In this document: positions 1 through 64,000 of the stretch, one piece after another
How positions within the stretch are numbered: position 1 is the first letter of the stretch
How the letters are laid out: each line of letters starts with the position of its first letter
Source: Rhodothermales bacterium
Lineage (GTDB): Bacteria; Bacteroidota; Rhodothermia; Rhodothermales; Bin80
Direction: 5' to 3'
Assembly: GCA_958296045.1 (NCBI GenBank)
Contig: CATQHT010000003.1
Location: forward strand, 197,246-261,245
Length of the DNA: 64,000 nt
Made by a program: the position numbers and the translations under genes
Notes under the pieces: generated by a model
Seen by the model: the letters and a program-made list of their open reading frames with translations, nothing else
Told to the model about the DNA's origin: nothing
Databases searched by the model: none

Positions 1-181
1 TAGAAGCCGACGCGAGCGTGTGCCCGTGGACATCGTCAATCAACTGGGCGTAGATGTGCCTGTTAGACCGGAACACCGTGAGTCGGGGCCGGGCCACTGT
101 GCCGGACACGCGCTTGCGCACGCTCCTCTTGACGCGTTGACGCCGCTGCACTCGTGCGGCTTTCGCTTTCCTGATCGCCAT
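1..181 (-). CDS. rplR: 50S ribosomal protein L18 (partial, 3' end outside window)
   Basis: This is the N-terminal 60 residues of L18, which binds 5S rRNA in the large subunit. The start is the ATG at 181-179, giving [19 protein letters not shown]. The conserved core [20 protein letters not shown] and GHTLASAS follow, which is diagnostic for L18. The gene runs off the left edge. It lies 14 nt downstream of rplF, the normal spc-operon order, so it is co-transcribed with it. Confidence 0.95.
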
Positions 182-195
182 GGTCAGTTGGTCAG

Positions 196-756
196 TTACC
201 TCGCGGCAGCAGTCTTGCCTGCCTTGCGACGGACATCTTCTCCCACATAGCGGATGCCCTTCCCTTTGTAGGGCTCCGGTGGGCGCAGCCCCCGGATTTT
301 GGCCGCTACCTGGCCCACAAGCTGCTTATCTATCCCTTCAATGGTGACTCTTGGTGCCTGCCCGCGACGTCCGGGGTCCGCTGTGACATTCACCTCCGAC
401 GGCGCCACGAAATAAACCGGATGCGAGAAACCCACTGCCAACTCGAGCACGCCCTGCTTCATTGCAGCCCTGGCACCGACGCCGATCACTTCCAGCTCCT
501 TCTTGTAGCCACGCGTGACACCTATGACCATATTCTGGATCAGGGCCCGGTAAAGGCCGTGCTGCGAACGATGACGCTTCAGGTTACTTGGACGGTGCAC
601 GGTCACCGTATCTGCTTCCACGCGGACCGTGATGTCCAGATTCACCTGGGTGCACAGCTCACCTTTGGGTCCTTTGACCCTCACTTCATTGCCCGATGTG
701 ACGCTGATTTGCACGCCCTTGTCGATCGCTATTGGCAGTAGGCCTATCCTGGACAT
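196..756 (-). CDS. rplF: 50S ribosomal protein L6
   Basis: L6 sits near the factor-binding region of the large subunit. At 186 residues it is full length. It begins [15 protein letters not shown] and ends in the typical [15 protein letters not shown] motif plus a basic tail. It lies between rpsH (15 nt upstream) and rplR (14 nt downstream) in the spc part of the operon. Confidence 0.97.
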
Positions 757-771
757 TGGTGTTACGCTGTA

Positions 772-1173
772 TTAAAAGACGTGCGCCAGCACCTCGCCAC
801 CCACATTGATCTTGCGGGCCTCCTTGTCGGTCATCACGCCACGGGAGGTGGAAAGGATGGCAATCCCAAGGCCACTCTTGACACGGGGCAGGTGTGTGGC
901 ACGCACAAAGTGACGCAGCCCTGGCGTGGAGATACGTCTCATTTCCACAATCGCGCCCCGTCCTTTGCGATCATACTTGAGATAGATACGCAGCAGGCCC
1001 TGTTTGCCGTCGGCAATGTTGATAAATCTGCCGACGTATCCCTTATCGACAAGGATCTGCGAGATAGCCCGCTTGAGTCGGGAGGCCGGCACATCCGTGA
1101 AACGATGCCCCGCGCTTTGCGCATTGCGGATGCGCGCCAGATAGTCTGCTACCGGGTCTGTTATTCCGCTCAT
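772..1173 (-). CDS. rpsH: 30S ribosomal protein S8
   Basis: S8 is a 16S rRNA-binding protein of the small-subunit platform. An in-frame TTG lies upstream, but the ATG at 1173 is preferred: it forms a TGATG overlap with the rpsN stop and gives [19 protein letters not shown], the usual S8 start. The C-terminal signature (LGIAILSTSRGVMTDKEAR) is present. In other bacteria S8 represses its own operon; no target hairpin was identified here. Confidence 0.96.
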   Translation of the reverse strand: MSGITDPVADYLARIRNAQSAGHRFTDVPASRLKRAISQILVDKGYVGRFINIADGKQGLLRIYLKYDRKGRGAIVEMRRISTPGLRHFVRATHLPRVKSGLGIAILSTSRGVMTDKEARKINVGGEVLAHVF

Positions 1174-1442
1174 CACCAACTGGCTTTTCTGATTCCGGGA
1201 ATTTTGCCAGCCCGCGCCATGTCCCGGAAGACAATCCGGGAGATGCCATAGGTCCTGATGTATCCGCGTCCGCGCCCGGTCAGCTGACAGCGGTTGCGCA
1301 AGCGCGAAGGCGATGCGTTGCGCGGGATTTTCTGCAGGGCTTCAAAGTTGCCCTCCGCTTTGTAGGCTGCCCGCTTGGCCGCATATTTGGCGACCAGCGC
1401 TTCGCGCTTCTTCTGACGTGCCACCACACTCTTCTTTGCCAT
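1173..1442 (-). CDS. rpsN: 30S ribosomal protein S14, zinc-independent form
   Basis: This 89-residue S14 is the long C-minus type: there is no CxxC zinc knuckle. The conserved [21 protein letters not shown] block and the C-terminal GIRKASW are present. Its stop codon overlaps the rpsH start by one base (TGATG), suggesting translational coupling. It lies 12 nt after rplE. Confidence 0.97.
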
Positions 1443-1454
1443 ACTGCGCTATGT

Positions 1455-2036
1455 CTATGCGCTCGCGCGCCGTTCCCGCCGTACAAACGGCATACCCAGT
1501 GCCTTAAGCAGCGCTAGGGCTTCTTCGTCGGTGTTCGCGGTCGTAACACACGTGATGCCAAGTCCGCTAATCTTTTCGATCCTGTTCACATCGACTTCTG
1601 GAAAGATGATCTGCTCCCGGATGCCCAGGGAATAGTTCCCGCGTCCGTCAAAACTGCCGTCGGGCACACCTCGGAAGTCGCGCACCCGGGGCAGGGCCAG
1701 CGTGATTAGTCGGTCCAGAAATTCCCACATCCGGTTGCCGCGCAACGTCACCATAGCGCCGATCGCCATACCTTCACGCAGCTTGAAGTTGGACACGCTC
1801 TTGCGAGCCCGCCGCACTGTCGGATGCTGGCCGGTAATCATGCGCAGCTCCTGCACCGCGCTTTCTAAGAGCTTCTGGTTCTGCGTTGCTTCCCCGACCC
1901 CTTTGTTGACGGTGATCTTCACCAGCCGTGGGACCTGCAGGTCATTCGTAAAGCCAAATCGCTTGCGCAGTTTCGCCACCACTTCTAAATGGTAGCGCTG
2001 CTTAAGCCTTGGCACGTATCCGTTTTCCTTAGTCAT
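1455..2036 (-). CDS. rplE: 50S ribosomal protein L5
   Basis: L5 binds 5S rRNA and contacts the P-site tRNA. The chosen ATG at 2036 gives [20 protein letters not shown] and an 8-nt overlap (ATGACTAA) with the end of rplX; a longer in-frame reading would run further into rplX. The product is 193 residues, slightly longer than usual, with a short basic C-terminal tail. Conserved blocks such as [13 protein letters not shown] and [14 protein letters not shown] are present. Confidence 0.96.
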
Positions 2037-2406
2037 CCAGTTCCTCCCCAGTCGTTTTGGCATACCGCACCCAGCGGCCGCCTCCCGTATCCAGGTCCTG
2101 AATCCAGCGGCGACCCACGCGCGTCGGCTCGAAGTCGCTGTCTACCGGCTGCACATTAGAGATATGGATCGGCATCTCCTGCTCAATGCGTCCGCCCTGC
2201 GTATGCGTCTGGTTGGGTTTGGTGTGCCGCAATCGCAGGTTGACCCCTTCCACAATGATCCGACTCTTCTTGGGGAAGATCTTCAGCACCCTCCCTGTGT
2301 AACCCTTGTCCCGGTCATTGCGCGGGTTAGCAGCGGTGATGACCTTGGTCAGCATCACCGTGTCATTCTTCTTGATGTGCCGCTTTTTGCCGCCTCGCTT
2401 TTTCAT
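2029..2406 (-). CDS. rplX: 50S ribosomal protein L24
   Basis: L24 is an assembly-initiator protein. The 125-residue product has the KOW-type core ([39 protein letters not shown]). It is about 20 residues longer than the common form because of a C-terminal extension ([15 protein letters not shown]) whose last codons overlap the rplE start by 8 nt. Confidence 0.96.
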
Positions 2407-2411
2407 GACAG

Positions 2412-2780
2412 TCAGAGCACCTCTGGAGCCAGTGAAACAATGCGCATGTACTGCTTCTCTCTCAGTTCGCGGGCCACCGGCCCGAAGATTCGCGTCCCCC
2501 TGGGTTCGCCCTGGGCGTCAAGCAGCACCGCCGCATTTTCATCGAAGCGGATATAGGAGCCGTCCCTGCGCCGATGCTCTTTTGCGGTGCGCACGACCAC
2601 TGCGCGCGACACTTCGCCCTTGCGGATGTTGCCTCCAGGCACGGCGGACTTGACCGTGACCACGATCTTGTCACCTACGCGCGCGTACCGTCGCCCGCTC
2701 CCCCCCAACACACGAATGCAGAGGACTTCCTTAGCGCCGCTGTTGTCGGCGACCGCAAGTCTGCTTTCCTGCTGAACCAT
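2412..2780 (-). CDS. rplN: 50S ribosomal protein L14
   Basis: L14 forms part of the subunit interface. It is 122 residues, the standard length, with the start [20 protein letters not shown] and the signature [20 protein letters not shown]. It sits 5 nt upstream of rplX and 12 nt downstream of rpsQ. Confidence 0.98.
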
Positions 2781-2792
2781 GGTCCTGCTCCG

Positions 2793-3059
2793 TTATTTGG
2801 CGCGCTGAAGGATCGCCACTAGGCGCCACCTTTTGTGCCTGCTCAGAGGTCGCGTCTCCATGATGCGAACGACGTCGCCCTGGCACGCTTCCTGCTTCTC
2901 ATCGTGCGCCATAAGCTGGGTAGACTGCCGGATGAACTTGCCGTAGGTGGGGTGCCGCACCTGGCGCTCTATGCCGACCATGATGGTCTTGGTCATCTTG
3001 TCGCTTACGACCAGCCCCACCCGTTCTCGGCGCGCGCGCCTTGGTTCGCTGCTTTTCAT
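2793..3059 (-). CDS. rpsQ: 30S ribosomal protein S17
   Basis: S17 is a primary 16S rRNA binder. The 88-residue product carries the characteristic GLVVSDKMTKTIMVGIER and HPTYGKFIRQSTQLMAHDE blocks. Its ATG overlaps the rpmC stop by 4 nt (ATGA-type), implying coupled translation. Confidence 0.97.
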   Translation of the reverse strand: MKSSEPRRARRERVGLVVSDKMTKTIMVGIERQVRHPTYGKFIRQSTQLMAHDEKQEACQGDVVRIMETRPLSRHKRWRLVAILQRAK

Positions 3060-3250
3060 GCCTTCTTGTACTCTTTCAGGATGGTCTTCAGGCGCGCCAC
3101 GAAGCGTCGCTTCTCCCTCAGAATCATCGGGTTTTCCAGTCGCGCGATAGCATGCCGAAAGGACAGCTCCCGCAGCTGCTCCTCTTCCTCCCGGATGCGC
3201 TCCCGTATCTCAACGACACTAAGCGCGCGGACCTCTTTCGCATCCATCAT
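3056..3250 (-). CDS. rpmC: 50S ribosomal protein L29
   Basis: L29 lies at the polypeptide exit tunnel, next to the docking site for trigger factor and SRP. This small helical protein of 64 residues has the typical [17 protein letters not shown] core. It overlaps both rplP (4 nt upstream) and rpsQ (4 nt downstream). Confidence 0.96.
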
Positions 3251-3672
3251 TGGGCTGTATAGTCCGGTCTTACAACGATCCTGGTCCTTAGCGGCAGCTT
3301 CTGCTGCCCGAGCCGGAGCGAAGCTCTGGCCAGCTCCTCACTGACGTTGCCTCCCACCTCAAAGATGATCCTGCCCGGCTGTATCGGCGCGGCCCAGTGG
3401 TCGATGGACCCTTTCCCCTTGCCCATACGCACCTCAGCGGGCTTCCTAGTGATCGGCTTGTCGGGAAATACACGGATATACACCATACCGACGCGCTTCA
3501 TTTTGCGCGTGATCGCGATCCGTGCCGCCTCGATCTGGCGGCTCGTAACCCGACCGGTCTGCAGGGCTTTGATGGCAAAGTCGCCGAATTCCACGCGTGT
3601 GCCGCGCGTCGCATTTCCACGCGTGCGGCCCTTCTGCTGTTTGCGGTACTTGGTCCGCTTGGGCATCAACAT
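3247..3672 (-). CDS. rplP: 50S ribosomal protein L16
   Basis: L16 helps shape the A-site of the large subunit. At 141 residues it starts [19 protein letters not shown], which aligns with the usual MLxPKR start, so the first ATG is used. [20 protein letters not shown] is a family signature. It follows rpsC by 49 nt and overlaps rpmC by 4 nt. Confidence 0.97.
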
Positions 3673-3721
3673 GGCTTCTCTCCCGGTTTCTTATTGACGG
3701 CTGGTAGCAACTGACTGATGG

Positions 3722-4495
3722 CTAACGGCCTCTTGCACGCCTGCGTCGATTGCTTCCGCCGCGACGCCTCCGATCGCGCGCACGACCCGCGTCCGTGCGC
3801 CGGCCGCCAGGCTGCATCTGCCTCAGCTGCTGGCGCTGGGCCTGCACATTCGGGCTCAGGTCCGGTCTGCCGAGGATTTCGCCGCGGTAGATCCAGACTT
3901 TGACGCCAGCCGTGCCGTAGATCGTGAACGCCGTGGCTACCGCATAATCGATGTCTGCCCGGATGGTGTGCAGCGGCACTCTGCCTTCGAGGTACTGCTC
4001 GATGCGCCCCATCTCGGAGCCTCCGAGGCGGCCTCCCACCTTGATGCGAATCCCGAGCGCCCCCATCCGCATGGCCCCGGTGATGGCCTGCTTCATGGCG
4101 CGCCGGTACGAGATGCGGCCTTCGAGCTGCTGCGCCACGTTTTGGGCCACTAGGCTGGCGTCCACCTCGGGGCGCTTGATCTCGTTGATGTTGATCTGAA
4201 TATCCTTGCCGGTGAGCTGCTTGATTTCTTCGCGCAGCTTTTCCACTTCGGCGCCACCGCGGCCAATAACCACCCCTGGACGACTGGTATGAAGCGTGAG
4301 AATCACACGACTGGGCGTACGCTCCACTACCACGCGGCTCAGGCCCGCCCGCTTCAGGCGGGCTCGCAGATACCGGCGCACCTCCTCGTCCTCGACAAGC
4401 CTGGCGGCAATATCATTCTTGGAGGCATACCAGTTGGAATCCCAACCGCGGATGATGCCCAGGCGGAAGCCTACGGGGTGTGTCTTCTGACCCAT
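3722..4495 (-). CDS. rpsC: 30S ribosomal protein S3
   Basis: S3 lines the mRNA entry channel. The ATG at 4495 ([20 protein letters not shown]) is the family start; an upstream in-frame extension would overlap rplV and is rejected. The KH domain includes [16 protein letters not shown]. The 257-residue product ends in a very arginine-rich tail. It starts 10 nt after rplV. Confidence 0.97.
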
Positions 4496-4505
4496 GGAGT
4501 TGTCG

Positions 4506-4859
4506 TTAGTCTTCGTCGTCTTTGAGGCAGATGACAACCGTCAGGTGACTTAGCCTCTTCTTGTATGGCTTGGCCCGCCCCCGCGGCCCGGCGCGAAACC
4601 GCTTGAACCGCGGCCCCTCATCCACGCGAATCTCGTCTATAATCAGGGATTCTTCGTCAAAACGCTCGTCTGGATTCAAGTCAATAAGATTCTTGACCGC
4701 GTTGCGTACCGTCAGCTCCACTGGCCTCGTGGCAGCCTGGGGCAAGAACGTCAGCGCCTCAATCGCCTGGGGTACCGTCAACCCGCGAATGGCGTTGACC
4801 ACACGCCGCATCTTGCGCGGAGAGCTGCGGATGTATTTGCGTGTTGCTCTTGCTTGCAT
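4506..4859 (-). CDS. rplV: 50S ribosomal protein L22
   Basis: L22 lines the exit tunnel. It is 117 residues, with [18 protein letters not shown] at the N-terminus and [20 protein letters not shown] near the C-terminus; the latter matches the conserved tunnel and C-terminal segments. It is 6 nt downstream of rpsS. Confidence 0.97.
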
Positions 4860-4865
4860 AGCTGA

Positions 4866-5147
4866 CTACCGGCCACGCCGGTCCCTTTTGGAGCCCGAGT
4901 GTCCCCGATAGGTACGGGTAGGTGAAAATTCACCCAGTCGGTGACCGACCATATTCTCTGTCACGTACACGGGAATAAACTGGCGTCCGTTATGTACTGC
5001 GAACGTATGTCCGACAAAGTCGGGAGTAATCATCGAGGAGCGGCTCCATGTCTTGATGACCCGTTTACGGTCACCCGCATTAAGCGCATCGACTTTGCGC
5101 TGCAGCTTGTAGTAGACGAACGGCCCCTTTTTGAGTGAACGTGCCAT
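4866..5147 (-). CDS. rpsS: 30S ribosomal protein S19
   Basis: S19 contacts S13 in the small-subunit head. The 93-residue product has the standard start [15 protein letters not shown] and the block [20 protein letters not shown] followed by [14 protein letters not shown]. It lies 2 nt after rplB. Confidence 0.98.
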
Positions 5148-5149
5148 GG

Positions 5150-5983
5150 TTACCTGCGTTTCGTGCCGCGCCTATGCACGATGAATTTGTCTGAGGACTT
5201 GTTGCGCCTGCGTGTGCGCAGACCCTTGGCAATCTGACCCGATCGGGATCGCGGGTGCCCACCAGAGGCTTTGCCTTCCCCTCCTCCCATCGGGTGGTCA
5301 ACAGGGTTCATAGCCACGCCTCGGGTCTTCGGACGCGAACCCAGCCACCTGCGCCGCCCCGCCTTGCCTAGATCAACATTCATGTGATCCGGGTTGGATG
5401 TGGTGCCGATGGTTGCCATGCACTTGCCCGAGACCCTCCGCACCTCTCCCGACGGCAGCTTCAGCGTCACATACCGGCCGTCTTTAGCGGTCAGTTGCGC
5501 ATAAGTGCCAGCCGCGCGCGCCATCTGCGCCCCTTTGCCGGGCTTCATCTCAATAGCGTGGACGAAGGTGCCCATAGGAACGTTCTTGAGCGGCAAGCAG
5601 TTGCCTACTTCCGGCGGCGCGTTGCGACCGTTCTCTACGACGTCGCCCACCGAAAGCTTGTCCGGCGCGAGTATGTAGCGCCGTTGGCCGTCTTGGTAAA
5701 CTAGGAGCGCTATGCGCGCCGACCGGTTCGGATCATACTGGATGCTTTCCACACGCGCGGGTATACCCAGCTTGTTGCGCTTGAAGTCAATGATGCGGTA
5801 GCGCCGCTTGTGGCCACCACCTCGGCACCGCACCATCATTCGGCCGGTATTGTTGCGGCCGGCTTTGCGCTTTTGGGGCGCCAGCAAACTCCGCTCTGGC
5901 GTGGTGGACGTGATGGACTCAAACGTCGATACCGACCGCTGGCGCTGCCCAGGCGTAGTAGGATTAAGCTTACGGTTAGGCAT
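5150..5983 (-). CDS. rplB: 50S ribosomal protein L2
   Basis: L2 is a core 23S rRNA-binding protein needed for subunit association and peptidyl transfer. The 277-residue length is normal. The C-terminal motif [18 protein letters not shown] contains the conserved histidine close to the peptidyl-transferase centre. It shares one base with the end of rplW, a tight coupling. Confidence 0.98.
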
Positions 5984-6282
5984 CAGATGTTGGAGAAAAA
6001 GTCAATCTGTTCGCTCCCCGGCTTCAGCGTCACGATAGCCTTCTTGTAGCGCGATGTGCGCCCCACGCGCACGCCGCGGCGCGTCTGCTGACGGCGGACC
6101 TTGCCGCGCACAATCATGGTGCGCACCTCATCTACATCGACGTCGGGAAATCGTGCCTCTACCGCTTTGCGGATCTCCACCTTGTTGGCGCGATGATCCA
6201 CGATAAAGGCGTAGTGGCCCGCTTCCATTTGCCGGGTGAGCTTTTCTGTCACCAGCGGTCGTCTAAGAATATCCTTTCTCAT
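5983..6282 (-). CDS. rplW: 50S ribosomal protein L23
   Basis: L23 provides the trigger-factor and SRP docking site beside the exit tunnel. At 99 residues it has the usual start [20 protein letters not shown] and the basic loop segment [21 protein letters not shown]. It is directly upstream of rplB with a one-base overlap. Confidence 0.97.
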
Positions 6283-6307
6283 AGCACTACGCCGCTGCGG
6301 CGGCAGA

Positions 6308-6937
6308 TTACGATTCAGTCGTGGCCTGGTTTAACACCGCCACTGCTCCTTCTTCGATCAGTAGCGTCCTGGCCCGCAGGACATCCTCCGCGCAAATGTT
6401 ACGCGCCTCTCTGACGACCACACGATGGAGGTTAGTACTGGAGCGAAACACATGGGGGCTGTTCGATGCGGTCACCACCAGCACGCGCGACCCATCAAGG
6501 CCAAAGGTACCCAGGATGCCCGACAGCCAGGCGGTGCTGGGTGTATTAAACTCAAGTGCATCCACGACGTGCACCTCCTCTTCGCGCAAGCGATAGCTTA
6601 GGGCACTGTTACGTGCCAGTCGCCGCGTCTTCTTGGAGAGCCGCAGCCGGTACTTCCGCGGACGCGGACCGAAAGTGCGTCCGCCACCACGCCTGAGCGG
6701 CGACTTCACGCTCCCGCTGCGGGCCATCCCGGTACCCTTCTGGCGGTAAAGCTTCCGCGTGGAACCGGTGATTTCGCCGCGCTCTTTCGTCTTCGCGGTG
6801 CCACTGCGCCGAGCGGCCTGCGTACGTCGCACATCCAGCCACAACACATGGTCGTGCGGCTCGATGTCGAAGGCGTCGCCCAAGACCACGGTACGCCCGG
6901 TGTCTATGCCGTCCTTCTGGTAAACCGAAAGCTCCAT
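6308..6937 (-). CDS. rplD: 50S ribosomal protein L4
   Basis: L4 extends a loop into the exit tunnel. In E. coli it is the autoregulator of the S10 operon. The 209-residue product contains the loop region STRKLYRQKGTGMARSGSVK and GGGRTFGPRPRKYRL, which are diagnostic. It lies 18 nt after rplC. No leader hairpin for autoregulation was recognised in front of rpsJ. Confidence 0.97.
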   Translation of the reverse strand: MELSVYQKDGIDTGRTVVLGDAFDIEPHDHVLWLDVRRTQAARRSGTAKTKERGEITGSTRKLYRQKGTGMARSGSVKSPLRRGGGRTFGPRPRKYRLRLSKKTRRLARNSALSYRLREEEVHVVDALEFNTPSTAWLSGILGTFGLDGSRVLVVTASNSPHVFRSSTNLHRVVVREARNICAEDVLRARTLLIEEGAVAVLNQATTES

Positions 6938-6955
6938 GTGACTCTTTGCGTATGC

Positions 6956-7585
6956 CTACGACTTCTTTAGCAGTGATACGATGCCGTTACGAGCGCCTGG
7001 CACGGCACCCCGGATCAGTATCAGGTTGTGCTCGGGATAGATGGCCGCGACATCAAGGTTCTTAACCGTGACGCGGCGGTTGCCCATCTGGCCACCCATG
7101 CGCATGCCCTTGAACACTCTGGAAGGATCGGACGACTGGCCGATCGATCCCGGTGCGCGCTCCCGGTTATGCTGACCATGCGTGCGGTCATTGACGCCGC
7201 GGAAGCCGTGACGACGCACAACCCCTTGGAATCCCTTGCCCTTAGACACGCCGCGCACATCCACTCGGTCCCCTTCGGCAAACACATCTTCGACGCGCAC
7301 CTCTTCGCCAGCCTCTGGGACCTGTGCGTTCCAGGAAACTTCCCGGACTACGCGCTTGGACGGAGCGCCTGCCGACGCGAAGTGGCCGCGCATAGCCTTT
7401 GTAGTATGGCGCGGGTCTATGTCAATGAAGCCGAGCTGCACGGCATCATAGCCGTCTTGGCCGTCGGACGACTTCACCTGCAACACCACGTTCGGACCAG
7501 CTTCAATCACCGTGCACGGGACATTATTCCCGCTGGAGTCGAAAATGCTAGACATGCCGATCTTGCGGCCCAGAAGTCCACTCAT
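6956..7585 (-). CDS. rplC: 50S ribosomal protein L3
   Basis: L3 reaches towards the peptidyl-transferase centre and nucleates 23S assembly. The 209-residue product starts [19 protein letters not shown] and contains [19 protein letters not shown] and [16 protein letters not shown], both family signatures. It starts 8 nt after rpsJ. Confidence 0.98.
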
Positions 7586-7593
7586 AGCTCGAA

Positions 7594-7902
7594 TCAGACT
7601 TTAATCTCGACGTCGACGCCACTGGGCAACTCGAGCTTCATGAGAGCATCCACCGTCTTGCTGCTGGTCGAGAGGATGTCGATCAACCGTTTGTGGCTGC
7701 GGCTCTCAAACTGCTCCCGGCTCTTCTTGTTGACGTGCGGGCTGCGTAGCACCGTGTAAACCACCTTACTTGTTGGCAGCGGAATCGGCCCGCTGACAAC
7801 GGCCCCCGTCGATCGTACCGTCTTGATGATCTTCTCCGCGCTGCGGTCGATCAGTGTGTGATCGTAAGACCGAAGCTTGATACGAATCTTCTGGCTCGCC
7901 AT
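7594..7902 (-). CDS. rpsJ: 30S ribosomal protein S10
   Basis: S10 is a small-subunit head protein, and as NusE it joins antitermination complexes. It is 102 residues, starting [19 protein letters not shown], with [20 protein letters not shown] in the middle. It lies 9 nt downstream of tuf, so the str and S10 operons appear fused here. Confidence 0.98.
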
Positions 7903-7911
7903 GGCGGCTTA

Positions 7912-9102
<1,191 letters not shown>

Positions 9103-9146
9103 AACTGCTGGTTTCAGGTTTGGTTGGTGCTATAGGGTTGATATAG

Positions 9147-11240
9147 TTAAACGGCCTTGCCAAAGGTTGATAGAATGATCTGATCCGCGACGCTCTTCGG
9201 CGCCGGCTCGTAAGACTCAAACTGCATAGAATAGATGGCACGCCCCTGCGTGATGGAACGCATGTCGGTCGAGTATCCGAACATCTCCGACAAGGGTACG
9301 AGCGCCTGCACGACGCGGGCATCCAGGCGCTGATCCATCGATACGATGCGCCCTCGGCGACTGTTGAGGTCCCCGATGACTTCGCCCATATACTCTTCCG
9401 GCGTCACTACCTCGACGCTCATGACGGGCTCCATCAGTGTCGCCTTGGAGCGACGGGCCGCCCTGCGAAATGCCATCTGCCCAGCAATCTCAAACGCGTT
9501 CTGGTCCGAATCCACCTCATGGTGCTTGCCATCAAGCAAGCGCACCCTAACGCCCTCTATCGGGTATCCGGCCAAGGGGCCCTGCCCCATGGCGGCCTTG
9601 AACCCCTTCGCGACCGACGGGATATACTCCCTGGGAATCGCGCCTCCTTTGATTTCGCTGACGAACTCAAACCCTTTACCGCTTTCGCTGGGGCCGATTT
9701 CCGCCTCTATGACCGCATACTGGCCACGCCCGCCCGTCTGTTTGCGGTGCGTATAGCGCTCCAGCACAGTGCGCCCGAAGGCTTCGCGGTAGGCGACCTG
9801 GGGCCGTCCCACGTTCGCTTCCACCTTGAACTCTCGCCGGAGCCGGTCCACGATGATCTCCAGGTACAGCTCACCCATGCCTGCGATGAGCGTCTGACCG
9901 GTTTCGCTGTCGACAGAAACCTTGAAGGTGGGATCCTCTTCGGCCAGCTTCTGCAGGCCCAGGTTGAGCTTATCGCTATCCGCCTTGGTTTTGGGCTCAA
10001 TAGCGATACGGATCACCGGATCAGGAAACTTCATCCTTTCCAGAATCACCGGATGATTCGGATCCGAGAGCGTATCGCCGGTCCGCACCTTCTTGAGGCC
10101 TACTGCCGCCGCGATGTCGCCGGCAGCGACGCGCGTCACATCTTCGCGCCGGTTGGCATGCATAAACAGCAGGCGTCCTATGCGCTCCTTGCGGGACGTT
10201 GTGGCGTTATACACTTGGGTACCTTTGCGCAGCGCACCGCTGTAGACGCGAAAGAAGGTCAGTTTTCCCACATAGGGATCTGTCGCGATCTTGAATGCGA
10301 TCGCCGAAAACGGCTGGCGCATGCCCGGATGGCGCTCCACGAGCTCTTCGGTGTTGGGAATGACCCCTTCGACCGGGGGCACATCGAGCGGGCTGGGCAA
10401 GTAGTCCAGCACGCCGTCAAGTAGCCGCTGAACCCCTTTGTTTTTGAAGGCGGAGCCGCAGAATACAGGCGTGATATCCAGGTTCAGCGTAGCCGCGCGC
10501 ACCGTCTTCCTGATTTCCTCGGGCGTAATGACATGGCCCTCGAGGTATTTCATCAGGAGCTCATCGTTGTACTCCGCGATCGCCTCGAGAAGGTTGATCC
10601 TCCAGTGGCGCGCCTCCTTGACCAAGTCGGCCGGAATATCAAAGACATCCCAGGTCGCTCCCTGCGTCGCGTCGTGCCAGACGATGGCTTTGGCTGTTAC
10701 CAGGTCAATGACGCCTTTGAACAGCGCTCCACTGCCGATCGGGATCTGGACGGGGATTGCTTTGGTTTTAAGACGTTCGGTCATGGACTCGACCGCCTCG
10801 ACAAAGTCCGCGCCAGTACGGTCCATCTTGTTGACAAACGCGATACGTGGGACGCGGTAGCGGTTGGCCTGGCGCCAGACGGTTTCTGACTGTGGCTCTA
10901 CGCCTCCGACCCCGCAGAAGAGCGCCACCGCGCCGTCCAGTACGCGCAGAGAGCGCTCCACCTCGACGGTAAAGTCGACATGGCCGGGCGTATCGATGAT
11001 GTTGATGCGGTGGTCTTTCCAGAAGCAGGTGGTAGCTGCGCTCGTTATGGTGATGCCACGCTCCTTCTCCTGCTCCATCCAGTCCATTGTCGCGCCGCCT
11101 TCGTGCACCTCGCCCATCCGGTGCAGCCGGCCCGTATAGAACAGGATCCGCTCCGTCGTGGTCGTCTTACCAGCATCGATGTGGGCCATGATGCCGATGT
11201 TGCGCATCCGGCCCAGCGCGATATGTTTCGAGATCCTCAT
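9147..11240 (-). CDS. fusA: Elongation factor G
   Basis: EF-G is the translocation GTPase. The 697-residue protein has the P-loop AHIDAGKT at 19-26, the switch element [16 protein letters not shown] and NKMD, followed by the EF-G domains II-V. It belongs to the canonical str block, 6 nt after rpsG. The length and intact motifs indicate the housekeeping paralogue rather than EF-G2. Confidence 0.97.
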
Positions 11241-11246
11241 CGCTAG

Positions 11247-11714
11247 TTAGAACCGGAAGTGGGCAAAAGCCTTGTTGGATTCTGCCATGCGATGCGTGTC
11301 GTCCTTCTTCTTGATTGATCCGCCTTCGCCGTTCGACGCTGCGAGAAGCTCGCTGGCTAGGCGCCTCGCCATCGAGCGATCCGGCCGGTTGCGTGCAAAC
11401 TGGATGATCCAGCGAAACGCAAGCGCGGTGCGGCGGCTGGTTCGAACCTCAAGCGGTACTTGGTATGTGGCGCCACCGACACGCCGGCTGCGCACCTCCA
11501 CCAGAGGCGCGACGTTGTTGACAGCCTTGTGAAAGATTTCCAGGCCCGAGCTGCCGGTCCGGTTCTCGATCATCGAAAATGCGTCGTACACAATTTTCTG
11601 CGCCACACCTTTCTTACCATCCTGCATGACGTAATTGATGAAGCGGGCCACGAGCCGGTCATCGTGTTTCGGGTCCGGTGTAACGGTACGCCGCTCAGCA
11701 GATTTTCGTCTCAT
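11247..11714 (-). CDS. rpsG: 30S ribosomal protein S7
   Basis: S7 organises the 16S 3' major domain and contacts E-site tRNA. The 155-residue length is standard. The sequence begins [20 protein letters not shown] and includes [20 protein letters not shown] and the C-terminal [17 protein letters not shown]. It is 77 nt downstream of rpsL and 6 nt upstream of fusA. Confidence 0.98.
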
Positions 11715-11791
11715 TCGCTTCGGCCTGTCAATAAGAGCGCCGTGCCCTCGTCAAAGGCACAGCGCCCGGTTGCTTCAGTTGGTGTGCTTGG

Positions 11792-12166
11792 CTATCGTTT
11801 GGGACGTTTCGTCCCGTACTTGGACCGGGACTGCATACGGTCCTCCACGCCGGACGTGTCCAGCGCTCCGCGGACGATGTGGTACTTCACACCAGGCAGG
11901 TCTTTGACGCGCCCTCCGCGGACCAACACGATGGAATGCTCCTGAAGGTTATGCCCTTCCCCGGGGATGTACGCGATGATCTCTATCTGGTTTGTCAGGC
12001 GCACCTTAGCGACCTTCCTTAGCGCCGAGTTCGGCTTCTTCGGCGTGGTGGTATACACGCGCGTGCATACACCCCGCCGCTGGGGGTTGCCCTGCAGGGC
12101 CGCCGCCTTCGTCTTACGGACCTTGGGGCGGCGCCCCTTTCTGATAAGCTGCTGAATTGTCGGCAC
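11792..12166 (-). CDS. rpsL: 30S ribosomal protein S12
   Basis: S12 monitors decoding at the A-site and is the streptomycin-resistance target. The GTG at 12166 gives a 124-residue product beginning (M)[19 protein letters not shown], the usual S12 length and start. A second in-frame GTG at 12184 would add six residues; neither has a Shine-Dalgarno sequence. The motif [19 protein letters not shown], including the streptomycin-related lysine, is present. It is the first gene of the operon. Confidence 0.95.
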
Positions 12167-12272
12167 TGCAGTTAGTGGTTGCACAACAGGGTTTTCGCTG
12201 ACACGGACCGGCTACGGTCAGTTATGAATCAGCCTTACAAGATAGTGCCTTTACGCAGCAAAAGGACATTTT

Positions 12273-12280
12273 CAAAGTTA
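12273..12280 (-). promoter_or_regulatory. Bacteroidota-type -7 box upstream of rpsL
   Basis: On the minus strand the bases read TAACTTTG, an exact match to the TAnnTTTG -7 consensus of Bacteroidota sigma-ABfr promoters. It would start transcription about 100 nt before the rpsL start codon and drive the whole str-S10-spc operon. No clear -33 TTTG was found at the expected distance, so this rests on the -7 match and its position. Confidence 0.55.
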
Positions 12281-12353
12281 AGATCCGGTTAAATCGATCG
12301 GCCGGACGGCTATTCTTGCCTAGTGCATCGGCAGGAAAGCCTTTCGCACTGCA

Positions 12354-14489
12354 TCAGGCTTTTGGGGCACTGGCCGTTTCGGCTTGGCCATTGGTCTCGG
12401 TCTGCTCGGCCGCACCGTCAGCACCGTCAGCACCGTCAGCACCGTCAGCGTTATTGGCACCATTGACGGTGGCGGTCTCTTCTGCTCTGGCGTCTGACGT
12501 CGCCTCCTGCGCTTCTGAGGCGGTGCGCAAACCATTGAGCGAGACATATTCCCCATACGGCCGCTCGCCCAGCACCCGGACAAGGTCGGCGGGGCCCAGG
12601 ACCTCCTGCTCCTGCAAAAGCTGAGCCAACTGTTCTAACTTGTCCCGCTTAGCGTTAAGCAGCTCGAATGCCCTACCCCGCACCTGTTCGATCAAGATGC
12701 GCACCTCACCATCGATGGTTTCGGCCAGCGTATCCGAATAGGGCTTGTCAAACACCGGGGTGTCCTTGCGCCCGTACACCACGTTAAAGCTCACGTGCCC
12801 GACTTTGGCGCTCATCCCAAAGTCCGCTACCATGGCATAAGCAGTCTTGGTGATGCGTTCCAGATCATTCTGTGCGCCCGTGGACAGCTGCCCGAAGACG
12901 ATCTCCTCTGCCACGCGCCCCGCGATCATCATCGTCATCTGATCCATGAAGGCTTCGCGCGTGGTGATGTACCGCTCGTCGGGCAGTGACTGGGCGTAGC
13001 CCAATGCTGCCAGGCCGCGCGGGACGATGGACACCTTGATGACAGGATCTGTGTTCTTGAGGTACCAGCCCGTGATGGCATGCCCGCACTCATGGTAGGC
13101 CACGATGCGCTTCTCTTCGGGCTTGATAAGCTTATTCTTCTTTTCCAGTCCCCCAATAGTGCGGTCGATAGCCTTTTCGAAGTCCAACATTTCAATAGAC
13201 TTCTTGTCTAGGCGTGCCGCCAACAGCGCCGCTTCGTTGCACACGTTGGCGATTTCCGCACCGGCGAATCCGGGCGTCTGGGAGGCCAACACGTCGTGAT
13301 TGACGTTGTCATGAAGCACTAGGTCACGTGTATGGACCCGGAAGATGGCCGCCCGCTCCCGGCGATCCGGCCGGTCAATAAGGATCTGCCGATCAAAACG
13401 CCCAGGGCGCAGCAGGGCCGAGTCGAGCACGTCCGGTCGGTTGGTGGCTGCCATGATGATCACGCCCTTATCGGTATTGAAACCGTCCATCTCCACCAGG
13501 AGCTGGTTGAGCGTGTTCTCTCGCTCGTCATTGCCCCCCATCATCATGCTGCGACCGCGCGTGCGGCCTATCGCATCGATCTCATCGATAAACACTATGC
13601 AGGGCGCCTTCTCTTTGGCCTGTTTGAACAAGTCCCGGACGCGCGCAGCACCCACGCCCACAAACATCTCCACAAAGTCACTGCCTGACAGGGAGAAAAA
13701 AGGCACCCCAGCCTCTCCCGCCACCGCTTTGCCCATCAGCGTCTTACCGGTGCCCGGTGGTCCTACCAGCAACACACCCTTGGGCAGCACGCCTCCGAGC
13801 TTGGTGAACTTCTTCGGATTCTGAAGGAACTCCACCACTTCGGCCACCTCCTCTTTCGCCTCATCCAGTCCAGCAACATCCTTGAAGTTGACCGCCTGCT
13901 TCTGCATCGCATCAAACAGCACGGCCTTGTTCTTACCAATGTTGAGTACCTGCGACCCTGGGTTCATGCGCCGCATCATAAAGAGCCAGAATGCGATTAG
14001 CACGCCCAGCGCAATGATCCACATAAAGGCACTACCAAACCAGCTCTCCTGATAGTTCGCCGCAAACTCAACCGGGTTGTCAGGATTCTCCGCATTGAAG
14101 CGACTTAGCACATCGACCAGATCGTGGCTGGCCGTCTTGGTGGAACGAAAAGCATCACTGTCGGGCGAACCGCCCAGGAAGCTACTTCTGCCGCGACTCG
14201 CATCCCCGCTCCCGTCGCCGCGCACCCTTTCGTGGTAGGCGCCGTCTATGCGCTTATCATTAGTGATTCGAAGACTCTTGACCTGCCCGCTCTCTATCTG
14301 TCGAAGCAGCACGCTGTACTCCACCTGGCTGGAGTCAGAGCCGCGTACCATGTAGAGAATGTTGATTAGCAGGATGCCAAAAAGCACCGCATAAATCCAC
14401 AAAGATATACCCCGTCCACGCCCCCGTCCACGCTCGGGCGGGCTGGGACGCTCAACAGGCTTGTGCTCCTGCTGCTCTTCGGGGTCCAT
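12354..14489 (-). CDS. ftsH: ATP-dependent zinc metalloprotease FtsH
   Basis: This membrane-anchored AAA+ protease degrades misfolded or short-lived membrane and cytosolic proteins. The 711 residues contain a proline/arginine-rich cytosolic head, TM1 at about 28-48, a periplasmic domain, TM2 at about 153-172, Walker A GPPGTGKT at 243-250, Walker B with IDEID at 301-305, and the second region of homology near 344-368. The zinc site is HECGH at 466-470; HEAGH is the common form, so Cys replaces Ala while both His and the Glu are kept. The C-terminus is a low-complexity tail with four DGA repeats. It follows the TPR lipoprotein gene by 76 nt on the same strand. Confidence 0.96.
12412..12447 (-). 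repeat. Four tandem 9-bp repeats in the 3' end of ftsH
   Basis: Four perfect copies of a 9-bp unit (TGACGGTGC as read on the minus strand) encode consecutive Asp-Gly-Ala triplets in the disordered FtsH tail. Because the unit is a multiple of three, copy-number change by slippage would lengthen or shorten the tail without a frameshift. Confidence 0.9.
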
Positions 14490-14565
14490 CGCGGTGCTCA
14501 GTTACAATCAGCCCATTGGTACGAAGGGAAGGGACAGGTGTTTCTAAATGGTCTGTCCGCCTCCA

Positions 14566-17500
14566 TTAGAAACTCTGCGAACCCGGGATCCTGACTATCT
14601 CTGAACCGTCAGGAAGCTGCCCTGCGAGGCGCTGCATAGCCTGTTGTGCCTGGCTGATGGTAGGAAACAGGCCTGCACCAATGCGAAACTCCACGACTCC
14701 GCCGCTGGCTGCGGCAAAAATGTCGACTGGCTCTGGGAGCGTCCGCCCGTAGTTGGTGGCGAACGCCACCGCAGCAGCGTGCTGCGATTCTGTCCTCACC
14801 ACGATCGTATACCCACCCTTGGACCAGTCTATGACACCGAGGCCGGGATCCTGAAGCTGTTGCTGTGCCAACCCCTTCTGCGGATCCGCCGCCTTGCCGC
14901 CGGCGGCAAGGCGGTTGGGCACTCCTTCGATCTCCTTCTGCACAGACAAGGCCGGTTGCAATTGCGAAGGCTGCACCACCCCTAGCCTCTTGGGCGGCTG
15001 CTCGGCTGCCGTCGAATCCGCCTTTGCCTGCGCCAGCTTCTGCGCCTGAAGGCGCGCCGCTTCCACTGTAGCCGCCTTGACCGCTTCAACGGAGTCTTCT
15101 ATGACAACAAAGAGCGAGTCCCGAACGTCTGTAAGCAGCGAATCCGCCGTCGTCAGCCACTGATCATTAAGCGCGATAAGCGAGTCTACGGTGACCAGGA
15201 CCAATAGCGAATCGATCCTGTACAGCGAGTCTGCCGTGGCAAGGGAGTCCACACGGCGCATTGAGTCGACAGGCGCCATAAGCTCCGCCCACCGCTGGTC
15301 CAGCGCCTTGATCAGATTGGCGGCCGGCTCTGCCTGTTTACTGCTTGGATACTGTGATCGTATGACATCCAGCACGGTCTTCAGCTTCACATCGGTGGTA
15401 TCACTCAGCGGCGGCTTTCGGGACCGCCGCATCCACGCGGCACTAGAGTCCGTCACCGGGAACGGTCCAAAAAGGTCCACGCTGTCGCGGCTGGCCCATG
15501 TCAGATAGATGTTGCCAGCAGCAAGGAGGGCCCGTGGCGCCACATGGGTCGTAGCATACGTCTGTGCCGCATCCATCATTCCCTGCAGGGCAGTTGGGTA
15601 GCTCCCGGCCTGCCAGGCGGCATGGTGCTCCGCGTAATAGGATTCTGCCAACACCAGCGAGTCGGTCTCGGTGACTTCTTGGGCCTCCTCGCCCAAGCGA
15701 TGGGCGGCCTGCGCGGCAAAACGTGTGCCGTTGAACCGTTCCAAAACTTCGCGATACAGTCTTTCTGCCGCCACGGTGTCGCCAAGGGCACGCTGGACTT
15801 CGGCAAGTGCGTAGTAGGCCCGCTGGGCGACCGGGGCTGTACTGGCCTCCTCGATCACGGAACGGTACCAGAATGCAGCCGAATCGGGCTTGTTCATCGC
15901 CATGAACAGCACATTGCCCAGCTCATACCATGCCAGCGCGCGGTCGCTTTGCATCAGAGCTTTCGAGGCTGAATCGCGCGGTACCGCCTCCACGTTGACC
16001 GTCGGCAACTGGTCTTCGTCCACCTTTTCATCCTCGGTGTCCTCCTCATCCTCTTCATCGGAGTCTTCCGCCAGAGCTGTCGACACGGCTGCGCTCCGGC
16101 GCCAGTTTCTTGCCAGGGGGCGATCCCCCCAGATACTCTGAAATGCAACGAGCGCTTGCTGCATCTGGATGTCATCCCGATGAAAAAGGAAGCCCGCGTT
16201 GCCCTGCCCTACGTCTTTGCCAGGTGGCAGCGCGCCAACACCCTGGTTGAATCCGCCCATGGAGTTGCGAAAGCCTTCTTCGCGAGCGCGTCGCTCGTCT
16301 TCGCGGCGCCGCTCTTCCTGCTCTTTCGCGCGCTGCTGGCGCAGCTCGAGCACCCACGCATCAAACGTACTGTCGGGCAGGCTTCCCAGGTGAAGGAGGG
16401 AATCCATGTCTTGAATCCTGTCCATCACGTCCGCGAAGCTGCTAAATATGCGCACCTGCTCGTCCGCATCCGTGATAGCGCCTGGGCCGGGCTGCCCCTC
16501 CACCTCTGCGCTCCGCGACCGCCTAGATGACCCCGAGTTGCCCCCAGAGAGCGCCGTCTGGGCAGTGTCAAAATGGGCCGCGGCATACTGAAAGTTGCGT
16601 TCTACGTCCCTATAGTAGAGGGCCAGCGCATAGTGCACCGAACCCCGCATGGACCGATCACTGCCATCCCTGTCGTAGAGCAGGTAGCTGTACAGGTCAA
16701 AGGCCTCGTCATGGCGGGACAGCCTCTGGTAAGTGCGTGCACGCAGGTAAGTCAACTGCCCACGGTACTCGTAATTCTTATCGTCCCGCTCCATTTTGCG
16801 CAGGCGCGGGAGCGCGAGGCTGGCATCGCCGTATTCGGCTAGCACGCGTATGGCGCTGAAGTGCGCCGCGTAGGAAAGCTCGTACCAAGGCTTGTGGCGC
16901 TGAACCTCATCGTATGCCAGGACCGCATCCTCATAACGCCCCAGCTTTTCATAGACCTGCCCTAGCATAAACTGCACACGCGAAGCTAGGTCACGGTCAC
17001 GTACGCCGCCCACGCCTGCTTCAAGTTCTAGGGCCGCTTCTTCCCAGTTCTCCCGCGTTACATGCAGCTCCGCTAGCGCCAGTCGATACTGCGGTTCCCA
17101 CCGTGCGGGTAGGTCTTCGCTGGCGAGCGTTGCCAGTAGATAGTCGTTGGCGGCATCATATGCGCCGCTAGCGATATGGGTGCGCGCCAGCCAGAACCGC
17201 GCTTCGAAGCGAAGCGGCGAATCAAGCTCCAGAATCTCGTTGAATTTCTGCTCAGCGCCTACAAAGTTCTGCGTAAAGAACCACGACTTCCCGATCAGGA
17301 GCGTAGCATCGTCGACCCACTTGGAGTTGGGATGGTTACGCAGCACATCCGCGCTCTTGAGTACCGCATCTTCGCAGGGCTGCCGCTGGGTGACGCCACC
17401 CGGATTGCGGCCGAAGAGGGAAATGAATATGGTCTGATCAACCGGAGTATCTTCCACACTCAGGGCGAACCCCTCCATGCAGTCATCCAGCGCCAGCTCC

Positions 17501-17622
17501 GCGTTATAGAACTTGTTGTAATAGGCAGAGAAGTTGTCGAACCGCTCCCCAATAAACGACAGGCGTCCACAGCCAGCCACCAGGGCTAGTACAGGCACAA
17601 TCAGCAGAAGGGATCGGAGCAT
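14566..17622 (-). CDS. Large TPR lipoprotein, SprE/PorW-like, with C-terminal SPOR-like domain
   Basis: The 1018-residue product starts with a lipoprotein signal (MLRSLLLIVPVLALVAGC, lipid Cys at 18), so it is membrane anchored. The first segment (FDNFSAYYNKFYNAELALDD) and the long run of tetratricopeptide-like helices resemble the SprE/PorW lipoproteins of the type IX secretion and gliding machinery. An acidic, low-complexity stretch lies near 515-545. A coiled, Ser/Asp-rich segment around 790-870 precedes a C-terminal region of about 80 residues (GGYTIVVRTESQHAAAVAFA) with the pattern of a SPOR-type domain. A role in T9SS assembly fits the LRR protein with a T9SS tail elsewhere in the window. 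The SprE assignment is inferred from architecture and could be wrong; TPR lipoprotein is the safe call. Confidence 0.8.
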   Translation of the reverse strand: MLRSLLLIVPVLALVAGCGRLSFIGERFDNFSAYYNKFYNAELALDDCMEGFALSVEDTPVDQTIFISLFGRNPGGVTQRQPCEDAVLKSADVLRNHPNSKWVDDATLLIGKSWFFTQNFVGAEQKFNEILELDSPLRFEARFWLARTHIASGAYDAANDYLLATLASEDLPARWEPQYRLALAELHVTRENWEEAALELEAGVGGVRDRDLASRVQFMLGQVYEKLGRYEDAVLAYDEVQRHKPWYELSYAAHFSAIRVLAEYGDASLALPRLRKMERDDKNYEYRGQLTYLRARTYQRLSRHDEAFDLYSYLLYDRDGSDRSMRGSVHYALALYYRDVERNFQYAAAHFDTAQTALSGGNSGSSRRSRSAEVEGQPGPGAITDADEQVRIFSSFADVMDRIQDMDSLLHLGSLPDSTFDAWVLELRQQRAKEQEERRREDERRAREEGFRNSMGGFNQGVGALPPGKDVGQGNAGFLFHRDDIQMQQALVAFQSIWGDRPLARNWRRSAAVSTALAEDSDEEDEEDTEDEKVDEDQLPTVNVEAVPRDSASKALMQSDRALAWYELGNVLFMAMNKPDSAAFWYRSVIEEASTAPVAQRAYYALAEVQRALGDTVAAERLYREVLERFNGTRFAAQAAHRLGEEAQEVTETDSLVLAESYYAEHHAAWQAGSYPTALQGMMDAAQTYATTHVAPRALLAAGNIYLTWASRDSVDLFGPFPVTDSSAAWMRRSRKPPLSDTTDVKLKTVLDVIRSQYPSSKQAEPAANLIKALDQRWAELMAPVDSMRRVDSLATADSLYRIDSLLVLVTVDSLIALNDQWLTTADSLLTDVRDSLFVVIEDSVEAVKAATVEAARLQAQKLAQAKADSTAAEQPPKRLGVVQPSQLQPALSVQKEIEGVPNRLAAGGKAADPQKGLAQQQLQDPGLGVIDWSKGGYTIVVRTESQHAAAVAFATNYGRTLPEPVDIFAAASGGVVEFRIGAGLFPTISQAQQAMQRLAGQLPDGSEIVRIPGSQSF

Positions 17623-17655
17623 CCGGCAGTCTGTTGCATCAGGCGCGCCGCGACG

Positions 17656-19086
17656 CTAATCGACGCGGCTGACATGCACCATGTTCGTTTGCGCTTTCCG
17701 CGGCAGCGGCATGCCAGCCGTGATCACCACTATATCACCTTCGCGCACTAGGCCACGCTTTGTCAGCTCCCTGTGCACTACCTGCACACCGGCATCCGTG
17801 TCGTTCTGGAAAGGGATTGCAAAACATTTTGTTCCCCACAACACACCCAGCTGCCCGACGACGCCAAGATTGTCGGTAAACGCGTAGAGTGGTATGCGAG
17901 GTCTGTGGCGGGCGATGGCACAAGCGGTTGTGCCAGAAGCCGTAAGGCACGCGATGGCCACGGCTCCGACGTGAGCCGCCAGGTCACAAGCCGCGAAGCT
18001 TACCGACTCGGTGATGTCGCCAGTCTTGCTTAGCGCATCGGGCAGACCCCGCTTGGCAGAGGGCATCATGTGCCAGTGTCGCTCGGTAACGCGAATAATT
18101 TCTGACATGGCTCGAACGACCTCCGCGGGGTGTCGCCCTATGGCGGTTTCGCCAGAAAGCATGACACAATCGGTACCGTCGAGCACGGCATTGGCCACAT
18201 CGCTGGCCTCGGCACGCGTAGGTACGCGGGAGCCAACCATGCTGTCGAGCATCTGCGTGGCCGTTATCACGGGCTTACCGGCGACCAAGCACTTGTGGAT
18301 GATCTCTTTCTGCACTGTTGGCACGCGACTGATAGACATCTCGATGCCAAGGTCTCCGCGGGCAACCATGATGCCATCGCTGACAGCCAGGATCTGGTCG
18401 ATGCAGTCTACTGCCTCGGGCTTCTCGATCTTGGCGATGATGCTTGCCCGGTGGCCTGCTTTGCGCAGCTGCTTGCGCAGGTGCACTACATCCATCTCGG
18501 TGCGCACAAAAGAGAGTGCCACCAGGTTTACGCCGAGCTCAATGCCTACGGCCAAATCCTGGAGGTCTTTCGTGGTCAGCGCAGGTCCCGTGGTGCGCAC
18601 ACGCGGCAGGTTGACCCCTTTGCGTGAACGCAGGACACCGCCAGCAACCACGCGCGCATGAATGCGGCGCCCCTCGATGCGCTCGATCACGAGTTCCAGC
18701 TGACCGTCATCAATAAGTACGGTACCGCCGAGCGTCACATCATCGTGAAGCGCATCATAGCTGATGGTGATGTGTTTAGCGGTGGACTTGATACCCCTGT
18801 TGGCCGAGAGGACGACCCCTCGACCGTTCTTGAGGGTCACGGCTCCGTTTTCCACCTCGCCAATCCGGATGCGCGGGCCCTGCAGATCCTGCAGGATTGT
18901 CACCTGCCGGCCTTGTTTGGCCGCCTCTTCGCGAACGATCCTGACCGAGCGACGGTGCTGGTCGTGCAGGCCATGGGAGAAGTTGAGCCGTACCACATCG
19001 GTGCCTGCCTCTATGAGCGCCGCGATAGCGTCTCGTGAGGCGGACGCTGGTCCAAGTGTAGAGATGATCTTGGTATATCTACGCAT
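17656..19086 (-). CDS. pyk: Pyruvate kinase
   Basis: Pyruvate kinase converts phosphoenolpyruvate and ADP to pyruvate and ATP in glycolysis. The ATG at 19086 (MRRYTKIISTLGPASASRDA) gives the usual N-terminus and 476 residues; the longer in-frame reading is rejected because it has no homology-like features. The active-site segments IIAKIEKPEAVDCIDQIL and DGIMVARGDLG and the substrate loop ATQMLDSM are present. It stands divergent from the PHP phosphodiesterase gene and 33 nt before the TPR lipoprotein gene. Confidence 0.95.
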   Translation of the reverse strand: MRRYTKIISTLGPASASRDAIAALIEAGTDVVRLNFSHGLHDQHRRSVRIVREEAAKQGRQVTILQDLQGPRIRIGEVENGAVTLKNGRGVVLSANRGIKSTAKHITISYDALHDDVTLGGTVLIDDGQLELVIERIEGRRIHARVVAGGVLRSRKGVNLPRVRTTGPALTTKDLQDLAVGIELGVNLVALSFVRTEMDVVHLRKQLRKAGHRASIIAKIEKPEAVDCIDQILAVSDGIMVARGDLGIEMSISRVPTVQKEIIHKCLVAGKPVITATQMLDSMVGSRVPTRAEASDVANAVLDGTDCVMLSGETAIGRHPAEVVRAMSEIIRVTERHWHMMPSAKRGLPDALSKTGDITESVSFAACDLAAHVGAVAIACLTASGTTACAIARHRPRIPLYAFTDNLGVVGQLGVLWGTKCFAIPFQNDTDAGVQVVHRELTKRGLVREGDIVVITAGMPLPRKAQTNMVHVSRVD

Positions 19087-19116
19087 CAGAATCAATGGAC
19101 TAATTTTCCGCCCGGG

Positions 19117-19140
19117 GCGTATCTTACACCAGCGATACGC
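19117..19140. promoter_or_regulatory. Inverted repeat in the pyk/phosphodiesterase divergent spacer
   Basis: A perfect 7-bp inverted repeat (GCGTATC, 10-nt spacer, GATACGC) fills the centre of the 67-bp divergent intergenic region. It could be an operator for either gene or a 5' hairpin of the phosphodiesterase mRNA. There is no U-run, so it is not a convincing terminator. Confidence 0.35.
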
Positions 19141-19153
19141 ATCGGAAGGGTTT

Positions 19154-20263
19154 ATGCTCACACGATTGTCGATCTTCTTCTTTTTGCTGGCGTCGGTGAC
19201 GCCTCGGATTGGTGCGGCCCAGCAGCGAGTCATCCAGTTCCCAGATGTCGCGCCCTACCATACGCTTGTGGCCGACCTTCACATGCACACCGTGTTTTCG
19301 GACGGATCGGTGTGGCCGAACATCCGCGTAGAAGAAGCGCACAAAGACGGCCTGGATGCCATTGCGATCACGGAGCATCTGGAGTACCTGCCGCACCGAC
19401 AAGATATTCCTTTCCCGGACCGCAATCGCGCTCACGAGGTAGCTCAGATATCAAACGGGCAACGGCCGCTCCTCGTAATCAATGGCTCGGAGGTAACGCG
19501 CCCTATGCCGCTGGGTCACATCAATGCCGTCTTTGTAAAGGATGCCAATGCGCTGGTGCAGTCGGACTCCGTGGCCGTCATCGGCGAGGCGAACCGGCAA
19601 GGTGCCTTTGTGTTCTGGAACCATCCGCACTGGCTGTCGCAGAATTCCACAGGTCTGGCTGAGCTGACCCCATTGCACCGCACTCTGATTGAGGAAGGCC
19701 TGTTACATGGCATCGAGGTGGGTAACGAGGGGACCTATTCAGACGAGGCGCTTGCCATCGCTTTGGAGCACAACCTGGCCATATTAGCAACATCGGACAT
19801 CCATGGATTGGTAGACTGGACTTTTGAGGTCCCTGGCGGAGGGCATCGTCCGGTGACGCTGGTATTCGCCTTAGACAGGACCCAAGAGGCATTGAAGAAA
19901 GCGCTGTTGGCACGGCGAACGGTCGCGTACTTCAAGCACACTCTGATTGGACGAGAGGCCGACCTTATCCCATTGCTTTCAGCGTCCGTGCAGGTAGAAG
20001 AGGCCCGATACGTCTTCGGCACGCAGGTGCTGTCTGTAACACTGGCGAATCGGTCTTCCACCCCGTTTGTGCTCCGAAACGTTTCCGAGTTTACGCTGCA
20101 CGAGCACCCGAATGTGGTAACGCTGCCACCTCATGGGGCAATCACACTGAGAGTCAAGACTGGAACCCGGCTCAAGCGGATACCGTTGGTATTTGAGGTC
20201 TTAAATGCCATTACTGCGCCGGGTACACATCCGACGCTGGCTGCTGAAGTCCAGCTCGAATAA
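19154..20263 (+). CDS. Secreted PHP-domain phosphodiesterase (Sb-PDE-like)
   Basis: The 369-residue product has a signal peptide (MLTRLSIFFFLLASVTPRIG, likely cleaved after AAQ) and a PHP metal-dependent phosphoesterase domain. The first metal motif is DLHMHTVFSD at 41-50; ITEHLEYLPH and the later TSDIHG supply further metal ligands. The pattern FPDVAPYHTLVADLHMHTVF, together with an all-beta C-terminal segment, is typical of the family named after the Sphingobium haloalkyl phosphodiesterase Sb-PDE. The substrate here is unknown; a periplasmic phosphodiester is likely. The ATG at 19154 is preceded by GGAAGGG, a good ribosome-binding site. Longer in-frame readings overlap pyk and are rejected. 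Confidence 0.85.
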   Translation: MLTRLSIFFFLLASVTPRIGAAQQRVIQFPDVAPYHTLVADLHMHTVFSDGSVWPNIRVEEAHKDGLDAIAITEHLEYLPHRQDIPFPDRNRAHEVAQISNGQRPLLVINGSEVTRPMPLGHINAVFVKDANALVQSDSVAVIGEANRQGAFVFWNHPHWLSQNSTGLAELTPLHRTLIEEGLLHGIEVGNEGTYSDEALAIALEHNLAILATSDIHGLVDWTFEVPGGGHRPVTLVFALDRTQEALKKALLARRTVAYFKHTLIGREADLIPLLSASVQVEEARYVFGTQVLSVTLANRSSTPFVLRNVSEFTLHEHPNVVTLPPHGAITLRVKTGTRLKRIPLVFEVLNAITAPGTHPTLAAEVQLE

Positions 20264-20338
20264 TCGTTCATCGCGGTGACCTTGTACGGGCTCAGCGCGT
20301 CCGTTGTGTCAGGTAATGCTTGCTAAACCCGAGATCCA

Positions 20339-20767
20339 ATGAAGCCATATTCGCTCGTTACAATTGGGCTGATACTTGTCGCGGGTTGCGCCACGACACA
20401 GTCGATCAGCGTTGAGTCTCGCTCCCGTGTCTACGACCAGGGTTATGATCAGGTGTTTGACGCGGTGGTAGCCGTCTTCGCCGCAGATGGCTACGCGATC
20501 ACGAACGTCGATCGAGAGAATGGCATCATCAACACCGATGAGCGTGTGCTGGGAGGACTGTTAACAGATGGATTACTGCTGGGCAACCGCATGAAGGTGA
20601 CGGCCCTGATTAGTAACGCTGACGAAGGCACGTCAGTGGTACTGAACATCTCCCTAACCGAAGCTAATGCGGAGGGTGGGGAAGAGGTGGTAGCGATAAC
20701 TCCAGGCATGGCGCGTGACGTGTACCGCGGCATGTTCGCCAAGATAGAGGCGCAGCTCGGGCAATAG
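20339..20767 (+). CDS. Small lipoprotein of unknown function
   Basis: This 142-residue protein has a lipoprotein signal (MKPYSLVTIGLILVAGC, lipid Cys at 17). The mature part looks like a compact alpha/beta domain: YDQVFDAVVAVFAADGYAIT, then a glycine-rich turn, then an amphipathic strand pair, reminiscent of small BamC-like or DUF3568-like lipoproteins. It follows the phosphodiesterase by 75 nt on the same strand and could be co-transcribed. No function is claimed. Confidence 0.75.
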   Translation: MKPYSLVTIGLILVAGCATTQSISVESRSRVYDQGYDQVFDAVVAVFAADGYAITNVDRENGIINTDERVLGGLLTDGLLLGNRMKVTALISNADEGTSVVLNISLTEANAEGGEEVVAITPGMARDVYRGMFAKIEAQLGQ

Positions 20768-21460
20768 CCGCCTACTGGCTGAAGCGCCATCGATAGCTTT
20801 GGTCGTCGATGACCGTAGCCGTCTGGAGTAGGGACAGATTCAGAAACGGTGCCGGTGGTATCTGGGGCTCGCTTGATCTGCCCTTTTCAGTGCTGGCGTG
20901 GAGTCAAACGGGCGGGCTTAGGTGTCCGTAGCGGCGAAGTCCAGTAGCGTGGGTCCCTGAAGCACCGGCCGCGCGGCACGCGGCCGCGATACTGATCCAG
21001 TGTAGGCGGGCCACTAGCAGCAACCCCACAGTCAGCTTCAGGAGCCAGCGCCGCTTGTGTCGCGCCTCGACCTGCGCAAGCGCAGTGATGCGCCATCGGA
21101 ACAAGGCGGTGCTTGTGATGCCACTTACCTGTGGCTGTTCCGCCCAATGGTCTAGGGTCTCGTTGTAGTATGGTCGCTATGGCCATTCTGATGCTATCGG
21201 TCACCGTGACCTAGTGGCTAGGCAGCAGCTGATTGATTGGACTCACCCAGGGGGGTGGTCCCTATGGGGGCGGGGATTATAGCCGGGGACGCGGTGATCG
21301 GCGGCAAAGAGAGCCGTGTGCAGCGGTGTCGTTGCCTGTGCGATCGGTAGGGATTTGCTATCCGAGACAGCCGCGTATATCCTGCCCAACCTAGTAGAGT
21401 CCGTCGTTGCAGGCTTCCCACATTCGCTGTGGCCGCGAGAATAGCGCTGTCCTGATAGCC
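20768..21460. other. Intergenic stretch without a supported gene
   Basis: No reading frame here has convincing coding character. The only structure seen is a hairpin at 20967-20985 (GGCCGCG, 5-nt loop, CGCGGCC) without a U-tract. A minus-strand 66-codon frame at 20904-21104 contains a hydrophobic run but lacks supporting context. The right edge carries GATAG (21454-21458), interpreted as one copy of the target duplication of the adjacent IS. Confidence 0.6.
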
Positions 21461-21473
21461 CAAGTTTGTCAAT
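21461..21473 (+). repeat. Left terminal inverted repeat of the IS1634 element
   Basis: CAAGTTTGTCAAT, the exact inverse of 25749-25761. GATAG lies 2 bp further out. It runs directly into CAATGTAGTGG, an 11-mer that also recurs inverted at 25627-25637 inside the right end. Confidence 0.7.
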
Positions 21474-21550
21474 GTAGTGGATTTTTTACGTGAGGTAACA
21501 CATCCCTGACATACAGGGATGGTCAGAAGGGCGGGTTTTACCCGTGTGTT

Positions 21551-22690
21551 TTACATGTTCGCGTGCCCTTTAGCGGGGCGTCTTGCTTTCATTCTGCGGG
21601 TGTACGTGCCGGTTTTGAGCCCCATCGCGCGGAAGACTTTACGGTGGAACGGCTTGAGGTCCTGGTCTTTCTTGAGCAGGGTGCAATGGGTTGCGTTTTG
21701 TGGGAGCACGCTTGTTACACGATGCATCTGGTTGCGCTTGACCTTGAGTGTGCCCCAGCTGCTGTGGATGTCGACGGTTCTCAATAGGCTGCGTATCAGA
21801 TGCGCTGCGTGAAAGGCGAGAATGGACAGGAAGAGGTGGGCTTCTATGCGAAGGTCCCGACTGTGGTAGATCGGACGTAATCCGAGATCGGATTTCATGG
21901 TGCCCAACGTGCGTTCGATCTCTCCTAGCTGCCAATAGGTCTGTGCGATTTTCTTGACCGACCATTCTGCGTGGCTGGTGCGCAGTACATACCTGCCGAG
22001 GGCCTCCGTACATGCCTCGTAGGCAGGCCTCTGTGTGAGGCAGATCTTTTCGGCGTGGGTGCTGCCAGCCTTCCTGGTCACTTTAACATCATACTGGTAG
22101 GCCACCTGCTTGTACTTTTCTATGAGTCGGCCCACCCGGATCTGCACCTTATCGAAGTTCTTCAGACGTCTGGGCAGCGCAAGGCCCGCGTTCAGGTGCG
22201 CGATGGCCTCCTCGAATTTCACACGCTTTGCTCCAACAATCTGGTCGCTGACCGCTTGTCGGGCTTCACTGTGCAGATACACGCGCCGTTCTCCTCCTTC
22301 GTCTGGGAGTGCCCAGGCACGCACGTCGACATCGCTGGCGGTTTTGAAGACTTGATCCGGTGCGTCTTTGGGTACCGGCGGAGTCTTCGTACGCTGCACG
22401 CAGATCCAGTCCAGGTTCTGTTCGTTCAAATACGCCAGATTGGCCTCTGTAGCGATGCCAGCGTCCATAATCACCGTGGGCTTGGCTCCGTTCAGCTGTG
22501 CAATGGCCTGGTGCAACGTGGCAGGCTCACTGGCATTGCCCGGGAGGATTTCCGCCGTGCGGGGGAACCCCGATGCATCCATCATCAAGGCCAACGTCAC
22601 CAGTGGGCAATCAGACCGTTTTTCCTTGCTGCGACCATGCCGCAGCAAGTCCCCTTTCTTGCGGCCCGTGTAGAACACATTGGTGACAAC
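21551..22690 (-). pseudogene. IS1634-family transposase, C-terminal half
   Basis: The reading frame carries the C-terminal part of an IS1634 DDE transposase. It includes GRSKEKRSDCPLVTLALMMD, the second catalytic Asp in TVIMDAGIATEANLAYL, and the catalytic Glu in WQLGEIERTLGTMKSDLGL. The first catalytic region is missing because the gene is cut just upstream (FHVVTNVFYTG is readable up to the breakpoint). It cannot make a complete transposase unless the insert excises. Confidence 0.9.
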
Positions 22691-22691
22691 A

Positions 22692-22706
22692 TGGAATCAA
22701 AAAGAC
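22692..22706 (+). repeat. Left arm repeat of the serine-recombinase element (attL side)
   Basis: TGGAATCAAAAAGAC, matching the inverse of the right-end copy at 14 of 15 positions. A second block GTTTTCGCCCGGCC at 22724-22737 resembles GTTTTCGCTGGCCGG at the right end, but is spaced 17 nt further from the core. Confidence 0.7.
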
Positions 22707-22756
22707 TGCTGCGGCTGGATCGTGTTTTCGCCCGGCCCTAGTGATGGATCATTTGC

Positions 22757-22768
22757 ATATGATCATAT
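22757..22768. promoter_or_regulatory. Perfect 12-bp palindrome upstream of the RHH-type gene
   Basis: ATATGATCATAT is self-complementary and lies 21 nt before the start codon, next to an AT-rich TATTAT segment that could be a -10 box. Ribbon-helix-helix proteins commonly bind such palindromes, so autoregulation is a reasonable guess. The spacer is much more AT-rich than its surroundings. Confidence 0.45.
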
Positions 22769-22789
22769 AGTTCTGGTATTATAGGATGC

Positions 22790-23110
22790 ATGAAACGAGC
22801 CACACTGACGGAGCGCGCCGTGCGCGTGGCTGCAGCCAAGGTGCTGTGTCGGGAGCACAGCGCCGCAGAAGCGGCGCGCATGCTTGCCGCACGGTTCGAT
22901 CTCTCCCGGGTGCAGGCTTCCCGTTACGTCCGTGCGGCGCGCGAAGCGGATTCTTCGCTGGCTCGGGCGGAGGCTACCGCGCCCCTGAGTGTCCGGATTC
23001 CCGTGGCTCTGCTTGCGCGTGCGCGGGCTCGTGCACGCCATACCGGTGTGAGTCTGGGGGCGCTGGTGGCTCGAGCGCTGGCGCGTCTTTTGGACAGCGA
23101 TTCACCGTGA
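22790..23110 (+). CDS. Small HTH/ribbon-helix-helix-type DNA-binding protein
   Basis: The 106-residue product has an N-terminal helix-turn-helix-like segment (AEAARMLAARFDLSRVQASR, about 26-45) and a C-terminal CopG-like strand-helix-helix (LSVRIPVALLARARARARHT, then SLGALVARALARLL). It sits directly upstream of the serine recombinase on the same strand. By position it may regulate the recombinase or act as its directionality factor. It could instead be an orphan antitoxin-type regulator, but no toxin gene is present. Confidence 0.7.
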   Translation: MKRATLTERAVRVAAAKVLCREHSAAEAARMLAARFDLSRVQASRYVRAAREADSSLARAEATAPLSVRIPVALLARARARARHTGVSLGALVARALARLLDSDSP

Positions 23111-23299
23111 ATGCGTCCCATCCGCCTGACATACAAACCGGACCGGGCTGCGCAGCAGCGCATAGCCCAGGCCTACGAGCTGTTGGTGCAGCCCTGGATT
23201 TCGGACAACAATACATCCTCGCATGAAGCAAGAAGAGAAGATCGCGGCCGTGTACGTGCGCGTATCCAGCGAGAGCCAGCGGCGCCAGCAGACAATTAA
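23111..23299 (+). CDS. Possible short ORF between regulator and recombinase
   Basis: The frame begins directly after the regulator stop with ATG (MRPIRLTYKPDRAAQQRIAQ) and overlaps the recombinase start by 77 nt. The first 35 residues have a plausible amphipathic helix (AAQQRIAQAYELLVQ); the rest is the recombinase region read out of frame. A truncated real protein ending in this overlap is possible, as is a non-coding frame. No function is assigned. Confidence 0.3.
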   Translation: MRPIRLTYKPDRAAQQRIAQAYELLVQPWISDNNTSSHEARREDRGRVRARIQREPAAPADN

Positions 23300-25025
23300 C
23301 AGTCAACTGGAGGCCGTGCTGATGAATGCGCGTGAGCGTGGCTGGGCCATCGATAAGCAGCAGATCTTTGCTGACAACGGCTACAGTGGTGCCACCCTCG
23401 CTCGCCCCGGATTGGACGCCTTGCGCGACCTGGTCGCCCACGGCGTCCTGGCGTATGTGTTGGTCTTGTCTCCCGATCGGCTCAGTCGTAAGTTCGCCTA
23501 TCAGGTTCTGCTTCAGGAAGAGTTTGAACGATACAACACCCGTATCGTCTTCGTAGAAGAGCCCGATAACGCGACGCCGCAGCAGGTACTGCTGCGCCAG
23601 ATTCTGTCCGTCCTGTCAGAGTATGAGCGTACGCAGATTGCTGAGCGCTCTCGCCGCGGCAAACTCTATCGGGCCCGCCAGGGCTCTCTGAACATGATCA
23701 GCAAGCCCCCTTACGGTTATGACCTGATCCGTAAGACGGAGACCTCCGGCGCACGATTGGTGATCAATGCCTCCGAAGCGGCGGTCGTGCGTCTGATTTT
23801 CAAGCTTTATACCGAAAAGGGCGGCACCATTCCGGTAGTGGCACGGAAACTGGATGCACTGGGCCACAATCCCCGACACGCAAAGTACTGGGGCATCTCC
23901 ACCATTTCCAGCATCCTGCGCAATGAGGCTTACATTGGTAAGGCGGCGTATCAGAAGACGATGACATCGGAGAAACGGGTTCGGCACAATCGCACCGGAC
24001 GCAGCAAGAACGGCGCCGTGCGGAGATTGTATTCACGAACGGCTCGTCCACGAGAAGAGTGGATTACCTTGCGCGTGCCACCAATTGTTGACGAAGCAAC
24101 CTTCCAACGTGCCAAAGAGCGGCGCAAACATAACCGTCGCTTTTCGGTGCGAAACACGCGTGCGCCAAGTCTTTTGCAGGGGCTATGTATCTGCGCGCAT
24201 TGCGGATATGCGATGGGACGGCTCCAACATAAGAACAGCCGCAGAAAATACTATCGGTGTAATGGGACGGAGGGCTGGCGGTTTCCCGAAGGCGCCGTAT
24301 GCGACAACCCCTCCGTCAACGCCGAAGATCTCGACGTAAAGGTGTGGAAGGCGGTGGTGGGATTGCTGGAAGCTCCTGAACTCATTCAGGCCGAGATTGG
24401 TCGTCGAACCAAAGCGGCACGGAACAAGGGCCCGGCGCAACGGCGCAAGGACGAGTTGCAAAAGGAGCGTCTGAGCTGTGGAAGGCAAAGCCGCCGACTG
24501 GTGGATGCATACCAGCAAGGCCTTATAAATCTGGACGAGCTGCGCGATCGAACCGGACCGCTGCAAACGCGACAGCGGGCCATTGAATCCGAGCTCAGGG
24601 CACTACAGGCCGATCGGATGGACGCCGCGTCTACCTTGACGCTCGCCCACAGTGTTCAGAAATTTGTGGCGCGGATGCACGAAGGCGAAAAGGACCTGTC
24701 CATCACGGAACGGCAGCAGTTGGTTCGGCTCTTGGTTCGCGAAGTACGCGTCGGCAAAACTGAAGTCACCGTATGCCATTGCATTCCGCTGGCACCCTCA
24801 GCAGACCCCAAGCAACGCTCCGACACGCCCCTGGCCTCACCGGCCAGCGAAAACGACTTTTTGATTCCACGTCGTGGTCAGGTCAAAGAAGGCAATGGTT
24901 TCGCTGAATCCCAAGAGCTCCTTCGTGGTGCCGAAGAGTGCATCCATGATCGACTGACGGTGCTCGTAGAGGGCATCTCCGATACGGTAAAGGCTGCTCA
25001 GACTGGGGAGGTCGCAGTGCAGTAA
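23223..25025 (+). CDS. Large serine recombinase with target-encoded C-terminal tail
   Basis: This site-specific integrase/transposase acts through a serine nucleophile. The order is: resolvase domain (AAVYVRVSSESQ; catalytic Ser15, with conserved RLSR at 86-89 and ERTQIAERSRRGK), recombinase domain (PPYGYDLI... LRNEAYIGKAAYQ, about 162-245), zinc ribbon (Cys324, Cys327, Cys346, Cys360) and a coiled-coil stretch at about 400-470. The 600-residue frame crosses the element end near codon 549. The last 52 or so residues are therefore read from antisense IS1634 DNA, and the tail depends on the insertion site. The ATG at 23223 gives the normal N-terminus. Confidence 0.9.
   Translation: MKQEEKIAAVYVRVSSESQRRQQTINSQLEAVLMNARERGWAIDKQQIFADNGYSGATLARPGLDALRDLVAHGVLAYVLVLSPDRLSRKFAYQVLLQEEFERYNTRIVFVEEPDNATPQQVLLRQILSVLSEYERTQIAERSRRGKLYRARQGSLNMISKPPYGYDLIRKTETSGARLVINASEAAVVRLIFKLYTEKGGTIPVVARKLDALGHNPRHAKYWGISTISSILRNEAYIGKAAYQKTMTSEKRVRHNRTGRSKNGAVRRLYSRTARPREEWITLRVPPIVDEATFQRAKERRKHNRRFSVRNTRAPSLLQGLCICAHCGYAMGRLQHKNSRRKYYRCNGTEGWRFPEGAVCDNPSVNAEDLDVKVWKAVVGLLEAPELIQAEIGRRTKAARNKGPAQRRKDELQKERLSCGRQSRRLVDAYQQGLINLDELRDRTGPLQTRQRAIESELRALQADRMDAASTLTLAHSVQKFVARMHEGEKDLSITERQQLVRLLVREVRVGKTEVTVCHCIPLAPSADPKQRSDTPLASPASENDFLIPRRGQVKEGNGFAESQELLRGAEECIHDRLTVLVEGISDTVKAAQTGEVAVQ
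24855..24869 (-). repeat. Right arm repeat of the serine-recombinase element (attR side)
   Basis: On the minus strand TGGAATCAAAAAGTC, the inverted partner of 22692-22706. It lies inside the recombinase coding region, at about codons 545-549, so the attachment site overlaps the gene's 3' end. Confidence 0.7.
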
Positions 25026-25556
25026 CTCCAGGATGCTGGATCGTTCGTGCATCCATTCATGCGTATATCGTTCACTGCCGGGGGAGAGCATGCGCCCGAC
25101 CACCAGCGCCGTCGCTAGGTGAATCTGATCTTCGCGCAACTTCAGCATTCGCAAGAACTTTGCGAATCCCAACAGCTGCAACGCTTTCAGAGCCACACGT
25201 TCGCCTCCGACGGTACGAGTGTCGGTATGATGGACTTCATCAATGATGACAGCATCCCGGTCGTCGCGTGGGTCGTCCACGTTGTAGCCCTTTTCCAGCA
25301 GCTTCTCAACGATGGTCTCGCTGGTATGGCGGAGGCCTTCACTCTCAAACGCTAGGCGGCTCTGCCCTCGCAAGCCCTCGTCAATATGGAGGATCAATGC
25401 GCGCCATTGTTCTTTGGGGATTGCGAAGGATTGGCCCAGGTTGAGGACAGTCCGCTGTTTAGGAGCGCCCTTGATACGGTGGCATTCGACCAGCGCGTAG
25501 CTGGTGGCCTTGGCACCTGATTTAAGGATGCGTGTCTTAGCGCGGATGTACATGCG
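24870..25556 (-). pseudogene. IS1634-family transposase, N-terminal half
   Basis: Starting at the ATG at 25556 (MYIRAKTRILKSGAKATSYA), the frame gives the N-terminal 229 residues of an IS1634 transposase, ending at the first catalytic motif (ETIAFFDLTTT). Beyond that it enters the inserted element and terminates after WNQKVVFAGR. It is complementary to the C-terminal half at 21551-22690. Confidence 0.9.
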
Positions 25557-25748
25557 TGTGAGCGTGCGGGTATCGGGTGCCCATGCGTCAATATACGGCT
25601 TTGCAGCGAAATGGTTCTGGACCATTCCACTACATTGGGTATTTTTGAGAAAAAAAGGTATCAAAGCTATATGGATCATAGGTATAACATATAATTTGAG
25701 GCCATATTGCCACAAAATAAACTCCGATTTCGCTGCGCATGGAGGGAA

Positions 25749-25761
25749 ATTGACAAACTTG
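25749..25761 (-). repeat. Right terminal inverted repeat of the IS1634 element
   Basis: Inverse of 21461-21473. GATAG follows after 1 bp (25763-25767). An additional inverted copy of CAATGTAGTGG at 25627-25637 lies further in, between this end and the transposase start. Confidence 0.7.
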
Positions 25762-25773
25762 AGATAGGGCGGC

Positions 25774-26479
25774 TTACCGAAACAGGCTCTGAATGCCAGC
25801 ACTCTGCTTGAAGGGTCTGTAGACGAACTTGAGCAGGATAAAGCGACCCAGGGAAGACCTGCGGTCTTATTCTATGAAGGTGACATCGCTCGTGATGGCA
25901 GCATGCAGGTTCTCGTTGAAGATGTCCTTAAGCTCCAAGTGGATTTCGCCGTCCCCCCGAAGCAATAGGTAAGACACCGCGATATCGCTCTGCAGTATGT
26001 TTTGCATGGGTCCAAACGCATTCTGGCCCAGAATTCTATAGGTGGCGTCCAGCTCCAGCGATGTGTTGGCTGCAAAATGCCATGTAGCGCGTCCTGATAG
26101 CGTCCCGTTAACGTAGCTCTGATTGAACTGCCTGTTCAGCGAATACGCATTGCGGTTGTACGATGCCTCAATGCTTGATTCCACATCGATGATGTCAATA
26201 GAGCGATTGCTTACAGACAACTGCAGGCGGTTGCGAATTCGCCGATTGAGGTTGGCCGCGGAATTTAAGTACGCGACGGACTCGGAGTAGGTCAGACTGT
26301 TGGAGGCGGCAACCTTGATACCCAGCGAGCGAATGGGGGAATCAAAACCAACGGAACCGGTCGTGGTCCATCCCTCTTTCCCGTTGACCCACTGAATGAC
26401 CTGCCGAAGCCTCTCATCGCTCGTGCTCGATGACACGATGGGGTCCCGCGTGTACGTCCCCGCCACAGATACGTTATAG
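25774..26479 (-). pseudogene. Outer-membrane beta-barrel receptor, C-terminal fragment
   Basis: This is the end of a TonB-receptor-like beta-barrel protein with alternating amphipathic strands (ATWHFAANTSLELDATYRIL, AVSYLLLRGDGEIHLELKD). An in-frame TAA at 25867-25869 stops translation after TFIE. Reading through in the same frame gives LGRFILLKFVYRPFK, a normal terminal beta-strand, then a second stop at 25774. The first stop is thus a nonsense mutation removing the last strand needed for barrel assembly. The N-terminal side is cut by the tnpB element. Confidence 0.8.
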
Positions 26480-26502
26480 CTTAGGGCTGGCGAAATATTA
26501 AC
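26480..26502 (+). repeat. Left terminal inverted repeat of the tnpB element
   Basis: Begins CTTAGGGCTGGCGAAA and ends ATTAAC. It pairs with 28060-28082 at 21 of 23 positions. The flank outside is GTTATAG; no obvious target duplication with the right flank (AAAAGAAA). Confidence 0.8.
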
Positions 26503-26771
26503 TTAGCCTGACCGGAACCATCAGCTCCATAACTGCGCAGATGCTATGCACGCCGATAACCGCTCCCGCCTGAATGTCGGAAATAGTCCTTATTTACGTT
26601 TCACGTAGCGCCCTTGACGCTGCTTTCGGTCTGGCCCTGCGCGCGCGAAGGGGCGCCGTACACGGACGTCGTGCGCCGAGCCGTTGTCGATGAGGCCCTT
26701 GCGTACTCGAAGCGGATACGAGCTGCCCAGACGGCACGCCTGCAAGCCAGCCCACGAGAGCGCTCGTAGCC

Positions 26772-28064
26772 TTGCTCCTGGGCCAGATATACCGCTGCTA
26801 TACAAAGAAGGCGGGCTATGCCCGCCTGCGGCGGATGTTCGTTAACGGTAAGTGGGTCCGTAACTGGGCGGTCGAACAATGCCGCAACGCACACAAGGCA
26901 GCAGAGAAGCATCCGAGCTATTTCACATTGACGAAACTCTGGACGGCCGCCCGCAGAGCCGATGAGCGCAATCTCGAGTTCGGCGTGACGGAGCAGCGTT
27001 CTGTGATCAGGGGCGTGACGGAGGGTTACAAGCGCTTTTTCGATAAGCACCATGCGCGCCCGCCGCGTTTCAGCGGCGACTTGGTGAAGAGCTTCAGGCT
27101 GCTACGAAAGCCCGAACGCGTCAGGCGCCAAGACTATCGCGTTCGCATCAAGGGCGTCGGGTACGTCCGTTTCACCGATCGGCGCGGGTTGATCAAGCGC
27201 TACGGCTGCAAGTTCGTGCGCATCGTGCGGTCGTCGCTGGGTACCGAATACACGATACAAGTCGTGTACGAGCGCCCCGAGGCGCCAGAGAACAGCTGCG
27301 CAGACACACCGATGGCCGTGGACCTTGGCTGCAAGGCCATCGCGACGCTGGCGGATGGAAAGAGCTACGCGCCCATCAAAAAGAGTGAGCCCCGCAGGGA
27401 CGCTTTGCAGCGTCGGGCTGCTAAGACGAAGAAAGACACGCGTCTGCGCCGAAAGCGGTTCGGTGCTTGGCGCAAGGAGGCCGAGCGAGTAGTAAGACGC
27501 AACCGCGGGTACCGCCACGAGGTGGCGGCCGACGTCGTTAAGCGATCCGCGAATCTGGTTCTGGAAGACCTGAAAGTAGAACGCATGACACGCGCCGGTG
27601 GCAGCCGCAAGACGAGGCTGAACCGATCGATGCGCGCGCAAGGGCTGTACGAATTGGTGCAGCTGTTGAAGTACAAATCCGCTTTGCTTGGCGGCAAGGT
27701 GGAGCTGGTTCCGCCGAACGACACAACGCAGAGATGCAGCGCTTGCCATCACAAGCTGGAGGAAAGGCTACGCCTGGCTGACAGGAAGCATCGTTGTGCC
27801 ACGTGCGGAAAGACCCAGTGCCGCGACGTTAACGCGGCGTTGAACGTGTTGTATCGGGGCCTTTGCCCTGATGGATGGGCGGCGAGCCTATCGTACGCGC
27901 AACATGTGTCTGCTCACCCGGACGCTGAGCGGCATCCGCTGTTGGATGCTGTGGCGGGTCTGGGGAGTGTACAGCATCGTGCTCGTGAGCTGCATCCGCA
28001 GGGGTGTTGCGCACCCACGAGTTCAGGCGAAATTGACCACCGACCAACCAGTCAGATAGGTTAA
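26772..28064 (+). CDS. tnpB: RNA-guided endonuclease TnpB
   Basis: TnpB proteins are RuvC nucleases guided by an omega RNA made from the 3' end of the element. All catalytic residues are visible: Asp184 (MAVDLGCKAIATLADG), Glu265 (LVLEDLKV) and Asp352 (CRDVNAALNVL), with a zinc knuckle (Cys322, Cys325, Cys342, Cys345). The N-terminal helical part has the family pattern KWVRNWAVEQCRNAHK. The true start is uncertain: the frame opens with TTG and lacks a few usual N-terminal residues. The C-terminal 70 residues are poorly conserved and the stop lies inside the right terminal repeat, where an omega RNA would overlap. Confidence 0.88.
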   Translation: MLLGQIYRCYTKKAGYARLRRMFVNGKWVRNWAVEQCRNAHKAAEKHPSYFTLTKLWTAARRADERNLEFGVTEQRSVIRGVTEGYKRFFDKHHARPPRFSGDLVKSFRLLRKPERVRRQDYRVRIKGVGYVRFTDRRGLIKRYGCKFVRIVRSSLGTEYTIQVVYERPEAPENSCADTPMAVDLGCKAIATLADGKSYAPIKKSEPRRDALQRRAAKTKKDTRLRRKRFGAWRKEAERVVRRNRGYRHEVAADVVKRSANLVLEDLKVERMTRAGGSRKTRLNRSMRAQGLYELVQLLKYKSALLGGKVELVPPNDTTQRCSACHHKLEERLRLADRKHRCATCGKTQCRDVNAALNVLYRGLCPDGWAASLSYAQHVSAHPDAERHPLLDAVAGLGSVQHRARELHPQGCCAPTSSGEIDHRPTSQIG

Positions 28065-28082
28065 TTTTTCGCCAGCCCTTAG
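28060..28082 (-). repeat. Right terminal inverted repeat of the tnpB element
   Basis: Inverse of the left terminus with two mismatches. It includes the tnpB stop codon. If an omega RNA is produced, its guide would start just beyond this repeat, in the disrupted beta-barrel gene. Confidence 0.8.
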
Positions 28083-29288
28083 AAAAGAAATCGGATCCAT
28101 GAACATGACGCTGCCTTTGACCTGGTGCACGTTCGAGGGCTTCAGAAAGGGATTGCCGACAATGACACGAAGTGGATCGTTATTATCGACAAAGGGCTTC
28201 AGCTGCGCAACCGTGGGCAAATGAGCGGTGGACTGGTAGCGGATTTGCAATCTGCTACCCATGCTCAGTGGGTGCTGGTAACGGAGATGTGGAAGCAGGT
28301 GGGTGTACCCCTGCTCGACCTCGGCGCCATCACTCCCAGACTTGCCCTGCACCCTGGGATATCGCAGGGTTATACCACCCGAGATCCACATACCTTCTAA
28401 TGGGTTGGCACTTAACCGGACGCCCGTGCTGTAGGAAGGATTGAGCTGATCGCACCGATTGCTCAGCTTCTGATTCAAGACCGTCCCCTGATCAATGACA
28501 TCATAAAAGAGCTTGCTCTGATCGCGACTGGTCGCTCTGCGACGGACAAACACCTCAATGTCGCGACCGCGGCCCAGGGGCCGGATCACAGAAAGACTCT
28601 GCGCACTAACGAGCTCATTAGCGTCTTCGTTTTGGAGCTGTCGCAGCTCCTCCCGGGTTACAAGGTCACCAAGCGTAGCGAGGCTGAATGCACTGCGCAA
28701 CATACTGTTGGTGCGGTTATCCTTCTCGGTTACGCTTCCCGTGCCTACGAGGCTCCAGCCGCTCTGAGAGAGTCGTTGGCGCCAGGTGACCGAGGCCGCT
28801 CCGTTCCACGTGCGTCCATCTTTGTCATCCTCGGTAAAGCTGTGGGCGGTGGATCTCCGGGTGGAGTCTGTTGCGACCTGATCCGATAGGATCCGCTGCG
28901 AAATAGTACCATGCGCGACCCTGGCCCGCACACGTATGTCCTGGCCTTCGCGCAGCTTGGATTTGGCATAAATGCTGATCCTGTGCTGTAGGTTATCACT
29001 GGTCGTATTGCTATGTCCTACCGTGTTCGCCGCAACCTGTGAATCCAGCACCTGTTGGCGCAGCGTCGAATGATCCTCAGCTCTTCGCAGGTTGAACAGA
29101 AAGTAGCTGCTCTCGATGTCAAGGCGATCGCCAAATTCCCTGTTCACATCCAGGCCCACGGAAATCACCTTGTTTGACCCGTAACCCAGGCCTGCAAGAG
29201 CAGGCAGGAACATCGGTGAGTCAAAGGCTACAGCCAGCAATCGGCTACAGCTGAACCCCAACCTATTAATATTGTTGTCGTTGGACAC
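28083..29288 (-). pseudogene. Outer-membrane beta-barrel receptor, upstream fragment
   Basis: About 400 codons of beta-barrel sequence (SGWSLVGTGSVTEKDNRT, YQHPLSMGSRLQIRYQSTAH, VGNPFLKPSNVHQVKGSVMF) ending at DPISF, where the tnpB element is inserted. The match to TonB-dependent outer-membrane receptors is structural. There is no signal peptide or plug domain. Upstream, the sense frame seems to continue in another phase (NPHIPSNPAYRELVSLVYGD at about 29290-29370), suggesting a one-base frameshift near 29280. Together with the nonsense codon and the insertion, this gene is dead. Confidence 0.75.
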
Positions 29289-29577
29289 ATCTCGTCGTTA
29301 CCATCGCCGTAGACCAGTGAAACCAGTTCCCGGTATGCTGGATTGCTGGGGATATGCGGATTCTGCCAGGCCATCTGTAATGGATGGATGTCCGTCCGCC
29401 TGGGTGTTTCACGTATAGGCGCAGAGGTGAGAGCGTGACGTAGAGAAATAGCCCAATAACGGCGTCGGAGCGGAAGGGTGGCCCTCCGCAGCCGGCAGTC
29501 AGGTGGAGGCTGCGACCCGCCCACTGATGCTGCGTCAAAATCAATAGGCGTGGCGGTGCGCAATCTGGGCAGAAGCA

Positions 29578-29595
29578 CACAGCTGAACAGCTGTG
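29578..29595. terminator. Hairpin downstream of the PhoX-like gene
   Basis: A perfect 8-bp stem with a 2-nt loop (CACAGCTG AA CAGCTGTG) starts 17 nt past the stop of the PhoX-like gene. There is no U-run, so it may be a weak or factor-assisted terminator or an mRNA-stabilising stem. Confidence 0.35.
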
Positions 29596-29611
29596 GCCGT
29601 TGCCGCGTGCA

Positions 29612-30946
29612 TTACGCCCAAGGCCCGGTAACCGCCAACGTCAGACCATCCACCTGAAGATTCACAAACAACGTGGACCCGTCTGGCGAAAACACTGCCC
29701 CCGCCAGCTCGGAGCTGCTAAGCACGTTGTGGGCAATGACATACATATCCCCGTCTGGCGAAATGCCGACCAGATGGTCATCCTCAGCCGAATCCTCGCA
29801 TACGACCACATCTCCCCACGGCGCAACCGTCAGATTATCCGCATTCGTCAGCAGCCCAGCAGTCTCCGCCTCCACGAACAACGTGAGCGACTCGTCTCCC
29901 GGCTCATAACGCCAGATCTGGCCATTCCTGTCGGGTCCGCCCGAGGTGCACGCAAAATAGATCTTACCGTCACCATACCACATGCCCTCGCCGCGCGCGA
30001 ATCGAGCCGCTCCGCCTGCAAAGCCGCGCAGCCGTAGGTCATCTTCTGGAGCATCGATCTCTGACAGATCAATCCAGCGGGACCGCATCCTCTGCCCCAA
30101 AGAAACAGCCCTTACATCCCAGTTGCGCGTATCAAGGCCCGCAGCATCCGCCACCATCAGGGCCTGCAAGCGCCCCCCAGCAGCCAGCCGACCAGGGGTG
30201 TCGGGCAAAAAGCGGTATATCAAACCATCTTCGGTGTCCTCTGTCAAGTATACCGCACCGGTGTCTGGATCTACTGCGACGGCCTCATGGTTGAAGCGCC
30301 CCATTGACTTCAATGGCACGGGTGCAGCCAATCCAGGTTCCAACGTGGCTGGCACCTCAAAACAGTATCCGTGATCCATCGCCAAACCGTCGCCCGCCCG
30401 TTCCACCGTCTCCTCACAGGTAATCCAAGAACCCCACGGCGTGGGACCACCCGCGCAGTTACGCAGCGAACCCGCAAGGCTGAGGTGCTCCGACACCAAC
30501 GTCTGCGTTGCAGTGTCATACACCACAGTGGTACAGCCACCAAGGCAAGGCCTGCCGTCCGTGCCCGCATCATATAGGTAAGACGGATCCAAACGGGCAA
30601 GTAAAGAATAGTCCTCCCCGAACGGACCCATCGCCGGGTCACTGTCCACGTTGACTTCGTGATTTCGAACCAGGATGGTAAGACCACGCGGACCTTCAAA
30701 TGCGGCCATTCCGTCTGGCAAGCCTGGCACCAAAAAACCGTCCGCCATGGACCGACCCACCCTGGAAATCACCCGGTACCTGAAACCCTCGGGGAGATCC
30801 AGAATGCCCTCGGGATCCTCTACGAGCGGACCATAACGGAACGGATCTGCTGAATATGTCTGGCAGCCAGCTAAGGTGCGCAGACCCGCAAAACCAAGCC
30901 CGCACGCGGCGGACATGCGCAGAAAGTGTCGTCGAGAGTAATTCAT
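29612..30946 (-). CDS. PhoX-like (DUF839) Tat-exported protein
   Basis: The 444-residue product belongs to the DUF839/PhoX group of beta-propeller, metal-dependent phosphatase-like proteins. The ATG at 30946 gives a twin-arginine signal (SRRHFLRMSAACGLGFAG) followed by LAGC, so it may be both Tat-exported and lipid-anchored. Family blocks include GLTILVRNHEVNVDSD, CAGGPTPWGSWITCEE, FNHEAVAVDPDTGAVYLTED and NLTVAPWGDVVVCEDS. It is likely a periplasmic or surface phosphoesterase, but the metal ligands were not checked one by one. The IS21 element lies 150 bp upstream and may have removed its promoter or original neighbour. Confidence 0.85.
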   Translation of the reverse strand: MNYSRRHFLRMSAACGLGFAGLRTLAGCQTYSADPFRYGPLVEDPEGILDLPEGFRYRVISRVGRSMADGFLVPGLPDGMAAFEGPRGLTILVRNHEVNVDSDPAMGPFGEDYSLLARLDPSYLYDAGTDGRPCLGGCTTVVYDTATQTLVSEHLSLAGSLRNCAGGPTPWGSWITCEETVERAGDGLAMDHGYCFEVPATLEPGLAAPVPLKSMGRFNHEAVAVDPDTGAVYLTEDTEDGLIYRFLPDTPGRLAAGGRLQALMVADAAGLDTRNWDVRAVSLGQRMRSRWIDLSEIDAPEDDLRLRGFAGGAARFARGEGMWYGDGKIYFACTSGGPDRNGQIWRYEPGDESLTLFVEAETAGLLTNADNLTVAPWGDVVVCEDSAEDDHLVGISPDGDMYVIAHNVLSSSELAGAVFSPDGSTLFVNLQVDGLTLAVTGPWA

Positions 30947-31134
30947 GCTGCACGGCGTTACAATGTTCGCTGGAAAAACGTCTGTCCCAAATATCCCTGC
31001 TACCCGTCGAAGCAAAAGCCGCGGCCCCGGTCTACAAGACTCTTGGCATCCCTGCTGCAGACCCCGATGCCCGTCCAATGCGTCCTGGACCGCGTTGCAT
31101 ATTCCACGAAAAAAACAACCACTCGTTCCACGGC

Positions 31135-31181
31135 AAATCGACCAGTGATTCCACGGGTAATCGACCACCTGATCCGCCGCG
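31135..31181 (+). repeat. IS21 left terminal repeat block
   Basis: A 47-bp block containing two similar units (ATCGACCAGTGATTCCACGG, then ATCGACCACCTGATCC), inverted at 33737-33783 with a single difference seen. Such multiple terminal repeats are the IstA binding sites in IS21 elements. Confidence 0.8.
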
Positions 31182-31231
31182 CTGAGTCCGCGCTGGGTGG
31201 TTCTGCATCGTAACTGTTCTGGGTACCATTT

Positions 31232-32011
31232 TCACGGCTGTCTGGCTTCAGTTACGCTTGTCTTCTCTGGAAGGTTCTGCCATTGTGGCAGACGCTGTCT
31301 CATGGACTCTCCCTTCAGCGCGATGTGGTGTGCATTGTGAATGAGGTGATCCAGGATGGCATCTGCGAGTGTTGGGTCTTCCATGCCTTCGTGCCACACA
31401 CTCACAGGCATCTGGCTGGTAACGACGATGGATCCTTTCTGATACCGATCATCGATAAGCTCAAGCAGGTCCCGCTGGTGCAGCGCACTGATTCGTGATA
31501 ACCCCCAGTCATCGAGAACCAGTAGGTGGAAGCGCGTCAACTGCTTCAGCAGTTTCAGGAAGCGTCCGTCCCCGTGCGCGAGTTGCAGATCTTCCAGAAG
31601 ATGATGCAGTCGGTGGTAGCGTACGGTGAACCCCTCCATGCAGGCTTTATGCGCCAGCGCGCACGCCACGAAGCTCTTGCCGACACCGGTGGGTCCGGTA
31701 ATGATCACATTGTGATGTTTGCCCACCCAGTCGCAGGTGGAAAGCGAGGCCATCAGGCGCCGATCCAGATTGCGACCGCGACGATAGTCCAGATCGGCCA
31801 TGGAGGCCTCCTGGCGTAACCGGGCGCGGCGTAGGCGCGACCGCAGGCGCTTGTTGTATCGCACGATCTCCTCGTGGTCAACCAATAGGCCCAGGCGGTC
31901 CATGAACGGGAGCTGTTCCATTTCCGGTTGGGTAATCTGATCACGCAGCGCGCGCGCCATGCCATGCAGACGCATCTGCTCGAGCTTGTCAAGGGTAGGG
32001 TGTAGGAGCAT
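31232..32011 (-). CDS. istB: IS21 helper ATPase IstB
   Basis: IstB is the AAA+ helper that selects targets for the IstA transposase. The 259-residue protein contains Walker A GPTGVGKSFVACALAHKAC and Walker B-type LLVLDDWGLS. It overlaps the end of istA by one base, pointing to coupled translation. Confidence 0.93.
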   Translation of the reverse strand: MLLHPTLDKLEQMRLHGMARALRDQITQPEMEQLPFMDRLGLLVDHEEIVRYNKRLRSRLRRARLRQEASMADLDYRRGRNLDRRLMASLSTCDWVGKHHNVIITGPTGVGKSFVACALAHKACMEGFTVRYHRLHHLLEDLQLAHGDGRFLKLLKQLTRFHLLVLDDWGLSRISALHQRDLLELIDDRYQKGSIVVTSQMPVSVWHEGMEDPTLADAILDHLIHNAHHIALKGESMRQRLPQWQNLPEKTSVTEARQP

Positions 32012-33573
32012 CAGTCCTTCGAGGTTTGGTGAGGAGAATCCGATTTGATGTCGTAATAGCTTGGGCTCCGGATGTTGTCATGGTCTATGGGAGGCGGAGA
32101 CACCGAGTCCAGCGGATGCTTGTCGAGTCCATTCTTCAGGATGGACGCGATGCTCCTGTACGAGCGGGTGCCGATAGCGATTGCCCGCGTACACGCGTTT
32201 TCCATGCGGCTCTTACCGTAGATGCGAGCCAAGCGGAGCAGGCCCATGAGCGTGCGGTAGCGAATCAACGGGTGCCGTTCAGCATCGATGATCTGCTGCA
32301 CGACCTTGTGTGTGTCCGGCCCGATACGTTCTGCCTCGGTTACGAAGCGGCTCGTATCCTTCAGTTGGCGCTGGGAGTCCGGCATGTGTTCATCCTTGGT
32401 GGTGACCCCTTTCTGGTGGCTACGCGGGTGCGTCGCCACCCGTTTGTCGTCAAAAAATACCTCCAGGGTGGTATCTGTAAGGCGAACCTGTACCGAACGA
32501 CCTACATATCGATAAGGAACGCTATAACGGTGCCAGCGCACCTCGATGTGCGCATCTCTGTGCACCTTGGCTTTGCGCCACTCCGCGTGCTCGTACGGCT
32601 CCGCCGGCAAGGGCTTCATCGCTGATCGCTCCCACGTGTCAATCCAGCTCTTACGACTGCCTTCCAGCTTCTGAAAAGGCCGCTCGTCAAGCTCCTTCAG
32701 ATGGACACGAATGTGCCGGTTCACGTGCGCTAGACCGATGAAACGCTTATCGCTTAACGGAGCCAGAATGCGCCTCTCTGCATGCAACACGGCTTGCTCG
32801 ACCTTACCCTTGTCCCTGGGTTTCCCGGGACGCGTAGGCACAACCACGGTCTTGTAGTGCATCGCAAGGTCCTGATACGACGGATTGATCTCTGGATCGT
32901 ACCGGTGGGACTTGCGCACGCCACTCTTCAAATTGTCACAGACCACATAGGAAGGCACCGCCCCGAAATACTCGAACATGCGACGATGCGAGCCCAGCCA
33001 GTCCCCAAGACGCTGCGTCCACGTGGCCTCAACGTAGAGATAATTGGAGAATCCCAGCACGCCAACAAAGATCTCCACCCGGCGCCGCTTACGCGTAAGC
33101 TGGTCTATCGCCTCCAGGCGCATGCCTGCATAGTCCACGAATGCCGTATGACCCGCAGGATGATCCATCGGAACCGTCACCTGGCCGAATTCCTTCTTCC
33201 AGGCAGAGTAAAGAGCGCAGAACTTGCTGTAGCCGTAACCATCGCTGTGGTCCCGCCTGTACCGCTCCCACATCAGGTGTCGCGTGAACCCCTTGAGCTG
33301 TATCTTACGATGCACCTCGGACCAGTCCGGTAACGGACGCGTCTCTCTGGCACTCTCCGGCGGACCATAAAGCAAAGCCTTCAACGTGGCCTCCGTCATA
33401 CCCTCGGGCAAAGGCCAACGCACACCCGCTGCCTTAGCACGACGCAAATAACCAAGTACCGTGCTGTGCGATATTCCCAGCGCACGACCGATACCACGTA
33501 CGCTCAAATCAGACTCCGCAAACAACCGCAGAACGTCCCACAAGACACGCATCGCAACCCTCTTTTTTGGCAT
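32011..33573 (-). CDS. istA: IS21 transposase IstA
   Basis: IstA is a DDE transposase/integrase. The ATG at 33573 (MPKKRVAMRVLWDVLRLFAE) gives 520 residues. An N-terminal helix-turn-helix (LSVRGIGRALGISHSTVLGY) precedes the rve core with Asp in AFVDYAGMRLEAID, Asp in YVVCDNLKSGV and Glu in RDKGKVEQAVLHAERRIL. The full catalytic triad is present, so the IS may still be active. Confidence 0.93.
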   Translation of the reverse strand: MPKKRVAMRVLWDVLRLFAESDLSVRGIGRALGISHSTVLGYLRRAKAAGVRWPLPEGMTEATLKALLYGPPESARETRPLPDWSEVHRKIQLKGFTRHLMWERYRRDHSDGYGYSKFCALYSAWKKEFGQVTVPMDHPAGHTAFVDYAGMRLEAIDQLTRKRRRVEIFVGVLGFSNYLYVEATWTQRLGDWLGSHRRMFEYFGAVPSYVVCDNLKSGVRKSHRYDPEINPSYQDLAMHYKTVVVPTRPGKPRDKGKVEQAVLHAERRILAPLSDKRFIGLAHVNRHIRVHLKELDERPFQKLEGSRKSWIDTWERSAMKPLPAEPYEHAEWRKAKVHRDAHIEVRWHRYSVPYRYVGRSVQVRLTDTTLEVFFDDKRVATHPRSHQKGVTTKDEHMPDSQRQLKDTSRFVTEAERIGPDTHKVVQQIIDAERHPLIRYRTLMGLLRLARIYGKSRMENACTRAIAIGTRSYRSIASILKNGLDKHPLDSVSPPPIDHDNIRSPSYYDIKSDSPHQTSKD

Positions 33574-33736
33574 AAGTACCCCTTGCCTGGTAAGTGAAGA
33601 GGGTACGATACCACCTGCGCTCGACCTGCCGCCATCACCCGCGACAGGCAACAATAACCCATTACTAACTCTGCCAGACTGCCAATTTGGCAGTCCCATA
33701 TGCCGCCCTCCTACACCCCGCCGCCACCGGGCGGCA

Positions 33737-33783
33737 CGCGGCGGATCAGGTGGTCGATTAACCGTGGAATCACTGGTCGATTT
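33737..33783 (-). repeat. IS21 right terminal repeat block
   Basis: Inverse copy of 31135-31181. The open frame of the truncated repeat protein begins inside this block and continues into host DNA. Confidence 0.8.
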
Positions 33784-33798
33784 GGAGCGGAATACGCA

Positions 33799-34446
33799 GC
33801 CCCATGGGCTTCGGATAGCAGCGAGGCGACTTTTCTAGCACAGGAGCGTCGCTGGATCCTCTGGGATGGTGGTAACTTGCGCACGCGCACGCGCTTTGAC
33901 AGCCTTCTCACCCTTGCGAACGAAGCGCCGGAGGCCGCCCTGGCTGGGCTGCGGGCGCTTGCGCCCCGCGTCCGATCATCCCATGCTCGCCTGCAGACCG
34001 CACACGAAGCGGCGCTTCTTATGTACCGCACCGGGCGGTGGGAGGCGGCGGTCGCCGCCTTGCAGGTCCTATGGGACCAGGCGCAGGACCTGCCTGCAGA
34101 TTCGTCGCAGACAGCCCGCATCCGCGAAGACTACGGCACGATCACCTTCAACGTGGGGATGGCCCGTTGGCAGGATGGGGACCACCATGCCGCCCTGGCC
34201 TACTTGATGCAGAGCGAAGCCACGGGGTCCGTCCAGTCAGCGCGCGCGGCCCTAGAGGTGTCGCACCTACTGGTCAACGACATGGATGCGGCGCTTAGCG
34301 CCGCGCATCGCGCCGATGAGGCGTGGGACCGGCTGCCCCAGCCCGATCAGCAGCGGCTTTTGCGCCACATGGTAGAGCTGTACCGTCGCAGCGGCAACCG
34401 GGAGCGGGCCGCGACCTATGTGGCGAAATACCGCGCCATGCGGTAG
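33799..34446 (+). pseudogene. TPR-like helical-repeat protein, 5' end lost at the IS21 boundary
   Basis: From the IS21 edge the frame reads helical repeats (RFDSLLTLANEAPEAALAGL, ALLMYRTGRWEAAVAALQVL, RHMVELYRRSGNRERAATYV) typical of TPR-like proteins. No start codon or signal peptide belongs to the host part; the upstream residues come from the IS end. The missing 5' part was not recognised on the far side of the IS, so a deletion may have accompanied insertion. The protein might still be made from a start in the IS. Confidence 0.6.
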
Positions 34447-34605
34447 CCCTGCGTACTCGTCCTAGATTCTGGCCATAGCACAGCTGCAAGCGTGCCATAG
34501 CCCATAGCGGGAGTTATTGCACCTCCGTCAGGTGACGTGCCTGAACGCGGATACGGTGGTACACCGCACCTGATCGGAAAAGTCAGCAGGATACCTGGCG
34601 GGTTG

Positions 34606-35253
34606 CTACATGCGGGGCAGAGGCGCACCGGCCTCCACCCAGGCAGGAATCTCTCCCATCCCCACTTTGCGAGTGACGATGGCTTCGTCTGATATCCTGA
34701 ACCGGTCGGCACCTTCGCCAGGCACCACCATGGTGCGTTCCACCACCAGCAATTGGGGCGTGCTGGCTGGTCCGGGCAAGGTTTGCCAGATGTAGCGCAT
34801 CACACCTTCGTTCATCCAGCTCCGCCCCGTCATAATCTCGTCAAATGTGCCGAATGTGGCCAGATGGTTCACACCATTCTCGACAATCCAGTCTTTCGAG
34901 ATACCGACGGTGATGAATGGCCTTCCTGCTTCCAGAGCCTTATCTCGAAGCGCCCGCTTCGCGGTTGCCACCATTGCCGGGAGTGCTGGATTGGTAGAAA
35001 ACGCGCACTGAGACGACCCGATGTAAATCAAGACCAGCTCTTTCCCAGCGAGCGGCTCATAGGTAGGTTGATACTCGTCGCCTGTTGCAACATCCAGATC
35101 ACCAGCCACAACATCCTCGGAGGCAGCCGCTACCTCCAGAGACGACGACATGCCCGGAATGTTGATCCATCCAAAAAACGTCAGTGCAAAGGTCACGACA
35201 AACAGCACAATCCCTCCGATCACAGCCGCCCAGTGCCTTCTTATAAATCTCAT
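34606..35253 (-). CDS. Membrane-anchored thioredoxin-fold protein
   Basis: The 215-residue product has an N-terminal membrane anchor (WAAVIGGIVLFVVTFALTFF) and a thioredoxin-like segment, KELVLIYIGSSQCAFSTNPALP. Here the active-site position reads CAFS, a CxxS and not CxxC motif, so dithiol oxidoreductase activity is doubtful; single-thiol or binding roles are possible. It lies 15 nt after the propeller lipoprotein gene on the same strand and is probably translated from the same mRNA. It matches no well-known family that I can name. Confidence 0.7.
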   Translation of the reverse strand: MRFIRRHWAAVIGGIVLFVVTFALTFFGWINIPGMSSSLEVAAASEDVVAGDLDVATGDEYQPTYEPLAGKELVLIYIGSSQCAFSTNPALPAMVATAKRALRDKALEAGRPFITVGISKDWIVENGVNHLATFGTFDEIMTGRSWMNEGVMRYIWQTLPGPASTPQLLVVERTMVVPGEGADRFRISDEAIVTRKVGMGEIPAWVEAGAPLPRM

Positions 35254-35268
35254 CGTTACCCCCGTGAA

Positions 35269-36420
35269 TTAGATATCCGTGGAAGACAACTCGTAGACGA
35301 CGATACGCGGGTAAGGCCAGTTTATCGCTGCATACGCCCGCTCGCCGGAAACCGAAAAGACCAACGGCAACTCCGTACCTGCGTAGACGCCTTCGCCGGT
35401 GGCCGAGTCGATGACATATGTATGGATCTCCGCATAGTCTTGGTTTTCTTGGATGCTTTCCGGCGTTCGACGCCGCAGCTGCGCCACTATGAATTTCGTG
35501 CCAGCAACCGGAATGGTGTGGTGAAACACATCGGATACACCGCGCAGTCCGCTATAGGTTATCGTTCGCGTTTCAGTATCCTCGGTGATGCCCAGTGGCG
35601 TAAAGTCTTCGAGGACCGTCACCCATCGCTCTGCGCCTTCTATGGTGTATCCGCGCAGCACCGGCAAGTTTTTTAGCTGAATCACAACCGTACTCGTCTC
35701 ACTGTTGCACGAAACGGCCCCGGTCGACAAGTCTTGTCGGGCCATCTCGTTTTCTGCATGGTAGCCTTCGCCCAGTGATTGCCGGTAGGTGCCACCCATA
35801 TCGAAGGCGTGTACAATAGGCTCGTGCTCCGCCCAGATGCCATGAACAAACAGATGGGACGCCATCGTGCAAAGATCCTGGGGACCAAATGGAAGGACCA
35901 TAGTGGTGTCGTACGTGCCACTATCCGCTTCAAACGCCGTGATACGCCTAGCTCGATCCAGCACCAGCAGCCGCTCTGACGCATCAATGCCCAAGGCTGC
36001 AGGAGCCCGAAATTCGCCGGGACCTTCACCTGAGCGACCGATGGATCGGATATACTGGCCTTGCGCGTCGTACGTGCGGACCTCTGAAATGCGATCGTCC
36101 AGAACATAGACGGTACCGGCCTTATCGACCACAACGTCTGCGATACGCCCGAACATTTCGTAGCTCTCGCCTTCCTGGACGCCCAGGGTCAACACTTCAC
36201 GGACCTGCGCCAGTCGCTTGGCCATGTCAGTCAGCGAACCGTTCTGCGATGGGCTGTCGGTGGTGAGGACCTTGGTGTCTCCCCCAACCGGAATGTTGTC
36301 CTCCGTCGGATGGATGATCTGCCCCTGGGTACGCGGCCCATCATTTGCATCAGGCGCGGCACAGCCGACCATCAGCGCGCATACGATAGCCAAGGCCGTA
36401 GTGTGTTTCAGTGTTCTCAT
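35269..36420 (-). CDS. Six-bladed beta-propeller lipoprotein
   Basis: The 383-residue product has a lipoprotein signal (MRTLKHTTALAIVCALMVGC, lipid Cys at 20). NHL/6-bladed propeller blades follow: IADVVVDKAGTVYVLDDRIS, VRTYDAQGQYIRSIGRSGEG and ALGIDASERLLVLDRARRIT. Proteins of this type in Bacteroidota are surface or periplasmic and often sit beside small exported peptides and thioredoxin-like proteins, as here. Ligand unknown. Confidence 0.8.
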   Translation of the reverse strand: MRTLKHTTALAIVCALMVGCAAPDANDGPRTQGQIIHPTEDNIPVGGDTKVLTTDSPSQNGSLTDMAKRLAQVREVLTLGVQEGESYEMFGRIADVVVDKAGTVYVLDDRISEVRTYDAQGQYIRSIGRSGEGPGEFRAPAALGIDASERLLVLDRARRITAFEADSGTYDTTMVLPFGPQDLCTMASHLFVHGIWAEHEPIVHAFDMGGTYRQSLGEGYHAENEMARQDLSTGAVSCNSETSTVVIQLKNLPVLRGYTIEGAERWVTVLEDFTPLGITEDTETRTITYSGLRGVSDVFHHTIPVAGTKFIVAQLRRRTPESIQENQDYAEIHTYVIDSATGEGVYAGTELPLVFSVSGERAYAAINWPYPRIVVYELSSTDI

Positions 36421-36450
36421 CTCGGTCTCGCCAGTTGAATGGACATCTTG

Positions 36451-36843
36451 TCACATCGTGTCAAACTCTTTCGCCGAAGTGACCCTCCAGAGGCTTCGAT
36501 TCCAACTCCAGAACCTCTCCAGGTCGAGGGCCACTTGCAACCCAGCTATTCTCAAGGCGCCAACCCCGCCCTGGTCGAACCGCCCTAACAGATGCTGCGG
36601 GTACGGAGCGCACCTTGAATACAGCTCGCCTTGCGGAAGCGCCCATGTGGGCAGTTCTGCAGCATCCTCCGAGCGCATCGGGCAACATTCGTTCAGCACC
36701 GGCATCCTGCCCTCGCCAAGCGCATCGCCCACGCCTGCCAGAAGCGCAGATCCCCAAGTCAAGCCAACAACGGTGCACAAGCACCACCACACGGTTGGCC
36801 TCTGCGGCGAGCATCCCCCACAGCCTGCACTATTCCACGTCAT
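36451..36843 (-). CDS. Possible 130-residue ORF upstream of the propeller gene
   Basis: The frame contains a hydrophobic segment (TVWWCLCTVVGLTWGSALLA) and ends 30 nt before the propeller start. It may be real and part of the same transcript. Codon quality is unremarkable, an overlapping frame exists in the same stretch, and no family resemblance is seen. Listed only as a candidate. Confidence 0.25.
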   Translation of the reverse strand: MTWNSAGCGGCSPQRPTVWWCLCTVVGLTWGSALLAGVGDALGEGRMPVLNECCPMRSEDAAELPTWALPQGELYSRCAPYPQHLLGRFDQGGVGALRIAGLQVALDLERFWSWNRSLWRVTSAKEFDTM

Positions 36844-36974
36844 GCAGGCTGCGAAGCCGAGACTTCAACGGACCACCTCAGCTAGTCGCCGAAGAACCAC
36901 CTTTGCCCAGCCCATCTCTGGGCGTGCCACACGGACATCAAGTCAGTGTGCCGCCTCCATGGGAACACATTCGA

Positions 36975-37256
36975 TCAGCACGCCCCAGTCGCACATTCTC
37001 CGGTATGGAGTATTCGGCATTTCCGAGCCAGTTCTGTGTAGCCGCACACCAGATCGTTACAGGTGTTAAACTCGCAGGCTACAACCTCGGCGTGAGAACC
37101 GCCGATAAAGGTCTGTTTCAACAGAGCACCGGTCAGCGTGCCCAAGACAGCGAACAAGACGCCAAACACCACGGCGACGAGAAGGCGAGATGCTGATTTT
37201 CTCAGGGTAACGGAGGTTACGTTGCACAGGAGTGTACGGGCCAGTATACCCGACAC
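36975..37256 (-). CDS. Candidate exported cysteine-rich peptide
   Basis: With a GTG start at 37256 the frame gives 93 residues: a basic N-terminus, one strong hydrophobic helix (RLLVAVVFGVLFAVLGTLTG), a GG and small-residue stretch (FIGGSHAEVVA), and a 36-residue tail with six cysteines (ACEFNTCNDLVCGY ... KCRI ... GECATGAC). The layout of leader helix plus cysteine-rich tail resembles the NVEALA-type peptides found beside six-bladed propellers in Bacteroidota. It lies on the same strand upstream of the propeller and thioredoxin-like genes. The start codon is uncertain and no ribosome-binding site is obvious. Confidence 0.5.
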   Translation of the reverse strand: MSGILARTLLCNVTSVTLRKSASRLLVAVVFGVLFAVLGTLTGALLKQTFIGGSHAEVVACEFNTCNDLVCGYTELARKCRILHTGECATGAC

Positions 37257-37731
37257 CCAACACAAATGCAAACATCCGCGCAAGGAATCGAAAAAACGCT
37301 GAGTAGCGCAAGATCGCCAGCCACTACGTGGCCACTGGCGAAGAAACCCGCAACCCTGTAGCGCTCTTGCCGCTCCCAGGCCACGGGACGGATGCATGCA
37401 AACGGGTGTCCGCCCTACGGTGACGGACCGCGGTCGCCACACCTTGTGCATCCGGCCTCTAATACGTGGAGCTGATCTGGCAGGCGACACCTGCCCTTCT
37501 GGACAAGGACGGACCAGCAGCAGCTAGGTAGAGCCAACCGGGCCCACATGCTACGCAGTTCAGACACGATTGCGCGCGGCACCGGCCCATTGTGACGTGC
37601 GACGCACCACCGCAATGTAACCACATTATCGAACCGCAGCTATCGGCCGTTGGCTAACCGTCATACGCTGCATTGATGGGATACGTTATTATTTCGCGAG
37701 CCCTAAGGTTCGCTGATGATATTATTGGATG
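37257..37731. other. Intergenic stretch upstream of the peptide gene
   Basis: No supported gene. A hairpin at 37315-37340 (CGCCAGCCAC, TAC loop, GTGG then CTGGCG with a 3-nt bulge) lies about 60 nt upstream of the peptide start. It could be a terminator of the gene ending at 37732 or a leader structure. Confidence 0.5.
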
Positions 37732-39633
37732 CTACGGCACTACCAGCGCTTCCTCTAGCCGCAGGACCCATAAGCCCGAATTAAGGTCGGACGTGTAGAT
37801 ATGACCCTTAAAGAGCTGAGCACCCCACGCCATGGGCCACCCGGGCACCATCGTACGGTTATCCGTAGTCAGGAAATGCGCCAACTCACGACCCTGCAGG
37901 TAAAGGTCGCCACTAAGCTCACCTGAGATGTCCAAAACGCGCAGTCCGCCTTGGTAATATCCCACATACAGCCTATCCTGGTCTGCCCAGAGATTGTGAG
38001 CTCCAGCACCAGGTACCTCGTAACGGGCCACCTCTTGCGGGTGATCTATATCGGTCATATCCAAGACATGCACATACCCTGTGGCCTCTATCGGGCTGTC
38101 CGCATCAAACCCCGGCGGCCAGATTTCGTCACCGACAAAAAGGTAGCGGCCATGCCGCCACGCTACGTGCGTGTGGCCTTCGGGATATGAGAAGCTACTG
38201 ACCCAGGCGGGCTGCACCGGCGTGCCCCCATGCGTTCCAGCCCCGACATCTAGGGTTACAACACCATCATTCCAATAGGAGAGGTACGCATAGCCGTCTT
38301 GCACGATGACGTCGTGCAGCGTTTTCGTCCTCTTCTCTAGGCCCCAGCGGCCCACTTCGCGAGGATATGCAGGGTCTGCGATGTCAATGATATGAAGGTC
38401 GTTGGTACCATTATGGCAGGCATAGACGAGGTCTCCTTCAATCCAGACGTTGTGCACGCCGCCTGTGACGGTATCGGTGTACTCAGACAGGATCGAAGGC
38501 TGCGCCGGATTGTTCAAGTCAAGGATGACAATTCCGTTGCGACGGCTAGAAGCGCCTTCGCGCGTTACAACCGCCAGACGGTTGCTCCCGTGAATCTTGA
38601 CGTCATTGATGCGCCGCGCATCCAACTGGAGCGAATCTGTCAGCACAGGTGCTGCCGGATCCGTCACATCCCACACCGTCATCCAGTCATGTAAGTAGGT
38701 TCCGACATAGGCATAGTCACGGCCGTCGGTGCCCTCAAACACCCACATGTCTCCCGAATGGTGCGTATCCGCAGGGCCACGCCCCACCTTTTCTAGGCGT
38801 GCATTGTACCTCCTCGGCTCGGCCGCGACCACTATAGACTTGTGTACATCCTCTCCCATAGTCGCAGTGACCGTGTATGTACCTTCCTTTTGGGCCACGA
38901 AGACACCGTCGGATCCGTCTGAGACAATGGCTGCACCATCTGGAGATACCTGCCACCTGGCATAGATCCCATCGACCTGCGCACCGTCGCGGGCGACCCC
39001 GAATACTCGAAAGCGCACAACATCGCCATGCCGAATGTTCACACGGTTCTGAGCGATCTGGTAGCCGACTGCCGGGTTAGCTACGACTTCAACCGGAATG
39101 TCCGTCTGCCTGCCATCGGCGCGGGCAGTGATTACAGTCTGCCCTGGAGCGCGCCCCGATACCAAGCCCTGTGCATCAACGCGCGCGATGCGCCTGTTGG
39201 CAGAGCGAAAATCAAGCTCCAAATCATGGACCACGTCACCTAGCTCCGTTCGGGCTACGACTTTGACAGGCACGCGGAGGCCTTCGTAGACGGTAACAGA
39301 CGGCATTACAGGTCTGAGCTCATGAACCGGAAGCTGCACGATCTCCACTGTCGCATATGCGGGCCTGCCCCCGACCACGACCGCCACGCGCACTGTTCCG
39401 GGCGCATGGGCAGTAAGCAACCCTGAAGAGCTGATGGTCGCCACATGAGCCTCCCGGATGAACCAGCTCGAAGATAATCCCTCCAACTCGTGACCATCGG
39501 CTCCGATGGCGCGTGCCGTAAACTGCTGCGTCGCACCCACATTGAGAATCGCCGACGGCGGTTCGACAACCAGCGTGTCTGGCATAGCGGGGACCTGTTG
39601 CATCACCACGCAGAACAATAGCAACATCTTCAT
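37732..39633 (-). CDS. Secreted Ig-like / LVIVD-repeat propeller protein
   Basis: The ATG at 39633 (MKMLLLFCVVMQQVPAMPDT) gives a signal peptide and 633 residues. The N-terminal half has three Ig-like (BIG2-type) repeats (TLVVEPPSAILNVGATQQFT; SAILNV.../GLLTAHAPGTVRV; QNRVNIRHGDVVRFRVFG). The C-terminal half carries LVIVD-type propeller blades (VWDVTDPAAPVLTDSLQLDA, GIVILDLNNPAQPSILSEYT, DLHIIDIADPAYPREVGRWG, YVHVLDMTDIDHPQEVARYE). It is likely a surface or extracellular binding protein. It is divergent from the MATE gene across a 92-bp spacer that must hold both promoters. Confidence 0.85.
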   Translation of the reverse strand: MKMLLLFCVVMQQVPAMPDTLVVEPPSAILNVGATQQFTARAIGADGHELEGLSSSWFIREAHVATISSSGLLTAHAPGTVRVAVVVGGRPAYATVEIVQLPVHELRPVMPSVTVYEGLRVPVKVVARTELGDVVHDLELDFRSANRRIARVDAQGLVSGRAPGQTVITARADGRQTDIPVEVVANPAVGYQIAQNRVNIRHGDVVRFRVFGVARDGAQVDGIYARWQVSPDGAAIVSDGSDGVFVAQKEGTYTVTATMGEDVHKSIVVAAEPRRYNARLEKVGRGPADTHHSGDMWVFEGTDGRDYAYVGTYLHDWMTVWDVTDPAAPVLTDSLQLDARRINDVKIHGSNRLAVVTREGASSRRNGIVILDLNNPAQPSILSEYTDTVTGGVHNVWIEGDLVYACHNGTNDLHIIDIADPAYPREVGRWGLEKRTKTLHDVIVQDGYAYLSYWNDGVVTLDVGAGTHGGTPVQPAWVSSFSYPEGHTHVAWRHGRYLFVGDEIWPPGFDADSPIEATGYVHVLDMTDIDHPQEVARYEVPGAGAHNLWADQDRLYVGYYQGGLRVLDISGELSGDLYLQGRELAHFLTTDNRTMVPGWPMAWGAQLFKGHIYTSDLNSGLWVLRLEEALVVP

Positions 39634-39725
39634 AATTGCGCCGGGCAGATCGCGAAGCACGGCGTATACCCTAATTCTGAGGCGAAGGATCCGACGCCTT
39701 GCCAAAGTGCTCCATTACGCGTGCC

Positions 39726-41090
39726 ATGACCCGGCTACAGTATATCATTCGCACAGAGGTTCGTGAGCTGACGCTCTTATCTGGGCCGATTGCGCTTATG
39801 CAGCTGGGTCAGATCTCCAATGGGTTTGTCGACGTCCTTATGGTCGGGCAACTGGGGCCAGCCAGTCTCGCCGGTGTAGCGCTCGGCAATGCCACCTACT
39901 TCCTCCTAGTCCTGGTGTGCATCGGCGTGCTGATGGCCGTCGGCCCCATGGTGGCCCAGGCATACGGCGCAGGAGACTGGCAGCTGATCGGCCGCAGCAC
40001 TAGGCAAGGACTTTGGCTGGCGTTAGCGCTCGCGATTCCGGTCGCTAGTATCATCTGGAATGCTACGTGCGTCTGGCAGCATATGTACCAGGAGCCCGCC
40101 ACAATGGCGATGGCTCAAGCCTACCTGAGGGCCGCCGTCTGGGGCCTGCTACCCTTCCTTTGCTTCATAGCGCTGCGCAGCTTTATCGAGGCGGTTTCAC
40201 GACCGTGGCCGCTAACCTTTATCATCTTTGCAGGCATAGGCCTTAATGCACTTACCAACTATGTGCTTATGTTCGGCAAGTGGGGCCTACCCGCTCTGGG
40301 CCTCATCGGGACCGGGTGGGCCACTGCAATGGTCAACTGGTATATGTGCCTGGCTGTGCTGATCCTGGTGCAGAGCCGAACCAAGCTGCGCTCGCTGGCT
40401 GCACTTTCCCGCCTGCGCTGGCCAAACCTAGCGATCCTAAAGAAGCTTCTAAGGATCGGAATGCCCATCGGCACATCCTATGGGCTAGAAGTAACCCTAT
40501 TTTCCGCGGTTGCCTTCTTTGCAGGGACGCTCGGCCCTGTGCCTTTAGCGGCGCACCAGATTGCCATGCAGTGCGCAGCCTTTACGTTCATGGTACCGCT
40601 GGGCATTGGCATTGGTACCTCGGTCCGAGTAGGTCAGGCTGTCGGCCGCAAGGACCCGGTGCGGGCTGCCTGGGCCGGATACCTGGGCATGGGCCTTTCA
40701 GCGGCATTCATGATCTGCACCAGCCTCGTATTCTGGCTCTTTCCACGCAGCGTAGTGGGACTCTTTCTCGACTTGTCGGATCCAGCCAACGCAACAACCG
40801 TTGCGATCGGGGCCTCCCTATTGGGGCTGGCCGCAGTTTTCCAGATCTTCGACGGACTGCAGGTTTCTGCAGCAGGAGCTCTGCGGGGGCTGAAAGACAC
40901 CCGCATCCCTATGGTATTCTGCTTCATATCATATTGGCTATTGGGCATGCCGCTGGCCGCGCTCTTGGGTTTCCGATGGGAGATGCATGCGGAAGGTTTC
41001 TGGTGGGGGCTGGTGGGCGGACTGATTGCCGCGTCTTTGATGCTTGGGTTGCGCTTCAAAGCTCTGGCGGCCCGGCTGCTGAGAATGTGA
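39726..41090 (+). CDS. MATE-family efflux transporter
   Basis: This inner-membrane Na+ or H+ antiporter of the NorM type exports cationic drugs and toxic compounds. The ATG at 39726 (MTRLQYIIRTEVRELTLLSG) gives 454 residues with about twelve transmembrane segments in two homologous halves. Signature stretches are LGQISNGFVDVLMVGQLGPA, ATYFLLVLVCIGVLMAVGPM and the second-half VPLAAHQIAMQCAAFTFMVP. The substrate cannot be told. Confidence 0.92.
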   Translation: MTRLQYIIRTEVRELTLLSGPIALMQLGQISNGFVDVLMVGQLGPASLAGVALGNATYFLLVLVCIGVLMAVGPMVAQAYGAGDWQLIGRSTRQGLWLALALAIPVASIIWNATCVWQHMYQEPATMAMAQAYLRAAVWGLLPFLCFIALRSFIEAVSRPWPLTFIIFAGIGLNALTNYVLMFGKWGLPALGLIGTGWATAMVNWYMCLAVLILVQSRTKLRSLAALSRLRWPNLAILKKLLRIGMPIGTSYGLEVTLFSAVAFFAGTLGPVPLAAHQIAMQCAAFTFMVPLGIGIGTSVRVGQAVGRKDPVRAAWAGYLGMGLSAAFMICTSLVFWLFPRSVVGLFLDLSDPANATTVAIGASLLGLAAVFQIFDGLQVSAAGALRGLKDTRIPMVFCFISYWLLGMPLAALLGFRWEMHAEGFWWGLVGGLIAASLMLGLRFKALAARLLRM

Positions 41091-41269
41091 CTGGGCCACG
41101 ATGCCGCAGCAGCACAAGCAGACGGCGCGCTGGGCCCCGCGCCTGACGAGGCGTGCAAGTTTCAATTTTCACGGAATACGGGCCGAACACCGCCTAGGTG
41201 TCGAGCGCAAATTGCCTGCTGGATCGTAAGTTTACCTACTGATTTCGCTCCAGACCCGGCCCCAGCCGC
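41091..41269. promoter_or_regulatory. Spacer carrying a possible promoter for the ACIII-caa3 cluster
   Basis: The 179-bp spacer has TAAGTTTA at 41227-41234, one mismatch from the TAnnTTTG -7 box, 36 nt before the actA start. An upstream TTG lies at 41212-41214, closer than usual for a -33 element. The downstream genes are tightly packed, so this is the likely start of a long transcript. Confidence 0.35.
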
Positions 41270-41917
41270 ATGCCACAGGTCTTTTCGAGGAAAGTCAACG
41301 GTCTACCATTCCTGTCGCTAGTGGGGAGCCTGGTCGTTGGCGCAGTGTTCGTGTTTTTGATCTGGTACTATTTCTCTCCTGAGTACACGGATGTCGGCTA
41401 CGCTCCCGAGCAACCGGTGCAGTACAGCCATCGGCTCCATGTCGACCAGCTCGGAATGGACTGTCAATATTGCCACAGCTTCGTCACGGTGGCTGACATC
41501 GCCAATGTGCCCGCTACCGAAACGTGCATGAATTGCCATTCAGTGGTCGGACCGCAGTCGCTCGCGCTTGCGCCCGTAAGAGAGAGTTGGGCGTCCAACG
41601 CGTCCATTGCCTGGGTCAAGGTTCATCAGCTCCCCGACTACGCCAAATTCAGTCACGCCGTGCATACGAATCGCGGTGTAGGCTGCGAAACGTGCCACGG
41701 CCGTATCGATCAGATGGATGTCGTACGGCAGACCGAACCGCTCTCTATGGGATGGTGCCTGGAATGCCACCGCGAACCGGAACAGTACCTGCGACCCGAC
41801 GACCAGGTCACGACTATGGGGTACATTCAGAGCGACGACTTTGTAGAGCGCAACCTGGAGCGGATTCGCACGGAGGGCATCCACCCACCCACCAATTGCA
41901 GCGCATGCCACTATTAG
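41270..41917 (+). CDS. actA: Alternative complex III subunit ActA, pentahaem cytochrome c
   Basis: ActA carries electrons from the ACIII Fe-S subunit towards the oxidase at the periplasmic face. The 215-residue product has one N-terminal membrane anchor (LPFLSLVGSLVVGAVFVFLI) and five haem-binding CxxCH motifs at 65-69, 86-90, 139-143, 163-167 and 210-214. This is the number known for ActA of Rhodothermus. The actB ATG follows after one base. Confidence 0.95.
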   Translation: MPQVFSRKVNGLPFLSLVGSLVVGAVFVFLIWYYFSPEYTDVGYAPEQPVQYSHRLHVDQLGMDCQYCHSFVTVADIANVPATETCMNCHSVVGPQSLALAPVRESWASNASIAWVKVHQLPDYAKFSHAVHTNRGVGCETCHGRIDQMDVVRQTEPLSMGWCLECHREPEQYLRPDDQVTTMGYIQSDDFVERNLERIRTEGIHPPTNCSACHY

Positions 41918-41918
41918 C

Positions 41919-44900
41919 ATGATTGCCCTCCCCATCGTCGAGGCACCGGCCGGTCCTAAGGTGAAGGCGTGGCGCAGCCTGCCCCACCTGCATCAGGAAG
42001 ACGGCTTTGCCGAGTCCGTGCAGGGTGAATTCATTCCAGGCGCTAGCGACCGCCCAGGCAACGCGTCGCGGCGCAACTTTCTGCAGCTCCTGGGAGCATC
42101 GATGGCACTGGCAGGCCTGGCAGCCTGCCGGCGGCCTGCGGAAGAGGTGTGGCCCTTTGCCGATCGTCCAGAAGAGCTAATCCCGGGAGTGCCGCTCCAC
42201 TATGCGACCGCCATGCCCCTTCGCGGCAGTGTGCAGCCACTGCTGATCAAGAGTCATGACGGCCGCCCCACTAAGGCGGAACCCAACCCCAATCACCCAA
42301 CGCAAGCCGCAGGCACTAGCGTGTTTGCTCAGGCGTCAATCTTGAGCCTGTACGATCCAGATCGCTCGCGTACGCTGCGCCGCGCAGGTAGCACCGCACA
42401 GTGGGATGACTTCCTCGCGCTGTGCCAGCGCTTAGAACGCGGTGATCGACGCATTGTAGTGATGAGCGAAGAGACATCCTCGCCGACCGCCATCGCACAG
42501 CGCGCGCAGCTTATGCAGCGGTTTGCCAATGCATCGTGGGTTACCTATCGACCTGCAGGTCGTGATAACGAAGCCTTGGGGCTGCAGTCCACCTTTGGGC
42601 AGCGCCTGCGTCCGCTGTACCACTTTGACCAGGCCGACGTCATCGTCAGCCTTGATGCCGACTTTCTGGGGCCTACGAGCCGCTATGCAGGGTACGCAAT
42701 GCCAGCGTTTGCGCGCGGCCGGCGCCTTAGCACGCCCTCAGACGAAATGAGCAGGCTCTATGTGGCCGAGAGCACCTACACGGTCACAGGCGCCATCGCT
42801 GACCATCGTGCACCGTATGCGGCCGCAGATATCGGAGTCCTTGTCAATAGCCTGGCTGCAGAGCTTGGACTGATTGCTCCCGAGTTTGCCCAACCGAGCG
42901 ATTGGACAACTGCCATCGCGCGAGACCTCCAAGAAGCCGGCAGCCGAAGCCTAGTGCTGGCAGGAGAACACCAGCCCCTGGAAGTGCACGCGCTCAGTAT
43001 GGCGATCAACAGCGCGCTTGGCGCGATCGGCACTACCGTGACGCTAGTCGATCCACCAGAGCCGCAAGATGATACGGACCTAGCTTCGCTCACCAGCGAG
43101 ATGCAAGACGGCAACGTGGATGTGTTGCTAATGCTGGGCGTTAACCCGGTATACGATGCGCCGCCGGAGCTGGACTTTGCCAGCGCGCTCTCTCGTGTAG
43201 GAGACTCTGTCCATCTCGGCATGCATGTGGACGAGACGGCGCGCGTTGCCACATGGCATGTGCCGCAGGCGCATTACCTGGAGACTTGGGGCGATGGACG
43301 TGACCCCAGCGGCATCCTGTCGGTTACGCAACCCCTCATCGCGCCCCTGTATGCCGATGCTAAGAGCGCAATCGAAGTTCTTGGCGCGCTTGCATCTGGT
43401 GAAGATCAGTCTGGATACGCCCTAGTACGCACCACGTGGCAGCCGCTGCTTAACGCACCGTTTGAAGAAAGCTGGCGCAGAGTGCTACACGATGGCTTTC
43501 TGGCTGGCTCCGAGTTCAACGCTGCTGAGGCACCAACGCGGCAGCCAGCGCGCGCAGTACGTACCGAATCCAGCGCAACAGAGCTGGTGTTCCGGTTAGA
43601 TCCAACCGTCTTGGACGGTGGCTTTGCGAACAACGCATGGTGCCAGGAGCTCCCCGACCCAGTCACGAAGATCGTCTGGGACAACGTGGCAGTGATGAGC
43701 CCAGCCACCGCCCAAGAGCTAGGGGTGACAGCCCACTACAACAAGGGCCGCTACGACGTCGATGTTATCGCACTGACCGCTGGAACGCAGACAGTAGAAC
43801 TCCCGGTCTGGATCCTTCCCGGCCACGCGGATCGATCGATTGCCGTGAACCTAGGATACGGACGCAACCTGGAAAGTGACCGCCCGAGGCGCCGCACGCC
43901 CATCTGGGATACCGGAGACCTGACCGACATATACGGCCAAGGCGCCTTGGGTACCGACATAGGACGTAATGTGTCCGTACTTCGTGATGCGGCAGGAAGT
44001 GGTATCCGCACCGATGTGCAGGTGACGGTCACCGGGCGCCGGTACCGCATTGTCACCACGCAGGATCACGGCGTGCTCAACGTGAGCGCGCGGCCATTTG
44101 TGCGGATGGCCACTCTGGCCGATTATCGAGCTAACCCCGCGTTTGCGCTAGACTACGAAGCCCCCACTCCAGGCTCGGATGAGAAAACACGCTTCGAAGA
44201 CTACCCCACCCTCTGGGAAGACAACCACCCGGACCGGTCTGCGGCGATAAGAGATAGCGCCTACTTTCGGAACCAGTGGGGCATGGTCATTGACCTAAAT
44301 ACGTGCACGGGCTGCAACGCCTGCATCGTCGCATGCCAGGCCGAAAACAATGTGCAGGTCGTAGGTAAGACCGAGGTGGGCAACGGGCGCGAATTGCACT
44401 GGCTGCGCCTGGACCGGTACTTCATCACCGACGATGACGCGCCGCTTGATGCCAATCCGCAAATGGCCATGCAGCCCATGCCGTGCCAGCACTGCGAAAA
44501 CGCTCCATGTGAATCAGTCTGTCCGGTCTCCGCCACGGTGCATTCGCCCGATGGCACCAACCAGATGATCTATAACCGGTGCATCGGTACCCGGTACTGC
44601 GCGAATAACTGTCCATACAAGGTCCGCCGCTTCAACTTTTTCGCCTGGTCTAAGCACATCCCGGTCACCGTGCAGATGGCCCAGAACCCGAACGTATCGG
44701 TTCGGTCGCGGGGTGTAATGGAGAAGTGCTCCTTCTGCATCCAACGTGTCCGGGGTGCCCAGAAGCAGGCCCGGCTGGAAGCGCGGCCGCTAGCACGGGA
44801 CGAGGTTGTCACCGCATGCCAAAGCGCATGCGCCGCAGGCGCCATCACCTTCGGGGACCTCAACGACAATGAGAGCAGCGTCGCCGTGCAGCGCAGAAAT

Positions 44901-44999
44901 CCACGCAGCTACACCATGCTGGCTGAGCTGAACGTGCGACCCCGCGTCTCGTATCTGGCACGGGTGCGCAACCCCAACCCTGACCTCGAGCCCGCTTAG
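41919..44999 (+). CDS. actB: Alternative complex III subunit ActB, Fe-S/molybdopterin-like
   Basis: ActB is the large periplasmic subunit combining a molybdopterin-oxidoreductase-like domain (no Mo cofactor in characterised ACIII) with ferredoxin-like domains. The 1026 residues contain a Tat-like segment ([20 protein letters not shown]) near 50-70, the long catalytic-like domain, and cysteine clusters from about 795: [39 protein letters not shown] and [10 protein letters not shown] followed by [10 protein letters not shown]. They supply three 4Fe-4S and one 3Fe-4S-type site in known complexes. It starts one base after actA. Confidence 0.95.
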
Positions 45000-45010
45000 C
45001 GTACAGTTAC

Positions 45011-46399
45011 GTGGCCGATACCCTGACAATTGCTCCGCCTCGTAAGGAGGCTCCGCTGGTAACCGGTAACCTCGGCATCAGCGAAATCACTCAGCTGGTA
45101 TCGTATCATACCGAAAAAAAGCCGCCCAGCACTTGGTATCTCGCCTTTGCCATCTCCTCGACGCTTCTAGCGATGCTGATGGTTATGATTGGCTATCTGT
45201 TCTGGAACGGGGTCGGCGTCTGGGGCAACAACAACCCTGTAGGCTGGGGCTGGCCCATCGTGAACTTCGTGTTCTGGGTTGGCATCGGGCACGCAGGCAC
45301 GCTGATATCGGCTATCCTGTTCTTGTTCAGGCAGCGCTGGCGCACCGCGATCAACCGCAGCGCCGAGGCGATGACGCTATTTGCGGTCATTTGCGCACTC
45401 CTGTTTCCCACGATCCATGTGGGCCGGGTGTGGGTGATTTACTGGACGCTGCCGCTTCCGAACCAGATGGAGATGTGGCCGCAGTTCAAGAGTCCATTGT
45501 TGTGGGATGTCTTTGCGGTCAGCGTCTATTTCACGGTGTCTCTGGTATTCTGGTATGTGGGGCTGATTCCTGACCTGGGCACTTTGCGGGACCGCGCGCG
45601 GACGGCCATCCGCCGGAAGGTCACCGCATTCTTTGCACTTGGCTGGACCGGTGCCAACCGCCACTGGCGCAACTACGAAAAGACGTACCTGCTATTGGCC
45701 GCGCTGGCCACGCCACTGGTGCTCAGCGTCCACTCTGTGGTGTCGTTTGACTTTGCGGTGTCCATTGTTCCGGGGTGGCATACGACGATATTTCCGCCCT
45801 ATTTCGTGGCTGGCGCCATCTTTTCCGGCTTCGCGATGGTGATGACATTGCTCATCATTGCCCGCAAGGTGTATGGGATCCGCAACATCATCACGCTGGA
45901 TCATCTGGAGAAGATGGCCATCATCATCCTGGTGACGGGAACGATGGTGGGCTTTGCATACATCACCGAGTTCTTTATCGCCTGGTATTCGCAGGTGGAG
46001 TATGAGCAGTACGCGTTCTTGAACCGAACTACGGGTCCGTATGCCTGGGCTTACTGGACGATGATGTCGTGCAACCTGCTGTTTCCCCAGTTTTTCTGGA
46101 TCAAGCGGCTTCGTCGCAGCATTCCGTTCCTGTTTGTCACGTCCATCGTGGTTAATGTGGGGATGTGGTTTGAGCGTTTCGTCATCACTGTGATCAGTCT
46201 GCACAGGGACTTTCTGCCTTCAAGCTGGGACTATTTCAATCCGACGCTCGTCGATGTATTGACGCTTGTGGGTTCGTTCGGGCTGTTTCTTACCCTGTTT
46301 CTCATCTTCCTTCGCTTCCTTCCCATGGTAGCCATGGCGGAGGTGAAGATGGTGCTTCCAGAAGCGGATCCCCACCATTACGAAGAGCACGAGAACTAG
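45011..46399 (+). CDS. actC: Alternative complex III subunit ActC, NrfD-like membrane protein
   Basis: ActC is a quinol-interacting polytopic membrane subunit of the NrfD/PsrC type. The 462-residue protein begins with GTG 11 nt after actB and has about ten membrane segments. The conserved [20 protein letters not shown] and [20 protein letters not shown], with a membrane-embedded histidine, mark the family. It is paralogous to ActF. Confidence 0.94.
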
Positions 46400-46411
46400 A
46401 CTCCGGCTGGC

Positions 46412-47023
46412 ATGCTACGTAACATTATCCGTGACGTGAAGGCCTCCATGGGGATTTACAAGTCACGGGACGACCGTGTGTACGGGTTGCTGGCGGAGTT
46501 TGAGCATCCCGGCGCCCTACTCGAGGCGGCCAGGAAGGTGCGCGCTGCTGGCTACCGCCACTTTGATTCGCACAGCCCGTTCCCCATTCACGGGATGGAC
46601 AAAGCGATGGGGCTGGGGCAGTCCAAGGTCGGGTACATCACGCTCGGTGGTGGTCTTACGGGACTGGCGCTGGCCACATGGCTACAGTGGTGGACCAGCG
46701 CTGTGGATTATCCTATCAACATCAGCGGCAAGCCCTTTTTCGCTATTGAGCCGTCCATCCCGGTCATGTTCGAGCTCACGGTGCTGTTTTCGGCGCTGGC
46801 TGCTGTGGGCGGCATGCTGCTGCTGAACGGTCTGCCGAGGCCATACAACCCGCTCTTCTACTCGCGCAACTTTGCGCGTGTTACCGACGACGCATATTTC
46901 CTGCATGTCGCCGCTAGCGACGGGAGGTTTAGCCTTGACGGCACCCGCGCATTGCTTGAGGAGGCGCACGCGCTCGGAGTAGAGGTCATCCATGACCATG
47001 GATTTTCGCAGCTGCATGCCTAA
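46412..47023 (+). CDS. actD: Alternative complex III subunit ActD (DUF3341)
   Basis: ActD is a small membrane subunit of ACIII with two transmembrane helices. The 203-residue product carries the DUF3341 pattern: VYGLLAEFEHPGALLEAARK, HSPFPIHGMDKAMGLGQSKV, then two hydrophobic segments and a C-terminal cytosolic helix. It ends 8 nt inside the actE start (ATGCCTAA). Confidence 0.93.
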   Translation: MLRNIIRDVKASMGIYKSRDDRVYGLLAEFEHPGALLEAARKVRAAGYRHFDSHSPFPIHGMDKAMGLGQSKVGYITLGGGLTGLALATWLQWWTSAVDYPINISGKPFFAIEPSIPVMFELTVLFSALAAVGGMLLLNGLPRPYNPLFYSRNFARVTDDAYFLHVAASDGRFSLDGTRALLEEAHALGVEVIHDHGFSQLHA

Positions 47024-47630
47024 ATCGCTGACCACCTTCGTTGTGTTGTGCGGGCTCGTGTTGTGCGGGTGTCGCGGCCGGGTTAGCGATAGGCCGCCGA
47101 TCCATATCAATCCCAACATGGATGCGATGGAGCGGTTTGAGGCGCAGGAAGCCAATCCGTTTTTCGAGGATGGCCGTGCGATGCGGCTGCCGGTGCCGGG
47201 GACGGTAGCTCGTGGCATGCTCCGAAGCGACATCCGCTTTTTCGCTGGACGTGACTCTTCTGGTGCATTCGTAGCCGAGATGCCGCTCCCCACAACCCGT
47301 GAGCTTTACCTGCGCGGCCAGGAGCGATTTGACATTTACTGTGCCGTATGTCACGGTAGTGCCGGTGATGGACAGGGCATTGTGATGGCTGGCGGCTACG
47401 GGTTCGCCCCGATCGGTTTCCACGACGACCGGCTCCGAGGTATAGAGGACGGCTATCTGTTTCACGTCGTGTCACGCGGCATCCGCACCATGCCCGGCTA
47501 TGCGCAGCAGATTTCGGTGGCGGACCGCTGGGCCATCGTCGCCTATGTTCGGGCGCTACAGCGCAGCCAGCATGCCAACGTTGCAGACATTCCCTTGGAC
47601 ATCCTGTCGGACCTGAGACTTACACCCTAA
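47016..47630 (+). CDS. actE: Alternative complex III subunit ActE, monohaem cytochrome c lipoprotein
   Basis: The ATG at 47016 gives MPKSLTTFVVLCGLVLCGC, a lipoprotein signal ending in LCGC, and an 8-nt overlap with actD. The earlier in-frame ATGs would overlap actD further and spoil the signal. The mature protein has one CAVCH haem site in a cytochrome c fold (GQERFDIYCAVCHGSAGDGQ; methionine ligand likely in the RTMPGYA segment). ActE is the proposed exit point for electrons towards the oxidase. Confidence 0.93.
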   Translation: MPKSLTTFVVLCGLVLCGCRGRVSDRPPIHINPNMDAMERFEAQEANPFFEDGRAMRLPVPGTVARGMLRSDIRFFAGRDSSGAFVAEMPLPTTRELYLRGQERFDIYCAVCHGSAGDGQGIVMAGGYGFAPIGFHDDRLRGIEDGYLFHVVSRGIRTMPGYAQQISVADRWAIVAYVRALQRSQHANVADIPLDILSDLRLTP

Positions 47631-47634
47631 AGCT

Positions 47635-48912
47635 GTGGCTCAGAAGCTGCAAAGCAGTCCAATACTGGTCAAGCTCCTAGACACGGTGGAGCCCACGCAG
47701 AGCAGTGCGCTGGCGGCGTACCGGTGGACTGGCAGTGTGCGGGCCTTCCTTATCCCGGCGCTGCTCGGGCTCAGCGCACTTGCAGTAAGCATCGCGGTAG
47801 GGTTTGCGGGCTTTAAGGAGCAGTTCTATTTCTCTTACCTCGTAGGCTGGTCCTTCTGTCTCTCGTTAGCGCTGGGGGCCCTGTTTGTGGTGCTTATCAA
47901 ACACCTGACCAAGGCTTCCTGGGTCGTTGCGCTGCGGCGCATTCCTGAGGCGCTGGCGGCGTCGTTTCCGCTGTTGGCACTCCTTGCGATACCGATCATC
48001 ATAAGCCTGTTTGATGACCACGGTCTGTACCATCATTGGAGCACAGATGGCATCAGTGATCCAGCCAGCAGCCATTATGACGAGATAGTGGCTGGCAAGG
48101 CCGCCTATCTCAACAAGCCATTTTTTCTTATCCGCGTCGGATTCTACTTTATCGTCTGGACGCTGGTATCGTCGAAGCTGTGGTCGCTGAGCCTTCGCCA
48201 GGATCTGACCGCGGATCCGGGCATCCCAGCGAAGCAGCGCAAAGTCAGCGGATGGGGACTGCCGCTGGTGGCAGTCACTACCGCCTTTGGAAGCTTTGAC
48301 CTGTTGATGTCACTGGACCCGCACTGGTTCTCCACCATTTTCGGCGTATACTTCTTTTCTGGCGCCTTCATGGCTGCATTTGCCTTCATCGCGCTGGTAT
48401 GCATGTTCTTGCAGCGCGGCGGCATGCTGCAGGGCATCGTTACGAAGGAGCATTACCACGACCTGGGCAAGCTCATGTTTGCCTTTGTAGTGTTCTGGGC
48501 TTACATCGCATTCAGCCAGTACATGCTATACTGGTATGGCGGCATCCCGGAAGAAACGGTATGGTTCAAGCACCGTCTGGAGCACGGGTGGGAGACGCAC
48601 AGCGCCATCCTGCTGATAGCCCACTTCATTCTGCCCTTCCTGTTGCTATTGCCGCGCAGCGTCAAGCGCGTCGCACCGCTGCTCGGCATTATGGCCGTGT
48701 GGCTGCTGGTTATGCAGTGGTTTGACCATCACTGGCTGGCCATGCCGGTCCTGCATTACGAGGAGGCCACGCTACACTGGCTGGACCTCAGCTGCTGGAT
48801 AGGCCTAACGGCCGTGTTCGTCAGCGCTTTCGTATGGCGGCTGAGCCGGCATGCGTTGGTACCCCAGGGCGACCCGCGCCTGGCCGCGTCACTGCGCTTC
48901 GAAAACACTTAG
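47635..48912 (+). CDS. actF: Alternative complex III subunit ActF, NrfD-like membrane protein
   Basis: This is the second polytopic NrfD-like subunit, 425 residues, starting with GTG 4 nt after actE. About ten membrane helices are visible, with family stretches EQFYFSYLVGWSFCLSLALG, FGSFDLLMSLDPHWFSTIFG and YWYGGIPEETVWFKHRLEHG. Together with ActC it forms the membrane core. Confidence 0.94.
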   Translation: MAQKLQSSPILVKLLDTVEPTQSSALAAYRWTGSVRAFLIPALLGLSALAVSIAVGFAGFKEQFYFSYLVGWSFCLSLALGALFVVLIKHLTKASWVVALRRIPEALAASFPLLALLAIPIIISLFDDHGLYHHWSTDGISDPASSHYDEIVAGKAAYLNKPFFLIRVGFYFIVWTLVSSKLWSLSLRQDLTADPGIPAKQRKVSGWGLPLVAVTTAFGSFDLLMSLDPHWFSTIFGVYFFSGAFMAAFAFIALVCMFLQRGGMLQGIVTKEHYHDLGKLMFAFVVFWAYIAFSQYMLYWYGGIPEETVWFKHRLEHGWETHSAILLIAHFILPFLLLLPRSVKRVAPLLGIMAVWLLVMQWFDHHWLAMPVLHYEEATLHWLDLSCWIGLTAVFVSAFVWRLSRHALVPQGDPRLAASLRFENT

Positions 48913-48914
48913 CC

Positions 48915-49274
48915 ATGACTACCGACGGCAGCGCACCTCGCTGGGCTCAACGGCCAGCCGCGCAGCGGGAGGGAATCGAAGTGGGCCCTCTGGCAACGGT
49001 CTTGGTGCTCACCCTAGCTGTAGTGGGCTTTGCAGTAGTAGGCCTATCCTTCTGGATCCAGCGGGAAGCAGAGGCAGCCCACGAAAAAGCAGCGGCCGGT
49101 GCGCGCTACCCTGAACTTGAGCAGACTGAGGTGCATGCCCGGGCTAGGCTGAATCACTACCGCGTGATCGACGATGCAGCGGGAGTTTATCAGATTCCCA
49201 TTGAGCGTGCCATTGAGGTGCTCGCTCGTGACACCGTGCCTCCAGAGGAGTTGACGACAGAGGTGCGCTTCTAG
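48915..49274 (+). CDS. Small single-span membrane protein in the ACIII cluster
   Basis: The 119-residue product has a single transmembrane helix (LATVLVLTLAVVGFAVVGLS) and a C-terminal soluble part (YRVIDDAAGVYQIPIERAIE) seen in small proteins placed after actF in ACIII-oxidase clusters. It may be the small ACIII subunit ActG or an assembly factor. It begins 2 nt after actF and stops directly before the SCO gene. Confidence 0.75.
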   Translation: MTTDGSAPRWAQRPAAQREGIEVGPLATVLVLTLAVVGFAVVGLSFWIQREAEAAHEKAAAGARYPELEQTEVHARARLNHYRVIDDAAGVYQIPIERAIEVLARDTVPPEELTTEVRF

Positions 49275-49292
49275 GTGGTCACCTACAAAACC

Positions 49293-50090
49293 ATGCAGCG
49301 CTTGATTCTGTGTTTGCCATTCTGTTGGGCAACCACACAGGGCTACACCCAAAATACAGCCCACCTGGAGCGTGCCATAGAGGGTGTCGGGCTGGAGCCC
49401 AAGCTCGGTGCGCAGGTGCCAGCCGGGATCGAGCTGGTAGGGAGTACCGGTAGGACTGTTGTACTGGATTCGCTGTTGGAGCGCCCCACCCTACTCACCT
49501 TTGTGTACCATAGCTGCCCGATGTTATGCAGCGTGGTGCTCGATGGCCTGACGCGCGCACTGGAATCCGTACCCTGGACGCCGGGGCATGAATACAACCT
49601 CGTGACTGTCTCTATCGATCCCGAGGACACGCCAGCACTGGCTGCTACGCAGCGCGAGCGTTACCTTCGCCGCGTGGACCGCGAGGATGCGAACTGGCTA
49701 TTCTTGACGGGTGAAGAGGCGGTGGTGCGTGACCTTGCCCGATCGGTAGGATTCCACTACGCGTGGGTAGAAGATCAGCAGGAGTATGCGCATCCCGCGG
49801 CGCTTATCTTCCTTTCTCCAGGCGGCACTGTCACACGTTACCTGCCCGATGTGGCACCACGCGGGCGCGATGTGCGCGCCTCGCTTGTGGAGGCCTCTGA
49901 AGGCACTATCGGATCGCTGCTAGATCGCGTGTTTCTGTTCTGCTTCCAGTACGACCCAACGTCCAACTCGTATGTGTTAGCAGCGACGAGAGCCATGCGC
50001 GTCGGAGGCCTGTTTGCGGCCGTGATGCTGATAGGGTTTCTTACTTTCTTGTGGCGGCGGGAGTTTGTCCGACAAGAGCCGACTGCATGA
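49293..50090 (+). CDS. SCO1/SenC-family copper chaperone
   Basis: SCO proteins deliver copper to the CuA site of subunit II. The protein has a signal peptide (MQRLILCLPFCWATTQGYTQ), a thioredoxin-like core with the copper motif CPMLC (Cys75, Cys79) and the distal His in YAHPAALIFLSPGG. A C-terminal membrane helix (GGLFAAVMLIGFLTFLW) is also present. A GTG at 49275, directly after the previous stop, would add six residues; the ATG is preferred for the signal peptide. The stop overlaps the start of the subunit II gene. Confidence 0.9.
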   Translation: MQRLILCLPFCWATTQGYTQNTAHLERAIEGVGLEPKLGAQVPAGIELVGSTGRTVVLDSLLERPTLLTFVYHSCPMLCSVVLDGLTRALESVPWTPGHEYNLVTVSIDPEDTPALAATQRERYLRRVDREDANWLFLTGEEAVVRDLARSVGFHYAWVEDQQEYAHPAALIFLSPGGTVTRYLPDVAPRGRDVRASLVEASEGTIGSLLDRVFLFCFQYDPTSNSYVLAATRAMRVGGLFAAVMLIGFLTFLWRREFVRQEPTA

Positions 50091-51022
50091 TGGAAGACAA
50101 GCAGGCTCTCTGGCTTCCTGAAGCGGCCTCGACCTATGCGGGGAGTGTAGATTCGCTCTTCTATTTCATCCTCGTTACCAGCGTCATCCTGTTTGTTGGC
50201 GTGGTGACGACCATGGTAGTCTTTGCGTGGCGGTTTCGACGCCGCAGCGCCGCTGACCGACCCGTGCCTGTTAAGGAGAACAAGGTGATTGAAGCCTCCT
50301 GGATCCTGGTGCCATTTATTCTCGTTACCATCGTCTTCATTTGGGGCTTCCGGGTGTTCATCACGATGAGCGTTGCGCCGCCCAATGCCATGGAAATCAC
50401 CGTGCGCGCCCAGAAGTGGAGCTGGCTTTTTGAGTATCCAGAAGGGGTCCGCTCCAATGCGCTGCATGTACCCGTCGGCCGTCCTGTAAAGCTCAAGATG
50501 AGCAGCGCCGATGTGCTGCACAGCCTGTATATCCCAGCGTTCCGCACCAAGCAGGATGTTATTCCAGGCCGCTACACGTACGCTTGGTTTGAGGCTACAC
50601 GCCAGGATACTTTTCCGCTGATGTGCACGGAATACTGTGGCCAGCAGCATTCGACTATGCTGTCTTCGGTTGTAGTTCATTCACAGGATGGCTTCGAAGC
50701 CTGGCTGCAGGAGAGTCAGTTGGGTACCGATGCGTCGCCAGCCGAACGCGGGGAGGCTCTTTACACCCAACTCGGGTGTTTAGCCTGCCATTCGCTTGAC
50801 GGTACGCCGGGCATCGGCCCGTCGTTTGAGGGGCTTGCCGCCACGGAGCGGGCGTTTACGGACGGCACCCGTGCGGTGGCGGACGACAATTACCTTCGCG
50901 AAGCGATCGTCGCGCCTGCGGTAAGGATTGTGGAGGGATACGACGCGCTGATGCCAGCCACGTATGCAACGCTAGAGCCTGAGGAAGTCGACGCACTTGT
51001 GGCCTTCATCCAGGAGCACTGA
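50087..51022 (+). CDS. ctaC: Cytochrome c oxidase subunit II, caa3-type
   Basis: Subunit II accepts electrons at CuA. The 311 residues contain two membrane helices (about 22-46 and 70-94), the CuA ligands His145, Cys180, Cys184, His188 and Met191 (CTEYCGQQHSTM), and a C-terminal cytochrome c domain with CLACH at 231-235. The fused haem c defines a caa3 enzyme. The ATG at 50087 overlaps the SCO stop by four bases. Confidence 0.95.
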   Translation: MMEDKQALWLPEAASTYAGSVDSLFYFILVTSVILFVGVVTTMVVFAWRFRRRSAADRPVPVKENKVIEASWILVPFILVTIVFIWGFRVFITMSVAPPNAMEITVRAQKWSWLFEYPEGVRSNALHVPVGRPVKLKMSSADVLHSLYIPAFRTKQDVIPGRYTYAWFEATRQDTFPLMCTEYCGQQHSTMLSSVVVHSQDGFEAWLQESQLGTDASPAERGEALYTQLGCLACHSLDGTPGIGPSFEGLAATERAFTDGTRAVADDNYLREAIVAPAVRIVEGYDALMPATYATLEPEEVDALVAFIQEH

Positions 51023-51025
51023 TAC

Positions 51026-52678
51026 ATGAGCGCCCCAGGGCAAAACTATCTCACCGCCAGCAAGGGGATCCGGTCGTGGCTGCTCACGACTGACCATAAG
51101 CGTATCGGCATCCTGTATGCGGTTTCCGTGGCCCTCTTTTTTCTCTTGGGCGGCATCTTCGCTGTGCTGGTGCGCACGGAGCTGGCGGCGCCAGGAGAGA
51201 CCATCATGGGCCAGGATTCCTACAACCAGGCCTTTACGCTGCACGGAGTGGTGATGGTGTTTCTGGTCATCATTCCGGCCATCCCAGGTATCCTAGGCAA
51301 CTTCGTTTTGCCGATCCAGATCGGCGCTAAGGATGTGGCATTTCCCAGGCTGAATCTTTTCAGCTGGTACATCTTTATGCTGGGTGCGTTACTGGCGCTC
51401 AGCGGCTGGCTGATCATCGGAAAGGTGGACACTGGATGGACCTTTTACACGCCTTACTCTTCCGAGGGCACCAACAGTGTGCTCTGGCTTACGACGGCGG
51501 TGTTTGTCGCTGGCTTCGCTTCCATCTTTACAGGCCTAAATTTCATCGTTACCGTCCACAAGATGCGGGCACCTGGTATGACGTGGAACCGGCTGCCGTT
51601 GTTCGTGTGGGCCATTTACGCCACGGGCATCGTACAGGTGCTGGCGACGCCTGTGATCGGCATCACGATGGTATTACTGTTTCTGGAGCGCCTGCTGCAG
51701 ATCGGCATCTTCGATCCTGCGCTGGGAGGGGATCCGGTGTTGTTTCAGCACTTTTTCTGGTTCTACAGCCATCCGGCTGTATACATCATGATTCTCCCGG
51801 CCATGGGCATCATCAGTGACCTGATGGGGACCTTCTCGCGTCAGCAGGTTTCGGGATACACGTTTATTGCGCTCTCGTCTGTGGCGATCGCCTTTCTGGG
51901 GTTTTTGGTCTGGGGTCACCACATGTTCGTGGCGGGCCAGTCGGCCATAAGCTCGATAATTTTCTCGATGCTCACGTTCCTTATCGGCATACCTACGGGC
52001 ATCAAGGTATTCAACTGGGTAGCGACGATGTACAAGGGATCGGTGTCGCTCAAGACGCCGATGATCTACGCGCTGATGTTCCTATTCCTCTTCACTATCG
52101 GTGGATTGACGGGCATCATGATCGGTGTGTTAGCTGTGGATGTCCACCTGCACGACACGTACTTCATCGTCGCGCATTTTCACTACGTCATGATGGGAGG
52201 CGCCCTTATCGGCCTGATCGGGGGACTGCATTACTGGTGGCCGAAAATCACCGGGCGTTTGTACAATGAGACAGCTGGGCGGATCGCTGCGGTTCTGGTG
52301 TTCGTAGGTTTCAATCTCACGTTCTTTACCCAGTTCATTATGGGCAGTCGCGGCATGCCGCGGCGCTACCACGACTACGCGGGCCTCTTGGAGCAGTACC
52401 CGGAGTTTGCTGCCTACAACATGGTCTCAACGGTGGGATCCTACATTCTGGCCATCGGACTGCTGATGATTCTGGTATATGCGGTGCATTCTTTGCTACG
52501 TGGTAAGCGTGCTACAGCCAATCCGTGGGGTGCGGTGACGTTGGAGTGGACCCATACCGGTGTGGTGCCGGATGCCCACAATTTCCACCATGTACCCCTG
52601 GTCACGCGCGGACCATACGACTTTCACTTAGCGGACGATGTGTTTGGCAGCGCTGCCGACGATGGAGACAAACCGTAG
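51026..52678 (+). CDS. ctaD: Cytochrome c oxidase subunit I
   Basis: This is the catalytic haem-copper subunit, 550 residues with twelve predicted helices. Haem and CuB ligands are seen in [39 protein letters not shown] and [16 protein letters not shown]. The helix VI motif is YSHPAVY and not HPEVY: the glutamate of A1 enzymes is missing and the YS pair marks the A2 subtype, as in Rhodothermus caa3. It starts 3 nt after ctaC. Confidence 0.97.
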
Positions 52679-52687
52679 GGACGGTCG

Positions 52688-53335
52688 ATGGCGGAATCCT
52701 CTGGAACGTTAAAGCACTACTTCGTCTCTTCGGCGCAGCAGTTTGATGCCGCGAAGATGGGCATGTGGCTGTTCCTCGTCACCGAGGTGCTGCTCTTTAG
52801 CGGCATGTTCGTGGCTTATGCCGTGTATCGAACATGGTACCCAGAGGTATTTGCTTTGTCGAGCGAGCTTCTTGACTGGCGTCTGGGTGCGCTGAACACG
52901 CTTGTACTGTTGGCCTCCAGCTTTACGGTCGCCTTGGCCATCCACTTCATCCAGAAGGGTGACCGCGAGCGGGTGGTGGTGATGTTGCTTCTGACGCTGC
53001 TGTGCGCCGCCGTATTCATGATTGTCAAGTATTTCGAGTATACGGGCAAGTGGTCGCATGGCGTGTTTCCGGGTGCAGGTTTTGCGCCGCATGGCGACTA
53101 CGCTCAGTACAATGTCGCGTATGCTCCGCAGTTTTTCAGCATCTACTTCGTGATGACCGGCATTCACGGCGTGCATGTGCTGGTAGGGATGGGCGTCTTT
53201 GTGTGGCTCGTGACGCGCATGGTGCGCGGCCACTTTTCTCCCGCGTACTACACACCCATTGAGCTGTCTGGACTCTACTGGCACTTGGTGGACATCATCT
53301 GGATTTTCCTGTTTCCCCTGCTCTACCTGATATAG
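52688..53335 (+). CDS. ctaE: Cytochrome c oxidase subunit III
   Basis: Subunit III stabilises the oxidase core and its oxygen pathway. The 215-residue protein has five membrane segments; MGMWLFLVTEVLLFSGMFVA and the C-terminal GLYWHLVDIIWIFLFPLLYL are family signatures. It lies 9 nt after subunit I. Confidence 0.95.
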   Translation: MAESSGTLKHYFVSSAQQFDAAKMGMWLFLVTEVLLFSGMFVAYAVYRTWYPEVFALSSELLDWRLGALNTLVLLASSFTVALAIHFIQKGDRERVVVMLLLTLLCAAVFMIVKYFEYTGKWSHGVFPGAGFAPHGDYAQYNVAYAPQFFSIYFVMTGIHGVHVLVGMGVFVWLVTRMVRGHFSPAYYTPIELSGLYWHLVDIIWIFLFPLLYLI

Positions 53336-53341
53336 CTGTGC

Positions 53342-54073
53342 ATGTCACAGGACAGCCACCATATCGTCCCGATCCGGACGCTTGCCGCGGTTTTTGGGGT
53401 GCTGGTCGCGCTGACGATCGTCACGGTCGTCACGGCCCAGTTTGATCTGGGCTCGATGAACATTCCGTTAGCGCTGGCTATTGCGGGCGGAAAGGCCGTA
53501 GTGGTGGCAGCGATCTTTATGGCCTTGAGGTATGATAATCCGGTCAACATGATTGTCATCACTTTGGGTATCGTGGTTGCCGTGATCTTTCTGACTATCA
53601 CGCTATCGGACACGGCATTTCGGGGTGCGCTTGACATCCAGGAGCGCGGATACGTTCCCTTTGAGGTGGCAGCACATGATTACGAAGCCGATGACCATGG
53701 CGATGCGGCCTCGCAAGAGGTGGAGGCGCACGGCGCCGCTCAGGAAGGCTCAGACCCAGATGCCACCGATGATGCGGTAACACCGGAGGACACCGCCGCT
53801 GTGGCGCGTTCCGCCGAGGAATTGTTTGTGCAATACTGCCAGACCTGCCACTCCTTGGATGGCACGGCATTGGCTGGCCCCACTTTGGAGGGCATTGGCC
53901 AGGCTCGAAGCTTCGCAGAGATTGAGGCTTCCATTCTGGAACCGGATGCGATTGTAGTTGAGGGGTTTCCCCCTCAGGTCATGCAGCTCACACTCAACGC
54001 GCTGGGATTCTACGCCGAAGTCTCTGATGCTGAGATAGCGGCACTGGCAGAATTCTTGCACGCGCAGCAATAG
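53342..54073 (+). CDS. Subunit IV-type oxidase protein fused to a cytochrome c domain
   Basis: The 243 residues begin with a COX4-type membrane part of three helices (RTLAAVFGVLVALTIVTVVT, IPLALAIAGGKAVVVAAIFM, MIVITLGIVVAVIFLTITLS). An acidic linker (about 105-155) and a C-terminal cytochrome c domain with CQTCH at 166-170 follow. Prokaryotic subunit IV is usually only the membrane part of about 100 residues. The extra haem c beside the one in subunit II would give this oxidase two covalent haems c. It starts 6 nt after subunit III and ends the respiratory cluster. Confidence 0.85.
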   Translation: MSQDSHHIVPIRTLAAVFGVLVALTIVTVVTAQFDLGSMNIPLALAIAGGKAVVVAAIFMALRYDNPVNMIVITLGIVVAVIFLTITLSDTAFRGALDIQERGYVPFEVAAHDYEADDHGDAASQEVEAHGAAQEGSDPDATDDAVTPEDTAAVARSAEELFVQYCQTCHSLDGTALAGPTLEGIGQARSFAEIEASILEPDAIVVEGFPPQVMQLTLNALGFYAEVSDAEIAALAEFLHAQQ

Positions 54074-54574
54074 GCCTTCTCGCATCACCCCCAGAAGTCG
54101 GAGATAAAGGCCGTGCATCACAGCACCCATTGCCGTTCCCACAGTTGCATAGGGGTGCCCCGTTACCAGGTAGTCATGCAGAGATCGGCATGATGCGGCG
54201 TACACTGTGCACCGCAGACGCCTGCGGGATATGTCTTCTTTAGACAGATCTCCTCCGGCTTGGAGGCTGCAAAGTAGTCAGTCAGTGCTTTATGCAGCCG
54301 GTATCGGTGTCTATATGCGCCCGCAACCGTGCAACACGGCCCAGCACTCTATGCGAGTAGGCTGATCTGTATCCGACCGAGCAGCGGTGTCTAAGGACGG
54401 CAGATGCGCTTTAGTCGGCACACTAGCTGGCAAACACAATTCCGTGTACGCAGACGCGGACTTCAAGCTCCTATCTGTGGTGCGGGTTCGACCCGCCAAG
54501 TCGCAACAAGACGCTGCATGATTCATATCAAGAAGTCCATCAGTCAATCCTATAACGAACACTGGGGGTCTATT
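54074..54574. other. Intergenic stretch after the oxidase cluster
   Basis: No supported gene. A short hairpin-forming sequence (GCGGGTTCGACCCGC) lies at about 54480-54494; it looks like a tRNA T-arm but no acceptor, D or anticodon arms fit around it. The stretch probably holds the end of the oxidase transcript and the promoter for the binding-protein genes. Confidence 0.5.
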
Positions 54575-55720
54575 ATGAACGCTCGTTACTTAGCAGGGTT
54601 GCTATGCGCCTCCCTTATGTTGTTTTCCGCGTGTGACGCTTCCAAGGAGCCTAACCAGCTGCAGATCGGTGTTATGCTGCCACTCACGGGCACGCTCACT
54701 GATGGAGGCACGCAAATCCTGCAGGGGATACAGCTGGCTTTGGATGAGGTAAACAGCTCTGGGCGCCTCGAGGGCACTGAACTCGCGTTGATCACAAGAG
54801 ACAGCAAGAGCACCACAGACGGCGCCGACGACGCCTTTGAATGGCTTGTTCACAGCAACAACGTCACGGTTGTGTTGGGGCCGCTCTCGTCTGGCTCCAC
54901 CGGCAGCATCCTTGCTGAAGCTGACCGCGCAGGCGTAGTGGTGATTGGCCCAACATCTGCGGCCTCCGGGCTTAGCGAACGGAGCAAATGGCTGTTTCGC
55001 ACTTCGCTCACCGTAGATCGACTGGTACCTCCCGGCATGGCGGTGGCGAAGGATCACGTGAATTTTGAGCGGATCGCCACTCTCGTCAACAGCGGTGACA
55101 CGTTTTCCATCAGCAGCAATGCTAAGGTAACAGAGGTTCTTGGCACCTATTCTGATGTCACCATCGTTGCCGCGGAGGAGTATTCCCGCCCACCTGGGCA
55201 GGCGATCGGCGACCTGACGGTTCAGCTGACTACCATCAAGAACACGAATCCAGATGCGATCGTTGTGTCGGGACTGCCTGAAGATCAGTATGGCGTCTTT
55301 ACGCAGGGGCATGCCTTGGGCATCACGGGCTCTCCCTACATTGCTCCGCTGATGGCTATCAGCGATGTCCACAAGGTCAATGAGGCGGTACCGGGGGCGG
55401 CCGAGGGTGTGATTGCGTTTCACATTTGGCTGAACGGCTCGAACAACGCCCTGAGTCGAGCTTTTGAGGCCGGCTATACTGCCCGACACGGAGCGGCTCC
55501 GACGGACTGGGCGGCGCGTGGCTACGCTGCGATGCACATCTTGTTTGAAGCGCTGGTTGATGCAAGCAGCTTTGAGTCGGAAGATATCCAGATCGCGCTT
55601 GCCGCCCTTAAAAACCTGAACACGATTTACGGCTCATTCTCATTTGACGATCATGGCGACGCGATCTATGATCCGATCGTTGCTCAGGTGCGGAACAACG
55701 TATTCGTGATTATTGAGTAG
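54575..55720 (+). CDS. LIV-type periplasmic ligand-binding lipoprotein (copy 1)
   Basis: This is a solute-binding protein of the branched-chain amino acid (Peripla_BP_6) class. The ATG at 54575 gives a lipoprotein signal (MNARYLAGLLCASLMLFSAC, lipid Cys at 20) and 381 residues. IGVMLPLTGTLTDGGTQILQ opens the first lobe; VVLGPLSSGSTGSILAEADR and VIGPTSAASGLS line the ligand cleft. No permease or ATPase genes are adjacent, so it either partners with a distant transporter or is a sensor. The next gene is a full-length paralogue. Confidence 0.85.
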   Translation: MNARYLAGLLCASLMLFSACDASKEPNQLQIGVMLPLTGTLTDGGTQILQGIQLALDEVNSSGRLEGTELALITRDSKSTTDGADDAFEWLVHSNNVTVVLGPLSSGSTGSILAEADRAGVVVIGPTSAASGLSERSKWLFRTSLTVDRLVPPGMAVAKDHVNFERIATLVNSGDTFSISSNAKVTEVLGTYSDVTIVAAEEYSRPPGQAIGDLTVQLTTIKNTNPDAIVVSGLPEDQYGVFTQGHALGITGSPYIAPLMAISDVHKVNEAVPGAAEGVIAFHIWLNGSNNALSRAFEAGYTARHGAAPTDWAARGYAAMHILFEALVDASSFESEDIQIALAALKNLNTIYGSFSFDDHGDAIYDPIVAQVRNNVFVIIE

Positions 55721-55834
55721 TATATCTTAGCGTCGCTCGGACAGACACCGTCTGCCATTCGCCTGATTCGCACGGCCCAGCTGACATTCCTCATTCGCAG
55801 GCAGTATGTCTGCCTGCCTTGCCCAATAGGACTC

Positions 55835-56980
55835 GTGATTCGAAACAGCTTACTCATTCTTGGTGCTTCCATCCTATTCGCGTCTTGTGACGCTGTAGAG
55901 GAGGACCAGACAGTGAAGGTCGGCGTACTGCTGTCGCTGTCAGGTACCCTTGCGGAGCCCGGCGCAGAGATGATGAGGGGAATAGAGCTTGCGATCGATG
56001 AAGCAAACAACTCTGAGTTGCTTGGCGACTACACCATTGAAGTGGTTACGCGCGACGATGCAAGCAACCCATCGCAAACGGCTAGCCAGATGTCCGCGAT
56101 GATCGCTGAGGGCGGCCTGTCTGCCGTGCTGGGTCCGCACTCATCATCATCTACCCGGGAGGTTACTGGAATTCTGACCCGAGAGCAGATGCCAGTAATT
56201 AGCCCTACCTCCGCTGCCGAAGGGTTGGGAGCGGCCAGCGACTATCTGTTCCGGTCGTCGCTTACCGTATCGCGCCTGGTCCCCAGTGGCATCAGAATCA
56301 CTCTTGCGCGACTCCGCTACACGCGTGTTGGCACGATCGTCAACACGGCCGACGCATTTTCGGTCAGCAACGATGCCCTTGTGGATCGCGTTATTGCAGG
56401 ATCCCCTCAAGTCAGCGTAGTCGGGTCCATAGAGTACAGTCGGGAACAGACCGTCGATGCGGTGCCGGATTTGGCTACGGACCTAGCCGACCTCAAGGCA
56501 GCCGACCCGGAGGTCGTGTTCGTTTCTGGACTCCCAACGGATCGCGTCGGCGTTTTGCTTCAGATGTATGCAGCAGGCTTAACGGATGTCACACCTATTG
56601 TTACGCTGCTGTCCATCTCCGATGTGAACCAGATCGTTGAGCGAGAGCCTTCAGCCGCCGAAGGTGCCTTAACGATTCACGTATGGACGCCGGCTGTCAA
56701 CAACGCACCGACTCGCGCCTTCTTGGCAGGCTACCGCGCAGCGCACGGCAAGGTGCCGGGCGACTATACAGCTCGAGGGTATGCGGCGGCATTTGTGTTA
56801 GCGGATGCTCTTTCGAGGGCCCAGGATTTTGAGCCGGCATCGGTGCGTTCCGCATTGGCTGCCACGCGTGGCCTAGACACCATCTATGGCCCTTTCTCTT
56901 TTGACACGGATGGCGACGCGATATATGAGGCCACCGTTGCCCGAGTACAGCGTGGCGAATTCGTCCCGGTAAACCAATAG
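55835..56980 (+). CDS. LIV-type periplasmic ligand-binding lipoprotein (copy 2)
   Basis: It is the same length (381) and architecture as the preceding gene, and clearly its tandem duplicate. It starts with GTG and has a lipobox at LFASC (MIRNSLLILGASILFASC). The cleft segments are VGVLLSLSGTLAEPGAEMMR and AVLGPHSSSSTREVTG; the ends YGPFSFDTDGDAIYEATVAR and YGSFSFDDHGDAIYDPIVAQ match between copies. Differences in the cleft suggest a different ligand. Again no transporter genes adjoin. Confidence 0.85.
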   Translation: MIRNSLLILGASILFASCDAVEEDQTVKVGVLLSLSGTLAEPGAEMMRGIELAIDEANNSELLGDYTIEVVTRDDASNPSQTASQMSAMIAEGGLSAVLGPHSSSSTREVTGILTREQMPVISPTSAAEGLGAASDYLFRSSLTVSRLVPSGIRITLARLRYTRVGTIVNTADAFSVSNDALVDRVIAGSPQVSVVGSIEYSREQTVDAVPDLATDLADLKAADPEVVFVSGLPTDRVGVLLQMYAAGLTDVTPIVTLLSISDVNQIVEREPSAAEGALTIHVWTPAVNNAPTRAFLAGYRAAHGKVPGDYTARGYAAAFVLADALSRAQDFEPASVRSALAATRGLDTIYGPFSFDTDGDAIYEATVARVQRGEFVPVNQ

Positions 56981-57032
56981 CAGCTGTCCACAGGGGTGAA
57001 TCCGGGCTCAACAGTGTGGATAGCCCTGCCCC

Positions 57033-57063
57033 TTTACCCATATCGCGACCTAGTCTGACGACT
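57033..57063 (+). repeat. 31-bp inverted repeat, left copy
   Basis: An exact inverted partner lies at 60259-60289 (begins TTTACCCATATCGCGACC). Both copies are preceded by CTGCCC with a one-base length difference. In each case a piece of the same IS256-type transposase gene follows immediately inward, so this looks like a shared element end. Confidence 0.85.
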
Positions 57064-57647
57064 TCGATGGCGCCAAAGGGCCCCCCGCCGCTATCAAGGA
57101 GGTCTTCGGCGGCTTCGTGCAGGTGCAGCGCTGCTGTTGGCACAAGCGGGAAAACGTCGTGGCCCACATGAGCAAAGAAGATAAGCTCGTATATCGGGCG
57201 CGCCTGCAGAAAGCCTATCAAATGCCAGACTACAGAGACGCTAAGGCGGAGCTCCTATCGATCAAGGACGACCTGGAAGCCTCCAACCAACTCAAGGCCA
57301 TGAAGAGTCTGGAGGAAGGCATGGAGGACACGCTCACGATCCAAAGGCTCGCAATAGCCAAAGAGCTCGGCCAAAGCCTGCGCACCTCCAACTGTATTGA
57401 GAATCTCAATAGTACCCTCGGCAGATTGACGCGCAATGTTTGCAGTTGGAACAACTCGCCACAGGTCCACCGCTGGATGGCGCTGACGCTCACGTATGCA
57501 GAACCCACACTGAAAACCATCCCCAATCACCAACACCTGCTCAAGCTCCGAAAGGCGCTTATGAAGGTCAGGGCCCGACTGCCAAACCCCAAAATCCCCT
57601 TCTCCCCCCAGCGGGTGCCTTGGACCTATCTTCAGGCCCAGCAATAG
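57056..57647 (+). pseudogene. IS256-family transposase, C-terminal fragment
   Basis: The sense frame starts at the 31-bp repeat (SDDFDGAKGPPAAIKEVFGG), then VQRCCWHKRENVVAH, DTLTIQRLAIAKELGQSLRT and NCIENLNSTLGRLTR, ending RVPWTYLQAQQ. These match the C-terminal half of a mutator-type (IS256) transposase, including the glutamate segment, but the N-terminal catalytic part is deleted. The fragment cannot transpose by itself. Confidence 0.85.
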
Positions 57648-57657
57648 TACTCAGGTC
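57611..57657 (+). repeat. 47-bp IS256 end, left copy
   Basis: Codons for the last residues of the transposase plus the following 15 or so bases. An inverted copy at 60210-60256 differs at three positions. The two copies bracket the DruA-IS4 transposase. Confidence 0.85.
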
Positions 57658-60209
57658 GCGGCGATGAGTGATCATGCGGAGCACCCTTGCTGACTTTTTG
57701 CACTTCGCCGCCCGTAAGGTTTCGACATGCCGTCACTCCATGTGCGTTCAGACTTGCCTTAGGGGTATCCGCTGCTTACGATGCCAGTGCTGCTCCATGG
57801 TGGCGTGCCTATGGCTCGTGCGTCGTTGCGCGACAGGGTCAAGAAAGTATGCTGCTCCCATGGCCATAGTCGTAACCAAGCCCTTCTCGATACGCTGCCG
57901 ACACCATTTCGTACCCAAAGCAAATGGTGGATAGTCGCTCTAATCCGCGCCACATGATCTGAAAGCCGGGCGGTCCATCGCGGGTTCGATTCTGATAGCC
58001 GCCCATTACTGCTACTAGCAGAAGCGCCGCTTCCAGGGTGCGGGGTACAGGCTGCTTCACGTTCTTAGCATAAATGGAGAGAACAATCAACTGCGTCGGG
58101 GAGAATATCAGCTCAGCGTCTAATCCAGGGACGGCACGCCCCAGTAAGGTGAGCATCATGACATAGCAGGCGATCACGCAGTACATCGCTAACCCACGTT
58201 CCAGGCGCGCTGCCGAACGCATCGCCATGCGTTCCACCTTACAGCCACTCTTGAGCACACGGAAAAAGTCTTCAACACGCCATCGCCGGGTATAATAAGT
58301 CAGGATCTGCACCGCTTCTTCTGCGCTGTGCACCGCCATACTGGTCAGCAGATACCATTGCACCGCCTTCTCTCCCTTCGGGGGCGCGATCTCCCGGACA
58401 TGCACGCCGTACATCGTTACGGATCCCACTTGCTGCTGCGTGGCGGGCAGCTGTACGCAATGGTAGCGTACCTCGGCTTGGGCAATACGGTGACTGCGCC
58501 CGCGGCGCACCTTCTTCCTGGAAGACTTCGGACGCGCCGTGACCCGTTGGATCTCTATCCGCACCTTCGCTGCGGCAGGACCGCTGCGAAGCGTCGCAAA
58601 CAGCTTTTTATTCTTCGCCAGTCTCCGGTCATGACGGGCGCGTACCAGGAGTTCCACGCGATCCTGTGCCTGCTGGGCGGCAAATAGCGCAAAGTTATCC
58701 GCCTCCCGGTCCATCACGCAGATGAGGCGACACTGCTTGGGAATCTCCTCTGCTGCTTCGCAGATGTCCAGAAATCCGTCTAACCACTGCTGCGATCGAG
58801 GTTTGAGCGGTCCCGTATCTGGATCCCGATAACTACAACGTAATATCCCCAGGGGCAGGCCATCGGTAGTAGTAACGAGCGTGGCATGAAGGGGCATCCC
58901 ACGGGATTTTGCTTTCGTCTGGTTGGTGCCTATGACCTGCAAGTCTTCACAGGCGGGTCGCGTACTGAAATTCAGCTTGGTGGTATCCTGTATGCAGAGT
59001 ACCGCCTTCTGACTCCGTATCCGCTCAATCGTACGTTTGCGATGCGGCGCCAGCATGTTTTCGGGCGTTACGTCGGCCTGCTTGCTGCTCAGAAGCCGGT
59101 AATGGGCCTTCACCGCCGCCCTATCATGGCTCATATGGGAGCATATAGGCTTTCCTATCACATCGGCCAACAACGATGCGCTCTTCACCAACCGCGTGGA
59201 CAGCCGCCTGTCTCCCAGCGGAGCATCTCCGAACTCTGCCTCAACCCAGTCGTCCATGCCTTCGTGCGGTTGCCTGACCGGACGCAGCGCCACCTCGGGT
59301 ACGCCCAAGTACGAGCGCCACCGGCGGTCCACTTCGTACATGAACAAGGCCTTCGGCGCTTCTTCTTTGGAATGTGCGTGGCGCTTGCCCCCAGCAGTAT
59401 AGCCGATGGACAGAAAATTGGCCGCCTTCAAGCACGTACCTTTCCATGGAGGTTCCACATACGTTTCTATCAACCAGGGGTGGTATCCATAAAGCGCATA
59501 ACAGTCGTCAGATAACTGCTTCAACACCCTGCTGAGTACATGACTGGCCAGGTATTTGCAGGTGCCGCGTATCAGAAAGCGGCTCAAACAGAAGATGCGG
59601 TGGAGGTGCGCTTGGCGTTGGGCATCGCTCCATGCCATGAAGTGTTCCCTTGCGGCCAAGCGCAAGGCCGGGGCGGAAAAGCCTACCGCGCCCAGATATC
59701 CATGCGCGCTCACTACCAGGTACCGCAGCTGGGCACCAACAAGGGTGGTCGTACCACGAGGATGCTCATGGTGCAGCAGGGTATTCCACACCGCACGCTG
59801 TGCTGGGGTCCGAACTCTTACCACTGCAAGACCTTCCACCTCACCCAAAGTCGCGGGCATCGCCACCGGTGGAGCAACCGCCTCGTCCAACAGGCGGGGC
59901 GACGCCTGCGCAGCATGATTGTTGAGCGGTGCTGGCAGCGTGATCTCACCCCGTGCCTCCAGCTTCAAGAGGGCTTTCGCGCAGGTAGCTACCTGTGCCC
60001 TGCCTTTGGCATCTACAAAGCCAAAGTCCTCACATACACGGCGCGCAATCGCGGTGCGATTGGGAAGGCTCTCGTCAGAAAGCCTCTTCTTCAAGCGAAT
60101 GCGCCCCCGGGGAGCACTGAGAGTCCGCAAAACCTGATTCTGCTCGAACATGCTGCTATGGTAAGCAGCACGACTTAGAAAGTCAAGTGATCCCTATGGG
60201 CTGGGGGCA
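57658..60209 (-). mobile_element. IS4-type element with DruA-fused transposase
   Basis: About 2.5 kb lies between the two inverted IS256 ends and carries a single large transposase gene. The exact ends are not resolved: GATCA-containing sequences sit near both borders (about 57682 and 60190) but no long terminal repeat or target duplication was seen. The interval 57658-57838 contains no separate gene. Confidence 0.65.
57839..60151 (-). CDS. DruA (DUF4338)-IS4/Tn5-type fusion transposase
   Basis: The 770-residue product joins two domains. Residues 1-290 resemble DruA/DUF4338 (GAQLRYLVVSAHGYLGAVGF, RFLIRGTCKYLASHVLSRVL, WKGTCLKAANFLSIGYTAGG), the domain known from the Druantia antiphage system. 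Residues 300-770 are a Tn5/IS4-type transposase: an N-terminal binding motif (WVEAEFGDAPLGDRRLSTRL) and a DDE triad at Asp389 (CIQDTTKL), Asp481 (VMDREADNF) and Glu627 (RRWRVEDFFRVLKSGC). All catalytic residues are intact and there is no frameshift, so it may be active. DruA may add DNA binding or target recognition. Confidence 0.88.
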   Translation of the reverse strand: MFEQNQVLRTLSAPRGRIRLKKRLSDESLPNRTAIARRVCEDFGFVDAKGRAQVATCAKALLKLEARGEITLPAPLNNHAAQASPRLLDEAVAPPVAMPATLGEVEGLAVVRVRTPAQRAVWNTLLHHEHPRGTTTLVGAQLRYLVVSAHGYLGAVGFSAPALRLAAREHFMAWSDAQRQAHLHRIFCLSRFLIRGTCKYLASHVLSRVLKQLSDDCYALYGYHPWLIETYVEPPWKGTCLKAANFLSIGYTAGGKRHAHSKEEAPKALFMYEVDRRWRSYLGVPEVALRPVRQPHEGMDDWVEAEFGDAPLGDRRLSTRLVKSASLLADVIGKPICSHMSHDRAAVKAHYRLLSSKQADVTPENMLAPHRKRTIERIRSQKAVLCIQDTTKLNFSTRPACEDLQVIGTNQTKAKSRGMPLHATLVTTTDGLPLGILRCSYRDPDTGPLKPRSQQWLDGFLDICEAAEEIPKQCRLICVMDREADNFALFAAQQAQDRVELLVRARHDRRLAKNKKLFATLRSGPAAAKVRIEIQRVTARPKSSRKKVRRGRSHRIAQAEVRYHCVQLPATQQQVGSVTMYGVHVREIAPPKGEKAVQWYLLTSMAVHSAEEAVQILTYYTRRWRVEDFFRVLKSGCKVERMAMRSAARLERGLAMYCVIACYVMMLTLLGRAVPGLDAELIFSPTQLIVLSIYAKNVKQPVPRTLEAALLLVAVMGGYQNRTRDGPPGFQIMWRGLERLSTICFGYEMVSAAYREGLGYDYGHGSSILS

Positions 60210-60256
60210 GACGTGAGCACTATTGCTGGGCCTGAAGATAGGTCCAATGCACCCGC
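60210..60256 (-). repeat. 47-bp IS256 end, right copy
   Basis: On the minus strand it reads the last codons of the IS256 transposase (WTYLQAQQ, stop) directly after the 31-bp repeat, with the whole gene body missing. It is the inverted partner of 57611-57657. Confidence 0.85.
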
Positions 60257-60258
60257 AG

Positions 60259-60289
60259 AGTCGTCAGACTAGGTCGCGATATGGGTAAA
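60259..60289 (-). repeat. 31-bp inverted repeat, right copy
   Basis: Exact inverse of 57033-57063. It truncates the IS66-type ORF, whose last codons (YPYRDLV) are read from this repeat. Confidence 0.85.
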
Positions 60290-60530
60290 GGGCAGAGTTA
60301 GCCTGGCGCACCTGCTCACCCGCCTCCGGCCCTCTGCCTATCGCTACGGAAACGTCCTGGCCTGCCGAAGCGGTCTCCCTGCGACACTTCTGCCGCCAGT
60401 AGTACAATACCCCCGGCGAAATGCCGTGCTCGGCACAAAACGCCGCTATGGTCTGCGTACCATTCTCGAACTGCTCCACCAGCGGAAACATCTGCTCCGC
60501 CGTGCATATCGGCTTTTTCCTCGGATCCAA
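60264..60530 (-). pseudogene. IS66-family accessory protein TnpA, truncated
   Basis: The first 60 or so residues match the helix-turn-helix protein TnpA of IS66 elements (MFPLVEQFENGTQTIAAFCA, HGISPGVLYYWRQKCRRE). Reading then runs into the IS256-derived repeat and stops. The IS66 tnpB and tnpC genes are absent, so this is an IS66 remnant broken by the later insertion. Confidence 0.65.
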
Positions 60531-60603
60531 GGTTTAGGTCACAGGAGGACATCTCCTGAGTTCTCAACCCCAAATCCAGAGGTAGTTCACCGCACGCTTA
60601 CGA

Positions 60604-60619
60604 CTAAGGGGCCCCTTAG
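60604..60619. terminator. 16-bp perfect palindrome at the LRR gene stop
   Basis: CTAAGGGGCCCCTTAG overlaps the stop codon of the LRR gene. With no loop or U-run it is a weak terminator candidate; it could also be a protein-binding site. Confidence 0.3.
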
Positions 60620-62439
60620 CGAACGTGCACGAAGCGGCCCATCAGGTACGTTGCGTGGCTCTCGGGCGACACGGCCATCAGGCGATACAGGTAGAGTCCC
60701 GAAGGAAGAGTAATGCCGTTTACTGCAATGTTATGCGCCCATCCAGCGGCCAGATCCACCGGCGCAACAGCAAGCACACGCCGGCCCGTTACGTCCATTA
60801 CTTCAATGGTCACGCGTGCTGGCCAAGGCAGATCGAACACGATGCGGGTCAATTCACGGAAGGGATTCGGATAATGGCCTTGCACGGCAAACGATTCCGG
60901 CAGCGTCTCGTACTCAGCGTCCACTGGTGAAAACACCTCAATAGTAAAGTGCAAACTGTCGGCGGATCCGTTCATGTCGGTCGCCGTGTACGTATAGGGC
61001 AAGGGAGCTTGCGTGACTTCCGTCGGCGTACCACTGATCGTGCGCGTTGCCGAGTCAAAGCTCAAGCCTGTCGGCAGTGTAGGAGCCAGCGTATAATTGA
61101 TCGGCGGCACACCTCCCGAGGCTTCAGGCAAGACCAGCGGTGCAATGGGCTGTGCTCTGGGAAGGGTTTGATTTGCAATGGTACCTGTAAGATCCAAAGG
61201 TGCGCAGGTGGACCCGTTTGTATCCGGGATGCTGTTCAGCCACGTCTGGAAGGCACTGTCCGCCGGTGCACAAAGGCCGTGGGCTCCATCAAAGTAGAAT
61301 GTTGATAAGTTGCTTAGCTGCGTGAGGGTGGTCGGCAGTGATCCACTTAGAGAAGTGGAGTCCAGGCGGAGGACTTCCAGCGCCGAAGCATTCCCGAGCT
61401 CACCGGGGACTGTACCTGATATGGGATTCTTGTTCAGCCGAAGGCTTGTCAAACCCACCAGATCACCCAGTCTGCTGGGGATTCCACCTGAGAAATTGTT
61501 CCCATCCAAGAGAAGACCCTGAAGAGACGTAAGTGCTCCGACCCAGTCGGGGAATGGACCCGAGAGTTGATTGCTGTGAAGGTACAGGTGCTCCAGTTTG
61601 GAAAGGTTTCCCAACTCGCTGGGAAGCGGGCCCGAAAGCTCATTGTAGTCTGCGCTGAAATCCTCGAGGTTCAGGAGGTTGCCCAACTCGCTGGGAATCG
61701 TGCCCGAAAGATCATTGCTCCCCAGGACAAGAGTTCTGAGTTTGGAAAGGTTTCCCAACTCGCTGGGAATCGTGCCCGAAAGATCATTGAAGGATGCACT
61801 GAGCCACTCGAGGTTCAGGAGGTCTCCCAACTCGCTGGGAATCTTGCCCGAAAGATCATTGCCCCCCAGGCTAAGACTTGTCAGACTCGATAGATTGCCC
61901 AGCTTAGCGGGCACCGTACCCGATATAGCATTCTCTTGTAAGATAAGCCTTTCCAGATTGGCAAGGTTTCCCAACTCGCTGGGAATCGTGCCCGAAAGAT
62001 CATTGCTCTCCAGGTTAAGACCTCTCAGTTTGGAAAGGTTGCCCAGGCTGGCGGGCACCGTACCCGATATAGCATTCCGTGATAAGTCAAGGAATTCCAG
62101 TTTGGAAAGGTTGCCCAACTCGCTGGGAATCGGACCTACAAGGTTATTATTACGTAAAAGAACCCGTTGCAGAGCCTCGGTCCCTCCGTCGTAGTCGATT
62201 CCATACCATGTATCCAATTCTGCAGCAGTTGGTACCCTGGTTATATCCCAACCCGTGTTGTCCGTCCAATTGTCGCCGTCAGTAGACTCGTACAAGGCCT
62301 TCAGTATGTCGAATACGGTTGATACCGGCTGTGCCGTGGCAGTCTGCACGGACAGTGTGCAGGCCAACCCAGCTAGAATCAGGCACCAACCATGCCTGTG
62401 CCAAAGTTGCGATACGACCAAGGTTAGCTTGTCAGTCAT
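60616..62439 (-). CDS. Secreted plant-type leucine-rich-repeat protein with T9SS sorting domain
   Basis: The ATG at 62439 gives 607 residues. A signal peptide (LILAGLACTLSVQTATAQ) precedes an N-terminal cap (ALYESTDGDNWTDNTGWD). About twelve 24-residue leucine-rich repeats of the plant-specific type follow (ELGNLSKLEFLDLSRNAISG, TIPSELGNLxNLE). Then come a putative Ig/cadherin-like domain (PTGLSFDSATRTISGTPT) and a C-terminal type A sorting domain (YPNPFRELTRIVFDLPWPAR ... GLYLYRL) for the type IX secretion system. It is probably displayed on, or released from, the cell surface for protein or glycan binding. A GTG at 62448 is an alternative start. Confidence 0.9.
   Translation of the reverse strand: MTDKLTLVVSQLWHRHGWCLILAGLACTLSVQTATAQPVSTVFDILKALYESTDGDNWTDNTGWDITRVPTAAELDTWYGIDYDGGTEALQRVLLRNNNLVGPIPSELGNLSKLEFLDLSRNAISGTVPASLGNLSKLRGLNLESNDLSGTIPSELGNLANLERLILQENAISGTVPAKLGNLSSLTSLSLGGNDLSGKIPSELGDLLNLEWLSASFNDLSGTIPSELGNLSKLRTLVLGSNDLSGTIPSELGNLLNLEDFSADYNELSGPLPSELGNLSKLEHLYLHSNQLSGPFPDWVGALTSLQGLLLDGNNFSGGIPSRLGDLVGLTSLRLNKNPISGTVPGELGNASALEVLRLDSTSLSGSLPTTLTQLSNLSTFYFDGAHGLCAPADSAFQTWLNSIPDTNGSTCAPLDLTGTIANQTLPRAQPIAPLVLPEASGGVPPINYTLAPTLPTGLSFDSATRTISGTPTEVTQAPLPYTYTATDMNGSADSLHFTIEVFSPVDAEYETLPESFAVQGHYPNPFRELTRIVFDLPWPARVTIEVMDVTGRRVLAVAPVDLAAGWAHNIAVNGITLPSGLYLYRLMAVSPESHATYLMGRFVHVR
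61590..62150 (-). repeat. 72-bp tandem repeats within the LRR gene
   Basis: DNA repeats with a 72-bp period (24 codons) share blocks such as CCCAACTCGCTGGGAATCGT (plus strand). Several copies are near identical over 25 bp or more, indicating recent duplication or gene conversion between LRR units. They are coding, not a CRISPR array. Confidence 0.85.
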
Positions 62440-62478
62440 GGTAATCACCGTTCAGGTTAGAGCTGGCCAAGGAGCCGA

Positions 62479-62877
62479 TCACCATACGCCAATGAACACC
62501 GACAACGCAACATCTGCAGACAGTCCGACGGCGCAGGTGAACAGAAACACAAGGTAGTACAAAAAGCGATAAGAAACAACTACATCGAGCTGAAATGAAT
62601 CTGGCACCAAGCGGTCCAGCAGGTTGCGGATCTGCCCGTCAGAGGGAATGCCTTGCATGCCAAACAGCGTCTGGCAGTTGGAACGGCCCACGTCGTCCTG
62701 CATCCTCCGCTGAAAAGCAAGAAAGGAGGGCGATTGCAGAAAGAAGCAGGCAAATGCGCTCAACACGGCATCGGCCAGCGTGTAGCGCAGATTGGGCCCC
62801 TGACGGTTATCTTCAAATGTACCGGCGGCCGATCGGATGCGTTTCAGCACATCGCGCAGCAGCTTGTTTGGTTTCAT
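62479..62877 (-). pseudogene. Transposase N-terminal fragment
   Basis: The first 90 or so residues resemble the N-terminus of a DDE transposase-associated family (ADAVLSAFACFFLQSPSFLA, CQTLFGMQGIPSDGQIRNLL). After FQLDVVV the frame changes to an unrelated hydrophobic tail (YRFLYYLVFLFTCAVGLSAD). No catalytic domain follows. It is probably a decayed IS remnant upstream of the LRR gene. Confidence 0.6.
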
Positions 62878-63235
62878 GGGTGCACCTCAGAGTGAAAGAT
62901 AAAAGCACCCTATAGCAGAGCATCGCAGGACCGGTATTGCCAGTCCATACACCCATCATACACATATCGTCTGCTGAACAGGCATTCCCGTAAACCCTAC
63001 ATGCACCCAAATTTAGAATCGCTGGAGCAGGCGGCCAGTTACGCGGAAGTGTCACCGTCTCCGAGCTTACCCCGACTTCGTCACTTTTCCAGGCCTCGCG
63101 GCGGTAGGCTGCCCTGACCTGTGCCCCACAAGGCCGGAATCCGGCACGATGTGACCGTTCTGCTGAGTCGGTAAGGCATCTTCACTTTCCACCAGACTCC
63201 ACCCCCTTAGCAATACGGCACCTTCTGCTACGAAC
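62878..63235. other. Intergenic stretch without a supported gene
   Basis: Nothing coding is supported here. The stretch lies between the transposase remnant and the 3' end of a second oxidase subunit II gene and has no clear hairpin with a U-run. Confidence 0.5.
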
Positions 63236-64000
63236 CTAGAAGTCGTAGCGCGCCAAAGCCGCGTCAAACTCCTCCTGCGTGTCATGGACAATCACCGTCC
63301 CGCGCATGCTGAAGTGGCTGCCACCACAGAGCTGCGCGCAGTTGATTTCCATGTCCGGCGCGGCTAATACCTCCGTGATGCCCGCTTCGTACATGCGGTC
63401 CAGAATTCGCGTGGAAAGTCTGCGCCCCTTCTCTGCCAACACACTCCCATCGGCTGCCACGTAGTCCTCCATCGCTATCCAACGATAAGGAGGATACTGA
63501 CGCCGACGACGCTCATCACCAGAAATCGGCATCGTCTTGGTCATCGCCGCGTGAAACTCGCTGGTGGACATCTCGGGCACAAACCACACCGGGATGGTCA
63601 ACCCCGGAATAGCATCCTGCTTTACACGCATGTTGGGCAAACCCAAGCTGTGAATCACGTCCCTCGAGCTTAGCTGAATGATGACCGGCTTGCCCTTGAG
63701 CAGATGCAACTCGTCGGGCACAATGATGTCATCCTCTCCCCGCGGATCGCCCGGGTCCAAAGCGAGTGGCTTGTCCAACGTGGTCCGGCCGAATTCACCG
63801 TCCGCACCCGGATACACGATGTTCCAGGCAAACTGCTCGGCTATCACGTTGATGACCGTGGACTCGCTCTCGGCAGGAAAATCGTTCTTGATCTCGGCCC
63901 AGATCGGAAAGGCGAAACCCACCAGAAGCACCCCTTCCGCCACCACGACACCGCCCTCAATCCAAGAAGACCACTTGCTCTTGATGCCATGGTAGTTGGC
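63236..64000 (-). CDS. Cytochrome c oxidase subunit II, second type (partial, 5' end outside window)
   Basis: The frame continues to the right edge (NYHGIKSKWSSWIEGG then a membrane helix VVVAEGVLLVGFAFPIWAEI) and encodes a CuA subunit without haem c. Ligands are His in DVIHSLGLPNMRVKQDAIPG and the CAQLCGGSHFSM cluster. About 60 residues are inserted between the WF strand and CAQLC (SGDERRRRQYPPYRWIAMED...), longer than in the caa3 subunit above. It indicates a second terminal oxidase encoded further right. Confidence 0.9.
   Translation of the reverse strand, partial: ANYHGIKSKWSSWIEGGVVVAEGVLLVGFAFPIWAEIKNDFPAESESTVINVIAEQFAWNIVYPGADGEFGRTTLDKPLALDPGDPRGEDDIIVPDELHLLKGKPVIIQLSSRDVIHSLGLPNMRVKQDAIPGLTIPVWFVPEMSTSEFHAAMTKTMPISGDERRRRQYPPYRWIAMEDYVAADGSVLAEKGRRLSTRILDRMYEAGITEVLAAPDMEINCAQLCGGSHFSMRGTVIVHDTQEEFDAALARYDF

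What the first reader, a model, noticed from the sequence alone, without database searches (positions are those of the whole stretch)
34606..37256. Cysteine-rich exported peptide with propeller lipoprotein and CxxS thioredoxin-fold protein
A possible small protein with one leader helix and a six-cysteine tail lies upstream of a six-bladed propeller lipoprotein and a membrane-anchored thioredoxin-like protein with CAFS at the active site. The arrangement parallels NVEALA peptides beside propellers in Bacteroidota, whose function is unknown. Such a set could export, fold or capture a cysteine-rich peptide.
Basis: partly seen in the sequence, partly recalled or inferred. Interest (0 to 1): 0.68.

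Follow-up and report, generated by a model that had tools for sequence, protein, structure and literature searches.

The report
Secreted six-cysteine mini-protein maturation cassette
The window holds one copy of a widespread, undescribed three-gene cassette that makes a small secreted protein with six cysteines, together with a thioredoxin-like partner and a propeller lipoprotein that probably fold or escort it; nothing is yet known about what the small proteins do.

Summary
A propeller lipoprotein (35269-36420, minus strand), a membrane-anchored CAFS thioredoxin-fold protein (34606-35253) and an upstream peptide with a leader helix and six cysteines (36975-37256) are all present. The peptide belongs to a conserved family: a profile built without it finds it as the best of about 1,100 window ORFs (E 7e-5; next 0.057). 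Related peptides (C-E-x-D-x-C...C...C...C-x(3-4)-C) lie directly upstream of most propeller/thioredoxin pairs in Rhodothermales and Gemmatimonadota relatives. Eight strong hits found by peptide profile alone, outside the training set, all lie beside a propeller.

Neither the peptide nor the thioredoxin family has a Pfam or NCBIfam model. Cassette propellers carry an invariant cysteine pair (61 of 62, against 0 of 11 others). Most thioredoxins lack the resolving cysteine (33 of 43). A signal peptidase I gene adjoins three cassettes. True NVEALA loci have the same layout and related propellers, but their peptides do not match.

Best reading: a cassette that exports, cleaves and disulfide-matures a secreted mini-protein, probably for interaction between cells. 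The final function is unproven. The window peptide lacks an obvious ATG start, and many relatives are decaying.

The parts
36975..37256 (-). Six-cysteine exported peptide. Family-aligned part is 36975-37205 (LRKSASRLL...ECATGAC). Predicted mature part about 36978-37088 (EVVACEFNTCNDLVCGYTELARKCRILHTGECATGAC) after an SHA cleavage site
   Evidence: leave-one-out profile hit E 7e-5; alignment A3; AxA-like site statistics; start codon uncertain (GTG 37256 or CTG 37205)
35269..36420 (-). Six-bladed propeller lipoprotein with cassette-specific cysteine pair C184/C238
   Evidence: PF17170 E 2.3e-12; cysteine pair in 61 of 62 cassette propellers, 0 of 11 others (counted)
34606..35253 (-). Membrane-anchored thioredoxin-fold protein, active site C83-A-F-S, no resolving cysteine
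   Evidence: AlphaFold2 model pLDDT 87 and fold matches to tryparedoxin, ResA, CcmG and DsbE; family alignments A2/A5
36421..36974 (-). 554-base gap between peptide and propeller, longer than in most cassettes (about 20-300 bases); no recognised gene
31232..33699 (-). IS21-like transposase pair flanking the cassette (context, not part of it)
   Evidence: same element at 95-96% identity beside other cassettes of this genome

Best explanation
The three genes form a dedicated cassette for making a secreted, disulfide-rich mini-protein. The peptide precursor is inserted through the Sec pathway by its leader helix and cut by signal peptidase I at an A-x-A type site 2-10 residues before the first cysteine, giving a mature protein of about 35-70 residues with six cysteines. 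The inner-membrane thioredoxin-fold protein faces the periplasm. With only one active cysteine it forms mixed disulfides with the peptide and so sorts or isomerises its disulfides. The propeller lipoprotein binds the peptide or exchanges disulfides with it through its invariant cysteine pair, and escorts it at the outer membrane. The released mini-protein most likely acts on other cells (antagonism or signalling). Shown: a conserved family, synteny, thioredoxin fold, the cysteine pair and loss of the resolving cysteine. Inferred: cleavage, disulfide chemistry, binding and the final role.
For: Peptide family aligned with six conserved cysteines and otherwise about 21% column identity. Held-out peptide hits with E below 1e-5 all sit beside a propeller. 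Order peptide(s)-propeller-Trx conserved across Rhodothermales and Gemmatimonadota. Up to three tandem peptides in one cassette (L179). An [AVTSIL]xA site lies within 13 residues before the first cysteine in 45 of 50 peptides, against 34.0 +/- 2.8 in shuffles. Signal peptidase I genes (PF10502, E about 1e-28 to 1e-30) directly follow the thioredoxin gene in L179 and L180, and a homologue does in L171. Thioredoxin fold. First cysteine in 43 of 43; fourth residue S 27, A 6, C 10. Propeller cysteine pair specific to cassettes. More distant pairs show dS far above dN in the mature peptide, so the frame is coding; in one close pair (L102/L135) the mature peptide changes about four times faster (dN) than its partners.
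Against: No expression, proteomic or activity data exist. The window peptide lacks the family's ATG, so this copy may be silent. Relatives often carry broken genes: 7 of about 36 cassette Trx hits have internal stops, against 1 of about 149 ordinary redoxin hits in the same genomes, so the cassette is dispensable in many hosts. No dedicated exporter across the outer membrane was found. Signal peptidase I is adjacent in only three cassettes. The propeller cysteine pair may be a plain structural disulfide. The peptide tail model is low confidence (pLDDT around 50).
Confidence: 0.58

Rival explanations
1. Bacteriocin-like antagonism (a narrower form of the best explanation): the mini-proteins are toxins, the thioredoxin protein installs their disulfides (as PedC is thought to do for pediocin), and the propeller lipoprotein gives immunity or acts as escort.
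For: Variable loops on a fixed cysteine frame; many diverging and decaying copies per genome with insertion sequences nearby; fast nonsynonymous change in one close pair; precedent of a thiol-disulfide oxidoreductase raising pediocin potency (PMC4919988).
Against: No toxicity data. The fulvocin C-related model touches one of 28 members at E 0.11 only. No peptide ABC exporter and no defence-library match. In one near-identical pair (L130/L131) the mature part looks conserved.
Confidence: 0.35
2. Peptide signalling: the mature mini-proteins are pheromones or kin-recognition ligands and the propeller is the surface receptor.
For: Propellers commonly bind ligands (general knowledge); several peptides per cassette; each cassette keeps its own partner set.
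Against: No regulator, histidine kinase or sigma/anti-sigma pair is a conserved neighbour.
Confidence: 0.25
3. Metal-handling set: the C-x4-C pairs with acidic residues bind copper or zinc and the Trx-like protein is a SCO-like metallochaperone.
For: Foldseek lists SCO1 structures among the weak matches; acidic residues sit next to the cysteines.
Against: The SCO CxxxC metal motif is absent; TlpA/ResA/DsbE and tryparedoxin folds score as well or better; no copper oxidase or efflux genes recur nearby.
Confidence: 0.1
4. The window copy is a pseudogene of an otherwise real cassette.
For: CTG replaces the usual ATG; no clear ribosome-binding site; unusually long gap before the propeller; several sibling copies in the genome are broken.
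Against: The leader and six-cysteine tail are open and in frame; the propeller and Trx are intact; a GTG start is available at 37256.
Confidence: 0.35

Closest known systems
NVEALA peptides (Pfam PF14055) beside DUF5128 propellers in Bacteroidales
   Same: Lys/Arg start, leader helix, spacer, cysteine-containing tail; followed by a propeller lipoprotein homologous by profile; a thioredoxin-like protein and signal peptidase I in the same run of genes (L231, L233).
   Different: No PF14055 match for any of 28 members; no N-V-E-A-L-A motif; fixed six-cysteine frame instead of a loose 3-4 cysteine tail; Trx profiles unrelated and mostly CxxS/A rather than CxxC; propeller carries an extra cysteine pair.
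Dedicated thiol-disulfide oxidoreductases of bacteriocin clusters (PedC of pediocin)
   Same: Thioredoxin-fold protein encoded next to a small exported cysteine peptide; PedC raises pediocin potency and is thought to form its disulfides (PMC4919988).
   Different: Here the active site mostly lacks the resolving cysteine, a propeller lipoprotein accompanies it, and no ABC exporter is found; antibacterial activity untested.
TlpA/ResA/CcmG/DsbE membrane-anchored periplasmic thioredoxins
   Same: N-terminal membrane helix, thioredoxin fold (VIA Z 8-9.4), cis-Pro motif.
   Different: No Pfam or NCBIfam hit; CxxS/CxxA site; linked to the peptide cassette.
Fulvocin C-related bacteriocin family (NCBIfam NF033852)
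   Same: Small exported cysteine-rich protein.
   Different: Only one member reaches E 0.11; not a supported relation.

Membership tests
NVEALA (PF14055) | Match to the PF14055 profile | tested here: not met
   0 matches among 28 family members at E up to 0.5
NVEALA (PF14055) | N-[VI]-E-A-L-A motif after the leader | tested here: not met
   absent in window peptide and alignment A3; present in A10
NVEALA (PF14055) | Neighbouring six-bladed propeller lipoprotein | tested here: met
   PF17170 at 35269-36420; NVEALA loci show the same; profiles homologous
Six-bladed propeller DUF5128 (PF17170) | Score over the curated cut-off | tested here: met
   47.2 bits against 22.9
Thioredoxin-fold superfamily | Thioredoxin fold with a cis-Pro type loop and active-site cysteine | tested here: met
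   AF2 model pLDDT 87, VIA Z up to 9.4 over 111-125 residues; conserved C83 and TPQ motif
Canonical CxxC thiol-disulfide oxidoreductase | Two active-site cysteines | tested here: not met
   window site is C-A-F-S; 33 of 43 relatives lack the second cysteine
PedC/TlpA/ResA subfamilies | Sequence-level family match | tested here: inconclusive
   no Pfam, NCBIfam or PDB sequence hit; only the fold agrees
Bacteriocin | Antibacterial activity and self-immunity | not testable with these tools
   needs bench assay
Fulvocin C-related (NF033852) | Match over cut-off | tested here: not met
   one of 28 members at E 0.11; window member none

The most novel reading that the evidence does not exclude
A previously undescribed class of bacterial secreted disulfide-rich mini-proteins with its own redox relay: a one-cysteine thioredoxin and a propeller lipoprotein with a dedicated cysteine pair together set the disulfides of a variable six-cysteine peptide. 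The same layout (cysteine-rich peptide, propeller, thiol oxidoreductase, sometimes signal peptidase I) has been assembled with several unrelated peptide families across Rhodothermota, Gemmatimonadota and Bacteroidales.
Probability: 0.3. Interest if true: 0.85.

Novelty: new variant of a known kind. Interest (0 to 1): 0.64.

Why it matters
Secreted disulfide-rich mini-proteins are familiar in animals and fungi and in a few bacteriocins, but an abundant multi-copy family of them with dedicated partners is not described for these bacteria in the libraries searched. The propeller cysteine pair and the one-cysteine thioredoxins give a directly testable redox mechanism. The shared layout makes the unexplained NVEALA peptides of Bacteroidales part of a wider question: what do propeller lipoproteins do for small exported cysteine peptides?

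Tried and rejected
Single-sequence search with the window peptide gave only weak hits; profile search was needed. Pfam, NCBIfam and PADLOC have no model for the peptide or the Trx protein. PDB sequence search of both families found nothing meaningful. Peptide structure prediction failed to give a confident tail. Weak peptide hits in other Bacteroidota genomes (G239, G167, G107, G228; E 0.002-0.015) had no propeller beside them and are treated as chance. A search for other recurrent neighbours found only shadow ORFs, transposases, shared chromosomal context and the signal peptidases. No plasmid or phage copy of the Trx protein. No paper mentions NVEALA or DUF5128 in the held library. The fulvocin hit was judged chance. 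A second peptide relic in the 554-base gap was not found.

Full report
Observation. The propeller (35269-36420) passes the Pfam cut-off for DUF5128 and begins with a lipoprotein signal. The 215-residue protein (34606-35253) matches no family model, but its predicted structure is confident (pLDDT 87). It shows one N-terminal helix and a thioredoxin fold closest to tryparedoxin, ResA, CcmG and DsbE, with C83-A-F-S at the active site. The peptide ORF (36975-37256) has a hydrophobic leader followed by six cysteines.

Is the peptide more than chance? Yes. The same genome has a second set in the same order: peptide MKRY...CEFNWC, propeller and Trx (CVAS), in L037. Around Trx homologues of related genomes, small ORFs with a leader helix and the pattern C-E-x-D-x-C...C...C...C-x(3-4)-C lie directly upstream of the propeller in most cases. 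A profile built without the window peptide still ranks the window ORF first among all six-frame ORFs of the window: E 7e-5, next 0.057. Without either own-genome peptide in the profile it is 5.5e-4 against 0.41.

A peptide-only profile search of 395 genomes of the phylum gave eight strong hits outside the training set: G008:C59, G010:C49, G042:C82, G012:C102, G142:C57, G190:C1, G009:C55 and G172:C96. All eight are next to a propeller. Weaker hits without neighbours were discarded.

Distribution. Cassettes occur in many Rhodothermales genomes, in other families of the same class and in Gemmatimonadota. The cultured Fodinibius salsisoli and two other Balneolia loci have the Trx and propeller pair. 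In F. salsisoli (L186) and L196 a cysteine tail follows the propeller. L198 has one in the usual place before it. In all three the leader is missing or out of frame. Near-identical Gemmatimonadota contigs also appear in bins labelled Boseongicola, Gammaproteobacteria and Bryobacterales, probably by misbinning. The Trx protein has no match among plasmid or phage records.

Anatomy. (1) Peptide: leader with Lys/Arg start; an A-x-A type signal peptidase I site within 13 residues before the first cysteine in 45 of 50 members, against 34.0 +/- 2.8 in shuffles; mature part about 35-70 residues; the cysteines are conserved while mean column identity is about 21%. (2) Trx: the first active-site cysteine is present in 43 of 43; the fourth residue is Ser in 27, Ala in 6 and Cys in 10. 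(3) Propeller: an invariant cysteine pair (window C184 and C238, 54 residues apart, about one blade). It is present in 61 of 62 propellers that sit with this Trx or peptide family, and in 0 of 11 other propellers in the same loci (counted; a few rows are near-identical copies). (4) In L179 and L180 a signal peptidase I gene (PF10502) directly follows Trx, and in L171 a homologue does.

Comparison with NVEALA. The Pfam NVEALA family passes its cut-off in only 2 of 395 phylum genomes. Their loci (L231-L234) show NVEALA peptide, propeller lipoprotein, a CxxC thioredoxin and/or signal peptidase I. The propeller profiles are homologous (hhalign 95.7%, E 9e-9), while the Trx profiles are not detectably related, and none of our peptides matches PF14055. 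So the system is laid out like the NVEALA loci, but the peptide is not a member of that family. The E-A-L-A motif itself ends in an A-x-A type site; that it is a signal peptidase I site is my inference.

Evolution. Several copies per genome, tandem peptides, neighbouring insertion sequences and frequent breakage suggest fast birth and death. Seven of about 36 cassette Trx hits have internal stops, against 1 of about 149 listed ordinary redoxin hits in the same genomes. The two searches used different query types, so this comparison is indicative only. In the close pair L102/L135 the mature peptide has dN 0.178 and dS 0.139, against 0.048/0.147 for the propeller and 0.040/0.159 for Trx. More distant pairs have dS near or at saturation with dN about 0.35, which shows coding constraint.

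The window genome also has loci with unrelated cysteine-rich peptides beside propellers and thiol oxidoreductases: L241 (two peptides, Trx CRKC), L236 (Trx-like CLDS) and L040 (DsbA type, broken).

Mechanism. I take the cassette to be a maturation line for a secreted disulfide-rich mini-protein: Sec insertion, signal peptidase I cleavage, disulfide sorting by a one-cysteine thioredoxin, and binding or disulfide exchange with the propeller pair at the outer membrane. The last step, action on other cells, is the least certain. Conserved family, synteny, fold, cysteine pair and loss of the resolving cysteine are shown; all else is inferred. PedC of pediocin is a known case of a thiol oxidoreductase that helps a cysteine bacteriocin (PMC4919988).

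Caveats. The window copy has CTG where the family has ATG, and otherwise needs a GTG start at 37256; it may be silent. The peptide tail could not be modelled. No expression data are available.

Noticed in passing
L241:3274-5644, L236:3388-5737, L040:4214-6338 (window genome): Further loci with unrelated cysteine-rich leader peptides beside a propeller and a thiol oxidoreductase (CRKC Trx-like, CLDS Trx-like, broken DsbA-like). The theme is wider than one peptide family.
   Followed up: partly
L038:3903-4199, L196:3390-3673, L198:6370-6650: Leader and cysteine tail lie in different reading frames in several loci. Recurrent decay is most likely; programmed frameshifting was not excluded.
   Followed up: partly
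L107, L110, L038, L039, L041, L204/L106: Peptides with eight cysteines tend to go with CxxC thioredoxins, six-cysteine ones with CxxS/CxxA. Only a few independent cases.
   Followed up: partly
L105:4143-5387: The one cassette propeller lacking C184 sits with a Trx that has CEAC (two cysteines), as if one replaced the other.
   Followed up: no
window 31232-33699: IS21-like element, 95-96% identical copies next to other cassettes of this genome (L138, L040). Bases 33789-34747, including the Trx C-terminus, are duplicated in L040 at 87%.
   Followed up: partly
L187-L194: Near-identical Gemmatimonadota-type contigs appear in MAGs labelled Boseongicola, Gammaproteobacteria and Bryobacterales, probably misbinned.
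   Followed up: no
window 37732-39705: Protein with Big_2 Ig-like domains and LVIVD repeats just upstream of the cassette; no link to it found.
   Followed up: no
window 41270-44999: Multihaem cytochrome and molybdopterin/iron-sulfur protein resembling the start of an alternative complex III operon (from reading the sequence only).
   Followed up: no
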